Below are positions 1-64,000 of a stretch of 64,000 nt of DNA, one piece after another. Where the stretch lies: NCBI RefSeq assembly GCF_001422445.1, contig NZ_LMNA01000010.1, forward strand, positions 1-64,000. The letters are read 5' to 3'. The notes beneath the pieces were generated by a model, which worked only from the letters and a program-made list of their open reading frames with translations, had not been told where the DNA came from and made no database searches. Positions within the stretch are counted from its first letter, which is position 1, and each line of letters starts with the position of its first letter. The stretch comes from Pseudorhodoferax sp. Leaf274 (GTDB taxonomy: Bacteria > Pseudomonadota > Gammaproteobacteria > Burkholderiales > Burkholderiaceae_C). The translations under genes were made by a program, and so were the position numbers.

Positions 1-303
1 CCCGATGTCCTGTCGCTGTCCATCACCGTCAGCGGCGGCAACAACGCCGGCCAGGGCGGCTCGGTCGGCGTCGGCTCGCGCGCCATGAAGCTGGGCACCA
101 CGCACTACCTGCCCTACGAGGTCTACAGCGACGCCGGCATGACCAGCGCCTACCCCACCAGCGCCAGCGCCGTCGGCGTCACGCTGCCGGGCACGGGCGT
201 GGCCCTGCCGCTGCCGATCTTCGGCCGCATCAACAAGACCAGCACCGCCGCGCTCACGTCTGGTACGTATACCGATGTGCTGCAGGTCACATTGAGCTGG
301 TGA
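1..303 (+). CDS. Spore coat U (SCPU) domain pilin, 3' part only
   Basis: This is the last 100 codons of a gene that starts before the window; the frame is open from base 1 to the TGA at 301-303. The C-terminus has the SCPU (Csu-type pilin) pattern: a LPYEVYSD-like strand, PIFGRI, and the terminal GTYTDVLQVTLSW, which is the conserved last strand of secreted Csu-like subunits. In the archaic chaperone-usher pathway such subunits are exported, capped by the chaperone and polymerised by donor-strand exchange. It lies 83 nt before another SCPU gene, with chaperone and usher genes next, so it is probably a structural subunit of the same pilus. The N-terminus and signal peptide cannot be seen. Confidence 0.85.
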   Translation, partial: PDVLSLSITVSGGNNAGQGGSVGVGSRAMKLGTTHYLPYEVYSDAGMTSAYPTSASAVGVTLPGTGVALPLPIFGRINKTSTAALTSGTYTDVLQVTLSW

Positions 304-386
304 CTTATCCACATATTCGGGCGATCCCCAGCACAAAAGTAAGCGAAACTGTTTCAAAATCTGCTCACTGCTGCAGAAGGAGATCC

Positions 387-929
387 ATGCGCTTCGCGGG
401 TTTGCTGGCGACGCTGGTGTCCGGCACGGTCCTGGCACTGATGGGAAGCGGCGTGTCGCGCGCGGCTACCCAGGTGCCGACCACCGCCAATTTCCTGGTC
501 AGCGCGACGGTGTCGTCGGGCTGCTGGGTGGTGGGCAACGTGTCGCAGACCAGCGGCATCGGCTTCGGCAAGCTCGACTTCGGCAGCCACCCGGCCGTCC
601 AGGCCGGCAACTACGACGCGTCCATCGGCATGGCGGCCAGCCCTGCGCAGGTGCAATGCACGCCGGGCGCCACCGTGACCATGACCATCGACGGCGGCCA
701 GAATGCCCAGGGCAGCCAGCGCCGCATGCGCTTCGGCAGCTACTACCTCCCCTACACGCTGACCACGCAGCCCGCTGGCGGCACCGTGGTCGCACCCGGC
801 GTGGGCGTCTCGGTGGACGCCAGTGCCGGCCCCACGCTGGTGCCGGTCTACGGCCGCGCCACCGCGCCCGGCGCCGGGCTGCCGGCCGGGCAATACACCG
901 ACACCCTGCAGGTCGTCTTCAGCTGGTAG
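387..929 (+). CDS. SCPU domain pilus subunit (Csu-type)
   Basis: A 180-residue secreted protein. Residues 1-28 form a signal peptide (MRFAGLLATLV... ending SRAA). The mature part has paired Cys, a conserved RRMRFGSYYLPY stretch and the terminal YTDTLQVVFSW strand typical of SCPU pilins. I chose ATG 387 because AAGGAGATCC sits directly before it; an in-frame GTG at 300 would put about 29 charged residues ahead of the signal peptide. It ends 8 nt before the chaperone gene, so the genes are co-transcribed. The role, inferred from the family and context, is a structural subunit of an archaic chaperone-usher pilus used in attachment and biofilm formation. Confidence 0.88.
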   Translation: MRFAGLLATLVSGTVLALMGSGVSRAATQVPTTANFLVSATVSSGCWVVGNVSQTSGIGFGKLDFGSHPAVQAGNYDASIGMAASPAQVQCTPGATVTMTIDGGQNAQGSQRRMRFGSYYLPYTLTTQPAGGTVVAPGVGVSVDASAGPTLVPVYGRATAPGAGLPAGQYTDTLQVVFSW

Positions 930-937
930 GAGAGCCG

Positions 938-1726
938 ATGTTCCGTTCCATCCCCTTGCACAAGACGCTGGCACCGGCGCTGTTTTTGGCCGCCTGCCTG
1001 GCCGGCGGCGCCGTGCAGGCCCAGTCCTCGCTCATGATCTGGCCGCTCGACCCGGTGATCGAGGACGACCAGCGTGCCGCCGCACTGTGGCTGGAGAACC
1101 GCGGCACGCAGCCGATGTCGCTGCAGATCCGCGTGCTGGCCTGGAGCCAGAGCGACCGGACCGACGGCTACGCCAGCCAGGAAACCGTGGTGGCCAGCCC
1201 GCCCATGGCCGTGGTGCCGGCCGGCCAGCGCCAGCTGGTGCGCCTCATGAACACCCGGCCCGCACCCGAGGGCACCGAACTGGCCTACCGCGTGCTGGTG
1301 GACGAGCTGCCCAGCGCCGACGGCGCCGAGGACAGCCAGCGCCAGGGCAGCGCCATGGGCATCAAGCTGCAGATCCGCTACTCGGTGCCGCTGTTCGTCT
1401 CGGGCAAGGACCACTGGACCAAGCCGCGCGCCGACAAGCAGCGCGACAGCGCCAGCGCCGCCAGGCCCGAACTGCGCTGGCGCACCGAGCGCGGCATGGA
1501 CGGCCACTACCTGTTCGTGCGCAACGACGGCCGCGCCCACGCGCGGCTCACGGCGGTGCAATGGGCGCGCGACAGCAACACGGTCACCATCAACCCCGGC
1601 CTGCTCGGCTACGTGCTGCCGGGTGCCGAGATGCGCTGGAAGCTCGAACAGCCGCCGCCGCCGGGCCATGTGCCGCAGGCGCGCGTCAACAACGCCGAGG
1701 CTGTGACCGTGTTCACGGCGCAGTAG
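938..1726 (+). CDS. csuC: Periplasmic pilus assembly chaperone (CsuC/FimC-like)
   Basis: A 262-residue protein with a signal peptide (residues 1-27, ending VQAQ) and a PapD-like N-terminal domain. Visible signs are LMIWPLDPVIEDDQRAA, LWLENRGTQP for the conserved edge strand, and QRQLVRLMN as the basic and hydrophobic G1-like strand. The second Ig-like domain begins near YSVPLFV. Such chaperones fold pilin subunits in the periplasm by donating a strand, then hand them to the usher. AGGAGA lies 3 nt before the ATG, and the gene is 11 nt upstream of the usher gene. Order and neighbours match the csu type of archaic pilus operon. The symbol is by analogy with Acinetobacter Csu, not proven orthology. 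Confidence 0.88.
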   Translation: MFRSIPLHKTLAPALFLAACLAGGAVQAQSSLMIWPLDPVIEDDQRAAALWLENRGTQPMSLQIRVLAWSQSDRTDGYASQETVVASPPMAVVPAGQRQLVRLMNTRPAPEGTELAYRVLVDELPSADGAEDSQRQGSAMGIKLQIRYSVPLFVSGKDHWTKPRADKQRDSASAARPELRWRTERGMDGHYLFVRNDGRAHARLTAVQWARDSNTVTINPGLLGYVLPGAEMRWKLEQPPPPGHVPQARVNNAEAVTVFTAQ

Positions 1727-1737
1727 CGGCGGAGCCG

Positions 1738-4122
1738 ATGCATGTACTTTCGCCCTCCACCGTCCTGGCGGCCGTGGTGATGGCCTGCACCAGCGCATGG
1801 CCGCAGGGGCTGCCGCCCCCGCCGCTGCCCGGTGCGGCCGCCGCGCTGGGCGGTGCCACGCTGTACCTGGAACTGGTGGTCAACCAGCAGGCCACCGGCC
1901 AGGTGGTGCCCGTGCTGGTGAGGGACGGCAGCTACTACGTGGCCGCCGACACGCTGCGCGCGCTGCACGTGCGCACGCCGGCCACGGGCAGCCAGATGGT
2001 GGCGGTGGACCGCATCGAGGGCCTGGGCGTGCGCTACGACAGCGTGGCCCAGCGGCTCGAACTGATGCTGCCGCCGGCCTGGTTGCCCGACCAGCAGCTG
2101 GGCACGGGCGGCCCGGTCGGCCGGCTGCGCCCGCTGGTGGGCAGCGGCTTCCTGCTGAACTACGAGATCTACGCCAGCAACCCCGGCCGCGCGGAGGCCA
2201 GCACATCGCTGTGGACCGAGCAGCGCTGGTTCGGCGACTGGGGCCTGCTGTCCAACACCGGCGTGGCGCGCCACACGCGGTCCGGCGGCGGCGGTGCCGG
2301 CAGCGATGGCGCGGGCTTCGCCGGCAGCCAGGGCTACCTGCGCTACGACACCAGCTGGCGCTACTCCGACACCGACAACGTGCGCACCCTGACGGCCGGC
2401 GACCTGATCACGGCCACGCTGCCCTGGGGCAGCGCCGTGCGCATCGGCGGCATCCAGCTCGCGCGCAACTTCGCGATCCGGCCCGACCTCGTGCCCTACC
2501 CGCTACCCACCTTCTCGGGCCAGGCGGCCGTGCCCTCGGCCGTGGACCTGTTCATCAACGGCCAGCGCGCCGGCCGCGAGAACGTGCAGCCGGGGCCGTT
2601 CACGCTCAACACCATGCCCTTCATCACGGGCGCGGGCGAGGCCGCCGTGGTGACCACCGACGCGCTGGGCCGCCAGGTGCTGACCACGGTGCCGTTCTAC
2701 GTGGCCAGCACGCTGCTCAAGACAGGCACCGACGACTACGCCGTGTCGGCCGGCGCGCTGCGGCGCGGCTACGGCGAGGACAACTTCGGCTACGGCCGCG
2801 CCGTGGCCAGCGGCAGCTGGCGCTACGGCTGGAGCGACGCGGTGACGCTGGAGGCGCGCGGCGAACTGGCGCGCGGCCTGGCCGTCGCCGGTGCCGGCGC
2901 GGTGGCCACCATGGGCCGCTACGGCGTGGTCAACGGCGCGCTCGCGCACGGCGGCGACGGCGTGCAGTGGACCGCCGGCTACCAGTACAACGCCCAGCGC
3001 TTCGGCCTGGCGCTGCAGCACACGCAGCGCACCGCCGGCTGGCGCGACCTCGCGCGGCTGGACCGCGGCGACAGCGCCGGCGGGTCCCGCAGCAACACCC
3101 AGGTGACCACCAGCCTGTCGCTGGGTGCGATCGGCGCCGTCGCCGTCGGCTACTTCGACGCGCAGACGCTGGACGGCACGCGCACCCGCGTGGCCACGGC
3201 CACCTACTCGCGCGCGCTCGGCAGCGACAGCTTCCTCTCTCTGAACCTGAACAAGGCCGTGGGCGGCGACGACTACCTGGTGCAGCTGCAGTGGACGCTG
3301 CTGCTCGGCGACCGCGGCGCCGTGAGCGTGGTGGGCACGCGCGACCGCAGCGGCTTCGGCCGCCAGCTGCAGTACAGCCGCACGCCGCCACCGGCCGGCG
3401 GCCTGGGCTGGAACCTCTCATACGCCAACAGCGCCGGCCCGGACGACTACCGCCAGGGCAGCATGACCTGGCGTGGCGACTACCTGCAGCTGCAGGGCGG
3501 CGCCTACGCGCAGGGCGGGCGCAGCTCCACCTGGGCCGGCGCCAGCGGCTCCATCGTGGCCATGGACGGGGGCTGGTTCGCGGCCAACCGCATCAACGAC
3601 GCCTTCGCGCTGGTGTCCACCGGCGTGGGCGACGTGCCGGTGCGCTTCGAGAACCAGGTGATCGGCCGCACCAACGCGCGCGGCCACCTGCTGGTGCCCG
3701 GCGTGAACGCCTACTACCCGGCGCGCTTCGAGGTCGACATCCTGGACCTGCCCGAGGACATGCAGGTCGCGCAGTCCGAGCAGCGCGTGCTGCTGGGCGC
3801 CGGCAGCGGCGCGCTGTTGCGCTTTTCCATCCAGAAGGTGCGCGCGGCCAGCATCACGCTGGTGGACCAGGCCGGCCGGCCGCTGCCGGTGGGCCTGTCG
3901 GTGCAGCACCTGGGCTCGGGCCGCAGCGCCACGCTGGGCTGGGACGGGCAGGTCTACCTGGAAGGCCTGGCGCAGGACAACGAACTGCTGGTGCGCGGCC
4001 TGGGCTTCGAGAGCTGCCGCGCCCGCTTCACGCTGGCCGACACCGCATCGGGCGTTTCCCGCGTCGGCCCGCTGGTGTGCCAGCCCCTGCCCTCCACGGC
4101 GCTCGTCGGCCGCTGGCCCTAA
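1738..4122 (+). CDS. csuD: Outer membrane pilus usher (CsuD/FimD-like)
   Basis: A 794-residue usher with a signal peptide (residues 1-24). The N-terminal domain carries LYLELVVNQQ and VPVLVRDGSYYVAA. A long beta-barrel region follows with the usual alternating Gly/Tyr/Trp strands, then the plug and C-terminal domains (for example PVRFENQVIGRTNARGHLLVPGV split over residues ~635-660). Ushers form the outer-membrane pore that takes chaperone-subunit complexes and extrudes the pilus. ATG 1738 follows GCGGAGCC, 11 nt after the chaperone stop. Length is close to the ~800 residues usual for the family. The 3' end is 16 nt from the adhesin gene, which supports a single operon. Confidence 0.9.
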   Translation: MHVLSPSTVLAAVVMACTSAWPQGLPPPPLPGAAAALGGATLYLELVVNQQATGQVVPVLVRDGSYYVAADTLRALHVRTPATGSQMVAVDRIEGLGVRYDSVAQRLELMLPPAWLPDQQLGTGGPVGRLRPLVGSGFLLNYEIYASNPGRAEASTSLWTEQRWFGDWGLLSNTGVARHTRSGGGGAGSDGAGFAGSQGYLRYDTSWRYSDTDNVRTLTAGDLITATLPWGSAVRIGGIQLARNFAIRPDLVPYPLPTFSGQAAVPSAVDLFINGQRAGRENVQPGPFTLNTMPFITGAGEAAVVTTDALGRQVLTTVPFYVASTLLKTGTDDYAVSAGALRRGYGEDNFGYGRAVASGSWRYGWSDAVTLEARGELARGLAVAGAGAVATMGRYGVVNGALAHGGDGVQWTAGYQYNAQRFGLALQHTQRTAGWRDLARLDRGDSAGGSRSNTQVTTSLSLGAIGAVAVGYFDAQTLDGTRTRVATATYSRALGSDSFLSLNLNKAVGGDDYLVQLQWTLLLGDRGAVSVVGTRDRSGFGRQLQYSRTPPPAGGLGWNLSYANSAGPDDYRQGSMTWRGDYLQLQGGAYAQGGRSSTWAGASGSIVAMDGGWFAANRINDAFALVSTGVGDVPVRFENQVIGRTNARGHLLVPGVNAYYPARFEVDILDLPEDMQVAQSEQRVLLGAGSGALLRFSIQKVRAASITLVDQAGRPLPVGLSVQHLGSGRSATLGWDGQVYLEGLAQDNELLVRGLGFESCRARFTLADTASGVSRVGPLVCQPLPSTALVGRWP

Positions 4123-4138
4123 CCCTGTGCGCCCCACC

Positions 4139-5095
4139 ATGCAACGCATCCTCCTTCCCACCCTGCTGGCGCTGGCCGGCCTCGCCCCGCTGGGCGCGCA
4201 GGCCTGCACCATGACCGAGACCGGCGGCCTGCTGACCAGCGTGGCCACCCAGCGCGTGGCGGGCGGCCCCACGGTCACGACCTCGGCCAACTTCAACTTC
4301 AGCTGCTCGGGCGTGGTGCTGGCGCTGGCGAACGGCACCCCCACGCTCAAGGGCCAGCTGCAGGCCAACACCACCGGCCTCACGCTCAAGAACACCACCA
4401 ACAGCAGCCTGCAGATCCCCTACCAGATCTACAGCAACAGCGGCTACAGCACGGGCTACGCGAGCGGCGCGCTCGTGGTGGACCTGAACGGCGCCAACCT
4501 GGTCGGTCTGTTGACCACGGGCAGCAGCACCAACGTGCCGCTGTACATCGCCACCACGCCGGGGCCCAACATCCCGGCGGGCGTCTACACCGACACCGTG
4601 CAGGTCACGTGGACCTACGCCAACATCTGCGAGGGGTTGATCGGCGCGCTCGGCGCGTGCGTGGGCTTCCCCAACAACGGCACCACCACCAAGTCGGTGA
4701 CGATCTCGCTGACCGTCAGCAACGACTGCACCATCACCGCGCCGCCGGTGAGCTTCGGCAGCGCGCCGCTGCTGGCCGGCTTTCCCACGGTGTCGCAGAA
4801 CATCAGCCTGCAGTGCAGCCGCAACATGGTCTATACCGTGGGCCTGTCGGCGGGCAGCTATTCCAGCGGCGCGCGGCGCCGCATGGCCTCGGGCACCTCG
4901 CGCCTGGCCTACGACATCTTCAAGGCCGACAACACCGTCTGGGGCAGCGCCGGCACCGACCGCGCGCCCGGCCCGGCGCCGGCCACGGGCACCAGCGTGC
5001 AGACCATTCCCTACACCGCGCGCATCTACCAGGACCAGGCCAACCCGGCGCCGGGCACCTACACCGACAACGTGGTCGTGGATGTGAGCTTCTAG
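4139..5095 (+). CDS. csuE: Two-domain SCPU protein, probable pilus tip adhesin (CsuE-like)
   Basis: A 318-residue secreted protein with two SCPU modules in tandem. The signal peptide is residues 1-22 (ending GAQA). The first module ends near PAGVYTDTVQVTW (about residues 145-157) and the second ends with the terminal PGTYTDNVVVDVSF. Two-domain SCPU proteins encoded after the usher are the tip adhesins of Csu pili, so the size and last position fit that role. ATG 4139 begins directly at the hydrophobic signal peptide; an in-frame GTG at 4127 would add only four residues. There is no clear ribosome site, so coupling to the usher gene is possible. The ligand is unknown. Confidence 0.8.
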   Translation: MQRILLPTLLALAGLAPLGAQACTMTETGGLLTSVATQRVAGGPTVTTSANFNFSCSGVVLALANGTPTLKGQLQANTTGLTLKNTTNSSLQIPYQIYSNSGYSTGYASGALVVDLNGANLVGLLTTGSSTNVPLYIATTPGPNIPAGVYTDTVQVTWTYANICEGLIGALGACVGFPNNGTTTKSVTISLTVSNDCTITAPPVSFGSAPLLAGFPTVSQNISLQCSRNMVYTVGLSAGSYSSGARRRMASGTSRLAYDIFKADNTVWGSAGTDRAPGPAPATGTSVQTIPYTARIYQDQANPAPGTYTDNVVVDVSF

Positions 5096-5098
5096 ATG

Positions 5099-5488
5099 TC
5101 AACGCACGAAGAACAGCGCCACGCTGGCGCCCAGGCCCAGCACCCAGACCAGGCTGCGCAGCGTGCTGCGGTCGCGGATGTAGAGCGACACGTAGACCAC
5201 GCGCAGCAGCACGTAGGCCAGGGCCAGCGCGTCGACGCGCGCCTGCGCGGCACCGAACTGGTGGGCGGCAAGCACGCCGGCCATGAACAGCGGCAGGCCC
5301 TCGAAGCCGTTGGCCTGCGCCGCCAGCGCGCGCGCACGCCAGCCGCCCTGGCGGGCCGCCCAGTCGCGCGGCGCGCTGTTGTCGCCGGGGCCGAAGGCAC
5401 CGGCCTTGGCCACCCAGGCCGTGAAATAGGGCAGCGCGGCGGCGGCCAGCAGGCACCAGTAGGCCAGGGTCAGGTGGCTGGTATGCAT
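5099..5488 (-). CDS. MAPEG-family membrane protein
   Basis: A 129-residue integral membrane protein with four predicted hydrophobic helices (about residues 8-24, 58-75, 84-100 and 108-126). The pattern RARALAAQANGFEGLPLF matches the conserved segment of the MAPEG superfamily (membrane glutathione S-transferase and eicosanoid enzymes), where the Asn-Glu pair helps bind glutathione. Bacterial members are mostly uncharacterised. GGAGAA lies 9 nt upstream of the ATG. The gene converges with the pilus operon (4 nt between stops) and diverges from the response regulator. Catalysis is not shown by the sequence alone. Confidence 0.8.
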   Translation of the reverse strand: MHTSHLTLAYWCLLAAAALPYFTAWVAKAGAFGPGDNSAPRDWAARQGGWRARALAAQANGFEGLPLFMAGVLAAHQFGAAQARVDALALAYVLLRVVYVSLYIRDRSTLRSLVWVLGLGASVALFFVR

Positions 5489-5595
5489 CGTGCAGGTTCT
5501 CCGTGGGTTTCTGACGGCCCGCGATTGTGATCGCCCGGACCGGACGCACCGCCGCCATGACCGCCGACATCCGAATTTTTTGAGAGGGGGGACAC

Positions 5596-6279
5596 ATGCA
5601 CATCGCCATCCTGGAAGACGATCCCGTGCAGCGCGAGCTGCTCACGCTGCTCGTGCAGCAGGGCCGCCACACCTGCAAGGGCTTCGAGACGGCCGCCGGC
5701 TTCCAGGCCGGCGTGCAGGCCGAGACCTTCGACATGGCGCTGATCGACTGGATGCTGCCCGACGGCAACGGCGGCGAGGTGCTGCAGTGGGTGCGCAAGA
5801 CGGTGGGCTGGCAGCTGCCCTGCATCGTGATCACCGCGCGCGAGGAGGAACCCGTGACGGTGGCGGCACTGGAGGCCGGCGCCGACGACTACATCGTCAA
5901 GCCGGCCAAGCCGCTGGAGCTGCTGGCGCGCATCACCGCGGCATCGCGCCGCGCCCGCCCGGGCACGCTGCCGGTGCTGCGCGCGGGCGAGTACGAGATC
6001 GACATCACCCGCCAGCGACTGTCCATGGCCGGCCAGACGATGGAGCTGACGCAGAAGGAGTTCGACCTGGCGGTGTGCCTGTTCCAGAACATGGGCAAGC
6101 TGCTGTCGCGCGACTTCCTGCTCGACAAGGTCTGGGGCGTCTCGACCGAGGTCGACGCGCGCACCGTGGACACCCATGTCAGCCGGTTGCGGCGCAAGCT
6201 GCAACTGGACGGCACGCACGGCTGGAAGATGGTCTCGGTGTACGGCTTCGGCTACCGCTTCGAGCGCGTGGACGGCTGA
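5596..6279 (+). CDS. OmpR-family two-component response regulator
   Basis: A 227-residue regulator. The receiver domain (residues 1-~118) has the acidic pair E7-D8-D9, the phospho-acceptor D51 in LIDWMLPD, T80 and K102 in VKPAKP. The C-terminal winged helix (~130-225) has the OmpR/PhoB signature: ELTQKEFDLAV, TVDTHVSRLRRKL and VYGFGYRFE. It should bind DNA as a phosphorylation-driven dimer. AGAGGGGGGACAC precedes the ATG. It is convergent with, and exactly abuts, the hybrid kinase gene at 6280, so the pair may work together, although the kinase carries its own receivers and HPt. Target genes are unknown; the adjacent divergent MAPEG gene is one candidate. Confidence 0.92.
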   Translation: MHIAILEDDPVQRELLTLLVQQGRHTCKGFETAAGFQAGVQAETFDMALIDWMLPDGNGGEVLQWVRKTVGWQLPCIVITAREEEPVTVAALEAGADDYIVKPAKPLELLARITAASRRARPGTLPVLRAGEYEIDITRQRLSMAGQTMELTQKEFDLAVCLFQNMGKLLSRDFLLDKVWGVSTEVDARTVDTHVSRLRRKLQLDGTHGWKMVSVYGFGYRFERVDG

Positions 6280-10269
<3,990 letters not shown>

Positions 10270-10521
10270 GCGTGCAGAACCTCCAATGAGGGGATGCCGG
10301 ATTGGGCCCGAGACCGGCGGCGCAAATGTGGCACAACTGTGTTGTGCCGGGCGCGGGTCCGGCCGGGGTGGCAGCGTGGGTGCGCCAGCCCGCGCCACCG
10401 GCTCGCCAGGCCGCCGTCCTGCGCAACCGCGATGGACCGGCGCCCTGGCGGCGGCGGCCGCGCCGCGTGCTACAAACCCACCCTTTTCCCACCACCCCAG
10501 ACACGCCCGAGGCGCCCCCGC

Positions 10522-11088
10522 ATGAAACTGAAGATGGCCGAAAACTCGCTGTTCGCGATCCTGCTGCGTTCGCGCTGGTGGATCAGCCTGGCGATCGCCT
10601 GCGGCTTCGTGCTGGTCAGCGCCGCACTGCTGCCGCGCGAATACGCGCTGGCCGGCGCGCTGGGCGGGGTGCCGTTCGCCATCATCGGCGCCATCGCGCT
10701 CAAGCGGCAGTGGGGCGCGCCGAGCGCCACGATGGTCGAGGCGCAGCTGGCGCGGGCCGCGGGCATGCCGTGGAACGAATTCGCCGCCGCGCTCGAATCG
10801 GCCTACCGCAAGGCCGGCTACACGGTGCAGCGCACCACGGGCGGTGCCGACTTCGTGCTGGAAAAAGGCGGGCGCACCACGCTGGTCAGCGCCAAGCGCT
10901 GGAAGGCCGCGCGCCAAGGCGTGGAGCCGCTGCGCGAACTGGACGCCGCGCGCCGCGCCAAGGACGCCGACGCCGCGGTGTTCCTCGCGCTCGGCGCACT
11001 CAGCGAGAACGCGGATGCGTTCGCCAGGCAGGCGCCGGTCCGCGTGGTCCAGGGCGCAGACCTGGCCGTGCTGCTGCAGGCCGCCTGA
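10522..11088 (+). CDS. Membrane-anchored Mrr-like (restriction endonuclease fold) protein
   Basis: A 188-residue protein with two N-terminal membrane helices (~residues 19-38 and 41-60) and a C-terminal domain resembling the Mrr_cat nuclease fold (~75-188): the pattern AYRKAGYTVQRT, GGADFVL, then LVSAKRWK. In active Mrr-like enzymes the last motif is usually Q/E-x-K; here it reads S-A-K, so the catalytic glutamine or glutamate is replaced. It may be inactive as a nuclease or serve another role. The start is at ATG 10522 after GAGGCG. It is divergent from the hybrid kinase (252 nt between, where I see no clear element) and convergent with the GTPase gene. Confidence 0.7.
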   Translation: MKLKMAENSLFAILLRSRWWISLAIACGFVLVSAALLPREYALAGALGGVPFAIIGAIALKRQWGAPSATMVEAQLARAAGMPWNEFAAALESAYRKAGYTVQRTTGGADFVLEKGGRTTLVSAKRWKAARQGVEPLRELDAARRAKDADAAVFLALGALSENADAFARQAPVRVVQGADLAVLLQAA

Positions 11089-11097
11089 GCGCCGCGT

Positions 11098-12054
11098 CTA
11101 ACCGCCCGCCGCGTCCGGAGCGTCGGCCGCGCCGCGCTGCGGCTGCTTCTTCTGCTTGCGCGCGGCCTGCTTGGCGGCCCGCTCCGCATCTGCCGCCTCG
11201 GCTTGCGCGCGCCAGGCGGCGAATTCCTCCAGCGTCTCCAGCGTCACGCGGCCCCAGGCGCCGCTGCGGAAGTCGTGGATGGCGATCTCGGCGGCCTTCT
11301 GCAGGTTGGGCCGACCGCCCGCCAGCAACGGCGCGCGCTTGCGGCCGATCTCGCCCAGCACGGCTTCGTCGTTGAAGCCGGAGATGTCGGCCAGCTTGTA
11401 GCGCTCGCGCAGCCGGTCCGGGTGGTGGGCCAGCATCTGCGTGAGCAGGGCCAGCGCCACCTCCTCGTCGTCGTAGGCGTTGCGGCCCACCGCGCCGCTG
11501 GCGGCCAGCAGCTCGCCGCTCTGCGCGATGGCGATGCGCGGCCACAGCATGCCGGGGGTGTCGTAGAGATAGAAGTCGTCCTCCAGCACGATGCGCTGCT
11601 CGGTCTTGGTGATGCCGGCCTCGTCGCCGGTCTTGGCGGCGCGCTTGCCGCGCAGGCTGTTGATCAGCGTGGACTTGCCCACGTTGGGAATGCCGCAGAC
11701 CAGCACGCGCATCGGCTTGGCCATGCCGCCGCGGTTGGGCGCCAGTGCCCGGCAGGCCGGGGCCAGCGCGCGCACCGGCGCGGCCATGCCCGAATCCAGC
11801 GCGATGGCGTTGGTGCCGACCTGGGCCTGGTAATGGGCGAGCCAGCGCGCGGTCTGCTCCGGGTCGGCCAGGTCCTGCTTGGTCAGGAGTTTGAGCGCGG
11901 GCTTGCCCTGGGTCAGCTCGGCGATCAGCGGGTTGGCGCTGGAGCCCGGCAGGCGCGCGTCCAGCAACTCGATCACCACGTCGATCTCGGGCAGGCGCTC
12001 GAGGATGGCCTTGCGCGTCGAATGCATGTGACCGGGAAACCATTGGATGGACAT
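11098..12054 (-). CDS. ylqF: YlqF/RbgA-type circularly permuted ribosome-assembly GTPase
   Basis: A 318-residue GTPase with G motifs in permuted order: G4 as TKQD (~residues 57-60) comes before G1 GIPNVGKST (~residues 120-128), then G3 DTPG (~165). The N-terminus MSIQWFPGHM is a hallmark of the YlqF family, and the C-terminal helical domain ends in a basic, Lys/Ala-rich tail. Members bind the large ribosomal subunit late in assembly. The start is at the ATG giving MSIQWFPGHM (12054); longer reading frames upstream lack family similarity. It stands alone, convergent with the Mrr-like gene. Confidence 0.92.
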   Translation of the reverse strand: MSIQWFPGHMHSTRKAILERLPEIDVVIELLDARLPGSSANPLIAELTQGKPALKLLTKQDLADPEQTARWLAHYQAQVGTNAIALDSGMAAPVRALAPACRALAPNRGGMAKPMRVLVCGIPNVGKSTLINSLRGKRAAKTGDEAGITKTEQRIVLEDDFYLYDTPGMLWPRIAIAQSGELLAASGAVGRNAYDDEEVALALLTQMLAHHPDRLRERYKLADISGFNDEAVLGEIGRKRAPLLAGGRPNLQKAAEIAIHDFRSGAWGRVTLETLEEFAAWRAQAEAADAERAAKQAARKQKKQPQRGAADAPDAAGG

Positions 12055-12248
12055 GCGGGCGGACTCTCTCGGTGCGGATGGCGGGGCCGGATTGTCGGCC
12101 ATTCGGATCGGCCGCTGCCCTGCCCGCCCAGCGTGCGCGCCATGCACGCCACGCACGCCCTTGGTGCGCAAACGCACCCGACCTGCGCCATGCGCCCCCG
12201 GAATCGCGGGTATTTGCCGATATTTCTGCTGGCACGGGATCTGCATGA

Positions 12249-12270
12249 TGTCAGCTGTCGACAGATGACA
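12249..12270. promoter_or_regulatory. 22-bp near-perfect dyad, candidate operator of the catabolic operon
   Basis: The sequence TGTCAGCTGTCGACAGATGACA reads almost the same on both strands, with only one mismatched pair (positions 6 and 17). It lies 21 nt before the GTG start at 12292 and just after AT-richer DNA (12210-12230) that could hold a promoter. Its position suits a repressor site for the transport and catabolic genes downstream. The GntR/FCD regulator at 22852 is the nearest candidate ligand; that link is inference. Confidence 0.5.
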
Positions 12271-12291
12271 GCCAACACTTCCGGAGAACCC

Positions 12292-13116
12292 GTGGAAACA
12301 GCAGAACGCATCGCCCCGGCCACCCCTGCCGCCGGCCGGCCCGCCAGCGCACCCGCCATGTCGGCGGCCGAACGCCAGGTCCGCAACGACCTCGCCGCCG
12401 CCTACCGGCTCGTCGCCCTGTACGGCATGGACGACAGCATCTACACCCACATCTCCGCGCGCGTGCCCGGCACCGAAGACCAGTTCCTGATCAACCCCTT
12501 CGGCATGCTGTTCCGCGACATCACGGCGTCCTCGCTCGTGAAGATCGACCTCGACGGCAACATCGTCGAGCCGGGCGATCACGACGTGAACCCGGCCGGC
12601 TTCACCATCCACAGCGCCGTGCACGCGGCCCGCCACGACGCCGTCTGCGTGCTGCACACCCACACCGTGGCGGGCGTGGCCGTGTCGTCGCTGGCCGGCG
12701 GCCTGCAGCCCTGCAACCAGTGGGCGCTGCAGTTCCACAACCGCGTCACCTACCACGCGTTCGAGGGCATCGCGCTGAACCTGCAAGAGCGCGAGCGCCT
12801 GGTCGCCGACCTGGGCCCCACCTCGCGCGCGATGGTCCTGCGCAACCACGGCCTGATCACGCTGGGCCGCACCATCTCCGAGGCCTTCATCCTCATGCAC
12901 AACCTGGAGCGCGCCTGCCGCGTGCAGGTCGCCATCCAGAGCACGGGCCAGGCCATCCACCCGGTGCCCGAAGAGGTCTGCGAGCTGACCGCGCGCCAGT
13001 ACGAAAGCGGCGACACCAACCGCCTGGCCGCCCAGCCCACCGACCCCTACGCCCGCGAGTGGCGCGCGCTGCTGCAGCGGCTGGAGCCGGCCAGCACGGC
13101 GTCCTTCCGCGACTGA
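12292..13116 (+). CDS. Class II aldolase/adducin-family protein
   Basis: A 274-residue member of the class II aldolase/adducin fold. The metal-binding histidines are visible in LHTHTVAG and RNHGLITLG, and the N-terminal part has YRLVALYGMDDSIYTHIS and FLINPFG. These enzymes are Zn-dependent aldolases or decarboxylases on small hydroxy or keto acids; the substrate here is unknown. I chose GTG 12292 because GGAG sits 5 nt before it; an ATG at 12265 is possible but has no ribosome site and falls within the palindrome. It is the first gene of a long same-strand series with a peptide-type ABC transporter, so it may act on an imported compound. Confidence 0.8.
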   Translation: METAERIAPATPAAGRPASAPAMSAAERQVRNDLAAAYRLVALYGMDDSIYTHISARVPGTEDQFLINPFGMLFRDITASSLVKIDLDGNIVEPGDHDVNPAGFTIHSAVHAARHDAVCVLHTHTVAGVAVSSLAGGLQPCNQWALQFHNRVTYHAFEGIALNLQERERLVADLGPTSRAMVLRNHGLITLGRTISEAFILMHNLERACRVQVAIQSTGQAIHPVPEEVCELTARQYESGDTNRLAAQPTDPYAREWRALLQRLEPASTASFRD

Positions 13117-13175
13117 GATCGCTCCCCTCCTCCCTGCTTCCCCGCCCTTCCCCACACATCGAAAGGTCTGCACCG

Positions 13176-14738
13176 ATGAAACGCCGCCACCTGATCCAAG
13201 CCGTCCCCGCTGCCCTCGGCCTGTCCATCGCCGGGGTGCCCCTGCACAGCCTGGCCCAGGCCAAGAAAGGCGTCGTCAACGTGCTGGTCCAGCCCGAGCC
13301 GCCGGGCCTGATGATGGGCATCGTGCAGAACGGCCCCACGCAGCTGATCGCCGGCAACATCTACGAAGGCCTGCTGCGCTACGACGAGAAGCTGGCGCCC
13401 CAGCCGCAGCTGGCGACCTCCTGGACGGTGAGCCCGGACAGCAAGACCTACGTCTTCAAGCTCAAGCCGAACGTGAAGTGGCACGACGGCAAGCCCTTCA
13501 CGGCCGACGACGTGGTGTTCTCGTGCGACGTGTTCCTGCGCAAGACGCATGCGCGCTTTCGCGCCAGCCTGGCGCATGTGGAATCGATCAAGGCGCTCGA
13601 CCCGCTCACGGTGGAGTTCAAGCTCAAGCAGCCGTTCGGCCCCTTCCTGGGCATCTTCGAGAACGGCACCATGCCCATGGTGCCCAAGCACGTCTACGAA
13701 GGCACCGACTTCCTGACCAACCCAGCCAACGCCACGCCCATCGGCACCGGCCCGCTCAAGTTCAAGGAATGGGCCAAGGGCTCGTACATCCATCTCGTGG
13801 CCAACGAGAACTACCACCAGGCCGGCGCCGTCAGCGTGGAGAGCGTGTACTTCCATGTGATCCCGGACGCCGCGGCGCGCGCCGCCGCCTTCGAGTCCGG
13901 CAAGGTCGACATCGCCCCGGGCGGCACGGTGGAGTACTTCGACGTGGGCCGGCTGTCCAAGCTGCCGGGCACCGCCGTCACCACCAAGGGCTGGGAGTTC
14001 TTCGCGCCGCACAGCTGGCTGTGGATCAACAACCGCACCAAGCCGATGGACAACGTGAAGTTCCGCCAGGCCATCTGGTCCGCCATCGACCGCGAGGCCA
14101 TGGCCAAGATCGCCTGGTACGGCTTCGCCAAACCGGCCACCGGCCCGTTCAACAGCCACATCGCGTTCGCCAGCGACGACGTGGCCAAGTACCCGCGCGA
14201 CCTGGCCAAGGCCAAGAAGCTGCTGGCCGAATCGGGCTACAAGGGCGAGACGCTGCGCCTGCTGCCCCTGCCCTACGGCGAGTCCTGGCAGCGCCAGGCC
14301 GAGATCGTGCGCCAGAACCTCACGCAGGCCGGCGTCAAGATCGAGATGGTCGCCACCGACGTGGCCGGCTGGAACCAGCGCTGCAACGAGTGGGACTTCG
14401 ACCTCGCCTTCACCTACGTCTACCAGTACGGCGACCCGGCACTCGGCGTGGGCCGCAACTACACCAGCGACAACATCGCCAAGGGTTCGCCGTTCAACAA
14501 CGTGTCCGGCTACACCAACGCCAAGATCGACGAGCTGTTCGCCGCCGGCGCCAAGGAGGGCGATCCGGCCAAGCGCAAGGCCATCTACCTGGAAGCCCAG
14601 AAGATCCTGGTCGACGAGGTGCCCGTGGCCTGGCTGCACGAGATCAACTTCCCGACGCTGTACCGCAACAAGATCCAGAACGTCGTCAGCTCGGGCATCG
14701 GCCTGAACGACAGCCTGGGACGCGTGAAGCTGGCCTGA
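13176..14738 (+). CDS. ABC transporter substrate-binding protein, family 5 (DppA/OppA-like)
   Basis: A 520-residue periplasmic binding protein. The signal peptide is ~residues 1-28 (KRRHLIQAV..., ending SLAQA), with a twin Arg in KRRH. Family 5 signatures include GNIYEGLLRYDEKLAPQPQLA, KWHDGKPFTADDVVFS and FRQAIWSAIDREAM. It should bind an oligopeptide, opine or related organic cation for the downstream permeases. AAAGG lies 9 nt upstream of the ATG. It is 59 nt after the aldolase-like gene and 67 nt before the first permease gene. The ligand cannot be read from sequence; the neighbouring amidohydrolases and aminotransferases suggest an amine or amino acid derivative. Confidence 0.92.
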   Translation: MKRRHLIQAVPAALGLSIAGVPLHSLAQAKKGVVNVLVQPEPPGLMMGIVQNGPTQLIAGNIYEGLLRYDEKLAPQPQLATSWTVSPDSKTYVFKLKPNVKWHDGKPFTADDVVFSCDVFLRKTHARFRASLAHVESIKALDPLTVEFKLKQPFGPFLGIFENGTMPMVPKHVYEGTDFLTNPANATPIGTGPLKFKEWAKGSYIHLVANENYHQAGAVSVESVYFHVIPDAAARAAAFESGKVDIAPGGTVEYFDVGRLSKLPGTAVTTKGWEFFAPHSWLWINNRTKPMDNVKFRQAIWSAIDREAMAKIAWYGFAKPATGPFNSHIAFASDDVAKYPRDLAKAKKLLAESGYKGETLRLLPLPYGESWQRQAEIVRQNLTQAGVKIEMVATDVAGWNQRCNEWDFDLAFTYVYQYGDPALGVGRNYTSDNIAKGSPFNNVSGYTNAKIDELFAAGAKEGDPAKRKAIYLEAQKILVDEVPVAWLHEINFPTLYRNKIQNVVSSGIGLNDSLGRVKLA

Positions 14739-14805
14739 CTTTCCCATCCCCGCATGCGGTGGCCTGGCCGGGCCGGGCCGCCGCATGCCCGAACCCGAGC
14801 TTGCG

Positions 14806-15780
14806 ATGAAACGACTCCAGTTCATGTCCGTGCGCATCCTGCAAGGCCTGTTGGCCCTGCTGGTGATCGCGACCGCCAACTTCATGCTGGTGCGCGCCGC
14901 GCCGGGCGACCCGGTCTCCATCATGGCCGGCGAGGCCGGTGCGTCCGACCCGCAGTTCGTGGCCCAGCTGCGCGCGCAGTTCGGGCTCGACCAGCCGCTG
15001 CCCACGCAGCTGGCCAACTACCTGGGCCATGTGCTGCAGCTGGACCTGGGCTATTCCTACCGCCAGCAGCAGCCCGTGGTCGACCTGATCCTGGAGCGCC
15101 TGCCCGCCACGCTGCTGCTCACGGGCACCGCCTTCGGCCTGTCGCTGCTGTTCGGCATCGTGCTCGGTGCGCTGGCCAGCCGCAACGCCGGCAAGTGGCA
15201 GGACAGCCTGATCACCGTGGTGGCGCTGGTGTTCTACGCCACGCCGCTGTACTGGCTCGCGATGATGGCCGTGCTGCTGTTCACCGTGCAGCTGGACCTG
15301 CTGCCGGCCTTCGGCTTCTTCACCGTGGGCGCCGACCTCACCGGCATGGCCAAGGTGCTCGACATCGCCCAGCACCTGGTGCTGCCCGCCCTCACGCTGG
15401 CACTGTTCTACATGGCGGTCTATGCCCGCATGACGCGCGCCTCCATGCTGGAGGTCGCACAGATGGACTTCGTCAAGACCGCGCGCGCCAAGGGCGTGCA
15501 CCCGGGCCGCATCCAGCGCAAGCACATCCTGCGCAACGCGCTGCTGCCCGTGGTCACGCTGGCCGGCATCCAGGCCGGCGGCATGATCGGCGGCGCCGTG
15601 CTGACCGAGACCGTGTTTGCCTGGCCCGGCATCGGCCGGCTGATGTTCGACGCGCTGCTGCAGCGCGACTACAACCTGCTGCTGGGCTGCTTCCTGTTCA
15701 CCGCGGCCATGGCCGTGCTGTTCAACCTGATCACCGACTTCGTCTACACGCTGGTCGATCCCCGCATCGAGCTCGGCTGA
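14806..15780 (+). CDS. ABC transporter permease (DppB-like)
   Basis: A 324-residue inner-membrane permease of the family 5 transporter. It has an N-terminal helix (~residues 8-28), the conserved RAAPGDPV segment, about five further helices, and the cytoplasmic coupling motif with MTRASMLEV...DFVKTARAKG. It pairs with the next gene to form the membrane channel. Start choice: ATG 14806 gives MKRLQFMSV, while ATG 14785 would add seven residues; neither has a strong ribosome site, so this is uncertain. It ends 13 nt before the DppC-like gene. Confidence 0.9.
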   Translation: MKRLQFMSVRILQGLLALLVIATANFMLVRAAPGDPVSIMAGEAGASDPQFVAQLRAQFGLDQPLPTQLANYLGHVLQLDLGYSYRQQQPVVDLILERLPATLLLTGTAFGLSLLFGIVLGALASRNAGKWQDSLITVVALVFYATPLYWLAMMAVLLFTVQLDLLPAFGFFTVGADLTGMAKVLDIAQHLVLPALTLALFYMAVYARMTRASMLEVAQMDFVKTARAKGVHPGRIQRKHILRNALLPVVTLAGIQAGGMIGGAVLTETVFAWPGIGRLMFDALLQRDYNLLLGCFLFTAAMAVLFNLITDFVYTLVDPRIELG

Positions 15781-15793
15781 GGAGCAACACACC

Positions 15794-16632
15794 ATGAAAA
15801 GCAGTTTCTGGCGGCGCTACTGCCGCAACAAGGGCGCGGTCTTCGGCCTCGTCGTGCTGATGCTGGTGGCCCTGGTCACGGCGCTGGGCCCCTTCATCGC
15901 CCAGAACAACCCCTGGGACATGGTCGGCATGCCGTTCGCGGTGCCGATGGCCGAGCAAGGCCTGCCGCTGGGCACCGACACCATGGGGCGCGACATCTTC
16001 TCGGGCATCGTCGCCGGCGCGCGCGTGTCGCTGTTGATCGGCGTGGTCTCCACCGTGGTCTCGCTGCTGATCGGCGTGTCCATCGGCGCCATCGCGGGCT
16101 ACTTCGGCGGCTGGGTCGACGCCACGCTGATGCGCTTCACCGAGCTGTTCCAGGCCGTGCCGAGCTTCGCGCTGGCCATTGTGCTGGTGGCGATCTTCGA
16201 GCCCTCGGTCGGCTCCATCGTGGCGGCCATCGCGGTGGTCTCCTGGCCGCCCGTGGCGCGCCTGGTGCGCAGCGAGTTCCTGACGCTGCGCCAGCGCGAT
16301 TTCGTGGCGGCCGCCCAGCTCGCAGGCCAGTCCACGCCGCGCATCATCCTGACCCAGATCCTGCCCAACGCGGCCTCGCCCATCGTGGTCATGGCCTCGC
16401 TGATGGTGGCCACGGCCATCCTGCTCGAATCGTCCCTGAGCTTCCTCGGCCTGGGCGACCCGAACCAGATGAGCTGGGGCTACATGGTCGGCTCGGCCCG
16501 CACGGTGCTGCGCCAGGCCTGGTGGATGGCGGTGTTCCCGGGCCTGGCCATCCTGCTCACGGTGCTGGCGCTGAACCTGGTCGGCGAAGGCCTGAACGAC
16601 GGACTCAACGCACGCGCCGATGGGAGGGGCAA

Positions 16633-16636
<4 letters not shown>
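15794..16636 (+). CDS. ABC transporter permease (DppC-like)
   Basis: A 280-residue permease. The N-terminal helix is followed by LGTDTMGRDIFSGIVAGARVSL, typical of the DppC/OppC group, then four more helices and the EAA-type loop with LRQRDFVAAAQLAGQS. GGAG lies 9 nt before the ATG and just after the stop of the DppB-like gene. The stop overlaps the ATG of the ATPase gene (ATGA at 16633-16636), which indicates translational coupling. It forms the heterodimeric pore with the preceding gene product. Confidence 0.92.
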
Positions 16637-18276
<1,640 letters not shown>

Positions 18277-18283
18277 TGTTGCT

Positions 18284-18477
18284 CTCGCGCGCCTTCGCAC
18301 AAGCACGCCGTGAGGCAGGTGGTGCTGACATGCGGGCGCAGGGGCCATTCGCGGCCCAGAGATGGCCCGCGCGCCACGCCATCGGCGAGCGTGCACCACG
18401 CGCTCCAGCAGCCGACGCCGCCCGCGAGCGTGCCCCGGAGAACGCGTGTCTGCGCCGCCTGCCGTCTGGGCCGCAAC
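18284..18477. repeat. Intergenic repeat A, copy 1 (~194 bp)
   Basis: This segment between the ATPase and dehydrogenase genes recurs at 25661-25855 in the same orientation. Long runs are identical, for example around GTGAGGCAGGTGGTGCTGACA (in two parts), the block with GGGGCCATTCGCGGCCCAGAGATGG, and GCCCCGGAGAACGCGTGTCTG. The middle (about 18366-18425) has diverged. It has no convincing gene. The two copies bracket seven genes (18500-25315). Its nature is unknown; it could be a non-autonomous element or recombination scar. Confidence 0.75.
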
Positions 18478-18499
18478 ACCCATGCGGGAAGATCCAACC

Positions 18500-19405
18500 A
18501 TGCCACTGAACATCGCCCTCGTCTCCGACCAGATCGCCATGGACTACCTGCGCCCCGCGTTCAGCGCGCGCTTCCCGCAGGCCAGGCTCCACCGCATCGA
18601 CACCGAGGTGCAGGAGCTCGACGCCCTCGCCGACATCGACGCCGTGGTCTGCTGGTCCCCGCCCATCGGCCTGCTGGCCCGCATGCCCAGGCTGCGCCTG
18701 ATCCAGTCGGTGGGCGCCGGCACCGACCACATCACGCGTGACACTTCTCTGCCCGACGTGCCCATCCGCCGCATCGTCGACGCCGAGATGGCCGCCGGCA
18801 TGAACGCCTACGTGGCCTGGGCCGTGGTGCACGGCCAGCGCCACATGGGTGGCTTCATCGAGAGCCAGCGCCGTGCCGCGTGGGAAGAATCGCCGGTCGT
18901 GCCGCCGGGCCGGCACCGCGTGGGCATCGCCGGCCTGGGCGTGCTGGGCCAGTCGGCAGCGCGCGCGCTGCTGGCCATCGGCTACCCGGTGCGCGGCTGG
19001 AGCCGCAGCCCCAAGAGCGGGCTGCCCGAAGGCGTCGAGGCCTTCCATGGCGACGCCGCGCGGGCCGAATTCCTGGCCGGCTGCGACACGCTGGTCTGCC
19101 TGCTGCCGCTGACCGAGGACACGCAGAACATCCTGAACGCCGGGCTGTTCGCCCAGTTGCCACGCGGCGCGCGGCTCGTCAACGCCGGCCGCGGCGCCCA
19201 GCTCGTGCAGGATGACCTGCTCGCCGCACTGGAGAGCGGGCAGATCGCCTCGGCCGTGCTGGACGCCTTCGTCGAGGAACCGCTGCCGCCGGCGCACCCG
19301 TTCTGGCACCACCCGCGCATCACCGTCACGCCCCACATCGCCACGCGCACCGGCCCCGAGGCCATCGCGCGGCAGACCGAAGACAACCTGGCGCAACTGC
19401 GCTGA
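18500..19405 (+). CDS. ghrA: D-2-hydroxyacid dehydrogenase, GhrA-like (glyoxylate/hydroxypyruvate reductase type)
   Basis: A 301-residue NAD(P)-dependent dehydrogenase. The nucleotide-binding motif GIAGLGVLGQSAA is at ~residues 139-151, followed by WSRSPKSG with an Arg/Ser pair that suggests NADPH. Catalytic residues are visible in NAGRGAQL (Arg region), the Glu in AFVEEPLP, and His in VTPHIA. Short N-terminal CWSPPIG and GAGTDHI segments match the GhrA group, which reduces glyoxylate or hydroxypyruvate. GGAAGA precedes the ATG. It is 19 nt before the aminotransferase, so it may reduce a 2-oxo acid made there. The symbol is by similarity only. Confidence 0.8.
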   Translation: MPLNIALVSDQIAMDYLRPAFSARFPQARLHRIDTEVQELDALADIDAVVCWSPPIGLLARMPRLRLIQSVGAGTDHITRDTSLPDVPIRRIVDAEMAAGMNAYVAWAVVHGQRHMGGFIESQRRAAWEESPVVPPGRHRVGIAGLGVLGQSAARALLAIGYPVRGWSRSPKSGLPEGVEAFHGDAARAEFLAGCDTLVCLLPLTEDTQNILNAGLFAQLPRGARLVNAGRGAQLVQDDLLAALESGQIASAVLDAFVEEPLPPAHPFWHHPRITVTPHIATRTGPEAIARQTEDNLAQLR

Positions 19406-19424
19406 CAACCACAAGAGGAGCCCC

Positions 19425-20807
19425 ATGGCCAAAGACCTGAGCACCGGCGACAAGGATGTCGCCACCCACCTGCACTCCTACACCAACCTGGCCACGCTGC
19501 CGCAGACGCCGCCGCTCGTGATCGTCGGTGGCGACGGCATCCACGTCGTCGACGACCAGGGCAAGCGCTACGTCGAGGGCATGTCGGGCCTGTGGTGCGC
19601 CTCGCTGGGCTTCTCCAACAAGCGCCTGGCCGCTGCCGGCGCCAAGGCGCTGGACACGCTGCCCTACTACCACACGTTCAACCAGCGCACCAACGTGGCC
19701 GTGGCCGACCTGGCCGAGAAGCTGCTGGCGCTGGCGCCCGTGCCCATGGCCCGCGTGTTCTTCGCCAACTCGGGCTCGGAGGCCAACGACAGCGCGGTGA
19801 AGATGGTCTGGTACTACCACAACGCCATCGGAAAGCCTGAGAAGAAGAAGATCATCGCGCGGCGCAACGCCTACCACGGCGTGACCGTGGCCGCGGCCAG
19901 CCTGGGCGGGCTGGACGGCAACCACCGCGACTTCGACCTGCCGATCGCCACCGCGCCCGCCGCGCGCTTCCTGCACGTGGACTGCCCGCACCACTACCGC
20001 TACGCACAGGACGGCGAGACCGAGCAGGACTTCTCCACCCGCCTGGCCGCGCAGCTGGAAGAACGCATCCTGGCCGAGGGCCCGGAGACCGTGGCCGCCT
20101 TCATCGCCGAGCCCGTGATGGGCGCGGGCGGCGTGCTGGTGCCGCCGGCCGGCTACTTCGAGAAGGTGCAGGCAGTGCTGCGCAAGTACGACGTGCTCAT
20201 GATCGCCGACGAGGTGATCTGCGGCTTCGGCCGCACCGGCAACATGTTCGGCTCGACAACGCTCGGCATCCAGCCCGACATCCTGTGCTGCGCCAAGGCG
20301 CTGTCGTCGGGCTACGTGCCGATCTCGGCCGTCATGGTCAACGACAAGGTGCACAGCGCCATCGCCGCCCACAGCGGCAAGCTGGGCAGCTTCGGCCACG
20401 GCTACACCTACTCGGGCCACCCGGTGGCCTGCGCCGTGGCGCTGGAGACGCTGCAGGTCTACGAGGACGAGAAGATCATCGACCACGTGCGCGCGCTGGC
20501 GCCCGCGTTCCAGGCCGGCCTGCGCGCCTTCGCCGAGCGCCGCTGGGTCGGCAACGTGCGCGGCGTGGGCTTGATCGGCGCCATCGAGCTCATGGCCGAC
20601 AAGGCTTTGCGCCAGCCCTTCCCGGCCGACCGCAAGGCAGGCTACCGCTTCGCCGCGCTGGCACTGGAGCAGGGCCTGATCGTGCGGGCCATGGGCGACA
20701 GCATCGGCCTGTGCCCGCCGCTCATCATCACGGCGGCCGAGCTCGACGACCTGTTCGCACGCTTCACGCGCGCCATGGACCGCTTCGACGCCGAAATGGA
20801 GGCATGA
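19425..20807 (+). CDS. Class III (omega) aminotransferase, PLP-dependent
   Basis: A 460-residue fold-type I aminotransferase. Features include YVEGMSGLWCASLGF near the N-terminus, the PLP phosphate site NSGSEANDSA, the Asp of IADEVICGFGRTG, and the Schiff-base Lys in CCAKALSSGY. It resembles putrescine, beta-alanine or omega-amino acid:pyruvate aminotransferases (the group with YYHTFNQRT), so an amine or omega-amino acid donor is likely. AAGAGGAG sits 4 nt before the ATG. Its TGA overlaps the ATG-rich start region of the amidohydrolase gene, so the two are coupled. Context suggests it acts on amines released by the amidohydrolases. Confidence 0.9.
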   Translation: MAKDLSTGDKDVATHLHSYTNLATLPQTPPLVIVGGDGIHVVDDQGKRYVEGMSGLWCASLGFSNKRLAAAGAKALDTLPYYHTFNQRTNVAVADLAEKLLALAPVPMARVFFANSGSEANDSAVKMVWYYHNAIGKPEKKKIIARRNAYHGVTVAAASLGGLDGNHRDFDLPIATAPAARFLHVDCPHHYRYAQDGETEQDFSTRLAAQLEERILAEGPETVAAFIAEPVMGAGGVLVPPAGYFEKVQAVLRKYDVLMIADEVICGFGRTGNMFGSTTLGIQPDILCCAKALSSGYVPISAVMVNDKVHSAIAAHSGKLGSFGHGYTYSGHPVACAVALETLQVYEDEKIIDHVRALAPAFQAGLRAFAERRWVGNVRGVGLIGAIELMADKALRQPFPADRKAGYRFAALALEQGLIVRAMGDSIGLCPPLIITAAELDDLFARFTRAMDRFDAEMEA

Positions 20808-20809
20808 CC

Positions 20810-21847
20810 ATGCAAGCCTTCTTCTCCGACGACCAGCTGCTGCACGACCCGCAGCAATACATGCGCGTGGGCCGCATCTGCAAGCCTGCCGACCTGCCCA
20901 CGCGCGCCGAGGCGCTGATGGGCACCTTGGCCACGCGCGGCATCACCGTCACCGCGCCACCCGAGGCCGGCCGCCAGGCGCTGGAGCTCGTCCACGCCAC
21001 CGACTACCTGGACTACCTGGAGACGGCGTTCGAGCGCTGGCAGAAGATCGCGTCGTTCGGCCTGGAGCCCGGCATCGAGGTGCTGCCCAACATGTCGCCG
21101 CACGGTCCGCGCGAGGGCGCGTGCCCCTCGCCTGCCATGCTCGCGCAGACCGGCTGGTACGTGGGCGACCTGTCCTGCCCCATCGGCCCGAACACCTGGC
21201 GTTCGGTGCTGCGCTCGGCCCATGCCGCACTGGCCGCGGCCCAGACGGTGCAGGGCGCGGGCGGCGTGGCCTATGCCCTGTGCCGGCCCTCCGGCCACCA
21301 CGCCCAGCGCGCCCGCGCGGCCGGCTTCTGCTATGTGAACAACAGCGCCATCGCAGCCGCTACGCTGCGCCAGACGCATGCCCGCGTGGCCGTGCTCGAC
21401 ATCGACGCCCACCACGGCGACGGCACGCAGCAGATCTTCTACGGCCGCGGCGACGTGCTGACCATCTCCACGCACGCCGATCCCTCCAACTACTACCCCT
21501 GGTACACGGGCTACGCGCACGAGCGCGGCACCGGCGAAGGCGAGGGCTGCAACCTCAACCTGCCGCTGCCCCACGGCAGCGGCAACGCCGCGTTCGCCCA
21601 GGCGCTGGACCAGGCCGTGGCCGCCATCGAGCGCTTCCAGCCCCAGGCGCTGGTGCTGCCGCTGGGCTTCGACACCTACAAGGACGATCCCATCAGCGTG
21701 CTGCAGTTCGACATGGAGGCCTTCCGCCTGGCTGGTGCGCGCGTGCGTGCGCTGGGCCTGCCCACCGTGGTGGTGCAGGAAGGCGGCTACATGGTGGACG
21801 CCATCGGCGCGGCGCTGGACGCCTTCCTCGAAGGCCTGCAGGCATGA
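20810..21847 (+). CDS. Acetylpolyamine amidohydrolase-like (histone deacetylase family), copy 1
   Basis: A 345-residue Zn hydrolase of the HDAC/AcuC/AphA superfamily. The catalytic His pair is in RPSGHHA, Zn ligands are in LDIDAHHGDGT, and the third Asp is in GFDTYKDDP. VVQEGGY is conserved near the end. Bacterial relatives deacetylate acetylpolyamines or other N-acylated amines in the cytoplasm. ATG 20810 is chosen because GGAGG lies 7 nt upstream; ATG 20804 lies too close. A second homologue is encoded at 24287; the two share the same core motifs but differ clearly, so they may take different substrates. Confidence 0.9.
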   Translation: MQAFFSDDQLLHDPQQYMRVGRICKPADLPTRAEALMGTLATRGITVTAPPEAGRQALELVHATDYLDYLETAFERWQKIASFGLEPGIEVLPNMSPHGPREGACPSPAMLAQTGWYVGDLSCPIGPNTWRSVLRSAHAALAAAQTVQGAGGVAYALCRPSGHHAQRARAAGFCYVNNSAIAAATLRQTHARVAVLDIDAHHGDGTQQIFYGRGDVLTISTHADPSNYYPWYTGYAHERGTGEGEGCNLNLPLPHGSGNAAFAQALDQAVAAIERFQPQALVLPLGFDTYKDDPISVLQFDMEAFRLAGARVRALGLPTVVVQEGGYMVDAIGAALDAFLEGLQA

Positions 21848-21860
21848 CGGCATCGGCGGC

Positions 21861-22814
21861 ATGCGCCTCGCCCGGCCGCCCAAAGAGCCGCGCGCCGCAG
21901 GCGCAGCCGAAGGCGCCCCGGTGAGCACGGCCCAGGCCACGGCCCCGCTGCCGCGCAGCGACAGCGCCGCCACCGGCATCGCGCTGTTCCTGGGCGCGCT
22001 GGTGCTGTTCGCGGCCTACGACGCGTTTGCCAAGCAGATGGTGGCGCACTACGCGCCGGCCGTCGTCAACCTGGGGCGCTACACCGCCATCGGCACGCTG
22101 GCCCTCGTGCTGCTGCTGCGCCATGGCGACCTCCGCCTGTGGCGCCAGCCGCACCAGAAGTTGCTGACGGCGCGCAGCGTGTCGCTGGCCATCGTGGCCA
22201 CCTGCTTCATGACGGCGCTGGTCACCATGCCGCTGGCCGAGGCCACGGCCATCTACTTCACGGCGCCGCTGATCATGGTGGCGCTGTCGCCCTGGCTGCT
22301 GGGCGAACGCGTGGGCCGCGCGCAGTGGACGGCCGTGCTGCTGGGCTTCGCGGGCATGCTGTGCATCGTGCGACCGGGCGGCAGCCTGCCGCTGGTGGGC
22401 ACCCTGCTGATGGCCGTGTCGGCCGTCTGCTATGCGGTGTTCCAGGTGCTCACGCGCCGGCTCTCGGGCCTGGTGCCCGGGCCCGTGCAGTTCGCGCACA
22501 TGGCGCTGGCCTGCCTGGTCGTGACCAACATCCCGGTGCTGTTCATGCCGCATGTCACGCTGCCGCCCTGGCCCGAGATGGCGCTGCTGGTCGCGGGCGG
22601 CGCCGTGAGCGGCAGCGCCCAGCTGCTGCTGCTGGCCGCGTTCCGCCGCGTCGGCGCGGCCACGCTGGCACCGCTCAACTACGTCCAGCTGCTGCTGGCC
22701 GTGCTGATCAGCACGCTGTGGTTCCAGCGCCCGCCCGACGCCCTGGCGCTGGTGGGCATGGCGCTGATCGCCATTGCCGGGGTGTACCTCGCCAGGGCAC
22801 GCCGGCCCGCATGA
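21861..22814 (+). CDS. DMT-superfamily (EamA) transporter
   Basis: A 317-residue inner-membrane protein with about ten hydrophobic helices in two EamA repeats, each of ~130 residues, as usual for drug/metabolite exporters. The first mature-looking helix begins at GIALFLGALVLFAAYDAFAK. The start is unsure: ATG 21861 adds a polar ~20-residue leader, while GTG 21921, preceded by GAAGG, would give 297 residues, which is closer to the family norm. It lies 13 nt after the amidohydrolase gene. The likely job is export of an amine or amino acid by-product; the substrate is not visible in the sequence. Confidence 0.85.
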   Translation: MRLARPPKEPRAAGAAEGAPVSTAQATAPLPRSDSAATGIALFLGALVLFAAYDAFAKQMVAHYAPAVVNLGRYTAIGTLALVLLLRHGDLRLWRQPHQKLLTARSVSLAIVATCFMTALVTMPLAEATAIYFTAPLIMVALSPWLLGERVGRAQWTAVLLGFAGMLCIVRPGGSLPLVGTLLMAVSAVCYAVFQVLTRRLSGLVPGPVQFAHMALACLVVTNIPVLFMPHVTLPPWPEMALLVAGGAVSGSAQLLLLAAFRRVGAATLAPLNYVQLLLAVLISTLWFQRPPDALALVGMALIAIAGVYLARARRPA

Positions 22815-22851
22815 TCCAGACAGACACAGCAAGAGACAAAGGGAGCACACC

Positions 22852-23541
22852 ATGACATCCAGCCGGCTCGAGGCCGCCGCACCGCCCGCCTTCTCGTCGA
22901 TCCAGGTGCCCGACCTGGTCGGCGTGGTCGAGGCGCAGCTGCAGGAGGCCATCCTGTCGGGCCGCATCGCGCCCGGCGACCGCATCGTCGAGGCCGAACT
23001 CGCGCGCCAGATGGGCGTGAGCCGCGCACCCGTGCGCGAAGCCGCGCGCCGCCTCGAAAGCCTGGGCCTGCTGGTCTCGCGCCCGCGCCACGGCTTCGCG
23101 GTGCGCACGGTCTCGTCCAAGCAGGTGAACGATCTCTACGAGGTGCGCATCCAGCTCGAACTGCTGGGCGCCGCGCTGGCCTGCCAGCACGCCAGCGATG
23201 CCGAACTGGCGCAGATGGAGGCACGCGTGGACGACATGGTGGCCCGTGCCGAGATCCTGGCCTCCAACGAACGCGTGGCGCTGGACCTGGACTTCCACTT
23301 CGCCATCAGCGCGCTGTCGGGCAACCACTACCTGCACCGCCTGTTCGACAACATGCAGACCGAGGTGCGCATGTTCCTCGCGCTGAGCGAGGACAGCTAT
23401 GGCGACCTCAAGGCGCTGGCGGAGACGCACCGGCCGATTGCCCATGCGCTGGCCAAACGGGATGTGGACGCCGTGCAGCACGCGCTGCGCTTCCACCTCG
23501 AGGATGCGAAGGCGCATGCCAGCGGCCTGTTCAAGAACTGA
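22852..23541 (+). CDS. GntR-family transcriptional regulator (FadR/FCD subgroup)
   Basis: A 229-residue regulator. The N-terminal winged helix (~residues 20-85) has LQEAILSGRIAPGDRIVEAELARQMGVSRAPVREAARRLESLGL in pieces of the classic GntR pattern. The C-terminal FCD domain (~95-220) is helical with the metal and ligand residues in LDLDFHFAI (Asp, His), and with His in THRPI and RFHLEDA. It should bind a carboxylate effector. GGGAG lies 6 nt before the ATG. Placed inside the catabolic cluster, it probably controls the cluster. The palindrome at 12249 is a possible target. Confidence 0.9.
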   Translation: MTSSRLEAAAPPAFSSIQVPDLVGVVEAQLQEAILSGRIAPGDRIVEAELARQMGVSRAPVREAARRLESLGLLVSRPRHGFAVRTVSSKQVNDLYEVRIQLELLGAALACQHASDAELAQMEARVDDMVARAEILASNERVALDLDFHFAISALSGNHYLHRLFDNMQTEVRMFLALSEDSYGDLKALAETHRPIAHALAKRDVDAVQHALRFHLEDAKAHASGLFKN

Positions 23542-23542
23542 G

Positions 23543-24277
23543 ATGCGCGGTCCCACCACAAACATTGGCCGAGCGCACGAACACGCCCCCATCGCCATGG
23601 TCAGCGGTGGCACCCGCGGCATCGGCCTGGCCATCGCCCGCGAACTGCTGGCCCACGGCTGGCGCGTGAGCGTGGGCGCGCGCAGCGCCACCGACGCCTA
23701 TGCCGGCTACAGCGCCAACCAGCTGCGCGTCTACCGCTTCGACGCCGAAGACAAGCAGAGCGAGACCGACTGGGTGGCCGCCACCGTGCGCGACTTCGGC
23801 GGCATCGACGCGCTCGTGCACAACGCAGGGATCCTCAGCACCCGCTCTGTCGTCGCGGCGGACGACGACGAGGTCGACCGGCTGCTGGAGGTCAACGTCA
23901 AGTCGCCGCTGCGCCTGACGCGCAAGGCCTGGCCACATCTGCTGGCGGCACGCGAAGGCAAGGTGCTGGTGATGGCCTCGCTGGCAGGCAAGCGCGTGCG
24001 CAATGCCGACGCCTCGCTCTACGCGTTGAGCAAGGCGGCCGTGCTCTCGCTGGCCCATGGCATCCGCCATTGCGGCGCCGAAGCGCGCGTACGCTGCACG
24101 GCGCTGTGCCCTGGCTTCGTCGCCACCGACATGGTGGCCGGCCTGCCGCTCGAACAGCAGCAGCAGGCCACGCGGCCCGAAGACATCGCGCGCATCGCGC
24201 GCATGGCGCTCGAACTGCCCGCCTCGGCCAGCGTGGCCGAGATCCCCATCAGCTGGACCGTCGAACCCCAATACTGA
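23543..24277 (+). CDS. Short-chain dehydrogenase/reductase
   Basis: A 244-residue SDR. The NAD(P) motif is GGTRGIG (~residues 22-28), NAG appears at ~93-95 (VHNAGIL), and the catalytic triad is visible as Ser in VMASLAG, then Tyr and Lys in LYALSKAA. The start ATG 23543 directly follows the GntR gene stop; it gives the first beta strand IAMVSGG a normal lead-in, while ATG 23597 would cut into that strand. It ends 9 nt before the second amidohydrolase gene. It may oxidise an alcohol or aldehyde intermediate of the pathway; the substrate is unknown. Confidence 0.9.
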   Translation: MRGPTTNIGRAHEHAPIAMVSGGTRGIGLAIARELLAHGWRVSVGARSATDAYAGYSANQLRVYRFDAEDKQSETDWVAATVRDFGGIDALVHNAGILSTRSVVAADDDEVDRLLEVNVKSPLRLTRKAWPHLLAAREGKVLVMASLAGKRVRNADASLYALSKAAVLSLAHGIRHCGAEARVRCTALCPGFVATDMVAGLPLEQQQQATRPEDIARIARMALELPASASVAEIPISWTVEPQY

Positions 24278-24286
24278 AAGACCTCC

Positions 24287-25315
24287 ATGAAAGTCATCTA
24301 CAGCGACCAGCACACCGGCCACGACCCGCAGCAGTTCATCGTGCGCGGCCGCATGAAGCGCAGCAACGAGCAACCCGAACGCGGCACGCTGCTGCTGAAC
24401 GCCGCGCGCGCCCAGGGCCACGAAGTCATCTCGCCCGAGGACCACGGCCCCGGCCCGCGCGCCGCCATCCACACGCCGCAGTACCTGCGCTTCCTGGAGA
24501 CTGCGTGGGAGCGCTGGCAGCAGCTCGAAGGCGCCTCCGAAGAGGTGATGCCCAACGTGCACCCGTTCCCGGGCCAGCCCTTCACCTACCCCGACAGCCT
24601 GGTCGGCCAGGCCGGCTACCACATGGGCGACATGGCCTGCTCCATCGGCCGCCACACCTGGCATGCCGCGACCTGGTCGGCCCACGTGGCCACGCACGCG
24701 GCCCAGCTGGTGCTGGACGGCGAACGCGCCGCCTACGCGCTGTGCCGCCCGCCTGGCCACCACGCCTACGCCGACCGCGCCAACGGCTTCACCTACCTCA
24801 ACAACGCGGCCATCGCGGCCCAGCACCTGCGCCGCAAGCACGACCGCGTGGCGATCCTGGACATCGACGTGCACCACGGCAACGGCACGCAGGGCATCTT
24901 CTGGCGCCGCAAGGACGTGCTGACGGTCTCGCTGCACGGCGACCCCCACTTCTGCACGCCCTTCTTCACGGGCCATGCCCACGAGACCGGCGAAGGCGAA
25001 GGCCTGGGCTACAACCTCAACCTGCCACTGGCGCGCGGCACGCAGGACGAGGGCTTCCTGGCCGCCCTGGACACGGCCCTGTCCACCATCCGCGCCTACG
25101 CGCCGGGCGCGCTGGTCGTGGCCCTGGGCCTGGACGCCCACGAGCACGACCCCTACCAGATGCTGGCCGTCAGCACGGCGGGCTTCGGGCGCATCCTGGG
25201 CGAGGTCGCGCGCCTGGGCCTGCCCACCGTGCTGGTGCAGGAAGGCGGCTACCTGTCGGAAGACCTGGGGCCCAACCTGGCAAGCGCGCTGGGTGGGTTC
25301 GAGGGGGCGGCATGA
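24287..25315 (+). CDS. Acetylpolyamine amidohydrolase-like (histone deacetylase family), copy 2
   Basis: A 342-residue Zn amidohydrolase, homologous to the product at 20810. Motifs are RPPGHHAY (catalytic His pair), LDIDVHHGNGT (Zn ligands), the third Asp in GLDAHEHDP, and VLVQEGGYL. The N-terminus MKVIYSDQHTGHDPQQFI resembles acetylpolyamine amidohydrolases more closely than copy 1 does. GAAAGA precedes the ATG. The 3' end (last ten bases) is part of a 56-bp direct repeat that recurs at 25419. Together with the aminotransferases it suggests deacylation of an N-acylated amine before transamination. Confidence 0.9.
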   Translation: MKVIYSDQHTGHDPQQFIVRGRMKRSNEQPERGTLLLNAARAQGHEVISPEDHGPGPRAAIHTPQYLRFLETAWERWQQLEGASEEVMPNVHPFPGQPFTYPDSLVGQAGYHMGDMACSIGRHTWHAATWSAHVATHAAQLVLDGERAAYALCRPPGHHAYADRANGFTYLNNAAIAAQHLRRKHDRVAILDIDVHHGNGTQGIFWRRKDVLTVSLHGDPHFCTPFFTGHAHETGEGEGLGYNLNLPLARGTQDEGFLAALDTALSTIRAYAPGALVVALGLDAHEHDPYQMLAVSTAGFGRILGEVARLGLPTVLVQEGGYLSEDLGPNLASALGGFEGAA

Positions 25316-25361
25316 GCGCACCTGGCGAGGGGCCCCGCGCAGCGGGGATCGACAGCAGCGC
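25306..25361. repeat. Direct repeat B, unit 1 (56 bp)
   Basis: This unit covers the stop region of the amidohydrolase gene and the bases after it. It matches 25419-25474 at 55 of 56 positions (period 113 bp). It contains CCCCGC-GCA-GCGGGG, a 6-bp hairpin. No T run follows, so it does not look like a standard terminator. Confidence 0.8.
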
Positions 25362-25418
25362 GCGTGCCGCCAGCCACCGGCAGCGCGACCTCGTTGCCAC
25401 GCACGGCGGCACGGAGGT

Positions 25419-25474
25419 GGCGGCATGAGCGCACCTGGCGAGGGGCCCTGCGCAGCGGGGATCGACAGCAGCGC
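25419..25474. repeat. Direct repeat B, unit 2 (56 bp)
   Basis: This is the second copy of the unit at 25306-25361, with a single C/T difference inside the hairpin (CCCTGC-GCA-GCGGGG). Like unit 1 it is preceded by GAGG and contains a GGCGGCATGA stop-like segment. This suggests that the 3' end of the amidohydrolase gene was duplicated with its downstream flank. Confidence 0.8.
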
Positions 25475-25496
25475 CCAGGCAGCGGCAGCGTGCATG

Positions 25497-25612
25497 CGTT
25501 CTCCGGCCCACGCTCGCGGAAACCGGCAATGGCTTGCGGGAAGCACGCCCTCGAACACCGCTGGCGCGCCAGATCGGTATCTCGCCATCGCGAATGGGAC
25601 CTGCGCCCGCAC
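25497..25612. repeat. Repeat A, inverted and diverged partial copy
   Basis: Read on the minus strand, this segment resembles the right part of repeat A. GCGTTCTCCGG-CC-CACGCTCGCG here matches the complement of 25812-25834, and CGCGAATGGGACCTGCGCCCG matches the complement of the block at ~25708-25735 with few changes. The middle is diverged. Spacing between the matching blocks is nearly the same in both copies (~110 bp). Confidence 0.6.
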
Positions 25613-25660
25613 GCCCACTGCCACCGCCCTCGGCCACAGCTGCTCACCAGGCGCGCACCG

Positions 25661-25855
25661 CTCGCGCGCCTTCGCATGCGCACGACGTGAGGCAGGTGGT
25701 GCTGACATGCGGGCGCAGGGGCCATTCGCGGCCCAGAGATGGCTGGCGAGGCACGCCGTTGGCGAGCGAGCACAACCCCCTTCAACAGCCACCGGTCGGC
25801 GCGAGCGTGCCCCGGAGAACGCGTGTCTGCGCCGCCTGCCGTTTGGGCCACAACG
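25661..25855. repeat. Intergenic repeat A, copy 2 (~195 bp)
   Basis: Same orientation as copy 1 at 18284-18477 and of nearly equal length. Identity is high at both ends and lower in the middle. It lies 27 bp before the kinase gene. With copy 1 it brackets the dehydrogenase-to-amidohydrolase segment, which could be lost or inverted by recombination. Confidence 0.75.
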
Positions 25856-25882
25856 CTCGCGCACCGAAAACAAGGCAACGAC

Positions 25883-26980
25883 ATGAGCACCGAAGACCTC
25901 GACGCCGCCATCCGCGCAGCCCTGCCGGAAGCCGCAGTGCTGACCGCCCCGCCGGCCCCGGTCGCCACCGCTTGGGCAGCCGACCAACTACAGCGCCTCT
26001 ACGGCATGCAAGGCCGGCTCAAGCCCCTCACCGGCGAGCGCGACGCCAACTTCCTGCTGGAACCGGCCGGCGGTGGCGCGCGCTGCATGCTCAAGCTTTC
26101 GCACCCCGACGAAGACCCACTCGTGGCGGACTTCCAGACCCAGGCGCTATTGCACGTCGCGCGCACCGATTCCGCCCTGCCCGTGCAGCGCCTGCTGCCC
26201 GACCTGCAAGGCGCGCCCTCGGTGCAGATCGAAGATGCCGAAGGCCGCACGCGCGTGGCCCGGGTCTTCATCTACCTCGAAGGCCTGCCCATGCCGCAGG
26301 CGCCGCGCTCGGCCGCGCAGCGCAGCAGCGTGGCGCGCATGCTGGCCCGGCTCGACAGCGCGCTGGCCAGCCTGGAGCACCCTGCCTCTGCGCGCGAACT
26401 GCCCTGGGACATCCAGCGCGCCGACCGCGTGCGCCCGCTGCTCGTGCACGTGGCCGACCCGGCCCGCCGCGCGCTGGCCGAGGCCGCACTCGACGGCTTC
26501 GCGCAGCGCACCAAGCCAAGGCTGGCCGATCTGCGCCGCCAGCCCATCCACAACGACTTCAACCTCTACAACCTGCTGGTCGACCCGGCCGATCCTGCCC
26601 GTGTCTCCGGCATCCTGGACTTCGGCGACATGGTGCACGCGCCGCTCGTGGACGACCTGGCCGTCGCGGCCTCGTACCACATCGACGAGCAAGGCGACGC
26701 GCTGGCCACCATCGCGCGGTTCGCGGCCGACTACCACGCGGTGTCGCCGCTGGCCGATGCCGAGACCCTGGCGCTGCTCGACCTCGTGCGCGCACGCCTG
26801 TCCATGGTGGTGGCGATCAGCGGCTGGCGCGCTGCCCGCCAACCGGACAACGCAGCCTATCTGATGCGCAACAACGCGGTGTCGTGGGCCAGGCTGCAGG
26901 CCTGCGCCGACCTGACGCCCGAACAGGTGCAGGACGCCATCCACGCCGCCTGCCGCATCCAGGAGACCACCCATGCCTGA
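25883..26980 (+). CDS. APH-fold kinase, hydroxylysine kinase-like
   Basis: A 365-residue small-molecule kinase of the aminoglycoside phosphotransferase/choline kinase fold. The ATP-binding Lys is in CMLKLSHP, the Brenner motif is HNDFNLYNLL and the Mg-binding motif is GILDFGDM. AAGG lies 7 nt upstream of the ATG. The gene overlaps by 8 nt the next gene, an AGXT2L-type PLP enzyme. In animals, hydroxylysine kinase (same fold) works with a phospho-lyase of exactly that type, and bacterial fusions of the two are known. The phospho-acceptor is thus probably an amino alcohol such as 5-hydroxylysine or ethanolamine; this is inferred from the pairing, not proved. Confidence 0.8.
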   Translation: MSTEDLDAAIRAALPEAAVLTAPPAPVATAWAADQLQRLYGMQGRLKPLTGERDANFLLEPAGGGARCMLKLSHPDEDPLVADFQTQALLHVARTDSALPVQRLLPDLQGAPSVQIEDAEGRTRVARVFIYLEGLPMPQAPRSAAQRSSVARMLARLDSALASLEHPASARELPWDIQRADRVRPLLVHVADPARRALAEAALDGFAQRTKPRLADLRRQPIHNDFNLYNLLVDPADPARVSGILDFGDMVHAPLVDDLAVAASYHIDEQGDALATIARFAADYHAVSPLADAETLALLDLVRARLSMVVAISGWRAARQPDNAAYLMRNNAVSWARLQACADLTPEQVQDAIHAACRIQETTHA

Positions 26981-28241
26981 GACCTCCACCGCCGACATGC
27001 TCGCGCGCCGCGCGCGCCTGCTGGGCCCGGCCTACCGGCTGTTCTACGAGGAACCCTTCCATCCCGTACGCGGCGAAGGCGTGTGGCTCTACGACCAGGC
27101 CGGCACGCCCTGGCTGGACGCCTACAACAACGTGGTGCCGCTGGGCCATGCGCGGCCCGAGGTGGTGGAGGCCATCGCGCGCCAGGCCTCCGTGCTCAAC
27201 ACCCATACGCGCTACCTGCACGAGGGCATCCTCGACTACGCCGAGCGCCTGCTGGCCACCATGCCCCCCGAACTCGGCCACGCCACCTTCACCTGCACGG
27301 GCAGCGAGGCCAACGACCTGGCCATGCGCATCGCCACGGCGCACACGGGCGGCACCGGCCTCATCGTGACGCGCTTCGCCTACCACGGCGTGACGGCGGC
27401 CATCGCCTGCGCCTCGCCCTCGCTGGGGCAGTACGTGCGCATCGGCGACAACGTGCGGCTGGTGGATGCACCCACGGGCGGCGATGCCGAGACCGGCAAG
27501 CGTTTCGCCGATGGCGTGCGCGCGGCCATCGCCGACCTGCAGGCGCATGGCCTGAAGCCCGCCGCGCTGCTCGTGGACACCGTGTTCTCGAGCGACGGCG
27601 TGTTCACGGCGCCGGCGGGCTTTCTGCGCGAGGCCGTGGAGGCCATCCACGCGGCCGGCGGCGTCTTCATCGCCGACGAGGTGCAGCCGGGCTTCGGCCG
27701 CACGGGCGAGGCCTTCTGGGGCTTTGAGCGCCACGGCGTGGTGCCCGACATGGTGACCATGGGCAAGCCCATGGGCAACGGCCACCCGGTGGCCGGCCTC
27801 ACCGTGCGGCCCGAGGTCATGAAGGCTTTCGGCCAGGCCAGCCGCTACTTCAACACCTTCGGCGGCAACCCGGTCTCGATGGCCGCGGCCTCGGCCGTGC
27901 TCGACGTGATCCAGCAGAACGGCCTGCAGGCCAACGCGCTCCACGTGGGCAACTACCTGCGCGAGAAACTGGCAGCGCTGGGCCAGCGCCATGCCATCGT
28001 CGGCGAGGCACGCGGCGCCGGCCTGTTCGTGGGCCTGGAACTCGTGGCCGACCGCACCACGCGCGCGCCGGCCACGGCCCAGGCGGCCAAGGTCGTCAAC
28101 GGCCTGCGCCAGCGCCAGGTGTTGCTGAGCGCGACCGGGCCGGACGCCAACGTGCTCAAGATCCGCCCGCCGCTGGTGTTCCAGCGCGAGCATGCGGACC
28201 TGCTGGTCGAGCGGCTGGACGAGGTGCTGGGCACGCTCTGA
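26973..28241 (+). CDS. Class III PLP enzyme, AGXT2L-like phospho-lyase (or aminotransferase)
   Basis: A 422-residue fold-type I PLP protein. The N-terminal part has LFYEEPFHPVRGEGVWLYD, then VLNTHTRYLHEGILDYAERL, which is strikingly like animal AGXT2L1/2 (ethanolamine-phosphate and phosphohydroxylysine phospho-lyases). PLP sites are TGSEANDLAMR, ADEVQPGFGRTG and the Schiff-base Lys in TMGKPMGNGHPV. AGGAG lies 7 nt before the ATG, and the gene overlaps the kinase gene. The inferred reaction is removal of phosphate and ammonia from a phosphorylated amino alcohol to an aldehyde. An ordinary transaminase remains possible because the class is hard to split by eye. Confidence 0.82.
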   Translation: MPETSTADMLARRARLLGPAYRLFYEEPFHPVRGEGVWLYDQAGTPWLDAYNNVVPLGHARPEVVEAIARQASVLNTHTRYLHEGILDYAERLLATMPPELGHATFTCTGSEANDLAMRIATAHTGGTGLIVTRFAYHGVTAAIACASPSLGQYVRIGDNVRLVDAPTGGDAETGKRFADGVRAAIADLQAHGLKPAALLVDTVFSSDGVFTAPAGFLREAVEAIHAAGGVFIADEVQPGFGRTGEAFWGFERHGVVPDMVTMGKPMGNGHPVAGLTVRPEVMKAFGQASRYFNTFGGNPVSMAAASAVLDVIQQNGLQANALHVGNYLREKLAALGQRHAIVGEARGAGLFVGLELVADRTTRAPATAQAAKVVNGLRQRQVLLSATGPDANVLKIRPPLVFQREHADLLVERLDEVLGTL

Positions 28242-28286
28242 GCGCCGGCGGGCCAGGCGCTGGGCTATCCTTCGGCCCGCACCACC

Positions 28287-29066
28287 ATGGGCCAAGCCTT
28301 CCAATCCCTGTCGATGCCGGCCGTCATGGCCTGGGGCCTGCTGTTCTTCGGCGGCATCTACCTCGTGTTCGGCGCGCTGAACTGGCTGCTCACGCGGCAT
28401 CTGCTGCCCGCGCTGGGCATCGGCCGCGTGCTCGACCCGCGGCCGGTCACGTCCGAGCAACTGCGGCGCGAACTGCTGCAGTCGGGCGCCTCGGTGCTGA
28501 TCTTCGGGCTGGGCATGGTCTTCCCCTGGGGCCTATTGCAGCTGGGCTGGGCCCGCTTCGCGGTCGACCCCAGCGGCTGGCGCATCGCGCTGGAGATCCT
28601 GGTGCTCGTGGTCTGGAACGACGTCCACTTCTGGATCAACCACCGGCTGCTGCACACGCGCTGGCTCAAGCGCTTCCATGGCCCGCACCACCGCTCCATG
28701 GTCAGCACGCCGTGGTCCACCTACAGCTTCCACCCGGTGGAGGCGGCCATGCTGGGCAACGTGATCCTGCTGCCCATGGTGCTGCACGACTTCAGCTTCT
28801 GGGCGCTGGCCTCGGTGCCGGTGTTCAGCCTGGTGCTCAACAACATCGGCCACGCCAACTACGACTTCTTCACGGGCGTGTCGTACGGCCACTGGTTCGC
28901 GGCCAGCCGGCGCCACCACCTGCACCATGCGGCGCATGCGGGCAACTACGGTTTTCAGTTCACATTCATGGATCGGTTGTTCCGTACGCGGCTGCCGGCC
29001 GATGCGGCCGATCCGCAGATCGCTGCCTGGCGGCGCAGGCAGGAGCGGCGTGCGCAGCAGGGCTGA
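28287..29066 (+). CDS. Sterol desaturase/fatty acid hydroxylase-family membrane protein
   Basis: A 259-residue integral membrane diiron protein. The His boxes are HFWINHRLLH, KRFHGPHHRSM and RRHHLHHAAH, which together make the eight-His pattern of the family (C4-methyl oxidase, beta-carotene and fatty acid hydroxylases). About four membrane helices surround them. It would hydroxylate or desaturate a lipid at the membrane face using O2. The start ATG 28287 has no obvious ribosome site. The 3' end overlaps the next desaturase gene by 17 nt, so they are coupled. It opens a four-gene lipid operon. Confidence 0.87.
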   Translation: MGQAFQSLSMPAVMAWGLLFFGGIYLVFGALNWLLTRHLLPALGIGRVLDPRPVTSEQLRRELLQSGASVLIFGLGMVFPWGLLQLGWARFAVDPSGWRIALEILVLVVWNDVHFWINHRLLHTRWLKRFHGPHHRSMVSTPWSTYSFHPVEAAMLGNVILLPMVLHDFSFWALASVPVFSLVLNNIGHANYDFFTGVSYGHWFAASRRHHLHHAAHAGNYGFQFTFMDRLFRTRLPADAADPQIAAWRRRQERRAQQG

Positions 29067-29955
29067 GTTGCTGCCGCGGCTGCGCCACCGCAGCGACTGG
29101 CAGAGCCTGCTCTACCTGGCCGCACTGCCGGCCCTGGCCGCCTGGCAGTGGGTGCACGGCTTCAACGCCCTGCTCTACGCGCTGATGCTGTTCCTCACGC
29201 TGGGCATCGGCGTGATCCACCACAACCACACGCACCTGCGCATGTGGCGCGGGCGCCGCACCAACCGCGCCACCGACCTCTGGATCACGCTGCTGCAAGG
29301 CCACCCGAGCTTCGTGTTCTGGCCTGCCCATGTGGCCAACCACCACCGCCACCGGCATGGCCCCGAAGACGTGGCGCGCACCTACCGCTTCGGCGGCGAC
29401 ACCAACCACCTGCTGGGCTACCTGCTGCACCCGCTGCAGGCGGCCTGGGTGCTGTACCCGCTGTTCCTGCGCTGGCTGGCCAGGCTCCACCGCCACCAGC
29501 CAGGCGCCTTCCGCTACTGCATGGCGCAGTACGCCGTGTGGCTGGGGTCCTGGGCGCTGCTGCTGGCGCTGGACTGGAAAAAGGCGCTGCTGTTCGTGAT
29601 CCTGCCGCAGCTGCACGGCCTGCACTGGCTGCTGGCCACCAACTACCTGCAGCACGCCCATGCCGACGGCAGCGCGGCCGGGCGCCAGCCTCAGGGCCAG
29701 CTCAACTACGCGCGCAACTTCGAGGGCTGGCTCAACCCGCTGCTGTTCAACATCGGCCTGCACACGGCCCACCACGAACACCCGCATGCGCACTGGTCGG
29801 CCCTGCGCGGCCTGCACCATGCGCACTACCGCGCGCGCGTGCACCCGGCCCTGAACGAAGGCGGGCTCGTGCCCTATATGCTGCGCGTCTTCGTGCTCGG
29901 CAGCCTGCTGCCGCGCTACCGCAGCCGCTCGCTGATGCCGGCCCACAACAACTGA
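29050..29955 (+). CDS. Membrane fatty acid desaturase
   Basis: A 301-residue desaturase-family protein. Three His boxes are visible: HHNHTHLRMW, HVANHHRHRHG and HTAHHEHPHAH, with helices at ~22-55, ~140-160 and ~185-205. GTG 29050 is chosen as start because AGGAG lies 4 nt before it and it overlaps the hydroxylase gene in the usual way; the reading frame extends further upstream but only as a shadow of that gene. It probably desaturates or hydroxylates an acyl chain together with the upstream enzyme. It ends 8 nt before the ketosynthase gene. Confidence 0.85.
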   Translation: MRSRAELLPRLRHRSDWQSLLYLAALPALAAWQWVHGFNALLYALMLFLTLGIGVIHHNHTHLRMWRGRRTNRATDLWITLLQGHPSFVFWPAHVANHHRHRHGPEDVARTYRFGGDTNHLLGYLLHPLQAAWVLYPLFLRWLARLHRHQPGAFRYCMAQYAVWLGSWALLLALDWKKALLFVILPQLHGLHWLLATNYLQHAHADGSAAGRQPQGQLNYARNFEGWLNPLLFNIGLHTAHHEHPHAHWSALRGLHHAHYRARVHPALNEGGLVPYMLRVFVLGSLLPRYRSRSLMPAHNN

Positions 29956-29963
29956 CCCATAAC

Positions 29964-31868
29964 ATGCCCGTCACCTTCGACCGCGTCTTCGTCCAGAGCG
30001 CCGGCTACTTCATGCCCGGCGAGCCCGTGGCCAATGCGCAGATGGACGCCTACATCGCGCCGCTCAACCGCATGTCCTCGCGCATCCAGCGCCGCATCCT
30101 GGCGGAGAACGGCATCCAGCAGCGCTACTACGCGATCGACACCGAGGGCCGCACCGTCTTCAGCAACGCCCAGATGGCGGCCCACGCCGTGCGCGACTGC
30201 CTGCAGCGCGCAGGCAGCACGCTTTCCGACGTCTCGCTGCTGGCCACCGGCAGTTCGGGCGGCGACACGCTGATGCCGGGCTTCGCCAACATGGTGCAGG
30301 GCGAGCTTGCCGCGCCGCCCATGGAGACGCTGTCGGTGCACGGCATCTGCGCGGCCGGTGTGTCGGCCATCCAGGCCGCCGCGCAGGGCGTGCAACTGGG
30401 CGCGCACCGCGCCGCGCTCGCGGTGGCGGCCGAGATGCCCTCGCGGCTGTTCAAGCGTTCGCGCTTCGCGGCGCGCGGCTACGAGACCGACTTCGACGCG
30501 CACTTCCTGCGCTGGATGCTGTCCGACGGCGCCGGCGCGCTGCTGCTCTCCGACAGCCAGGCCGCCCTGCCCCAGGCGCCCGGCCTGCGGCTGCAGCTCA
30601 AGTGGGTCCACCAGCGCGCGTTCTCGGGCGACTACCCGGTCTGCATGCAGCTGGGCCTGACCGAAGACCGCGCGCGCGGCCACCTGGATTTCGACTCCTG
30701 GACCGATGCCGAGGCGGCCGGCGCGCTCTCGCTGCGCCAGGACATCCGGCTGCTGCCGCACCTGTTCGACATCGGCATCCACGAGTACGCGCAGCTCGTG
30801 CACGGCGGCTGGCTCGACCCATCCAAGGTCGACCACTTCCTGTGCCACTACTCGTCGGAGAAGTTCATCCCCGTCGTCGAAGACCTCATGGACAAGGCGG
30901 GCCTGGCGATCCCGCGCGAGCGCTGGTACAGCAACCTGGCCTGGCGCGGCAACACGGGCGCGGCCTCCATCCTCGTGATGCTGGCCGAGTTCCTGCAGAC
31001 GCGCGAACTCAAGGCCGGCCAGCAGCTGTTCTGCTACGTGCCCGAGTCGGGCCGCTTCATGGCGGCCTACATGCTGCTGGAGGTGCAGCAAGCCGATGCC
31101 CCGGTGCCAGCGCGCCCGCCTGCGCGCGTGGCGGCGCCGGACGAGGCCAGCATCGCCCAGCCGCACGACCCGGCGACCGCCCCGGCGCCGCTGCGCGACC
31201 TGCTGACCGAGCTGGCGTCCATCTGGCACGGCTACCGCTCCGACGTGTGGCGCACGCCGCTCGTGCGGCAGATCCGCGACAGGCGTTTCGGCGTTGCCGA
31301 CTACCTCCACTGGATGGAGCACTGGGTTCCCCAGGTGCGCGAAGGCAGCCTGTGGATGCGCGAGGGCGCGGCCTCGCTGAGCGCGCCCTACCAGGGCCTG
31401 GCATCGTTGATCGGCCTGCATGCGGGCGAGGAGCAGAACGACTTCCGCATCCTGTTCGACAACTACCGCCGGGCGGGCGGCACCATCGCCGACATCGATG
31501 CGCTGCGCCGCAACCCGGGCGGCGAGGCGCTCAACGCCTACCTGCACCGGCTGGCCGCCACGCCCGACCCGTTCGGCCTGCTGGGCGCGATCTACATCAT
31601 CGAGGGCACGGGCCAGCGCATCGTGCCGGCCTTGCTGCCGCTGCTGAGGGCCGGCCTGCCCCTGCCGCCCGATGCCTTCCGCTTCCTCGAATACCACGGC
31701 CACAACGACGAGAACCACCTCGCACGCTGGCTCATGGCGGTCGAGATGGTCATGGCGCTGGACGAGGATGGCCGCGCCGCGCAGCAGATCGTCTCAACGG
31801 CGCGCCACACGGCGGCGCTGTACCTGATGCAGTTCCAGCACGTGACCGAAGGTCGGACTGCACCATGA
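29964..31868 (+). CDS. Ketosynthase III (FabH-like) fused to a heme-oxygenase-like diiron/redox domain
   Basis: A 634-residue two-domain protein. Residues 1-~372 are a thiolase-fold ketoacyl-ACP synthase III with the full Cys-His-Asn triad: C129 in HGICAAG, H295 in FLCHYSSEKF and N330 in WRGNTGAAS. A Pro/Ala linker (~375-408) leads to ~411-634, a helical domain of the heme-oxygenase-like/TENA/PqqC type. Candidate metal ligands are H486 and E489 or E490 (LHAGEEQND), E547 and the HGHNDENH cluster (H578, H580, D582, H585). A natural hypothesis is condensation of an acyl chain followed by an O2-dependent step on the product. The start ATG 29964 has no strong ribosome site. Its stop overlaps the next ATG. 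Confidence 0.85.
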   Translation: MPVTFDRVFVQSAGYFMPGEPVANAQMDAYIAPLNRMSSRIQRRILAENGIQQRYYAIDTEGRTVFSNAQMAAHAVRDCLQRAGSTLSDVSLLATGSSGGDTLMPGFANMVQGELAAPPMETLSVHGICAAGVSAIQAAAQGVQLGAHRAALAVAAEMPSRLFKRSRFAARGYETDFDAHFLRWMLSDGAGALLLSDSQAALPQAPGLRLQLKWVHQRAFSGDYPVCMQLGLTEDRARGHLDFDSWTDAEAAGALSLRQDIRLLPHLFDIGIHEYAQLVHGGWLDPSKVDHFLCHYSSEKFIPVVEDLMDKAGLAIPRERWYSNLAWRGNTGAASILVMLAEFLQTRELKAGQQLFCYVPESGRFMAAYMLLEVQQADAPVPARPPARVAAPDEASIAQPHDPATAPAPLRDLLTELASIWHGYRSDVWRTPLVRQIRDRRFGVADYLHWMEHWVPQVREGSLWMREGAASLSAPYQGLASLIGLHAGEEQNDFRILFDNYRRAGGTIADIDALRRNPGGEALNAYLHRLAATPDPFGLLGAIYIIEGTGQRIVPALLPLLRAGLPLPPDAFRFLEYHGHNDENHLARWLMAVEMVMALDEDGRAAQQIVSTARHTAALYLMQFQHVTEGRTAP

Positions 31869-32785
31869 GCAAGAAGCCCCTGCCGGACTTCCTCGCGCGC
31901 GCCCACGACGACCGCGACCCCAGCCCTTGGCTGGCGCTGTGGCTGGACCAGAGCACACCGCTGCCCGACGACGTGAAGACGGCCTGGCTGGCGGACTCCA
32001 GCTCGGCCTCGCGCCAGTACCTGCTGCCCTTCCTGCGCCCGCTGGCACGCACCTGCATCGTGCTGCTGCAGGTGCTCAAGGTGTTCTTCCCGCGCAACTG
32101 GTCGCATTCGGGCGCGCTGCACGGGCTGCTGGTCTGGGGGCTCAAGCGCTTCGTGTCGCCCGAGGCGAACTGGCTGATCCTGCGGCACTTCCACCTGGGC
32201 TCGCAGGTGCTCAGCTTCATCGGCCGCAACTCGCCCGCGCCCGTGGCCACCAGCCCCCTGGAGCCGGCCGACATCGACGCGCTGCGCAACCACCTGTTCT
32301 TGAAGCACGACCTGAACCTGTTCAACTTCGTGATCCGGTTGAACCAGGCGTTGCGCGACCAGGGGCTGGAGCTGCGCAAGCCCGAACACCTGGACCTCGG
32401 CATGCTGCGCGACCCGGGCCTCAGGCTCGAGGACATGCCGCGCGGCCGGCTGAACTTCCTGGACCTGCAGAGCGCGATCGAGCTGTTCACCCCGCTCTAC
32501 CAGTTGCTGCTGACCGACAACGACTTCTGGCGCGCCGCCAACTCGCTGCAGCTGGACGAGACCGTCGGCATCTACTGCGCCACGCTGCTGGCCGCGCCCG
32601 AGCACCTGGTGCTGGTCAACAACAAGCACCCGCTGGTGCCGCTCTCTACGCTGCGCGCCGGGCACCGGCTGGTGGTCCACGGCCTGTCGACCGAGATGCT
32701 GCACGCGCTGCTCATGCGCTTCCAGGCGGCGCAGGCCGCTGGCGAGGCCGTCAACACGACCAGCGGACCGGCGACGGCTCCTTAA
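31865..32785 (+). CDS. Uncharacterised protein of the lipid operon
   Basis: A 306-residue protein whose family I do not recognise with confidence. There is no signal peptide. A moderately hydrophobic amphipathic stretch (~residues 51-75, LLPFLRPLARTCIVLLQVLK) and another near 82-92 suggest peripheral membrane contact. A central part is rich in charged residues and His (LRNHLFLKHDLNLFNFVIRL), and a C-terminal part has LVLVNNKHPLVPLSTLRAGHRL. Its ATG overlaps the ketosynthase stop (ATGA), so it is made with it and probably serves the same pathway. Possible roles are a partner protein or acyl carrier exchange factor; both are guesses. Confidence 0.6.
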   Translation: MSKKPLPDFLARAHDDRDPSPWLALWLDQSTPLPDDVKTAWLADSSSASRQYLLPFLRPLARTCIVLLQVLKVFFPRNWSHSGALHGLLVWGLKRFVSPEANWLILRHFHLGSQVLSFIGRNSPAPVATSPLEPADIDALRNHLFLKHDLNLFNFVIRLNQALRDQGLELRKPEHLDLGMLRDPGLRLEDMPRGRLNFLDLQSAIELFTPLYQLLLTDNDFWRAANSLQLDETVGIYCATLLAAPEHLVLVNNKHPLVPLSTLRAGHRLVVHGLSTEMLHALLMRFQAAQAAGEAVNTTSGPATAP

Positions 32786-32878
32786 GAGTGTGGCCGTGAA
32801 CGACGTGATCGAGCCGCACGGCCTGCCGCTCGAGCGGCTGGACGAGGTGCCGGGAGCCATCGGCCAGGCCGGGCCAGG

Positions 32879-34225
32879 TCAGGCCGGCAACTGCGCCAGG
32901 TGCCGTGCGTTGCCCGCGGCGATGGCCCGGAAGCCTTCGGACACGCGCTCGTCCACCGCCGCCGCCTGCCAGAACGCCAAGGCCAGGGCCCTGGCCTCGC
33001 CCCAGCGCGGCAGCGTGGCAGCGGTGGGCTGCATGGGCCGCGCCGTGAAATCGCGCGCGACCAGCTCGTTGCCCACCGGCGCGTACAGCATGGGCAGCAT
33101 GTCGTAGGCCGGGGCCAGCGCCCAGTCGCCGCGCGCGTCGATCAGCAGCGAGATGTTGCCGTAGTGCCGGTCGGTGTTGGCGATCAGCACGCCGTAGGCC
33201 TCCAGCAGACACAGCGTGTCGGCATCGGCGGCACGCAGCAGGTGGCGCGCCGCCATGCGCCGCGCGGTGGCGGCCCAGTTGTCCATCTCGCCCACGTATT
33301 CTGCGTCGTAGACCTGCAGCGACACCATGCCGATGCGACCGACCCGCCCGCCAGCGCCCGCAGGCACCGCGCGGTCGAAGCGCTCGGACTCCATGAATAC
33401 GCGGCCGCCCGCGCGAAAGACCTGCGTGCGCGCCGCGGCGATGCCGGCGCCGGCCAGGGTGTGCAGCGCCAGGTGCTCGCAGACCAGAAGGTCGCGCAGG
33501 CGCTGGGCCACGGGCGTGTCGTCCGCCGGCGAGAACTTCACGAGCACCGGCCGGCCCGCGTTCAAGGTACAGAACTTGGGCTGCTCGCCGCCAGCCGACG
33601 AGCCCGGGTGCGTGCCCTGGATGGCCTGGTCCGCCAGGCGCGGGTACTCCGCGGCCGAATCCACGCGCGAGGCGCGCCCGGCCAGCATATGGAAGCGCTG
33701 GAACGCGGCCTCGCCCACGACCAGGTTGCCCGGCAGGTCGTCGCCGAACAGCGCCAGCGCACGCAGCACGTCGTCGTCGTTCCAATGGCGCGGGTCGTTG
33801 CCCAACTGCAGCTCGGGGTGCGCATGGGCGAAGGTACGGCCCATGAAGCCCTGCGGCCGCATGTCGTCCAGGAACCAGGGCAGGCCGTCATGCCGTGCGT
33901 GCACGCCATCGGCCTCGTCGATCCAGAACGCGCCGCCCTCCAGCGGCAGCATGCGCGCGAACGGCGACGGCCGCCCCTGGGCATCGATGCGCATGATGGG
34001 CACCTCGCGGCCCACGCCGGCCACCTCGCGCGGCAGCACGTAGCGCTGCGAGCGCGCGGCGCCGACCTTGCGCACTGTGCCGGCCTGCACCAACGGCGCC
34101 AGCGCGCGCGACATGGTGGGCTGGCTCACGCCCAGCGCGCGCTGCAACTCGGCACTGGTGGCCACGCTGCCGTGGCCGCGCAGCCAGGCGACGATCTGGT
34201 CGGACAGCGCGTCGCCGGATGCCAT
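32879..34225 (-). CDS. yjjJ: HipA-family kinase-like protein with N-terminal winged helix (YjjJ type)
   Basis: A 448-residue protein. Residues 1-~65 form a winged helix (HGSVATSAELQRALGVSQPTMSRAL). The rest is HipA-like: GGEQPKF (~residues 213-219, glycine-rich ATP loop), LVKFSP, the catalytic ANTDRHYGN and the metal Asp in APAYDMLPM. HipA toxins phosphorylate glutamyl-tRNA synthetase. The YjjJ group lacks a HipB partner and carries its own DNA-binding domain, as here. There is no hipB-like gene beside it. Upstream is AT-rich DNA with a dyad (34234-34262). It is a stand-alone gene convergent with the lipid operon. Confidence 0.83.
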   Translation of the reverse strand: MASGDALSDQIVAWLRGHGSVATSAELQRALGVSQPTMSRALAPLVQAGTVRKVGAARSQRYVLPREVAGVGREVPIMRIDAQGRPSPFARMLPLEGGAFWIDEADGVHARHDGLPWFLDDMRPQGFMGRTFAHAHPELQLGNDPRHWNDDDVLRALALFGDDLPGNLVVGEAAFQRFHMLAGRASRVDSAAEYPRLADQAIQGTHPGSSAGGEQPKFCTLNAGRPVLVKFSPADDTPVAQRLRDLLVCEHLALHTLAGAGIAAARTQVFRAGGRVFMESERFDRAVPAGAGGRVGRIGMVSLQVYDAEYVGEMDNWAATARRMAARHLLRAADADTLCLLEAYGVLIANTDRHYGNISLLIDARGDWALAPAYDMLPMLYAPVGNELVARDFTARPMQPTAATLPRWGEARALALAFWQAAAVDERVSEGFRAIAAGNARHLAQLPA

Positions 34226-34233
34226 TGAATTTC

Positions 34234-34262
34234 AGATTGAATAGATAAATTCCAATCAATCT
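34234..34262. promoter_or_regulatory. AT-rich dyad upstream of the HipA-like gene
   Basis: AGATTGA (34234-34240) and its exact complement TCAATCT (34256-34262) are separated by 15 bp. This AT-rich island (34226-34310) stands out from the ~70% GC surroundings and lies directly upstream of the ATG at 34225. It may combine promoter and operator, with the protein's own winged helix as a possible ligand. Confidence 0.5.
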
Positions 34263-34310
34263 AACATGAAATCAATGGATTTTATCTCGCTGTGAATAGA
34301 TACTTTGACG

Positions 34311-35564
34311 CTAGGCGTAACGACTCAGGCTCAGGCCTCCGGTGTCGATGGGCGGTTGGCGCCCCGCGATCCAGTCGGCCATGAGCCGGCCCGTGCCGGC
34401 CGCCATGGTCCAGCCCAGCGTGCCGTGGCCCGTCGACAGCCACAGCTTCGGGTAGCGCGTCGGCCCCAGGATGGGCGTGCCGTCCGGCGTCATGGGCCGC
34501 AGGCCGCACCAGAACTTGGCCTGCGACAGGTCGCCGCCGCGCGGGAACAGGTCGCTGACCACATGGTCCAGCGTGCGCCGGCGCACAGGCTTCAGGCTCA
34601 GGTCGAAGCCGCCCAGTTCGGCCGTGCCGCCCACGCGGATGCGGTCGCCCAGCCGTGTGACGGCGACCTTGTGCGTCTCGTCCATGACCGTGGATTCGGG
34701 CGCGCCGCTGGCGTCCGTGACGGGCAGCGTCAGCGAGTAGCCCTTGACCGGGTAGACCGGCAGCCGCAGGCCCAGTGGATGCAGCAGCAGCGGCGAGTAG
34801 CTGCCCAGCGCGACGAGGTAGCGGTCGGCCTGCAGCAGGCCGGCATCGGTGCGCACGCCCGCGATGTCGCCACCGGCCTGGTCGATGCCCTGGACGTGGA
34901 CGCCCTGGCGGAACCGCACGCCCAGCCCCTCGGCGAGCCTGGCCAGGCGCTGCGTGAAGAGGAAGCAGTCGCCGGTCTCGTCGCCCGGCAGCCGCATGCC
35001 ACCGACGAACTTCTGGCGCACGCCCTGCAGCGCGGGTTCGTGGCGCACGCAGCCGTCCATGTCCAGCACCTCGTAGGGCACGCCGTACTGCTTGAGCACC
35101 TCGATGTCGCCGGCCGTGCCGTCGAGCTGCTTCTGCTCGCGGAACAGCTGCAGGGTGCCCTGGCTGCGCTCGTCGTAGGCGATGCCGGTCTCGGCCCGCA
35201 GCGCCTGCAGGCAGTCGCGGCTGTACTCGGCCACGCGCACCATGCGCGCCTTGTTCACGCGGTAGCGCTCGGCCGTGCAGTTGCGCAGCATGGCGGCGCC
35301 CCAGCGCCACATGTCCGGGCTCAGCAGCGGCTGGATGACCAGCGGGCTGTGGTGCATCAGGAGCCACTTGACGGCCTTGGCCGGCACGCCCGGCCCGGCC
35401 CAGGGAGCCGAGTAGCCGGGCGAGACCTCGCCGGCGTTGGCGAAGCTGGTCTCCATGGCCGGGGCCGGCTGGCGGTCGACGACGGTGACCTCGTGCCCCT
35501 CGCGGGCCAGATAGAAGGCGGCCGTCGTGCCGATCACGCCGCTGCCCAACACCAGAACTTTCAT
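34311..35564 (-). CDS. dadA: D-amino acid dehydrogenase small subunit (DadA)
   Basis: A 417-residue FAD protein. The Rossmann motif [10 protein letters not shown] is at residues 5-14, the family segment [16 protein letters not shown] follows, and the C-terminal FAD contact is in [16 protein letters not shown]. It matches DadA, which oxidises D-amino acids (mainly D-alanine) to 2-oxo acids and passes electrons to the respiratory chain at the inner membrane. GGGAGGG lies upstream of the ATG. No alanine racemase gene lies next to it. It is 110 nt downstream of the cupin gene on the same strand. Confidence 0.93.
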
Positions 35565-35674
35565 GCCCGCCCTCCCGCGATTTCGTGTGGCGGGATTGTG
35601 GGATCGATTGCTGCGCCGCGGCAGGCCGCGGCAGCGATCCCATCGGCCATTAGCGGGGCTGATCGGCCGCGCGA

Positions 35675-36202
35675 TCAGACCCCGCCGTGGGGGTGGGTCG
35701 GGTCCACCCACAGCACCGTGTCCGGCTTCTCCACCGGCGCGATGTCCAGGTTCACCGCCACCGCCTCGCCGTCGCTGCGGCACAGCACGCACTCCAGCGG
35801 CTCGGTTTCGCTGGCGTTGATCTCCTGGTGCGGCACGTAGGGCGGCACGTAGATGAAGTCGCCGGGCCCGGCCTCGGCCGTGAACTCCAGCCGCTCGCCC
35901 CAGCGCATGCGCGCACGGCCGCGCACCACGTAGATCACGCTCTCCAGGTGGCCATGGTGGTGCGCGCCGGTCTTGGCGTCGGGGTGGATGGTGACCGTGC
36001 CGGCCCACAGTTTGCTGGCGCCCACGCGCGCGAAGTTGATGGCGGCCTTGCGGTCCATGCCGGGCGTCTGTGCGGTGTTGCCGTCCAGCTGGTTGCCGGG
36101 CACCACGCGCACGCCGTCATGCTTCCAGCGGTCCTGCGGTTCCTGGCCGTGGTGGCGGTCGTGGTGGTCGTGGTCGTGCGCCATGGCGTTCTTTCTGTTC
36201 AT
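35675..36202 (-). CDS. Cupin-domain protein with His-rich N-terminus
   Basis: A 175-residue protein. The N-terminal segment (~residues 7-18) is His/Asp-rich ([11 protein letters not shown]), and a cupin barrel follows with metal ligands in [24 protein letters not shown] (motif 1: two His, Glu) and [10 protein letters not shown] (motif 2 His). Such proteins bind a divalent metal and act as small dioxygenases, isomerases or sensors. Start: ATG 36202 overlaps the TGA of the cyclase gene (ATGA), suggesting coupling; ATG 36184, six codons on, is also possible. The function is unknown. Confidence 0.8.
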
Positions 36203-38058
36203 TCGAAGGCAAAGGTCTTGAGCGCGCGGCGCTGGCGCTTGACGCTGTACATCGCGGCGTCGGCGTCCATCAGCACCTGCTCGGGGCTCTCCTGGCTGCC
36301 CACCAGCAGGCGGATGCCGATGCTGGCCGAGCAGCGGTGCGTGTCGCCGCGCAGGTGGTAGTCGCGCTCGATCGCGTCGAGGATCTTGTCGGCCACGGTG
36401 TTCACGTGGTCGGCCGCGGTCTTCTCGTCCACGCCGAGTTCTTCCAGCAGCACCACGAACTCGTCGCCGCCGAGCCGCGAGACGGTGTCGTGCTGGCGCA
36501 CCGCGGCCTGCAGGCGCCGGCCGATCTCGATCAGCAGCTGGTCGCCCACCTCGTGGCCGAAGCCGTCGTTGACGCGCTTGAAGCCGTCCAGGTCGATGAA
36601 CAGCACGCCGAAGTAGCTGCGCTGGCGGCTGCTGGACAGCTGGGCCTGGCGCAGCCGGTCCATGAGCAGGCGCCGGTTGGGCAGCCGCGTGAGCGGGTCG
36701 TTGAAGGCCATGGCGCGGATCTCGGCCTCCATCGCCTTGTGCTGGCTGATGTCGCGCGCGATCACCGAGATGCCGGCGATGCGCCCGCGCGCGTCCAGCA
36801 CCGGCGAGACCGCCATCGACACATCGATCACCGTGCCGTCCTTGCGCAGGCGCTGGGTCTCGTAGGCCTGCAGGCTCTCGCCGCGCTGCACGCGCGCGGT
36901 CAGCACCGCGTCTTCGGCGCGCCGGTCCGGCGGGGCCAGCCGCACGGCCGACTGGCCCAGCATCTCGGCCTCGGTGTAGCCGAACATCTGCTGCGCGCCG
37001 CGGTTCCAGGTGGTGATGCGGCCCTGCAGCGTCTTGCTGACGATGCTGTCCGACGAGGTCTGCACGATGGCCTCGAAGCGGTTGTGCAGCGCCCGCAGCT
37101 GGCGGCGCGACCAGCGCACCTGCATGAGCCAGGCCCACAGCGTGAGCACGATGGTCAGTCCCGCCAAGGCGGCCACCATGCGCGTGTTGGCGCGCCAGCC
37201 GGCCATGGCGTCCAGCGTGGACCGGCCCACGATCACGTAGAACGGGTGGTCGCGCAGGCGCCGGTAGGCGTTGATGCGCTGGTGTCCGTCCATCGTGCCT
37301 GCGGCGTCGTACGCGCCTTCCATCGGCGCCCGCCGCACGGCCTCGCGCAGCTGCACCGAGACGCTGGCAGGCAGGCCCGTGGCCGACGGGTGGTAGTGCA
37401 CGGCCCGCAGGTCTTCGGTCAGCAGCGCCGCCGCGCCGTGGCGGCCCAGGTCCACGCCCTCGAACAGCTGGTCGAACTGTGCGCCGGACATGTCTGCGAA
37501 CACCACGCCTTGCAGGCTGCCCTGCGGATCGCGCACGGCGCGCGCGAACACCATGCGCGGCGCGCTGTCCGGTGCGTTCCTGACCGGCCCGACCACCACC
37601 AGCGCCGCGCGCGGCGCTGCCACGGCGCGCCGGAAGAACTCCTGCCCGCCGACATGCTCGGCGGGCCCGGGCGCCGATGCGCTGCGCAGCCGCACGGTGC
37701 CGCCGGCATCGGCGATGGCAACGCTGTCCAGCGCGATCCGGGCCAGCTGCGGCTGCTCGGCCGGCAGCGGGGCCGCAGTCCCGCCGGCGCCGCCCTGCAG
37801 CAGCGCGCCATGGCGCAGCGCGGTCAGCTGCAGGTAGACATCGATCTTGTCGAAGTTGTCGGACAGCTGCGCCTCGATCAGGCGCGCCAGGTTCTGCGTG
37901 CCCACCAGGGCACGCTCGCGGCTGCGTGCGCGGTCCGTGGCGACGGCCAGCGCCGCCAGTGCCAGCACCAGCACGATGATCAGCAGCGGACCCACGGCCG
38001 AAACCAGCCAGGGCGGCAGCGTGGGCAGGCGGGCGCGGGCACCTTCGTCAACGTTCAT
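36199..38058 (-). CDS. Membrane diguanylate cyclase (Cache-like sensor, PAS, GGDEF)
   Basis: A 619-residue protein. A membrane helix at ~20-40 and another at ~293-312 enclose a ~250-residue periplasmic Cache-like sensor. A PAS domain (~330-445, FEAIVQTSSDSIV...TTWNRGAQQMFGY) and a GGDEF domain (~455-615) follow, with the intact catalytic motif RLGGDEFVVLLEEL and DPLTRLPNRR. It should make cyclic-di-GMP in response to a periplasmic ligand. I see no RxxD inhibitory site immediately upstream of GGDEF. Start: ATG 38058 leads into the first helix; in-frame ATGs at 38091 and 38103 are alternatives. Its stop overlaps the cupin start. Confidence 0.88.
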   Translation of the reverse strand: MNVDEGARARLPTLPPWLVSAVGPLLIIVLVLALAALAVATDRARSRERALVGTQNLARLIEAQLSDNFDKIDVYLQLTALRHGALLQGGAGGTAAPLPAEQPQLARIALDSVAIADAGGTVRLRSASAPGPAEHVGGQEFFRRAVAAPRAALVVVGPVRNAPDSAPRMVFARAVRDPQGSLQGVVFADMSGAQFDQLFEGVDLGRHGAAALLTEDLRAVHYHPSATGLPASVSVQLREAVRRAPMEGAYDAAGTMDGHQRINAYRRLRDHPFYVIVGRSTLDAMAGWRANTRMVAALAGLTIVLTLWAWLMQVRWSRRQLRALHNRFEAIVQTSSDSIVSKTLQGRITTWNRGAQQMFGYTEAEMLGQSAVRLAPPDRRAEDAVLTARVQRGESLQAYETQRLRKDGTVIDVSMAVSPVLDARGRIAGISVIARDISQHKAMEAEIRAMAFNDPLTRLPNRRLLMDRLRQAQLSSSRQRSYFGVLFIDLDGFKRVNDGFGHEVGDQLLIEIGRRLQAAVRQHDTVSRLGGDEFVVLLEELGVDEKTAADHVNTVADKILDAIERDYHLRGDTHRCSASIGIRLLVGSQESPEQVLMDADAAMYSVKRQRRALKTFAFE

Positions 38059-38226
38059 GCGAGTCGGTATGTGCGGGACGGAGCGGGCCATTCTAGGAGC
38101 CACTTCGGCGGGCTGGTCTTTGTCCGCCGACGCCGTGCTGCGTTAGTATTTGATTGCGCTCAACTACAAATTCTCCGAGAGATTAGAACAAAATATGCGC
38201 ACATACGGAATGCGCCGGCGGCCTAT

Positions 38227-39279
38227 ATGACTGCGATCTGCACGCCTTGCGCCTTGCTGCGCCGCGTTCGTTCGCTGGCGCTGGCGGGCCTGCTGGCGCT
38301 GGCCGCGGCCGGCCCCGTGGTCGCCGGCCCCACGCTGGACGCGGTGCGCGCACGCGGGCAACTGGTGTGCGGCGTCAACACCACGCTGGTGGGTTTCTCC
38401 GCACCGGATGCGCAGGGCCGTTGGCAGGGTTTCGACGTGGACATCTGCCGCGCCGTGGCCGCCGCCGTGCTGGGCAGCGCCGAGAAGGTGCGCTTCGTGC
38501 CGCTGACGGCGCCGCAGCGCTTCGGCGTGCTGCAGTCCGGCGAGATCGACCTGCTGTCGCGCAACACCACGATCACGCTGGCGCGCGATGCGTCCATGGG
38601 CCTGCAGATGACGGCGATCGCCTTCTACGACGGCCAGGGCTTCATGGTGCCGGCCACGAGCAAGGTGCGCTCGGCGCTGGAGCTCAAGAACAAGTCCGTC
38701 TGCGTGCAGCAGGGCTCCACCACCATCCGCAGCCTCACCGAGTACGCCCGCGTGCACAAGCTCAACATCCGCCAGGTGGTGTTCGACCGCTTCGAGGATG
38801 CCAACGCCACCTACTTCGCGGGCAAGTGCGACGCCTACACCAGCGATGCCTCGCAGCTCGCGTCGCTGCGCGTGAAGTTCGCCGCCAACCCGGCCGACCA
38901 CGTGATCCTGCCCGAGGTGATCGCCAAGGAGCCGCTGGGCCCGCTGGTGCGCCGCGGCGACGACGAGTGGGTCAGCATCGTGCGCTGGGTGCTCTACGGC
39001 CTGATCGAGGCCGAGGAACTGGGCGTGACGGCCGCCAACGTCGAGGCGCTCCAGCGCAGCGCGGACCCCACCGTGCTGCGTGTCGTCGGCGCGGGCGAAG
39101 ACACCGGCAAGCTGCTCGGGCTGGACCGTGAATGGCTGGCGCGTGCGGTGCGCGCCACCGGCAACTACGGCGAGATCTTCGAGCGCAACCTGGGCCCCCG
39201 CACGCCCGTCGGGCTGCCGCGCGGCCTCAACAACCTGTGGAACAAGGGCGGGCTGCAGTACGCGCTGCCCGTGCGCTGA
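38227..39279 (+). CDS. Amino acid ABC transporter substrate-binding protein (AapJ/BztA-like), copy 1
   Basis: A 350-residue periplasmic protein. The signal peptide is ~residues 1-33 (ending VVAGP). Family 3 binding-protein motifs of the general L-amino acid type are present: LDAVRARGQLVCGVN, GFDVDICRAVAAAVLG, DLLSRNTTITLARD, ILPEVIAKEPLGP and NYGEIFERNLGP. Such proteins bind a wide range of L-amino acids and deliver them to AapQMP. No matching AapQMP genes are nearby. It is divergent from the cyclase gene across a 168-nt AT-richer gap that could hold promoters. The next gene is a close paralogue. Confidence 0.9.
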   Translation: MTAICTPCALLRRVRSLALAGLLALAAAGPVVAGPTLDAVRARGQLVCGVNTTLVGFSAPDAQGRWQGFDVDICRAVAAAVLGSAEKVRFVPLTAPQRFGVLQSGEIDLLSRNTTITLARDASMGLQMTAIAFYDGQGFMVPATSKVRSALELKNKSVCVQQGSTTIRSLTEYARVHKLNIRQVVFDRFEDANATYFAGKCDAYTSDASQLASLRVKFAANPADHVILPEVIAKEPLGPLVRRGDDEWVSIVRWVLYGLIEAEELGVTAANVEALQRSADPTVLRVVGAGEDTGKLLGLDREWLARAVRATGNYGEIFERNLGPRTPVGLPRGLNNLWNKGGLQYALPVR

Positions 39280-39304
39280 GCCACCCGTCACCGGAGGACC
39301 GACC

Positions 39305-40417
39305 ATGCCCGAGCTGCCGTGCGTGCGCGCCGTGCCCCTGCGTCCTCTGATGCGAAGTCTGCTGCAACGCCTCCCGCGTCTTCCCCGCCTGCTCCGCCGG
39401 GCCGGCACCGCCGGCTGCCTGCTCGCCGCCGCCTGCTGGGCCGCCAGCGCGCAGGCCGGCGCCACGCTGGACGCGGTGCGCGCCCGCGGCCAGGTGGTGT
39501 GCGGCGTCGGCGACGATGCGCTGCTCGGCCTGTCGGCGCAGGCCGGCGACGGCCGCTGGGAGGGCCTGGACGTGGACATCTGCCGCGCCATCGCGGCCGC
39601 CGTGCTGGGCGATGGCGAGAAGGTGCGCTATGTGCCGCTGTCGCATACGGCGCGTTTCACCGCGCTGCAGGCCGGCGAGGTGGACGTGCTGTCGCGCAGC
39701 ACCACCATCACGCTGGCGCGCGACGCGTCCATGGGCCTGCACATGACGGCCGTGGCCTTCTACGACACCCAGGGCTTCATGGTGCCGGCCAGGAGCCGCA
39801 TCCGCTCGGCCCGCCAGCTCAAGGACAAGACCGTCTGCGTGCTGCAGGCCACCACCACCGTGCGCAACCTGGCCGAGTACTCGCGCAACAACCGGCTGGA
39901 ACTCAAGACGCTGGCGTTCGACAGCCTGGCCGACGTCAACGCCGCCTACTTCGCCGGCCGCTGCGATGCCTACAGCGGCGACATGTCGCAACTGGCCTCG
40001 CTGCGCGCGCGCCTGGTGGCCTCTCCAGACATGCACGTGCTGCTGCCTGAGATCATCGCCAAGGAGCCGCTGGGCCCGATGGTCCGGCGTGGCGACACCG
40101 AGTGGACCACCATCGTGCGCTGGGTCGTCTACGGCCTCATCGAGGCCGAGGAGCTCGGCGTGACCCGGGCCAACCTGGAGCAGCTGCGCGCCAGCAGCCA
40201 GGAGCCGGCCGTGCAGCGCATCGTCGGCACCGGCGAGGACCTGGGCAGGCTGCTGGGCCTGGAGCGCGACTGGCTGGCGCGCGCCATCCGCGCCACGGGC
40301 AACTACGGCGAGATCTTCGAGCGCAACCTGGGCCGCGGCACGCCGCTGGCCCTGCCCCGCGGGCTCAACAGCCTGTGGAACAAGGGCGGGCTGCACTTCG
40401 CACCGCCGCTGCGCTGA
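39305..40417 (+). CDS. Amino acid ABC transporter substrate-binding protein (AapJ/BztA-like), copy 2
   Basis: A 370-residue paralogue of the preceding gene, 25 nt downstream. It shares LDAVRARGQVVCGV, GLDVDICRAIAAAVLG, STTITLARDASMGL, IIAKEPLGPMVRRGD and the NYGEIFERNLG ending; identity over the mature part looks to be about 70% by eye. The signal peptide is long and Arg-rich (~residues 1-51). GGAGG lies 7 nt before ATG 39305, which favours it over ATG 39350. The pair arose by tandem duplication and probably has different ligand ranges. Permeases must be encoded elsewhere, or the GlnP-like pair at 42090-43597 is shared. Confidence 0.88.
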   Translation: MPELPCVRAVPLRPLMRSLLQRLPRLPRLLRRAGTAGCLLAAACWAASAQAGATLDAVRARGQVVCGVGDDALLGLSAQAGDGRWEGLDVDICRAIAAAVLGDGEKVRYVPLSHTARFTALQAGEVDVLSRSTTITLARDASMGLHMTAVAFYDTQGFMVPARSRIRSARQLKDKTVCVLQATTTVRNLAEYSRNNRLELKTLAFDSLADVNAAYFAGRCDAYSGDMSQLASLRARLVASPDMHVLLPEIIAKEPLGPMVRRGDTEWTTIVRWVVYGLIEAEELGVTRANLEQLRASSQEPAVQRIVGTGEDLGRLLGLERDWLARAIRATGNYGEIFERNLGRGTPLALPRGLNSLWNKGGLHFAPPLR

Positions 40418-40448
40418 CCAGCGCCGCGCGCCACTCTGGTGCATCCAT

Positions 40449-40460
40449 CTTGCATACCAG
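40449..40460. promoter_or_regulatory. Candidate GntR operator upstream of the GntR gene
   Basis: CTTGCATACCAG lies 28 nt before the ATG at 40489. It matches CTTGCGTACAAG at 41175-41186 in 10 of 12 positions. Both resemble the palindrome CTTGTATACAAG expected for FCD-type GntR regulators. Location suggests autoregulation. Confidence 0.45.
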
Positions 40461-40488
40461 CAGGCACGCTTCCTGCTGAAGCAGGTGC

Positions 40489-41277
40489 ATGGCCACCAGC
40501 GCATCCGAGATCAGCGAACGCATCATCCAGGCCGTCATGGCGCAGAAACTCGCCCCGGGCGCGCGCCTGGGCGAGCAGCCGCTGGCCATGCTCTTCGACT
40601 GCAGCCGCACCGTGGTGCGCGAGGCGCTCACACGGCTGGCCGCGCGCGGCATCGTCACCGTCAGCGCGCGGCGCGGCTGGTATGTGATCGAGCCCTCGGA
40701 GGACGACGCGCGCGAGGCCTTCGAGGCCCGCCGCGTGATCGAGACCGGCCTGATCCGCAGCCTCAAGACGGTGCGTCCGCCCGCACTGAAAAAGCTCAAG
40801 ACGCACCTGGCGCGCGAGAAGGCGGCCGTGGCGGGCACGGACGTGGGCGCGCGCAGCTTCCTGCTCGGCGACTTCCATGTGTGCCTGGCCGAATGCCTGG
40901 GCAACACGCTGCTGGCCGACACGCTGCGCGACTACACGGCCCGCACCACGCTCATCGCCATGCTCTACCAGTCGCCCAATAACGCCGAGGCCTCATGCGA
41001 GGACCACGTGCAGATCGTCGCGGCGCTGGAGCGCGGCGACTTCGCCGGGGCCGAGGCCCTGATGCACCAGCACATCGGCGCCGTGCACGAGGCGCTGCGC
41101 CTGCCGGTGGACAACGACCCGCTAGCCCAGCTGCGCGATGCGCTCGCGCCGGTCGATGCGCCTGCGGCACAAGTCTTGCGTACAAGAACCCCGCCACGCC
41201 GCACCGCCCGGGCCGATGCACCAGCTTCGGGCGATGCGCCGGACGAACCATCCACCTACCTCGGAGCCTTGCTATGA
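40489..41277 (+). CDS. GntR-family transcriptional regulator (FCD subgroup)
   Basis: A 262-residue regulator. The N-terminal winged helix (~residues 8-70) has IIQAVMAQKLAPGARLGEQPLAMLF, then CSRTVVREALTRLAARGIV. The FCD domain (~75-215) has the helical pattern with metal-site residues near FHVCLAECLGN and His in EDHVQIV and QHIGAVHEAL. A Pro/Ala-rich tail of ~45 residues (216-262) is unusual for the family and may simply cover the upstream region of the next gene. Its stop overlaps the next ATG (ATGA at 41274-41277), so it is co-translated with the ABC transporter it probably controls. Confidence 0.88.
   Translation: MATSASEISERIIQAVMAQKLAPGARLGEQPLAMLFDCSRTVVREALTRLAARGIVTVSARRGWYVIEPSEDDAREAFEARRVIETGLIRSLKTVRPPALKKLKTHLAREKAAVAGTDVGARSFLLGDFHVCLAECLGNTLLADTLRDYTARTTLIAMLYQSPNNAEASCEDHVQIVAALERGDFAGAEALMHQHIGAVHEALRLPVDNDPLAQLRDALAPVDAPAAQVLRTRTPPRRTARADAPASGDAPDEPSTYLGALL
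41175..41186. promoter_or_regulatory. Candidate GntR operator inside the gntR 3' end, upstream of the ABC operon
   Basis: CTTGCGTACAAG is an imperfect dyad with CTTG and CAAG arms. It lies 88 nt before the ATG of the binding-protein gene, within the coding sequence of the GntR gene. It is similar to the site at 40449. It may control an internal promoter for the transporter. Confidence 0.45.
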
Positions 41278-42068
41278 ACCGCCTCAGCCGCCGCCTCGCC
41301 CTCACTGCACTCACCGCCCTGCTCGGCGGCGCCGCCGTCGGCGCCCATGCCCAGAACGCGCTGGACAAGGTGATGGCGTCCAAAAAGATCACCATCGCCA
41401 TCCCGACCGACTTCCCGCCCTACGGCTTCGTCGGCACCGACATGGCGCCCCAGGGCCTGGACATCGACACGGCGCGCTACATCGCCGACAAGCTGGGCGT
41501 GAAGGTCGAGCTGACGCCCGTCACCAGCGCCAACCGCATCCCCTACCTGCAAAGCGGCAAGGCCGAGCTGGTGATCTCCACGCTGGGCAAGAACCCCGAG
41601 CGCGAGAAGGTGATCGACTTCACCGTCGCCTACTCGCCCTTCTTCCAGGCCGTGTTCGCGCCCAAGGCCATGGCCATCAAGAGCTTCGCCGACCTGGGCG
41701 GCAAGAGCGTGGGCGTGACCCGCGGCGCCATCGAGGACCAGGAGCTGACCAAGCTCGCGCCGGCCGGCACCGACATCAAGCGCTTCGAGGACAACAACGC
41801 CACGGTCTCGTCCTTCGTCGCGGGGCAGGTGCAGCTGATCGCCACGGGTGCCTCGGTGGCCGGCAACATGATGGCCAAGAACCCGCAGCTGGGCACCGAG
41901 TACAAGCTGCTGCTCAAGGACTCGCCCAACTTCATCGGCGTGGCCAAGGGCGAGGACAAGCTGCGCCTGAAAATCAACGAGATCCTGGTCGCGGCCAAGG
42001 CCTCGGGCGACCTGGACAAGCTGGCGCAGAAGTGGCTCGGCCGCCCGGCCGGCGACCTGCCCCAGTAA
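41274..42068 (+). CDS. Polar amino acid ABC transporter substrate-binding protein
   Basis: A 264-residue periplasmic family 3 binding protein. The signal peptide is ~residues 1-26 (ending AHAQ). Motifs are ITIAIPTDFPPYGFVGTD, GLDIDTARYIADKLGV, VISTLGKNPEREKVIDF and GVTRGAIEDQEL. It would bind a polar amino acid or opine-like compound. GGAG lies 8 nt upstream and the ATG overlaps the regulator's stop. It is followed by two permeases and an ATPase, a complete transporter set. The exact ligand is not evident. Confidence 0.92.
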   Translation: MNRLSRRLALTALTALLGGAAVGAHAQNALDKVMASKKITIAIPTDFPPYGFVGTDMAPQGLDIDTARYIADKLGVKVELTPVTSANRIPYLQSGKAELVISTLGKNPEREKVIDFTVAYSPFFQAVFAPKAMAIKSFADLGGKSVGVTRGAIEDQELTKLAPAGTDIKRFEDNNATVSSFVAGQVQLIATGASVAGNMMAKNPQLGTEYKLLLKDSPNFIGVAKGEDKLRLKINEILVAAKASGDLDKLAQKWLGRPAGDLPQ

Positions 42069-42089
42069 GCCGACGCGAGGACCAGCGCC

Positions 42090-42752
42090 ATGCGGATCGA
42101 ACTCGACTTCGCGGCCGTGCTGTCCCAGTGGCCGCTGCTGGCCACCGGGATGCTCTGGACCATCGGGCTGACGGCAATCTCCGCGCTGCTGGGCGTGGCG
42201 CTGGGCGTGGTGTTCGCCTGGGTGCGCTCGCACGGCGCCGGATGGCTGCGCTGGGTGGTCGGCACCTATGTGGAGCTGATCCGCAACACGCCCTTCATCG
42301 TGCAGCTGTTCTTCATCTACTTCGGCCTGCCGGCCGCGGGCGTGAAGCTCAGCGCCGAGACCGCCTCGGTCATCGCCATGGTGGTCAACCTGTCGGCCTA
42401 CGCCACCGAGATCGTCCGCGCCGGCATCGACGCCACGCCCAAGGGGCAGATCGAGGCCGCCGCCAGCCTGGCGCTCTCCCGCATGCAGACCTTCACGCGC
42501 GTGGTGCTGCCGCCGGCGCTCAAGAAGGTCTGGCCGGCGCTGGTCAGCCAGACCATCATCGTGATGCTGGGCTCGGCCGTGTGCGGGCAGATCTCCACGC
42601 CCGAACTGAGCTACGCCGCCAACCTGATCCAGAGCCGCAACTTCCGCGCGTTCGAGGCCTTCATCGTCGCCACGCTGCTGTACCTGGTGCTGGCCATGGC
42701 GCTGCGCCGGCTGCTGAACTGGGCCGGCCCCAAGTTCATCTACGGGAGGTGA
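42090..42752 (+). CDS. Polar amino acid ABC transporter permease (HisM/GlnP-like), 1
   Basis: A 220-residue permease with about five membrane helices. The family 3 features are YVELIRNTPFIVQLFFIYFGLP and the EAA loop GQIEAAASLALSRMQTFTRVVLP. It works with the second permease and the ATPase to import the ligand. GAGGA lies ~8 nt upstream of the ATG. It is 21 nt after the binding-protein gene. A 191-nt hairpin-bearing gap separates it from the second permease. Confidence 0.92.
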   Translation: MRIELDFAAVLSQWPLLATGMLWTIGLTAISALLGVALGVVFAWVRSHGAGWLRWVVGTYVELIRNTPFIVQLFFIYFGLPAAGVKLSAETASVIAMVVNLSAYATEIVRAGIDATPKGQIEAAASLALSRMQTFTRVVLPPALKKVWPALVSQTIIVMLGSAVCGQISTPELSYAANLIQSRNFRAFEAFIVATLLYLVLAMALRRLLNWAGPKFIYGR

Positions 42753-42770
42753 CATGAACCCACCCCGTTT

Positions 42771-42796
42771 GGATGTCTCACTTCGTGTAGACATCC
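42771..42796. repeat. Hairpin in the gap between the two permease genes
   Basis: GGATGTCT (42771-42778) pairs exactly with AGACATCC (42789-42796); inside, CAC and GTG extend the stem past one bulged T. The following DNA (42797-42870), starting CCATACCCCTCCAGGGGCG, looks like non-coding intergenic sequence. It may adjust the ratio of transcripts across the operon. No T run follows. Confidence 0.5.
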
Positions 42797-42943
42797 CATA
42801 CCCCTCCAGGGGCGCCGCCAGCGGCCTGGCAGGGCCAGTTCCGCGGCGTCTGCTGGCATGGCCTGCTCCGCGGCCGTCGGCCCCCCTACGTATCAGCCGG
42901 TGCCGTGGACTACGTGTCTCGCGCAGCGCCAAGGAGAACTGCG

Positions 42944-43580
42944 ATGGTTGATTTCTCCCTCTGGGACATCCTGCGCAACCTGCTGCTCGCGCTGCGCTGG
43001 ACGGTCGTGCTCTCGCTGATCGCCTTCGTCGGCGGCGGCCTCGTGGGCCTCGGCCTGCTGGTCGCGCGGCTGTCGGGCAAGCGCGGTGTCGAACCGCTCG
43101 TGGGCGGCTACGTGCAGCTGTTCCAAGGCACGCCGCTGCTCATGCAGCTGTTCCTGGCCTACTTCGGCATCGCGCTGTTCGGCATCCAGACCTCGGCCTG
43201 GGTCGCGGCCTCGGTGGCACTCACGCTGTACACCAGCGCCTTCCTCACGGAAATCTGGCGCGGCTGCGTGGCCGCCATCCCCAAGGGCCAGTGGGAGGCC
43301 GCCGACAGCCTGGCACTGTCCTTCGGCGAGAAGCTGCGCCACGTGGTGCTGCCGCAGGCCGTCAAGATCGCCGTGCCGCCCACCGTGGGCTTCCTGGTGC
43401 AGGTGGTCAAGGGCACGGCGCTCGCCTCGGTCATCGGCTTCATCGAGCTGACCAAGGCCGGCACCATGATCACCAACGCCACCTTCAAGCCCTTCGTGGT
43501 CTACAGCTGCGTGGCGCTGCTCTATTTCGTGCTGTGCTTCCCGATCAGCCTGTACGCCAAGACCCTCGAGAGGAAACTCC

Positions 43581-43597
<17 letters not shown>
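42944..43597 (+). CDS. Polar amino acid ABC transporter permease, 2
   Basis: A 217-residue permease, homologous to the first. It has about five helices, YVQLFQGTPLLMQLFLAYFGI and the coupling loop GQWEAADSLALSFGEKLRHVVLPQ. AAGGAG lies 7 nt before ATG 42944, which is therefore preferred over the earlier in-frame ATG at 42905. Its 3' end overlaps the ATPase gene by 17 nt. Together with the gene at 42090 it makes the membrane pore. Confidence 0.92.
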
Positions 43598-44342
<745 letters not shown>

Positions 44343-44377
44343 CGGCAATGGCACTGGCATCCTGTCCGCCATTGGCG

Positions 44378-44385
44378 TATAAAAT
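44378..44385 (+). promoter_or_regulatory. -10-like element just before the toxin gene
   Basis: TATAAAAT ends 5 nt before the toxin ATG (44391). A transcript started from it would begin at or next to the ATG, and there is no ribosome-binding sequence in between. A matching -35 element is not clear. Confidence 0.4.
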
Positions 44386-44390
44386 AGCCC

Positions 44391-44702
44391 ATGGAGTTCA
44401 TCGAGACCCCGACCTTCACGCGCCTGGTCACGGAGTTGCTGAGCGACGATGAATACCGCGCACTGCAGAACGTGCTGGTCGAAGACCCCGAGCGCGGTAA
44501 CCTGGTCCGAGGCGGTGGCGGCATCCGCAAGTTGCGCCACGCGGTGCAAGGGCGGGGCAAGAGCGGTGGGGTGCGCGCGATCTACTACTGGATGAAGGAC
44601 GAGCACCAGATCTACATGCTGGTGGTCTATCCAAAGTCCAGGAAGGACTCCCTGTCGGACAAGGAAGTGGCCATCCTGCGCGAACTGGTCAAGGAGCTGT
44701 GA
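44391..44702 (+). CDS. higB: RelE/HigB-like toxin
   Basis: A 103-residue protein resembling HigB-2/RelE-type mRNA interferases: [41 protein letters not shown] in the N-terminal half, then [24 protein letters not shown] and a [12 protein letters not shown] ending. Basic residues (R46, K47-type cluster and R61) fit a ribosome-dependent RNase. It overlaps the start region of the antitoxin gene (GTGA at 44699-44702). The toxin-first order is the HigBA arrangement. The symbol is by arrangement and similarity. Confidence 0.85.
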
Positions 44703-44704
44703 GC

Positions 44705-44995
44705 ATGGACAAGACACTGTTTGAAGACCTCGTCGGCAGCCTGCAGGAGGCCAAAGCCATCGCCCGTGGAACGGCAGCAGCGTCGCGGCGCTTTCACGTC
44801 ACGGCGCCGGATGCCAGGGCCGTGCGCGACCGCATCGGCCTGTCGCAGAGCGAGTTCGCCAAGCTCATGCGGGTCAGCGTCAAGACCTTGCAGAACTGGG
44901 AACAACACCGCCGTCAGCCCACAGGTCCTGCTGCGGCACTGCTCACGATCGTGGCCGCAGCGCCGGACGTGGCTCTGAAGTCCTTGCATTCCTGA
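44705..44995 (+). CDS. higA: HigA-like XRE antitoxin
   Basis: A 96-residue helix-turn-helix protein. The N-terminal part (~1-40) should wrap the toxin, and the XRE domain (~45-95) has RDRIGLSQSEFAKLMRVSVKTLQNWEQHRRQPTGPA. It neutralises the toxin and represses the operon. ATG 44705 is chosen since AAGGAG lies 8 nt upstream; a GTG at 44699 overlapping the toxin stop is possible. It is 17 nt before the LysR gene. Confidence 0.88.
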   Translation: MDKTLFEDLVGSLQEAKAIARGTAAASRRFHVTAPDARAVRDRIGLSQSEFAKLMRVSVKTLQNWEQHRRQPTGPAAALLTIVAAAPDVALKSLHS

Positions 44996-45012
44996 GCGGC
45001 AGGCCCCACCGC

Positions 45013-45945
45013 ATGCAGGACGACCTGCACAGCCTGAGCCTGGCCGACCTGCGCCTGCTGGCGCTGCTGCTGGCCGAGCGCAGCATTACGCGCGTGGCCG
45101 AGGCCAGCGGCCAGGCCCAGCCCGCCGTGAGCCGCAAGCTGCAGCGCCTGCGCGAGCTGCTGGCCGACCCGCTGCTGGTGCGCAGCGGCGCGCGCATGGT
45201 GCTGACCGAGCGCGCCCAGACGCTGCGCGAACCCCTGCGCGAGATCATGGCCCAGGCCGCGCGGCTGGAGGCCGGCGGCAGCTTCGATCCGGCCAGGGCC
45301 GAGCGCGCCTTCCACATCGTCTGCTCCGACTGCCTGCCGCCCGACTTTTTGCCCGGCATCGTGGCGCGGCTGGCCGGCGCCGGCCCGCGCATCGCCGCCC
45401 ACGTGCGGCCGGCCGACGCGGCCTTCGACCTGGCCCAGGCGCTGGACGAGGGCAGCGTGGACCTGGTCATCAACAACGACCCGCGCCCGCGCGAGGACCT
45501 GCGCATGGCCGTGCTGTTCTCCGACGAGATCGTCTGCCTCATGCGGCGCGGCCATCCGCTCGCGCAGGAGCGCCGCATCGCGCTGGCGCGCTACCTGCGC
45601 ATGCGTCACCTGGCGCCGCACACCGGCGCGCAGCCGCGCACCGGCCCCATCGACGGCGAACTGGCCAAGACCGGCTACCAGCGCCAGATCGTCGCCACCG
45701 TGCCCGAATTCAACCTGGCGCCCTATGCGCTGCTGCAGAGCGACCTGGTGTTCACCACCGCCCGCCGCTTCGCCGCGCACTATGCGGCGCGGCTGCCACT
45801 GGTGATGGCGCCGGCACCTGCCGAGCTGCCGCCCATGCGCTTCTACCAGCTGTGGCACGAGCGCAGCCATGCCAGCGCGGCCAGCCGCTGGCTGCGCGCC
45901 CAGGTGCAGGCACAGGCCCAGGCCGAGGCCGCGCCGGCTGGCTGA
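45013..45945 (+). CDS. LysR-family transcriptional regulator
   Basis: A 310-residue regulator. The N-terminal winged helix (~residues 9-68) has LRLLALLLAERSITRVAEASGQAQPAVSRKLQRLRELLADPLLVR in the standard LysR pattern. The effector domain (~95-300) shows the two-lobe fold with DLVINNDPRP. The C-terminal end resembles the NodD/NahR-like subgroup (FYQLWHERSH). No divergent partner gene is present, so the target is unknown. Confidence 0.9.
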   Translation: MQDDLHSLSLADLRLLALLLAERSITRVAEASGQAQPAVSRKLQRLRELLADPLLVRSGARMVLTERAQTLREPLREIMAQAARLEAGGSFDPARAERAFHIVCSDCLPPDFLPGIVARLAGAGPRIAAHVRPADAAFDLAQALDEGSVDLVINNDPRPREDLRMAVLFSDEIVCLMRRGHPLAQERRIALARYLRMRHLAPHTGAQPRTGPIDGELAKTGYQRQIVATVPEFNLAPYALLQSDLVFTTARRFAAHYAARLPLVMAPAPAELPPMRFYQLWHERSHASAASRWLRAQVQAQAQAEAAPAG

Positions 45946-46072
45946 CGCTCCTGCCGACCTACAGCGGCGTCCGGCCCAGGCCGATCCCGGCGCGTGCGCG
46001 CGGCCGGTATGAATGGAACCTGGCACCTTGCCGCGGCCCTTGCCCGCGGGGCCAGACCCGGAGAGGGAGAGC

Positions 46073-47323
46073 ATGCAGACAGCGCCAGCCAGCACCCAGG
46101 AACCGGAAGAACCGTCAGCGCCGCCCCAGGACGCCGAAGGCCTGGAGGCCATCCTGCGCATCGTGCGCCGCTACCTGGGCATGGACGTCGCGTTCGTGTC
46201 GCGCTTTCGCGAGCAGGACCGCCTGCTCGAACTGCTGGACGACGAGTCCGCCGGCCCGCTGCACCAGGGCCAGAGCATTCCGCTGACCGAGGGCTACTGC
46301 CTCAAGGTGGTGCGCGGCGAACTGCCGCAGTTCATCCCCGACACCTCGCGCGACGCCGTGGCCCGCCAGCTGCCGGCCACGGTGGAGATCCCGATCGGTT
46401 CGCACCTGAGCGTGCCCATCGTGCTGTCCGACGCGCATGTGTACGGCACGCTGTGCTGCTTCAGCTACGAGCCCAACCAGACCCTGGACGAGCGCGACGT
46501 GCAGCTGCTGCGCGCCTGCGCCGAGTTCATCGCGCTGCACTTCGAGGCCTCGGCCCGGCGCGAGCGCGACAAGGCCTACACCGCCGCCACCATGCGTGCC
46601 GTCATGGCGCAGGGCGCGCCGCGCATCGTGTTCCAGCCGGTCTACCACCTGCCCGACCTGCGGCTGCACGGCTTCGAATGCCTGTCGCGCTTCGACGCCG
46701 AGCCGCGGCGCCCGCCCGACCGCTGGTTCGCCGCCGCACACGACGCGGGCGTGGGCCTGGACCTGGAGTTCCAGGCCATCCGCAACGCGCTGGCCTACCT
46801 GGACCGCATTCCGGTCGGCCCATGCATGAACATCAACAGCTCGCCCGAGATGATCCTGTCGGGCCGCCTGCTGGCGCTGCGCGAGAGCGGCCACGACCTC
46901 TCGCGCGTGGTGCTGGAGATCACCGAGCACGCCGTGGTGCGCGACTATGCGGCGCTGTCGCAGGCACTCAAGCCTCTGCGCGCCGAAGGTGTCACGCTGG
47001 CCGTGGACGATGCCGGCGCCGGCTACTCCAGCATGCGCCACATCCTGAGCCTGGAGCCCGACATCATCAAGCTGGACATGGAGCTAACGCACGGGATCGA
47101 CGCCGACCCCAAGCGCAAGGCGCTGGCCAAGGGCCTGACCAGCTTCGCGCACGAGATCGGCTCGCTGGTCGTGGCCGAGGGCGTGGAGACCCAGGCCGAG
47201 CTGCTCGCGCTGGCCCGGCTGGGCGTGGACTGCGCCCAGGGCTACCACCTGGACAAGCCGCTGGACCTCGCGCAGGCACTGGAGCGCTGCCGCGGGCCGA
47301 TCGAGCACGGCCGCTGCGGCTGA
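46073..47323 (+). CDS. GAF-EAL cyclic-di-GMP phosphodiesterase
   Basis: A 416-residue soluble protein. A GAF-like sensor (~residues 20-165) has YCLKVVRGELPQFIPDTS and SVPIVLSDAHVYGTLCCFSYE. The EAL domain (~180-410) has ECL in place of EAL (GFECLSRF), Asn in MNINSS, Glu in LEITEHA, DDAGAGYSS (usual DDFGTGYSS), Lys in IKLDM and EGVET. The metal-binding acids and Lys appear intact, so activity is likely. GGGAGA precedes ATG 46073. With the GGDEF protein at 36199 it is the second cyclic-di-GMP enzyme in the window. Confidence 0.88.
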   Translation: MQTAPASTQEPEEPSAPPQDAEGLEAILRIVRRYLGMDVAFVSRFREQDRLLELLDDESAGPLHQGQSIPLTEGYCLKVVRGELPQFIPDTSRDAVARQLPATVEIPIGSHLSVPIVLSDAHVYGTLCCFSYEPNQTLDERDVQLLRACAEFIALHFEASARRERDKAYTAATMRAVMAQGAPRIVFQPVYHLPDLRLHGFECLSRFDAEPRRPPDRWFAAAHDAGVGLDLEFQAIRNALAYLDRIPVGPCMNINSSPEMILSGRLLALRESGHDLSRVVLEITEHAVVRDYAALSQALKPLRAEGVTLAVDDAGAGYSSMRHILSLEPDIIKLDMELTHGIDADPKRKALAKGLTSFAHEIGSLVVAEGVETQAELLALARLGVDCAQGYHLDKPLDLAQALERCRGPIEHGRCG

Positions 47324-47335
47324 ACGTGCCCAGGC

Positions 47336-47800
47336 TCAGTGCTTGTGTTGCCCGGCCGGCGCGGCGCTGGCGTTGACGGCGCGCACGGGCGCCTGCACCT
47401 GCACCGTCTCGCGCTGGCCGTCCTTGCCTTCGAACACCAGCGTCAGCGGCACGGTCTCGCCGGCCTTCACCTGCGCGGGCAGGTCCATCAGCATCACGTG
47501 GTAGCCGCCGGGCTTGAGGTCCACGGTCTTGCCGGCCGGCAGTTCCAGGCCGGGCACCGGCCGCATGCGCATCACGTTGTCCTGCAGCGCCATCTCGTGC
47601 ACCTCGACGATGGGCGCGGCCGGCGAGCTGGCGGACACCAGCCGCACGTCCTTGGCCGAACGCAGCTGCATGAAGGCGCCGGTGCCCTTTTGCTGCGGCA
47701 CGGTGGCGCGCACCCAGGCGTCCTGTACGGTGACCTGGGCGTGGGCGATGCCGGCGACCAGGGTGCCGGCGGCGAGGAGGATGCGGAGCGTGGATTGCAT
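47336..47800 (-). CDS. PCuAC-type periplasmic copper chaperone
   Basis: A 154-residue secreted protein. The signal peptide is ~residues 1-22 (ending AHAQ). The copper motif is clear: HEM near residue 70, MRM about ten residues on, then HVML about 22 residues later, matching H(M)x10Mx21HxM. The tail is GQHKH, with extra His ligands. PCuAC proteins carry Cu(I) to cytochrome oxidase. AAGAAGG lies 5 nt upstream of the ATG. It is the last gene of a minus-strand block with PepSY, TonB receptor and DUF2946 genes. Confidence 0.92.
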   Translation of the reverse strand: MQSTLRILLAAGTLVAGIAHAQVTVQDAWVRATVPQQKGTGAFMQLRSAKDVRLVSASSPAAPIVEVHEMALQDNVMRMRPVPGLELPAGKTVDLKPGGYHVMLMDLPAQVKAGETVPLTLVFEGKDGQRETVQVQAPVRAVNASAAPAGQHKH

Positions 47801-47913
47801 GGAAGCCTTCTTTGCAATGGGAGTGGAGGGGGCCAGGCCGGCAGGCGGCGCTGGCCCGGGTCGCGTACGGCGAACCATACACGCTGGACGGGGCCGGGGC
47901 GCAGGCCCGGCGC

Positions 47914-47947
47914 GCGCACCGGTGCGCACCGGTGCATACCGGTGCAT
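47914..47947. repeat. Tandem palindromic decamers (3.4 units)
   Basis: The unit GCGCACCGGT is repeated as GCGCACCGGT, GCGCACCGGT and GCATACCGGT, followed by GCAT. Each ACCGGT is self-complementary. It lies in the 157-bp gap between the PepSY gene end and the PCuAC gene start, upstream of the latter. It could be a cluster of operator sites or a slipped-strand tract. Confidence 0.6.
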
Positions 47948-47957
47948 GGGCCTTGCG

Positions 47958-49520
47958 TCAGTCGGTGCGTGACCCGGTGCGCGCCGGGCGCAGCTTGAAC
48001 CCCAGGCGGCGCCAGCCGACCACGACGCCCGTCACGCTCAGCAGCGTGCCGCCCAGGCTCAGCGCGATGAGCACGGCGTCCCACAGCGGGCGGCGTTCCA
48101 GCAGCGGCAGCCAGTCCCAGCTGTGCAGCATGGCGAACAGCCAGCGGCTGGTGCGCCGGCCGCTGTCGGTGCGGCCCAGCACGGCGCCGGTGTGCGGGTC
48201 CAGGTGCACCCAGGTGGCATGGGCGTCGTCGAACACCAGGCGCCAGACGGGCAGCGGCTTGTCGCCACCGCCGGTCATGGTGTGCGGCGCGCGGTCGTAG
48301 TAGTGCAGGTCGTAGGCCGTCAGCCGTTCCACGCGCGCCAGCGGCGCGTCCACCAGGCCGGCGGCCGCCGCGCGCAGCGCGTCGGGGTCCAGCCGCCGGG
48401 GCTGGGCGCTGCGGCTGCCGAGCAGCACCGGGCGGCCGGTGGCGCCCTGCGCGAGCACGGTGGCCTGGCCCAGCGTCCGCGCCCAGCGCAGCTCGCGCAC
48501 GTCGCCCACCGCGGCATGGGCGGCGGCCAGCAGCGCGGCGGGTGCGGCGTCCTCGCTGCCGATGGCCAGCGGGCCACCCTGCAGCGCGGCGGTGCGCAGC
48601 GGCGGCGCGCCGGTGTCGAAGATGCGCCAGGGGTTCATGGACATCAGGCCGCTGAAGATCCAGGCGATGGTGACCAGCGCGAACAGCAGGCCGCTGACGT
48701 GGTGCCAGCGCATCATGCGGCCCGGGTAAGGCGAGCGCGAGCCGCTGCGGTACGGCCGGCCGAAGCGCCAGCGCAGCACCCCCACCACCGTGCCGGCCAG
48801 CGCCATGGCGATGCCCAGGATCGACAGCCCGTTCACGATGTCGGCCCAGTACGCGTCGAACACATTGCCGCGCAGCGGGTACAGCCAGTGGATCCAGGCG
48901 CCAGCGTAGTTCCACAGCCGCTCGGTGCGCGTCGCGTCGCGCACCACCTCGCCGGTGCGGCCCGAGATGTAGAGCAGCGTGCGGTCGGCGTCGGCCAGCT
49001 GCACCTTGTGCAGGGGGCGGTGCGCGTCCAGCGCGCGCGAATGCGTGAAGGCATCCTCGTCCACCGAGCCCGCGTACTGCAGGCCCGCCGCGCCGGCCGC
49101 GTAGGCGGCGGCGCTGGCCAGGGCCAGGGCCGGGTCCACGCCCTGCAGGCGCTGCCCGGTGGCCGCGTCCACGACCACCACGCCGGTGCCGCGCGGCGGC
49201 GGGCGCTGGCCGGCCGGCGCCGCTGCGCCGGTGTCGGGCACCGCCAGGTAGACCGCCTGGCCGCCGCGTGCGGCAGCCAGCCGCAGTTCCCGCAGCGGGC
49301 CGGCGATGCCGGCGGCATCCAGCGCCTGCCGCGGGGTCAGCAGCGCTGCGCCGGCCGGCAGCGGCGGCAGGTGGGCCAGCCGCTCGGCATCGGTCAGCCT
49401 GGGGTAGCCCACGTACATCATCACCATGCCGGAGACGAACCACATGGCGAAGAAGGTGCAGGCCACGATGCCCAGCCACCGGTGGGTGAGGAACAGCCAG
49501 CGCCGCAAGCGGGTCTTCAT
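47958..49520 (-). CDS. PepSY-domain inner-membrane protein (iron/copper reductase-like)
   Basis: A 520-residue membrane protein with four clear helices (~residues 14-36, ~225-245, ~275-297 and ~480-502) and two PepSY-type periplasmic segments. Conserved His residues include HRWLG at the start, HRPLHK, HWLYPLRG, WHHVSGL and LHSWDW. Proteins of this group sit next to TonB receptors and are thought to reduce metal or siderophore complexes with heme. It begins 4 nt after the receptor stop, so the two are translated together. Which metal is handled is not shown by sequence. Confidence 0.85.
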   Translation of the reverse strand: MKTRLRRWLFLTHRWLGIVACTFFAMWFVSGMVMMYVGYPRLTDAERLAHLPPLPAGAALLTPRQALDAAGIAGPLRELRLAAARGGQAVYLAVPDTGAAAPAGQRPPPRGTGVVVVDAATGQRLQGVDPALALASAAAYAAGAAGLQYAGSVDEDAFTHSRALDAHRPLHKVQLADADRTLLYISGRTGEVVRDATRTERLWNYAGAWIHWLYPLRGNVFDAYWADIVNGLSILGIAMALAGTVVGVLRWRFGRPYRSGSRSPYPGRMMRWHHVSGLLFALVTIAWIFSGLMSMNPWRIFDTGAPPLRTAALQGGPLAIGSEDAAPAALLAAAHAAVGDVRELRWARTLGQATVLAQGATGRPVLLGSRSAQPRRLDPDALRAAAAGLVDAPLARVERLTAYDLHYYDRAPHTMTGGGDKPLPVWRLVFDDAHATWVHLDPHTGAVLGRTDSGRRTSRWLFAMLHSWDWLPLLERRPLWDAVLIALSLGGTLLSVTGVVVGWRRLGFKLRPARTGSRTD

Positions 49521-49524
49521 GGCG

Positions 49525-51705
49525 TCAGAAGCTGAGCTGCAGCGCCATGTCGGCCGTGCGCGGCGCGCCCAGGTAGGCCATGGTGCCCACGTTGGCCGCG
49601 TACACGCGGTCGGTGGCGTTGCGGATGCGGCCCACCAGCGCGGTGCGGCGGTCGATCTGCCAGGCCAGCGCCAGGTCGACCAGCGTGTAGCCGGGCCAGG
49701 CCTGGGTGTTGGCCGCGTCCGCATGGACCTTGCCGACGCGGCGCACGCCCGCGCTGCCCTTCAGGGCCGGCGTGAAGGCATGGGACACCCACAGGTTGGC
49801 CACCGTCCCCGGCGTGTTGGTCGGCGTCCTGCCCGCGAGCGAGACACCGCCCTGGCGGTAGGTCTCGTACTGCGCATCGACGACGGTGACGTTGCCCTGC
49901 ACCGCCCACCGCGGCGTGGGCTGCAGCCCCAGCGCCAGCTCCACGCCCTGGGACGACTGCTCGCCCACCAGCACGGTCAGCGTGCTGTCGTTGGGGTCCT
50001 GGGTGGCGATGTTGCGGCGCGTGATCCGGTAGGCCGCCACGGTGGCCGTGCCCCTGCCCTGCCAGAAGTCCAGCTTGGTACCGACCTCGACCTGCCGGCC
50101 CGTGGTCAGCGCGCTGTTGTTGCGCACGTCGGCGAACGATGCGGTGGACAGCACGCCCGAGGGCGGGTCGGCCGCCGTGGCGTACTGCACATAGGCCATG
50201 GCGCCGGGCGCGAAGTCCCAGGCCAGGCCGACGCGGCCCGTGGTGGGCCGGTACCTGCGCGTGAAGCTGGCCGGGTTGGCGGCCGTGACCTCGCGCCGGT
50301 TCGTGAGGTCCAGCGCGATGCGCTCGTGGCGCAGCGCGGTCAGCAGGTTCAGCCCGGGCACCAGCGCCGTGCGGTTCTCCAGGTAGAGCGCGGCCGTCGT
50401 GACCTCGTTGTCGCGGTCGGGCCGCAGGCCCGGCGCCATGCCCGGGATGTCGAAGAAGTTCTCGGTGCCGAAGCGGTAGGGGTCCACCGTGCTCACCGTG
50501 GCCGGCAGGCTGTTCGGAAAGCGCGTCTGCCGGTTCACGCTCACGTCCAGGCCGCCGGCCCAGTCGCTGCGGCGGCCGGCGATGGCGCCCGCGTAGCCGG
50601 CCTCGATGCGGTCGCCGACGAGGCGCTGGTCGTGCCGCTGCAGCAGCGCGGCCGAGCGCACCACGGCGGTGTTGCCGGCATTGAAGCGGTAGGTCTCCAC
50701 GTTGCGGTAGTCGCGCAGCGCGTCGTAGACGTAGAAGGTGTTCTTGAGCTTCAGCGCCTCGTTCACGCGCCAGTCGGCGATGGAGCGCAGCCACTGCACG
50801 CGCTGGCCGTAGAAGCCGTCGGCGCTGTTGTAGTTCCTGCCGACGGTGCCCTCGTCCACGCGCAACGTGCCGCCCAGGGGAGTCAGCAGCGGTGTGCCCC
50901 AGTAGGGCCGGTCGACCTGCTCGCGCTGGTACTCGTAGGCCAGCGTGTGCGTGAAGCCGCCGCCCAGGTCGGACCGCAGCGAGGTCGCCAGCTGGGTGGC
51001 GCGCCGGTCCGTGCCGTCGGTCCAGGCGCCGCCGCGGCTGTGGTTCAGGTCGATGCGCGCGTAGTGGCTGCCGGCGCCCATGCCGTCGCCGGCGATGCGC
51101 CGGTTCAGGCCGAACGACGCCTCCTGGAGACTGTCGCTGCCCAGGCGCAGCCGCGCCTCGGAGATGTCGCGGCGCTCGGCCAGCTTGGTGATGACGTTGA
51201 TCGTGCCGCCCACGCCGCCGGCGCCATAGAGGAAGCTGGACGCGCCGCCGATGGCCTCGACGCGGTCGACGATCCAGCTGTCCACCGGTCGGGCGGCGAT
51301 GGCGTATTGCACGTGGATGCCGTTGAACAGCTGCGACAGCGAGCCCGCGCCAAAGCCGCGGTAGCTCACGCCGATGCTGCCGGGTGCGTCGTGGGCGGTC
51401 ACGCCGGGGATGGCGCGCAGGATCTCCTGCGTGTTCTGCGCGCCGCGGGCGTCGATGGCCGTGCGGTCCACCACGGTCACGCTGGCCGGCGTCTCGCGCG
51501 GCGTCAGGCCCAGGCGGCTGGCGGTGTCCGAGGGCGTGTCGAGGTTGAGCGTGCCATTGGCATCGGGCACGGTGGCGCTCACGCGCACGGCGGGCAAGCT
51601 GGCGGCCGCGGTCTGCGCTTGGGCGGGCGCCGCCAGCGCGGCCAAGGCGCTGGACAGGCCCAGGGCCAGCGCACGGCGGCGCGACGGTGGGGAGGTGTGG
51701 AACAT
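49525..51705 (-). CDS. TonB-dependent outer-membrane receptor (siderophore/metal type)
   Basis: A 726-residue receptor. The signal peptide is ~residues 1-31 (ending APAQA). The plug domain (~50-170) has PASVTVVDRTAID, IPGVT and YGAGGVGGTINVITK, and a 22-strand barrel ends in the C-terminal aromatic LQLSF. There is no STN signalling domain, so it does not drive a sigma regulator. MALQLSF ends with Phe as required for Bam assembly. Context (PepSY, DUF2946, PCuAC) suggests a metal complex, possibly copper, rather than an ordinary ferric siderophore. The ATG at 51705 has only a weak GAGAGA site. Confidence 0.9.
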   Translation of the reverse strand: MFHTSPPSRRRALALGLSSALAALAAPAQAQTAAASLPAVRVSATVPDANGTLNLDTPSDTASRLGLTPRETPASVTVVDRTAIDARGAQNTQEILRAIPGVTAHDAPGSIGVSYRGFGAGSLSQLFNGIHVQYAIAARPVDSWIVDRVEAIGGASSFLYGAGGVGGTINVITKLAERRDISEARLRLGSDSLQEASFGLNRRIAGDGMGAGSHYARIDLNHSRGGAWTDGTDRRATQLATSLRSDLGGGFTHTLAYEYQREQVDRPYWGTPLLTPLGGTLRVDEGTVGRNYNSADGFYGQRVQWLRSIADWRVNEALKLKNTFYVYDALRDYRNVETYRFNAGNTAVVRSAALLQRHDQRLVGDRIEAGYAGAIAGRRSDWAGGLDVSVNRQTRFPNSLPATVSTVDPYRFGTENFFDIPGMAPGLRPDRDNEVTTAALYLENRTALVPGLNLLTALRHERIALDLTNRREVTAANPASFTRRYRPTTGRVGLAWDFAPGAMAYVQYATAADPPSGVLSTASFADVRNNSALTTGRQVEVGTKLDFWQGRGTATVAAYRITRRNIATQDPNDSTLTVLVGEQSSQGVELALGLQPTPRWAVQGNVTVVDAQYETYRQGGVSLAGRTPTNTPGTVANLWVSHAFTPALKGSAGVRRVGKVHADAANTQAWPGYTLVDLALAWQIDRRTALVGRIRNATDRVYAANVGTMAYLGAPRTADMALQLSF

Positions 51706-51907
51706 GGAAATCGTCTCTCTCTGGATGCCGGCGCGCGGCGCGGTGTCTGCCTGGCGTGGCCGTTCGCAGCGGTGGCGGGCGGCGGCCATGCGGACCGGCG
51801 CCCTGCGGCCACCGCGCGACTGGCCCCGCACGAAGTCGCCGCGGCGTGGGCCTGCGGCGACGGACGGGCGCGCGCGCCCGTGCGGGCGTCACGCGTGTCG
51901 AGCGGAA

Positions 51908-52270
51908 TCAGGCCAGGGAGGGAGGGCCGCGCGGCGGCAGCGGCGCGCCGGCCAGCGCCGCGATGTGGGCCGCCACCGCGGGCCGCAGCGCATGGGCCAG
52001 CGGCTGCGGGGGCGCGCAGTCGGCCCGGTGCGGCGCCGGCGGCAGCGTGGCCGCCAGGCACATCGGGCAGTCGAGGGTGTGGTGCACGGCGGCGGCATCC
52101 TGCTCGCCCGCGCTGCCCAGCGGGATCAGCTTCACGCCACCACTGGCCGAGCAGACCAGCTCCATGGCCTGGGGCTGCACCATCGGCGACGCGACGGCCA
52201 CGCCCACGGCCAGCACGAACCACGCCAGGACGAGGCGGGCCAGCAGCGTGGAGCGGCGCAGCAGATGCAT
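51908..52270 (-). CDS. DUF2946-like small protein with a CPMC motif
   Basis: A 120-residue protein with an N-terminal hydrophobic segment (~residues 10-28) and a central HHTLDCPMCLAATLPP. This CxxC plus His arrangement and the position ahead of a TonB receptor gene are typical of DUF2946 proteins. It may bind a metal in the periplasm. It is separated from the receptor start by 202 nt. It diverges from the cobalamin riboswitch. Confidence 0.75.
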   Translation of the reverse strand: MHLLRRSTLLARLVLAWFVLAVGVAVASPMVQPQAMELVCSASGGVKLIPLGSAGEQDAAAVHHTLDCPMCLAATLPPAPHRADCAPPQPLAHALRPAVAAHIAALAGAPLPPRGPPSLA

Positions 52271-52353
52271 GGGCGGCGATGATACGTGCGGCCTGCGGGC
52301 GGCGCCCCTGGGCAATTTGCCCCAGGCCCCGCGTTGCGCCGCAGCGCGCTGGC

Positions 52354-52359
52354 TATACT
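52354..52359 (+). promoter_or_regulatory. Possible -10 element ahead of the cobalamin riboswitch
   Basis: TATACT occurs about 40 nt before the aptamer start. It is the only good -10 match in the GC-rich gap. No well-spaced -35 is visible, so this is weak. Confidence 0.35.
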
Positions 52360-52398
52360 CGCCGCGCCCTGCGGAACTCCTTCCCGGGGCATCCGTGC

Positions 52399-52668
52399 GA
52401 CAGGTGTCCGCATGCCCTGCATGCGGAGTAAACGGGAACGGGGTGAAGGCCGCAGCCACAGCGAGGCGCGCGCCCATGCCCCGGCTGCCCCCGCAACGGT
52501 AAGCAAGCGACAACGCCGTTCGTCCGCCAGGCTGATCCCTCAGCCGGGCGGGCCGTCACTGGGCTCCCACGTGGTCTGCGACAGCAGATGCGCGGCGGGC
52601 CTGGGAAGACGCGGCGCCGGCAGGGCCCAGCGCCCTGCCCCTTGCGAGCCCGGAGACCGGCCTGGCGC
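52399..52668 (+). promoter_or_regulatory. Cobalamin (B12) riboswitch
   Basis: The conserved aptamer landmarks occur in order: ACAGGTGTCC, AAACGGGAACGGGGTGAA (the GGGAA...GGTG core), CTGCCCCCGCAACGGTAAGC (the B12 box-like CCCGCAAC-GGTAA), CACTGGG, CTGGGAAGACG, and GAGCCCGGAGACCGGCC near 52646-52662. The layout matches the cobalamin family. It sits on the plus strand 129 nt before the CbiM-like gene and should lower its expression when B12 is plentiful. Confidence 0.88.
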
Positions 52669-52796
52669 GTTCGTGCATGCCCAGCATGCGAAAGCCAGCC
52701 GTCTGCGGGGTGCAGACAGCGGCGCGACGCCGCACGCGCGCATGGCCGCGGCGGCCCGCGTTGCTGTCGCTGCGGGCGGCCCACCGGGAGTCCCGC

Positions 52797-53495
52797 ATGC
52801 ACATCGAACCCGGCGTCGTCGACGGCGCCAAGATCGTCCTGAGCTACGCCACGGCCGCGGCCGCCCTCGGCCTCGCGGCCTGGATGGCGCGCCAGGATGC
52901 GCGCGCCGACGCCCGGCGCGGCGGCTGGCCCGCGCTGCTGGCGCGCAGCGTGCTGACCAGCCTGGCGGTGTTCTGCTTCTTCGAGGTGTTGCCGCACGAG
53001 CCGGTGGGCGTGTCCGAGGTGCACCTGATCCTGGGCTCCACGCTGTTGCTGCTGTTCGGCGCGGGTGCCACCGCCATCGGGCTGGCGGCGGGCCTGCTGG
53101 CCCAGGGCCTGTTCTTCGCGCCGGCCGACCTGCCGCAGTACGGCATGAACGTCACCACGCTGCTGGTGCCGCTGTACGCCATCGCGCAGCTGGCCCGGCG
53201 CATCGTCCCGGCGCGCACGGCCTACGTGGACATCCGCTACCGCCAGGCGTTGGCGCTGTCGCTGGCCTACCAGGGCGGCATCGTGCTGTGGGTGGCGTTC
53301 TGGGCGCTGTACGGGCACGGCGTGGGCGCGGCCACGCTGGCCGAGGTCGGCCGCTTCGGCCTCGCCTACATGGGCGTGGTGCTGCTGGAGCCGCTGATCG
53401 ACCTGGGCGCGCTGTGGGTGGCCAAGACGCTTTGCGGCCTCACGCGCGGCCGCCTGTTCACGGCGCGGCTGCACGCGGCCGCCACGCCGGCCTGA
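52797..53495 (+). CDS. cbiM: CbiM-like ECF transporter membrane protein (cobalt/cobalamin)
   Basis: A 232-residue membrane protein with 6-7 helices. The N-terminus MHIEPGVVDGAK matches the metal-binding start of CbiM (M-H-I-x-x-G), where His2 coordinates Co2+. GGGAG lies 6 nt before the ATG. It is directly downstream of a cobalamin riboswitch and 2 nt before a BtuF-like gene. In complete systems CbiM works with CbiN, CbiQ and CbiO; none lies in this window. It may take up cobalt for B12 synthesis or act with partners encoded elsewhere. Confidence 0.87.
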   Translation: MHIEPGVVDGAKIVLSYATAAAALGLAAWMARQDARADARRGGWPALLARSVLTSLAVFCFFEVLPHEPVGVSEVHLILGSTLLLLFGAGATAIGLAAGLLAQGLFFAPADLPQYGMNVTTLLVPLYAIAQLARRIVPARTAYVDIRYRQALALSLAYQGGIVLWVAFWALYGHGVGAATLAEVGRFGLAYMGVVLLEPLIDLGALWVAKTLCGLTRGRLFTARLHAAATPA

Positions 53496-53497
53496 CC

Positions 53498-54559
53498 GTG
53501 CTCGCGCGCCCGCCGGCCGCCCTGCTGATCGCGCTGCTGTTCCAGGGCGGCCCGGGCGCCGTTCCGGCCTTCGCGGCGCCCGCTGCCGACCTGCCACCGC
53601 GCCCCGCCAGGGCCGCACCGGCCACGGCCTGGCGCATCGTCTCGCTGCAGCCCTCGCTGACCGAGACGGTCTGCGCGCTCGACGCCTGCGACCGCCTGGT
53701 CGCCATCGACCGCTACTCCGACTGGCCGCCGAGCGTGCAGCCGCTGCCGCGCGTGGGCGGTCTGGCCGATGCCGACATCGAGCGCATCCTCGCGGCCCGG
53801 CCCGACCTCGTGCTGCTGCGCCCGCGCAACCGCGTGGCCGAGCGGCTGCGCGAGCTGGGCCTGAACGTGCTGACGCTGGACGGCAAGTCCCACGCCGACA
53901 TGCGCCGCAACATGGAGACCGTGGCCCAGGCCATCGGCCAGCCCGGCGCGGGCGAGGCGCTGTGGGCGCGCACCGACGCCCGCCTGGACGCGCTGCGCCA
54001 GCGGCTGCCGCCGCACTGGCAGGGCAAGCGGGTGTACTTCGAGCTGCACGGCGGCGTGGTCGCGGCCGGCGAGGCCTCGTTCATCGGCGAGACCTTGGCC
54101 CGCCTGGGCCTGCGCAACGTGGTGCCGGCCAGCCTGGGCGCGTTCCCCAAGCTGGGGCCGGAGTACGTGCTGCGCGCCGACCCCGACCTGCTGATCGTGC
54201 ACGACATGCCCGGCGCGCCGCCGCTGGAGGCCCGGCCGGGCTGGCATGCGATGCGGGCCGTGCGCGAGGGCCGGTATTGCCGGATCGCCGAGCCGCGCTT
54301 CGACGTGCTGGTGCGGCCGGGGCCGCGCATCGACGAGGCCGCGCAGGAGGTGCTGGCCTGCCTGGCGGCGGTGGACCGGCGCGTGGCGACCCCGTCACCG
54401 AACTCGTGCAGCGCGGCCGCGCACTCGACCCACAGGACCGCGAACGCCTGGTGGACCAGTTGCTGGAGTCGCTCAACGAACCTGCGGCCGCGCAACTGGA
54501 CGCGGCGTGGGAGGCCGAGATCGGGCGGCGCCTTGCCGAGTACGACCGCGGCGAAGTGA
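53498..54559 (+). CDS. btuF: BtuF-like periplasmic cobalamin-binding protein with a foreign C-terminal tail
   Basis: A 353-residue frame. The signal peptide is ~residues 1-27. The class III binding-protein domain has RIVSLQPSLTETVCALDACDRLVAIDRYSDWP, GGLADADIERILAARPDLVL and LGPEYVLRADPDLLIVHDMP. It fits BtuF or an adjacent cobalamin-binding protein. The start is GTG 53498, 2 nt after the cbiM stop. Homology ends near residue 296 (VDRRV, base 54387). After that the frame runs through an inserted toxin-antitoxin gene and adds ~57 residues of Arg/Ser/Trp-rich sequence without family sense. The native stop has been lost. Confidence 0.82.
   Translation: MLARPPAALLIALLFQGGPGAVPAFAAPAADLPPRPARAAPATAWRIVSLQPSLTETVCALDACDRLVAIDRYSDWPPSVQPLPRVGGLADADIERILAARPDLVLLRPRNRVAERLRELGLNVLTLDGKSHADMRRNMETVAQAIGQPGAGEALWARTDARLDALRQRLPPHWQGKRVYFELHGGVVAAGEASFIGETLARLGLRNVVPASLGAFPKLGPEYVLRADPDLLIVHDMPGAPPLEARPGWHAMRAVREGRYCRIAEPRFDVLVRPGPRIDEAAQEVLACLAAVDRRVATPSPNSCSAAAHSTHRTANAWWTSCWSRSTNLRPRNWTRRGRPRSGGALPSTTAAK
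54220..54387 (+). repeat. Repeat C, copy 1: 3' end of btuF
   Basis: This 168-bp coding segment recurs at 56895-57062 in the same orientation with two mismatches. The shared segment ends exactly at GCGTGGC in both, and beyond it the sequences are unrelated. Base 54387/54388 is therefore a junction. Confidence 0.9.
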
Positions 54560-54612
54560 CGGCCGTCGACGCCGAAGAGGTGTTCGCCAAGGCCCGGCGT
54601 CTGGCGCAGTGA
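54406..54612 (+). CDS. Addiction-module antitoxin, probably 5'-truncated
   Basis: A 68-residue reading from GTG 54406. It matches the small addiction-module antitoxin family: LDPQDRERLVDQLLESLNEP, then AAWEAEIGRRLAEYDRGEVTAVDAEEVFAKAR in two parts. Family members usually start about 6-8 residues before the VTEL segment seen at 54394-54405. Here no start codon exists there, because the junction with btuF falls at 54388. So it either uses the GTG, losing a few residues, or is silent. There is no ribosome site before the GTG. Its stop overlaps the toxin start. Confidence 0.7.
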   Translation: MQRGRALDPQDRERLVDQLLESLNEPAAAQLDAAWEAEIGRRLAEYDRGEVTAVDAEEVFAKARRLAQ

Positions 54613-54905
54613 CCAGAGTCCGGTTCCTGCCGGCGGCAGAGATCGAACTCCTGCGCGAAGTCGCCTACTACTCGAAAGCCCGCTCCGGAACGGGCGTGCG
54701 CTTCAACGCAGCTGTCCTGGCTGCCGTGTCACGCATTGCCCACCACCCACGTGGCGGCGCGCCCTCCTACCTGGGCACACGAAGCACCTTGGTCAAGGGT
54801 TTCCCGTTCTCGATCGTATACCGGGTAGCGGACGGCGACGTGCTGGTCGTCGCTATCGCACCCCACCGCATGCGCCCGGACTATTGGGCTTCGCGGGTGA
54901 CGTAG
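54609..54905 (+). CDS. RelE/ParE-type toxin
   Basis: A 98-residue protein with the ParE/RelE pattern: VRFLPAAEIELLREVAYYSKA, GVRFNAAVLAAVSRIAHHP, then the C-terminal LVKGFPFSIVYRVADGDVLVVAIAPHRMRPDYW. GTG 54609 overlaps the antitoxin stop (GTGA). Members inhibit gyrase or cut mRNA. It is intact even though the antitoxin may be shortened. It lies in the inserted segment between btuF and its second copy. Confidence 0.83.
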   Translation: MTRVRFLPAAEIELLREVAYYSKARSGTGVRFNAAVLAAVSRIAHHPRGGAPSYLGTRSTLVKGFPFSIVYRVADGDVLVVAIAPHRMRPDYWASRVT

Positions 54906-55070
54906 CACCAGCGCGCGGCTTCCTGGTGCTTCAGGCGGATGCGGACCGTCTTTAAGGCAGCGTTCAGCACGTCGCTCGGAACAGCCGAACCGCTGTGAGC
55001 TTGCGCTCATCCGCGAGCCCATCCACGGTCTATGCAGCCCCATTGCCCCCGGGCCCTTGAGCCTGACGTC

Positions 55071-55136
55071 GACCTGCAAATCGTGCACGACATGCCCGGC
55101 GCGCCACCGGTGAAGGCACGGCCCGGCTGGCATTCG
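55071..55136 (+). repeat. Degenerate btuF fragment
   Basis: GACCTGCAAATCGTGCACGACATGCCCGGCGCGCC and following bases up to GGCTGGCATTCG resemble btuF 54188-54250 at ~85% identity, with several changes. It lies alone before the nuclease-like gene. The rest of the gap (54906-55181, 276 bp) holds no gene I can support. Confidence 0.75.
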
Positions 55137-55181
55137 CCTTTACCATCCCGCGCCTGCTGCAACCCACTGTGGAGATGTCAC

Positions 55182-56438
55182 TTGTCACTGTACGAACTCA
55201 ACGGCGGAGCGCTGACGCCCATCGCGAGCACGACTTTCACGACCCTGGGCTTGCGTGAGCGTTCCCAGCTCCAGGCCGCCCTTCGACACCACATATCCGC
55301 AATCACACCGGGCATCCGCACGATGGTGATCTGTGAGGAGTTCGGCGACTGGATTGATGCAAGCCGTCGCATTGACCTCCTCTGCCTGGATGAGGACGGC
55401 TGCCTTGTCGTTGTTGAACTGAAGAGAGACAACAGCGGCCACATGGAGCTTCAGGCTCTTCGCTATGCCGCCATGGTCTCAGCAATGACATTCGATCAAG
55501 CTGTGGAGGCACATCGGAGCTACCTGCGAAAGATTCAATCCGATGCAGATCCGGAGAGCGCCATCAGAGAGTTTCTGGAGGTGGAGGAAGGCCCCGTCGC
55601 GTTCTCCGACACAGTCCGGATCGTTCTGGCGGCATTGGACTATTCGACCGAGCTCACCACTGCCGTCTTGTGGCTGAACAAGCAAGGACGACTCGACATC
55701 CGCTGCGTTCAGATGCGGCCGCACAGTTTTGGCGGACGGACCGTTCTGGACATCCAACAAGTGATTCCTTTGCCGGCAGCTCGGGAATATCAAGTTGCAC
55801 TTCGTCAGAAGACGATCCAGCAAGAGGCCGTCGCCCGTAGCCAAACCCGCGACATGACGCGATATGACCTGAGCGTTGGAGACACCGATTTCACGCACCT
55901 TCCGAAGCGCCGATTGATGTACCAGGTCGTCAAGGAAGCAATGAGCCGGGGAATTGCGCCGGCGCTGCTGGCGCAGGCTGCCCAACTCAGCGCAGATGCC
56001 ATGTTCGTTTCCGCAGATGGCATTCTCGATGCTGACAGCCTGAGAAGCGCCGCGAGCAAGTCTCTGGATAGGTTCTACGCCAAGTCAGCAGATCTCCTGC
56101 GATTCAGTGGCAGGACGTACGCGCTTTCGCGGCAGTGGGGCAACGGCACCATCGACGCCGTGAATAGGATCATCGACCTGCTGCCTGGCGGCCCAGTCGT
56201 GGGCTTCGCCCCGACTTCAGGCATTACAGAAGAAGTCGCGTACGAGGGCTACACCATCACGCGGCGCGCCAGCGGCACCATCGAGGTGGAAAAGGACGGC
56301 GAGATCGTCCTGCCCGCCAAGCCAGCGCTGCGCCTTCTCGCAGAAAAGTTGGACATCAGCCCACTCAATGGGAATGGAAACGACCTGAACACGCGACAAC
56401 TCGGAGCGGAAGTCATCAAAGCAATTGCAGCACTTTAG
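55182..56438 (+). CDS. PD-(D/E)XK nuclease-like protein (NucS/DUF91-like N-terminus)
   Basis: A 418-residue protein starting at TTG 55182 with GGAG 7 nt upstream. Residues ~40-110 resemble the NucS/DUF91 nuclease fold: E52-E53, D65 in RRIDLLCLD and E79-x-K81 in LVVVELKRD, which makes a complete PD-(D/E)XK set. The remaining ~300 residues contain a central helical part (KTIQQEAVARSQTRD) and a C-terminal domain (FSGRTYALSRQWGNGTI...TITRRASGTIEVEKDG) of unknown family. Base use is visibly less GC-rich (roughly mid-50s % by eye) than the ~70% around it, so it was probably acquired. A defence or repair nuclease role is plausible but unproved. Confidence 0.65.
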   Translation: MSLYELNGGALTPIASTTFTTLGLRERSQLQAALRHHISAITPGIRTMVICEEFGDWIDASRRIDLLCLDEDGCLVVVELKRDNSGHMELQALRYAAMVSAMTFDQAVEAHRSYLRKIQSDADPESAIREFLEVEEGPVAFSDTVRIVLAALDYSTELTTAVLWLNKQGRLDIRCVQMRPHSFGGRTVLDIQQVIPLPAAREYQVALRQKTIQQEAVARSQTRDMTRYDLSVGDTDFTHLPKRRLMYQVVKEAMSRGIAPALLAQAAQLSADAMFVSADGILDADSLRSAASKSLDRFYAKSADLLRFSGRTYALSRQWGNGTIDAVNRIIDLLPGGPVVGFAPTSGITEEVAYEGYTITRRASGTIEVEKDGEIVLPAKPALRLLAEKLDISPLNGNGNDLNTRQLGAEVIKAIAAL

Positions 56439-56546
56439 CTTCGAGTCGACAGCTTCAAGCGCTTTGCAGTGCTTGAGTTAGTTTTGGGCAGTCAATTGGT
56501 CTAAGCCGTGCAGATGTCCTGCTCCATCACCTCCACAACTCGGCCC

Positions 56547-57704
56547 TTAGGTATCGCGCGCCCCCAGCCTGCGCCAGGGTTCGCGCACTCGCCGGCCGCA
56601 GTCTTCCCTGTCGAGGTCGATCACGCTCGCCTGCACAGCATCAGGCGGGCGGTCCTGCCAATCTGGCGCACGCCTATCGGTCAACAGCCATAGCCAGCCT
56701 CGCCGCTCGGTCCGGCGGCCGAAGGTAGCAACAGCTGCGCCTGCGCGATGGCCGGCCCCCGCGGCGTGCCGCCGCCCGCGCCGATCGGGCGATCCATTCG
56801 TCGTTCCACGCGCCGCCTTGCGCGGCGGCCGGCGCAGATTCACGCGCGTGCGGGCGAAGCAAAGTAGCGCCATACGCTCCATGTCTGGTGCCCCGCCGCT
56901 GGAGGCCCGGCCGGGCTGGCACGCGATGCGGGCCGTGCGCGAGGGCCGGTATTGCCGGATCGCTGAGCCGCGCTTCGACGTGCTGGTGCGGCCGGGGCCG
57001 CGCATCGACGAGGCCGCGCAGGAGGTGCTGGCCTGCCTGGCGGCGGTGGACCGGCGCGTGGCCAGCACGCCCAGGCCCAGCAGCAGCAGGGACGCCATGC
57101 CCGGCTCGGGCACCTCGCCCACCGCCGGCGCTTCGAGCACGAAGGCCAGGTTGTCGGCATAGCCGTCGTTGTCGCCGCCGCCGATGCGCTCCATCGACAG
57201 CCAGAAGGCCAGCTGGCTGGTGCCGGCCGGCAGCAGGCCCTCGGCCTCGCGGTAGAACAGGCCGGTCTGGTTGTTGCGGTCCGCGGGCAGCACCGGGCCG
57301 ATGGCGGCGCCGCCGATCTCGGTGCCGAAGCCGTCGAGGAACTGCACGTAGAACAGCGCGTTGTCGCCCTGGCTGCTCCAGCCGCCGAGCCAGCCGCTCA
57401 GCGAGAAGGCGATGGACCCGGTCGTCGCCATGCCGAAGTCCAGCGTCTGGTAGCCGACGGCGTAGGCGCCCGTGCCCGTGAACATCCTGGCGCCGCGGTC
57501 GGTCGGGCCCGGCTGCGTGGGCAGCACCCAGTTGCTGCCGTAGTTGACCGACTGGATCGGGCTGTAGCTGGAGTAGCCGGTCCAGCCGGTGACGCCGGCC
57601 TCGGCGTTGCCGTTGACGACCAGGTTGCTGCCGTACACGACGGCGGCCTGGCTGCTGCAGGCCACGGCGAGCAGCGCCGTGGCGATGAGGTGTCGAAATT
57701 GCAT
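56547..57704 (-). CDS. PEP-CTERM secreted protein with run-on C-terminus
   Basis: A 385-residue frame whose real protein is ~residues 1-215. The signal peptide is 1-20 (ending SSQA). A central beta-rich domain has LVVNGNAEAGVTGWTGYSS, and a C-terminal VPEPGMASLLLLGLGVLATRR is a classic PEP-CTERM sorting signal (motif, helix, Arg cluster). After the Arg pair, the frame reads antisense through the btuF copy and then a decayed chlD fragment, to a stop at 56547. The native stop was lost at the 57062/57063 junction. Such proteins are processed by exosortase, which I do not see here. The added tail would follow the sorting helix and probably harm sorting. Confidence 0.75.
   Translation of the reverse strand: MQFRHLIATALLAVACSSQAAVVYGSNLVVNGNAEAGVTGWTGYSSYSPIQSVNYGSNWVLPTQPGPTDRGARMFTGTGAYAVGYQTLDFGMATTGSIAFSLSGWLGGWSSQGDNALFYVQFLDGFGTEIGGAAIGPVLPADRNNQTGLFYREAEGLLPAGTSQLAFWLSMERIGGGDNDGYADNLAFVLEAPAVGEVPEPGMASLLLLGLGVLATRRSTAARQASTSCAASSMRGPGRTSTSKRGSAIRQYRPSRTARIACQPGRASSGGAPDMERMALLCFARTRVNLRRPPRKAARGTTNGSPDRRGRRHAAGAGHRAGAAVATFGRRTERRGWLWLLTDRRAPDWQDRPPDAVQASVIDLDREDCGRRVREPWRRLGARDT
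56550..56880 (-). pseudogene. Decayed copy of the chlD (VWA) 3' end
   Basis: On the minus strand this segment aligns with the 3' ~330 bases of the VWA gene at 60125-60490, with about 75-80% identity and frame breaks. Recognisable pieces are [21 protein letters not shown] and ASVIDLDRED, matching [21 protein letters not shown] and [10 protein letters not shown]. No start or intact domain is left. It directly abuts the btuF copy at ~56881. Confidence 0.8.
56895..57062 (+). repeat. Repeat C, copy 2: orphan btuF 3' fragment
   Basis: This segment is identical to 54220-54387 except for two substitutions (56921 region and the CGCTGAG/CGCCGAG site). It is an orphan fragment without its 5' part. Its right end joins the PEP-CTERM gene 3' end. 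The high identity implies recent duplication or gene conversion. Confidence 0.9.
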
Positions 57705-57721
57705 GGTGGTGATCGTGAAGT

Positions 57722-59899
57722 TCAGTTGATGCGGTATTGGTCGAGCTGTGCGGCGCCCTGCATCGCGGGGTCGCTGATCGACGGCAGGCCGTTCTCCAGG
57801 TGGCCGGCGAAGCGGCGCAGCCAGGCCGGCGCGCTGTTCACGCGCAGGCTGTAGTCGTACCAGTTCGAGCTGACGGCCAGCGGCAGGCGCACGCTGCTGC
57901 GCGAGCGCGCCACCACGCGCACCTCGGGCAGCTGGTGGGTGTAGTACTTGTTGGCGCTCAGCTGGAAGGTGCAGGGCTGACCGCCGTTGTTGACCAGCTC
58001 GACCACCAGTTCGCCGGTGGCGCGTTCGGCCCGCAGCACCATCTCGGGCAGCGCGGAGCCGCTGGCACGGCGCACGTCGCCCGCGATGTGGCGGTGAAAG
58101 CCGTTCGGCCCCAGCACCCAGAGGTCGTAGGCCGCGGTGGTGTTCCAGCGCCCTTTCAGCTGCTTGCCCGGCTCGACCGTGTAGCGGCGCGGCACCTGGT
58201 CCAGCGCCAGGCGGTCGTACACGTGGAACACGGCGCCAGCTTCGCCGGCGTTCTCGAAGGTCAGCACCACCTGGCCGCCCGCGTCGGGCACCTCGGCCTG
58301 CACCTGCAGCTCGTACGGCAGGGCGCGCGCCGGCCGCACGCCGGCGGCCTGCACCGGCGCGGCCAGCGCGGCCGGCGTGGCCGGCACCTTGGTGTCCACC
58401 AGCGCCAGCGACCGCGCGCGCCGCGCGGCCGTGGCCGGCAGCAGCTGCATGAAGCCGTTGTCTTCCGGATTCAAGAAGTCGAAGCACGACAGCAGGTTGC
58501 CGGACACCGCCCGGCGCCACGGGCTGATCAGCGGCTCCTGCACGCCGAAGCGGGCCTCGATGAAGCGCAGCACCGAGCTGTGGTCGGCCACCTGCGAGTT
58601 GACCCAGCCGCCCTTGGTCCACGGCGAGACCACGTACATCGGCACGCGCGGCCCCAGGCCGTAGGGCCGGTTGATGGTGCGCGCATCGGCGCCGTTGAGC
58701 ACGTGGTGGTATTCGCCGGTGGTGTCGACGGTCGATGCGCCGGCCAGCTGGGCCTGCGCCGGGTTGGCGTTGTAGGCCGTGTACGAGGGCACGGCCGGCG
58801 GCGGCATGTGGTCGAAGAAGCCGTCGTTCTCGTCGAAGTTGACCAGCAGGACGGTCTTGCTCCAGACCTCGGGGTTGGAGGTCAGCGCGTCCAGCACGCG
58901 CGCGGTGTAGTCGGCACCCGATGCCGGGCTCGAGGGCCCTGGATGCTCGGAGCCCTCGGCCGTGGCGACGATCCAGCTGACCTGCGGCAGCCGGTCGGCC
59001 AGCACGTCGGCCTTGAGCAGGTCCAGGTCGCGCGTGCTGACGCCGCGGTCGCGCAGGGCCTGCGAATAGCCGGGACGCAGGTACCACGCGTTGCGGAACG
59101 GGCGGAAGCCGGCCAGCGGGTTGTCGGTGAAGTTGTCCGCCATGTTCTGGTAGACCTGCCAGCTGATGCCGGCGGCCTGCAGGCGCTCCGCATAGGTCAC
59201 CCAGCGGTAGTCGGTGTTCTGGTCGGGGTTGAAGCTGTCGCGGCTGTTGTCGGTCGACGGGCCGCCGGCCTGGGCCAGCGGGTCGTTGTGCCCGGTCCAC
59301 AGGAACAGGCGGTTGGTGTTGGTGCCGGTCTGCGTCGCGCAGTGGTAGTGGTCGCACAGCGTGAAGGCCTTGGCCAGCGCGAACTGGAACGGCAGGTCGG
59401 CCTCGGCGTAGTAGCCCATCGAATGGTTCTGCTTGGCCGTGCACCAGTCGTTCATGCGGCCGTGGTCCCAGGCGAGCTGCGCGTCGAGCCAGGAGTGCGG
59501 CGTGCCGGCCACGCGCATGACCGGAAAGTCCTGCTCGGTGTTCAGGCGGAACGGCGCGATCGGCTTGCTCGTGGGCCAGTTGGGCCGGCCGGGCACGGGC
59601 GCGCCGCCCACGGTCTGCTGCACGAACACGGACTTGCCGCTGAACAGGTTCTGCCGGTCCTTCACGGGCACCGGGAACGGATCGCCGAAGCCGCGCACGC
59701 CGGCGAGCGTGCCGAAGTAGTGGTCGAAGCTGCGGTTCTCCTGCGTCAGCACGACGATGTGCTCGACGTCCTGCAGCGTGCGCGTGCGCTGGTTGGCCGG
59801 CAGCGCCAGCGCGCGCTGGATGGCCGGAGGGAAGGTGGCGAGCACGGCGCTGGCGCCGCCGGCCTGGGCCAGGGTGCGCAGGAAATCGCGGCGGCTCAT
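57722..59899 (-). CDS. Phosphocholine-type phospholipase C / phosphoesterase-family protein
   Basis: A 725-residue protein with a Tat signal (SRRDFLRTLA, residues 2-11, cleavage ~33). The catalytic domain has VVLTQENRSFDHYFGTLAGVRGF, with metal and nucleophile residues near ENRSFD, WIVATAEGSEHPG, LLVNFDENDGFFDHMPPP and GPRVPMYVVSPWTKGGW. Two C-terminal DUF756-like beta domains (~530-715) are typical of phosphocholine-specific phospholipase C. It is folded before export by Tat. AAGG lies ~8 nt before the ATG. It is 17 nt upstream of the PEP-CTERM gene on the same strand, so the two may be co-expressed. Confidence 0.9.
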   Translation of the reverse strand: MSRRDFLRTLAQAGGASAVLATFPPAIQRALALPANQRTRTLQDVEHIVVLTQENRSFDHYFGTLAGVRGFGDPFPVPVKDRQNLFSGKSVFVQQTVGGAPVPGRPNWPTSKPIAPFRLNTEQDFPVMRVAGTPHSWLDAQLAWDHGRMNDWCTAKQNHSMGYYAEADLPFQFALAKAFTLCDHYHCATQTGTNTNRLFLWTGHNDPLAQAGGPSTDNSRDSFNPDQNTDYRWVTYAERLQAAGISWQVYQNMADNFTDNPLAGFRPFRNAWYLRPGYSQALRDRGVSTRDLDLLKADVLADRLPQVSWIVATAEGSEHPGPSSPASGADYTARVLDALTSNPEVWSKTVLLVNFDENDGFFDHMPPPAVPSYTAYNANPAQAQLAGASTVDTTGEYHHVLNGADARTINRPYGLGPRVPMYVVSPWTKGGWVNSQVADHSSVLRFIEARFGVQEPLISPWRRAVSGNLLSCFDFLNPEDNGFMQLLPATAARRARSLALVDTKVPATPAALAAPVQAAGVRPARALPYELQVQAEVPDAGGQVVLTFENAGEAGAVFHVYDRLALDQVPRRYTVEPGKQLKGRWNTTAAYDLWVLGPNGFHRHIAGDVRRASGSALPEMVLRAERATGELVVELVNNGGQPCTFQLSANKYYTHQLPEVRVVARSRSSVRLPLAVSSNWYDYSLRVNSAPAWLRRFAGHLENGLPSISDPAMQGAAQLDQYRIN

Positions 59900-60057
59900 G
59901 GCTGCGCCTTTGTGCGCGGGAACGCGTTGGAGGAATGCATTTTGAGGTTCCGGGTCGATGGGGGGCGCTGACGCGGGTCAGCGAGGGCAATGTAGGCAGC
60001 GACGGTGACCGCGCGATGACGCGCTGTCGCACATGCGCGCATGCGGGCGCACAGGCC

Positions 60058-60099
60058 GGTCGCACACCCCGGCCGCTCGCCCCGGTCGCACACCCCGGC
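60058..60099. repeat. Two 16-bp direct repeats between chlD and the phospholipase gene
   Basis: GGTCGCACACCCCGGC occurs at 60058-60073 and again at 60084-60099, 26 bp apart. They lie in the 225-bp gap 59900-60124, upstream of the phospholipase gene. They may be tandem protein-binding sites (for example a PhoB-like box), or chance in GC-rich DNA. Confidence 0.5.
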
Positions 60100-60124
60100 G
60101 CGCGTGCCGGTGCCGACGACCGAC

Positions 60125-61884
60125 TCAGGCCCAGTCCCCGGGCCGCAGGCAGTCCACGCCCCAGGCCAGCGCCAGCGCCTGCGCGCGCCCCAGCCGCACG
60201 CGGCCCTGCTCGAAGTCGATCACACGCGCCTGCGCGGCCTCGCGCGGGCGGTCGGGCCGGTCGCGCGCACGTCCATCGGTCAGCAGCCACAGCCAGCCCT
60301 CGCCGCCCGGCCCGGCGGCCGAGGCCAGCAGCTGCGCCGCCTGCGCGATGGCCGGGCCCAGCGGCGTGCCGCCGCCCGCGCCGATGGGGGCGATCCAGTC
60401 GTCGTTCCATGCCGCCGCCTTGCGTGGTGGCAGGCGCAGCTCCACGCGGGTGCCGGCAAAGCACAGCAGCGCCACGCGCTCGCGCCGGCGGTAGGCCTGC
60501 TCCATGAGCGCGAGCAGCACACCCTTGGCCCGCGCGAGCGCGCCGCCCGTGGCCATGGAGCCCGAGCAGTCGAGCACGAAGCAGTGCAGCCGCTGGCCGG
60601 ACGGCGGCTGCGGGCGGCGCCGCAGGTGTTGCGCCGCGAGCGTTGCGGCGCCGCGCGCGGCCAGCGTGCCGGGCCAGTCCCACCCGCCCGTGGCGGGGCT
60701 GCGCTGCGGCTGGCTGGCCAGCCGTGCCTCCGCACCGGTGGCGCGCCCGGCCGCATGGCCTGGCGCGGGATCGGCGCGGAGGCTCAGGCTTTTTTTGCGG
60801 CGGCCTTCGCGCTGGCGGACAGCAGTTCCGGCACGGCCAGGCGCACGGTGCCGGTGGGCTCGGGCGGCATGGCGCCCCAGTCCGATGCGCCAGCGGCTTC
60901 GGGCGGGGTGGCCCCGTCGGCAGGCGGTGGCCGGTCCGCCGTGGACGGGCCGGCGGGCGATGCGGCGGGCGGCACGGCCGGTTCCGGCGCGGGCGCCGGC
61001 GGCGGCACGCCGGGCTTGCGCCGGTGCACGAGCGCCAGCTCGGCCACGGCCTGCACGTGCGCGGGCGTGACCGCGTCGTCGCCTTGCCAGGCGGCCCAGG
61101 CGCGGGCCGCGCGCAGCAGCACGAGATCGGCCCGCAGCCCATCGACCTGCGCCTGCACGCACAGCGCGCCCGCGGCCTGCAGCACGGCGTCGGACCAGGG
61201 CAACGCGTCGGGCGCCTGCACGCGCGTGCGGGCCGCGCCCAGGCGCTGCGCCAGCGCGGCCTGCGGCGAGGCATGCTGCGCGCGGAAGGCGGCCGGGTCG
61301 GCCTCGAACTGCAGCCGCGCGCGCACCGCGGCCTGGCGTTCGGCCGGCTCGCGCAGGTTGCCGAGCCGCACGCACAGCCCCAGCCGGTCGAGCAGCTGCG
61401 GGCGCAGCGCACCCTCCTCCGGGTTCATGGTGCCCACGAGCACGAAGCGTGCGGCGTGGCGGTGCGAGATGCCGTCGCGCTCGACCACGTTGACGCCGCT
61501 GGCCGCGGCATCGAGCAGCACGTCGACCAGCGCGTCGGGCAGCAGGTTGATCTCGTCCACATAGAGCACGCCGCCGTGCGCGCGCGCCAGCAGGCCGGGC
61601 GCGAACCGCACTGTGTGCCCGGCCAGGGCCTGTTGCAGGTCCAGTGTGCCGGCCACATGCTCGAGCGAGGCGCCCAGCGGCAGCGTGACGAAGGGCGCGC
61701 CCGCCAGCAGTTCGGCCAGCGCACGCGCCGCGGTGGACTTGGCCGTGCCGCGCGGCCCTTCGACCAGCACGCCGCCGATGCGCGGGTCGATCGCGGCCAG
61801 CAGCAGCGCCTGGCACAGCGCGGGCTGCCCGGCGATGGCGGCAAAGGGAAACAACGGCGGCAGTTCGGTCTCGGACAGGTTCAT
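60125..61884 (-). CDS. chlD: ChlI-VWA fusion product (ChlD-like subunit) made by -1 frameshift
   Basis: Two frames are joined at an A7 tract. Reading starts at ATG 61884, covers 365 codons to 60790, slips back one base and continues for 221 residues to 60125 (586 residues in all). The first part is the AAA+ chelatase domain. A Pro/Ala linker (~residues 280-350) follows, and the VWA domain (~435-580) has the metal site DCSGSM and LLTDGRA. This order (AAA, linker, VWA) is that of ChlD/BchD. The VWA frame has no ATG, GTG or TTG before the DCSGSM region, so separate translation is unlikely. With cobN adjacent, the complex should be an aerobic cobaltochelatase for B12 synthesis. Confidence 0.75.
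60726..60796 (-). promoter_or_regulatory. Programmed -1 frameshift signal in chlI/chlD
   Basis: In mRNA sense: AAGG lies 7 nt before the slippery heptamer A-AAA-AAA (60796-60790), followed by G. The zero-frame stop TGA is the second codon after it (60786-60784). After a 6-nt spacer a stem begins: GCCTCCGCGCCG (60783-60772) pairs with CGGTGCGGAGGC (60737-60726), 12 pairs with one G-U. The loop contains nested CGCGCC/GGCGCG and GGCC/GGCC helices. All classic parts of a bacterial -1 site are present. Confidence 0.75.
60784..61884 (-). CDS. chlI: AAA+ chelatase subunit (ChlI/BchI-like)
   Basis: A 366-residue zero-frame product. Walker A is GPRGTAKST (residues 43-51), Walker B with [10 protein letters not shown] follows, and the magnesium-chelatase signature [17 protein letters not shown], with sensor Arg, is intact. 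A C-terminal Pro/Ala-rich region ends [14 protein letters not shown]. It is the ATPase motor of the chelatase. GGAGGGAGGGCG lies directly before ATG 61884, which overlaps the cobN stop (ATGA). The stop lies just after the A7 tract, where frameshifting would yield the ChlD form. Confidence 0.9.
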
Positions 61885-64000
61885 CGCCCTCCCTCCATCA
61901 GGTTCTCGTGGTCCAACAGCAGATCTTCGAGCTGCTGGCGGTAGTCGCCGGGCTGCTCCCACAGGCCGCGCTGCATCGCCTCCAGCAGGCGCTCCAGCAT
62001 GCCGCGCAGGGCCGCGGGGTTGTGTTCGGCCACGAATTCGCGCACCGCAGCGTCGCGCACGTAGGCGTCGGCCACCAGCGCGTAGTGGTGGTCGGCCACC
62101 TGGCCCGTGGTGGCGTCGAAGCCGAACAGATAGTCCACCGTGGCCGCCATCTCGAACGCGCCCTTGTAGCCGTGGCGCATGGCGCCCGCGATCCACTTGG
62201 GGTTGGTGACGCGCGCGCGCACCACGCGGCCGATCTCCTGGTGCAGCGTGCGCACGCGCGGCTGCTGCGGGTTGGCGTGGTCGCCGTGGTAGAGCGCGGG
62301 CGTCCTGCCCGAGACCTCGCGCACGGCCGCGGCCATGCCGCCCTGGAATTGCAGGTAGTCGGACGAGTCGAGGATGTCGTGCTCGCGGCTGTCCTGGTTC
62401 TGCGCCACGATGTCGAGCGCGCCCAGGCGGCGGCGCAGCGCGCCTGCGGCCGGCTCGCCCTCGCTGTCCTGCCCGTAGGCGTGGGCGCTCCAGCCGATCC
62501 AGGCGCGGGCCAGGTCGCCGGCGTCCTGCCAGTCGCCGCTATGCAAGAGCGGGTCCATGCCCGTGCCGTAGTGGCCGGGCGGCGCGCCGAACACGCGCCA
62601 GCCGGCCTGGCGGCGGGCCTGCTCGGCCGTGGCGCCAGCGTCCTGCAAGGCCTGGGCTTCGGCCAGGATGCGCGCGCGGATCGGGTTGTCTTCGGCGTCT
62701 TCCTCCAGCGCGGCCACGGCCTGCACGGCGGCGTCGAACATCTGCACCGCGAGCGGAAACGCGTCGCGGAAGAAGCCGGAGATGCGCAGCGTCACGTCCA
62801 CGCGCGGGCGGTGCAGGCCGGCGCGCGGCACCACCTCGAAATCCTGCACGCGCTGGCTGCCGGGCGCCCAGCGCGGGCGCACGCCGATGAGGGCGAAGGC
62901 CTGGGCGATGTCGTCGCCGCCCGTGCGCATGGTGGCCGTGCCCCAGACCGACAGGCCCAGCGTGCGCGGGTACTCGCCATGCTCCTGCAGGTAGCGCTCC
63001 AGCAACTGGCGCGTGGCGAGCTGGCCCAGTTCCCAGGCGGCCTGGGTCGGGATGGCGCGCGTGTCCAGCGTGTAGAAGTTGCGGCCCGTGGGCAGCACGT
63101 CGGGCCGGCCACGCGAGGGCGAGCCGCTGGGGCCGGCCGGCACGAACAGGCCGCGCAGGCCGCGCATGAGCTGGCGCAGTTCCTCGCCACCGCAGGCGTC
63201 CAGCGCCGGGGCCAGTTGGTCGCGCACGCGCTGCAGCACGGCCTGGGTCTGCGGCCAGTCGGCGGCCTGCGCCGCGCCGTCCAGCAGTTGCTGGGCGATC
63301 AGCTCCAGGCGTTCGCGCGTGTCGCCTTCGTGGCGCCAGGGCTCGGTGCCCAGGGCCTGCAGCACGGCGGGGCGCGGGCCGGTCCAGGGCCGGGCCGCCT
63401 CCAGGCGCAGCGGGTCGAAGCCCGTGCCCGGCAGCAGGTCGGCCGCCAGCGCGGCCAGCAGGCCGGCGTCGGCGCCCTGCCCGCTGCCGTAGGGGAAGCG
63501 CGCGAGCGCCAGCAGCGTGTCCCTGCGCTGGCGGCCTGCGGGCGAGCGGCCGAAGACATGCAGCCCGTCGCGGATCTGCGTCTCCTTGAGCTCGCAGAGG
63601 TAGGCGTCGATGCGTTCGAGCAGCGCGTCCTCGTCCTGCGCTGCGCCGGGCGGCAGATCCAGCTCGCCGGCCAGGTGCTGGCGGCGCACGGCCTCCACGA
63701 TCTGGCGGCGCAGCAGCGCGGCGCGGCGCGCGTCGACGAGCAGTGCGTCGTAGTACTCGTCGACCAGGCGTTCCAGGTCCTGCAGCGGGCCGTGGTTCTC
63801 GGCGCGCGTGAGCGGCGGCATCAGGTGGTCGACGATCACGGCCTGGCTGCGGCGCTTGGCCTGCGCGCCCTCGCCGGGGTCGTTGACGATGAAGGGGTAC
63901 AGGTGCGGCAGCGGGCCGAGGATGGCGTCGGGCCAGCACGCGGCGGACAGCGCCAGGCTCTTGCCTGGCAGCCATTCGAGGTTGCCGTGCTTGCCCACGT
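61881..64000 (-). CDS. cobN: Cobaltochelatase large subunit CobN, C-terminal part
   Basis: The 3' ~706 codons of a gene that continues beyond the right edge (full CobN is usually ~1250 residues or more). Landmarks are [58 protein letters not shown], the ARPWTGPRP segment and the C-terminal [20 protein letters not shown]. CobN binds hydrogenobyrinate a,c-diamide and inserts Co2+ with the ATPase subunits. Its stop overlaps the chlI start, so chelatase subunits are translationally coupled. Found with the B12 riboswitch, cbiM and btuF, it defines a cobalamin locus. Confidence 0.93.

Follow-up and report, generated by a model that had tools for sequence, protein, structure and literature searches.

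A probable programmed −1 frameshift in a chlID gene beside cobN in Pseudorhodoferax sp. Leaf274

We examined the first 64,000 nucleotides of contig 10 (NZ_LMNA01000010.1) of the Pseudorhodoferax sp. Leaf274 assembly, referred to here as the window. Near its end, a chlI frame follows cobN and runs into a VWA module that lies in a different frame (Table 1). The CobN profile match extends over G000:C10:61947-65252, and the cobN stop codon (61883-61881) and the chlI ATG (61884) overlap as ATGA. NCBIfam model TIGR02442 (putative cobaltochelatase) is the best model for both the chlI part and the VWA part, each of which alone scores under the whole-protein cut-off. The DCSGS motif of the VWA module starts at 60571.

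Table 1. Features of the cobN-chlI-VWA locus in window coordinates.
Feature	Position	Strand	Basis
cobN, 3' part	61881..63998	−	TIGR02257 (CobN) above cut-off; gene continues past the window edge
chlI frame, 366 aa, AAA and lid domains, end KKA-TGA	60784..61884	−	Pfam AAA_lid_2, Mg_chelatase
SD-like AAGG, 7 nt upstream of the heptamer	60804..60807	−	Sequence
Slippery heptamer A_AAA_AAA	60790..60796	−	Sequence; conserved in relatives
6-nt spacer GCC TGA, contains the chlI stop	60784..60789	−	Sequence
Predicted downstream hairpin, 12-bp outer stem and nested inner stem	60726..60783	−	Folding; comparison
VWA (ChlD C-terminal) module, −1 frame	60125..60790	−	Pfam VWA_2, VWA; TIGR02442, C-terminal part; selection

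The minus-strand junction reads ...GCC GCA AAA AAA GCC TGA, followed by GCCTCCGCGCCG... A first-pass annotation had proposed that a −1 shift on the heptamer joins the chlI and VWA frames, and both the sequence and the coordinates proved to be as it described. The chlI frame ends just past the heptamer, as it also noted, with one sense codon (GCC) before the TGA (60786-60784). After the shift the VWA frame is open to 60125, which gives a joined product of 586 aa. The AAA/ChlI and VWA parts are in different frames within one locus, as in the frameshifted chlD genes (fs-chlD) described below. The further claim that the VWA frame has no start codon before its metal motif stands for the stretch between the slip site and the motif, where we found only CTG, plus a GTG two codons before DCSGS. 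It does not stand upstream of the slip site, where the VWA frame is open too and contains GTGs at 61162, 61375 and 61816. The 12-bp stem after a 6-nt spacer was borne out: the predicted hairpin is 58 nt long, its outer stem contains one G·U pair, and it folds at −54.2 kcal/mol (z −5.4), with 0 of 200 shuffles equally good.

The VWA query matched 41 of 299 sampled genomes of the same family. The frameshift locus is present in 33 of the 41; the remaining eight carry a BchD gene only, in each case above the cut-off of the BchD model NF009943. With the congeners G003 and G004 added, the set comprised 35 family loci, and the VWA frame is −1 relative to chlI in all 35. The heptamer lies in a run of seven A in 33 loci and eight A in one, and is C_CCA_AAA, also an X_XXY_YYZ heptamer, in the last. 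This locus (L051, in G298) is the only one of the 35 without a long A run; C_CCA_AAA_G stands at the same place, and its hairpin is strong (z −4.0). The stop lies one codon past the heptamer in 33 of the 35 loci; in the other two it lies at +24, and the stem still begins at +6.

Searches outside the family sampled 369 and 398 genomes and gave 24 further sites, 19 with A_AAA_AAG and five with A_AAA_AAA. These sites were chosen for a stop at +3, which is a feature by construction; the stem played no part in the choice. Over all 59 sites the A run is 6 or 7 long in 56, and L104 has 10 A. The A-rich slip site is conserved and in phase with the upstream frame, as in fs-chlD genes. For a set of named relatives, 61 of 80 loci were taken, those with E of 2e-6 or weaker (L213-L231) being left out; the set overlaps the other one in at least four genomes (L152, L155, L168, L205). 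Here, A_AAA_AAR is in phase at 54 of the 58 loci L152-L209 (53 by script, L195 by eye), the exceptions being two loci at contig edges (L179, L208) and two in frame (L157, L207). In one of the latter, from Acidovorax sp. SUPP3334 (L157, 2380-2560), the heptamer is absent and ChlI and VWA share one frame, a natural loss of the frameshift; another Acidovorax (L200) appears to use it. The pattern AAAAAAAGCNTGAGCC was found in 29 of the 299 family genomes and its reversal in none. The frameshift locus accounts for 25 of the 29 matches, and the pattern was rejected as a signature since four (L070, L075, L076, L092) are unrelated.

The register of the stem was scored at the 59 sites by taking the stretch at a given offset after the heptamer and seeking its complement downstream. 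At 56 sites (all but L078, L104 and L128) a stem of 6 bp or more begins at exactly offset 6, compared with 25% when partners were swapped between loci. At offsets 0-5, at most 15 of the 59 sites find a downstream complement. The sites carry 30 different 8-nt arms, the mean run is 8.36 observed vs 4.88 permuted, and 0 of 2000 partner permutations match the observed mean. Because the arms differ while their pairing beats the partner permutations, the stem and its register, and not the sequence, have been maintained. The comparison across related genomes that the first-pass annotation had suggested thus gave a conserved heptamer and a stem held by paired changes at a fixed register, and no conserved independent start for the VWA module was found in the family loci. 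The predicted structure and its conservation also correspond to the stimulatory structure of fs-chlD genes.

The covariation evidence derives from this wider set and not from the five congeners, for which RNAalifold found one pair out of 19 with changes in both partners and a net gain from covariation of effectively zero (+0.16). Folding energies relative to shuffles are uneven over the 35 family loci (mean z −2.0; 16 below −2 and two above 0). Among the 53 scored loci of the named set, 44 reach 6 bp at the register and nine do not. Seven loci (L159, L160, L163, L173, L177, L182, L209) keep the heptamer and the stop with a stem at +6 of just 2-5 bp; they belong to Paraburkholderia, Candidatus Paraburkholderia and Caballeronia, and the other 11 of the 18 named-set loci from these groups differ. 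The pyrimidine share of the 5' arm is 0.68 (positions 3-8, 30 unique arms) vs 0.50 in 7906 same-phase control stretches. A triplex and an effect of cations on the chlD hairpin were raised by Atkins et al. (2016; PMC5009743). A metal-responsive switch, in which cobalt or magnesium would change the hairpin and set the I:D ratio, and which in phototrophs would keep the cobalt motor distinct from the magnesium motor of bchI/bchD, seems to us improbable.

An SD-like tetramer occurs 5-15 nt upstream of the slip site at 20 of the 35 family sites, compared with 9% of 3500 control windows, and its position peaks 10-11 nt upstream. The AAGG of the window is at the position first described, 7 nt upstream, but it is atypical in lying off this peak, where most of the SD-like tetramers of its relatives are found. 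Outside the family, the element was seen at two of four sites in family f184, at none of 15 in f161 (probably Pseudomonas) and at none of five in the rest. All 19 A_AAA_AAG sites are without it and A_AAA_AAA sites often have one; we infer that the SD-like element and A_AAA_AAG might compensate for each other.

Mean dN/dS over five congeners is 0.14 for the ChlI core, 0.42 for the ChlI tail and 0.22 for the VWA domain, and 0.30-0.31 in the VWA frame over the hairpin and linker. The largest share of changes falls at third positions of the −1 frame. These dN/dS values and the third-position excess show that purifying selection acts on the VWA frame and hence that it is translated.

We consider it highly likely that the locus is a single chlID gene read with a programmed −1 ribosomal frameshift. 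A ribosome that stays in the chlI frame would decode AAA AAA GCC, terminate at TGA and so make the small AAA+ subunit I (366 aa). With AAA AAA in the P and A sites, the hairpin would be at the mRNA entry of the ribosome, and in Pseudorhodoferax sp. Leaf274 some fraction of ribosomes would slip back one base, bypass the stop and add the VWA module, which would yield the medium subunit D (586 aa). The two subunits would then assemble as the motor for cobalt insertion by CobN. That the gene beside cobN encodes both small subunits of the enzyme that inserts cobalt for vitamin B12 is very probable, and it is likely that both products are used with CobN. The earlier interpretation, that one gene beside cobN gives the ChlI and ChlD subunits by frameshifting, is supported.

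In transcriptional slippage, RNA polymerase would instead add or drop an A, and a part of the mRNAs would then carry the fusion as a single frame. Ribosomal frameshift sites need a stem at fixed spacing and an SD-like element upstream, and the stem at its 6-nt spacing and the SD-like peak at 10-11 nt suit such a site. The run of seven A here and the ten in L104 are compatible with polymerase slippage, as is the published rise in efficiency with run length in E. coli reporters, from 10% (7 A) to 40% (9 A) and 63% (11 A) (Antonov et al., 2013; PMC3711429). However, the narrow range of run lengths over the 59 sites argues against it, as does L051, which has just four A yet a full ribosomal C_CCA_AAA heptamer. 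We regard transcriptional slippage as quite improbable, and the shift seen in E. coli with homologous cassettes carrying 7 A counts for frameshifting here.

Termination-reinitiation would yield a separate VWA protein from an NTG overlapping the stop (CTGA, ATGA or GTGA). The stop is overlapped by CTG at 60787 in the window, by ATG in L036, L089 and L051 and by GTG in L087, and initiation at downstream genes was seen in some of the 2013 constructs (PMC3711429). Loci that end in TAG (four of 35 in the family, seven of 15 in f161) have CTA there, or GTA in L139, which is no start, yet they keep the heptamer and the stem. In addition, six of the 35 family loci have no ATG, GTG or TTG from the slip site to two codons before the motif. 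We consider reinitiation very improbable. A sequencing error or a broken gene might be suspected at a homopolymer in a draft assembly of 30 contigs, but all 35 family loci, which come from separate genomes, change frame at this position, and this agreement, dN/dS well below 1 and the register of the stem leave no room for either, and together they make an independent start unlikely; we give error or pseudogene almost no credence.

The genomes with a frameshift site were searched with the ChlI core as query (58 of 59, G985 being left out). One strong ChlI match was found in 56 of the 58; judged by position, it is the frameshift gene in 55 genomes, and in G113, where a contig end truncates the frameshift locus, it is the BchI-type gene. 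Two matches were found in each of G000 and G620. That most frameshift genomes have one ChlI match fits one gene making both subunits. In Leaf274 a separate small-subunit gene does exist, bchI in the photosynthesis region, and a second ChlI was not found in the four congeners with a frameshift gene. The lack of a separate small-subunit gene in fs-chlD genomes is a reported trend and not a requirement. The 13 genomes with an in-frame chlID fusion (of 14 non-family single-frame genomes from a window-type query; G418 was left out and the BchD locus L116 not counted) likewise have only one ChlI match at E ≤ 1e-25, so that a separate I product is not obviously obligatory. In these genomes either the fused subunit suffices or a small subunit of another kind was missed. 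The inverse arrangement, a shift that shortens the product of an in-frame fusion, was discarded because the 16 loci examined have no site in common; the A runs of L108 carry no information given its high AT content, and the L113 linker translated with a stop, which leaves its frame uncertain. One in-frame fusion (L127, in G807, about 1473-1490) retains A7-GTC-TGA with the TGA in another frame, so that a product the size of ChlI would result from a +1 shift or from slippage of the polymerase; this would be a vestige or an inverse site.

The C-terminus of CobN lies directly upstream in 49 of the 59 loci. It was not seen in the few hundred bases 5' of chlI that the other ten loci contain (three family loci, one cut by a contig end, and seven of f161). 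In Leaf274, cobN is adjacent to the frameshift gene, as for fs-chlD; both are on contig 10, and BchI, BchD and BchH, each above the cut-off of at least one model, are on contig 30. No CobT match was found in this genome and CobS reached only 25.8 bits vs a cut-off of 558.55, so that homologues of the CobS/CobT cobaltochelatase were not recovered. The genome also holds photosynthetic reaction-centre genes. These phototrophy genes fit the genus despite an assembly contamination rating of 4.34%, because the congener G005 has reaction-centre genes and BchH too. G005 is the only congener without the frameshift gene, and it has no cobN. Congeners G001-G004 carry a cobN-type gene beside the frameshift gene (CobN was typed by profile in G000 and G001 only) and gave no reaction-centre match. 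G620 and G113 combine a frameshift locus with BchD above cut-off and a BchI-type gene; L147, cut at a contig start, was excluded, the profile match there being on the wrong stretch.

Frameshifting in magnesium-chelatase and chlD genes is already known, and the locus described here is a well-supported further case. The suggestion in the first-pass annotation that frameshifting lets chlD-type genes supply two cobaltochelatase subunits has already been published. In the 2013 study of Antonov et al. (PMC3711429), 23 magnesium-chelatase fs-genes are reported from Pseudomonas, Burkholderia, Delftia, Herpetosiphon and two archaeal genera, and Kuznetsov et al. (2022; PMC9227772) summarise a 2020 proposal that one chlD gene gives two cobalt-chelatase subunits, with Pseudomonas aeruginosa as an fs-chlD example. 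The genes in these accounts share with ours the overlapping ChlI/VWA frames, the −1 shift on poly-A, the downstream structure and the provision of two subunits of the CobN enzyme from one gene. Unlike them, the Leaf274 host is a phototroph with its own bchI/bchD/bchH. Because the text and Table 1 of PMC9227772 place fs-chlD only in stages without chlorophyll synthesis, fs-chlD together with chlorophyll genes is absent from its eight stages.

The Pseudomonas chlD hairpin, from the discussion of chlD frameshifting in section 18 of Atkins et al. (2016; PMC5009743), is similar in having A_AAA_AAR and then a stem that begins right after the stop; the f161 sites have A_AAA_AAG and no SD-like element, whereas the Leaf274 family has A_AAA_AAA and often such an element. 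Our stem and register results over 59 sites sharpen the remark there that the structure shows no strong conservation of sequence. The passages on fs-chlD in this literature gave no description of the exact geometry across lineages, the C_CCA_AAA variant, a lineage-dependent SD-like element or fs-chlD in a phototroph with bchI/bchD/bchH.

An automatic pipeline would annotate chlID, a vitamin B12 gene, as two genes or under a wrong name. The order of heptamer, one codon, stop and stem provides a rule for finding such genes. The dnaX −1 frameshift has a similar three-part signal and shortens its product, whereas the shift in chlID lengthens it. PMC3711429 describes a signal built from the same components, an SD-like element, an A-rich slip site and a hairpin. 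In a phototroph, cobalt and magnesium chelatase motors of different gene design coexist, which makes their exchangeability testable.

Near cobN, the plus strand at 52677-54430 holds a stretch with weak similarity to CbiM (E 6e-4, well short of the cut-off) and a BtuF-like binding protein that scores above the TroA_like cut-off, which suggests a cobalt/B12 uptake and synthesis cluster. At 56559-57062 lies a scar in which a degenerate VWA 3' copy (56559-56879, 81% to 60157-60481) runs straight into a copy of the 3' part of the BtuF-like gene (56880-57062, 97% to 54205-54387); 55070-55136 holds another copy, 67 bp long (88% to 54184-54250).
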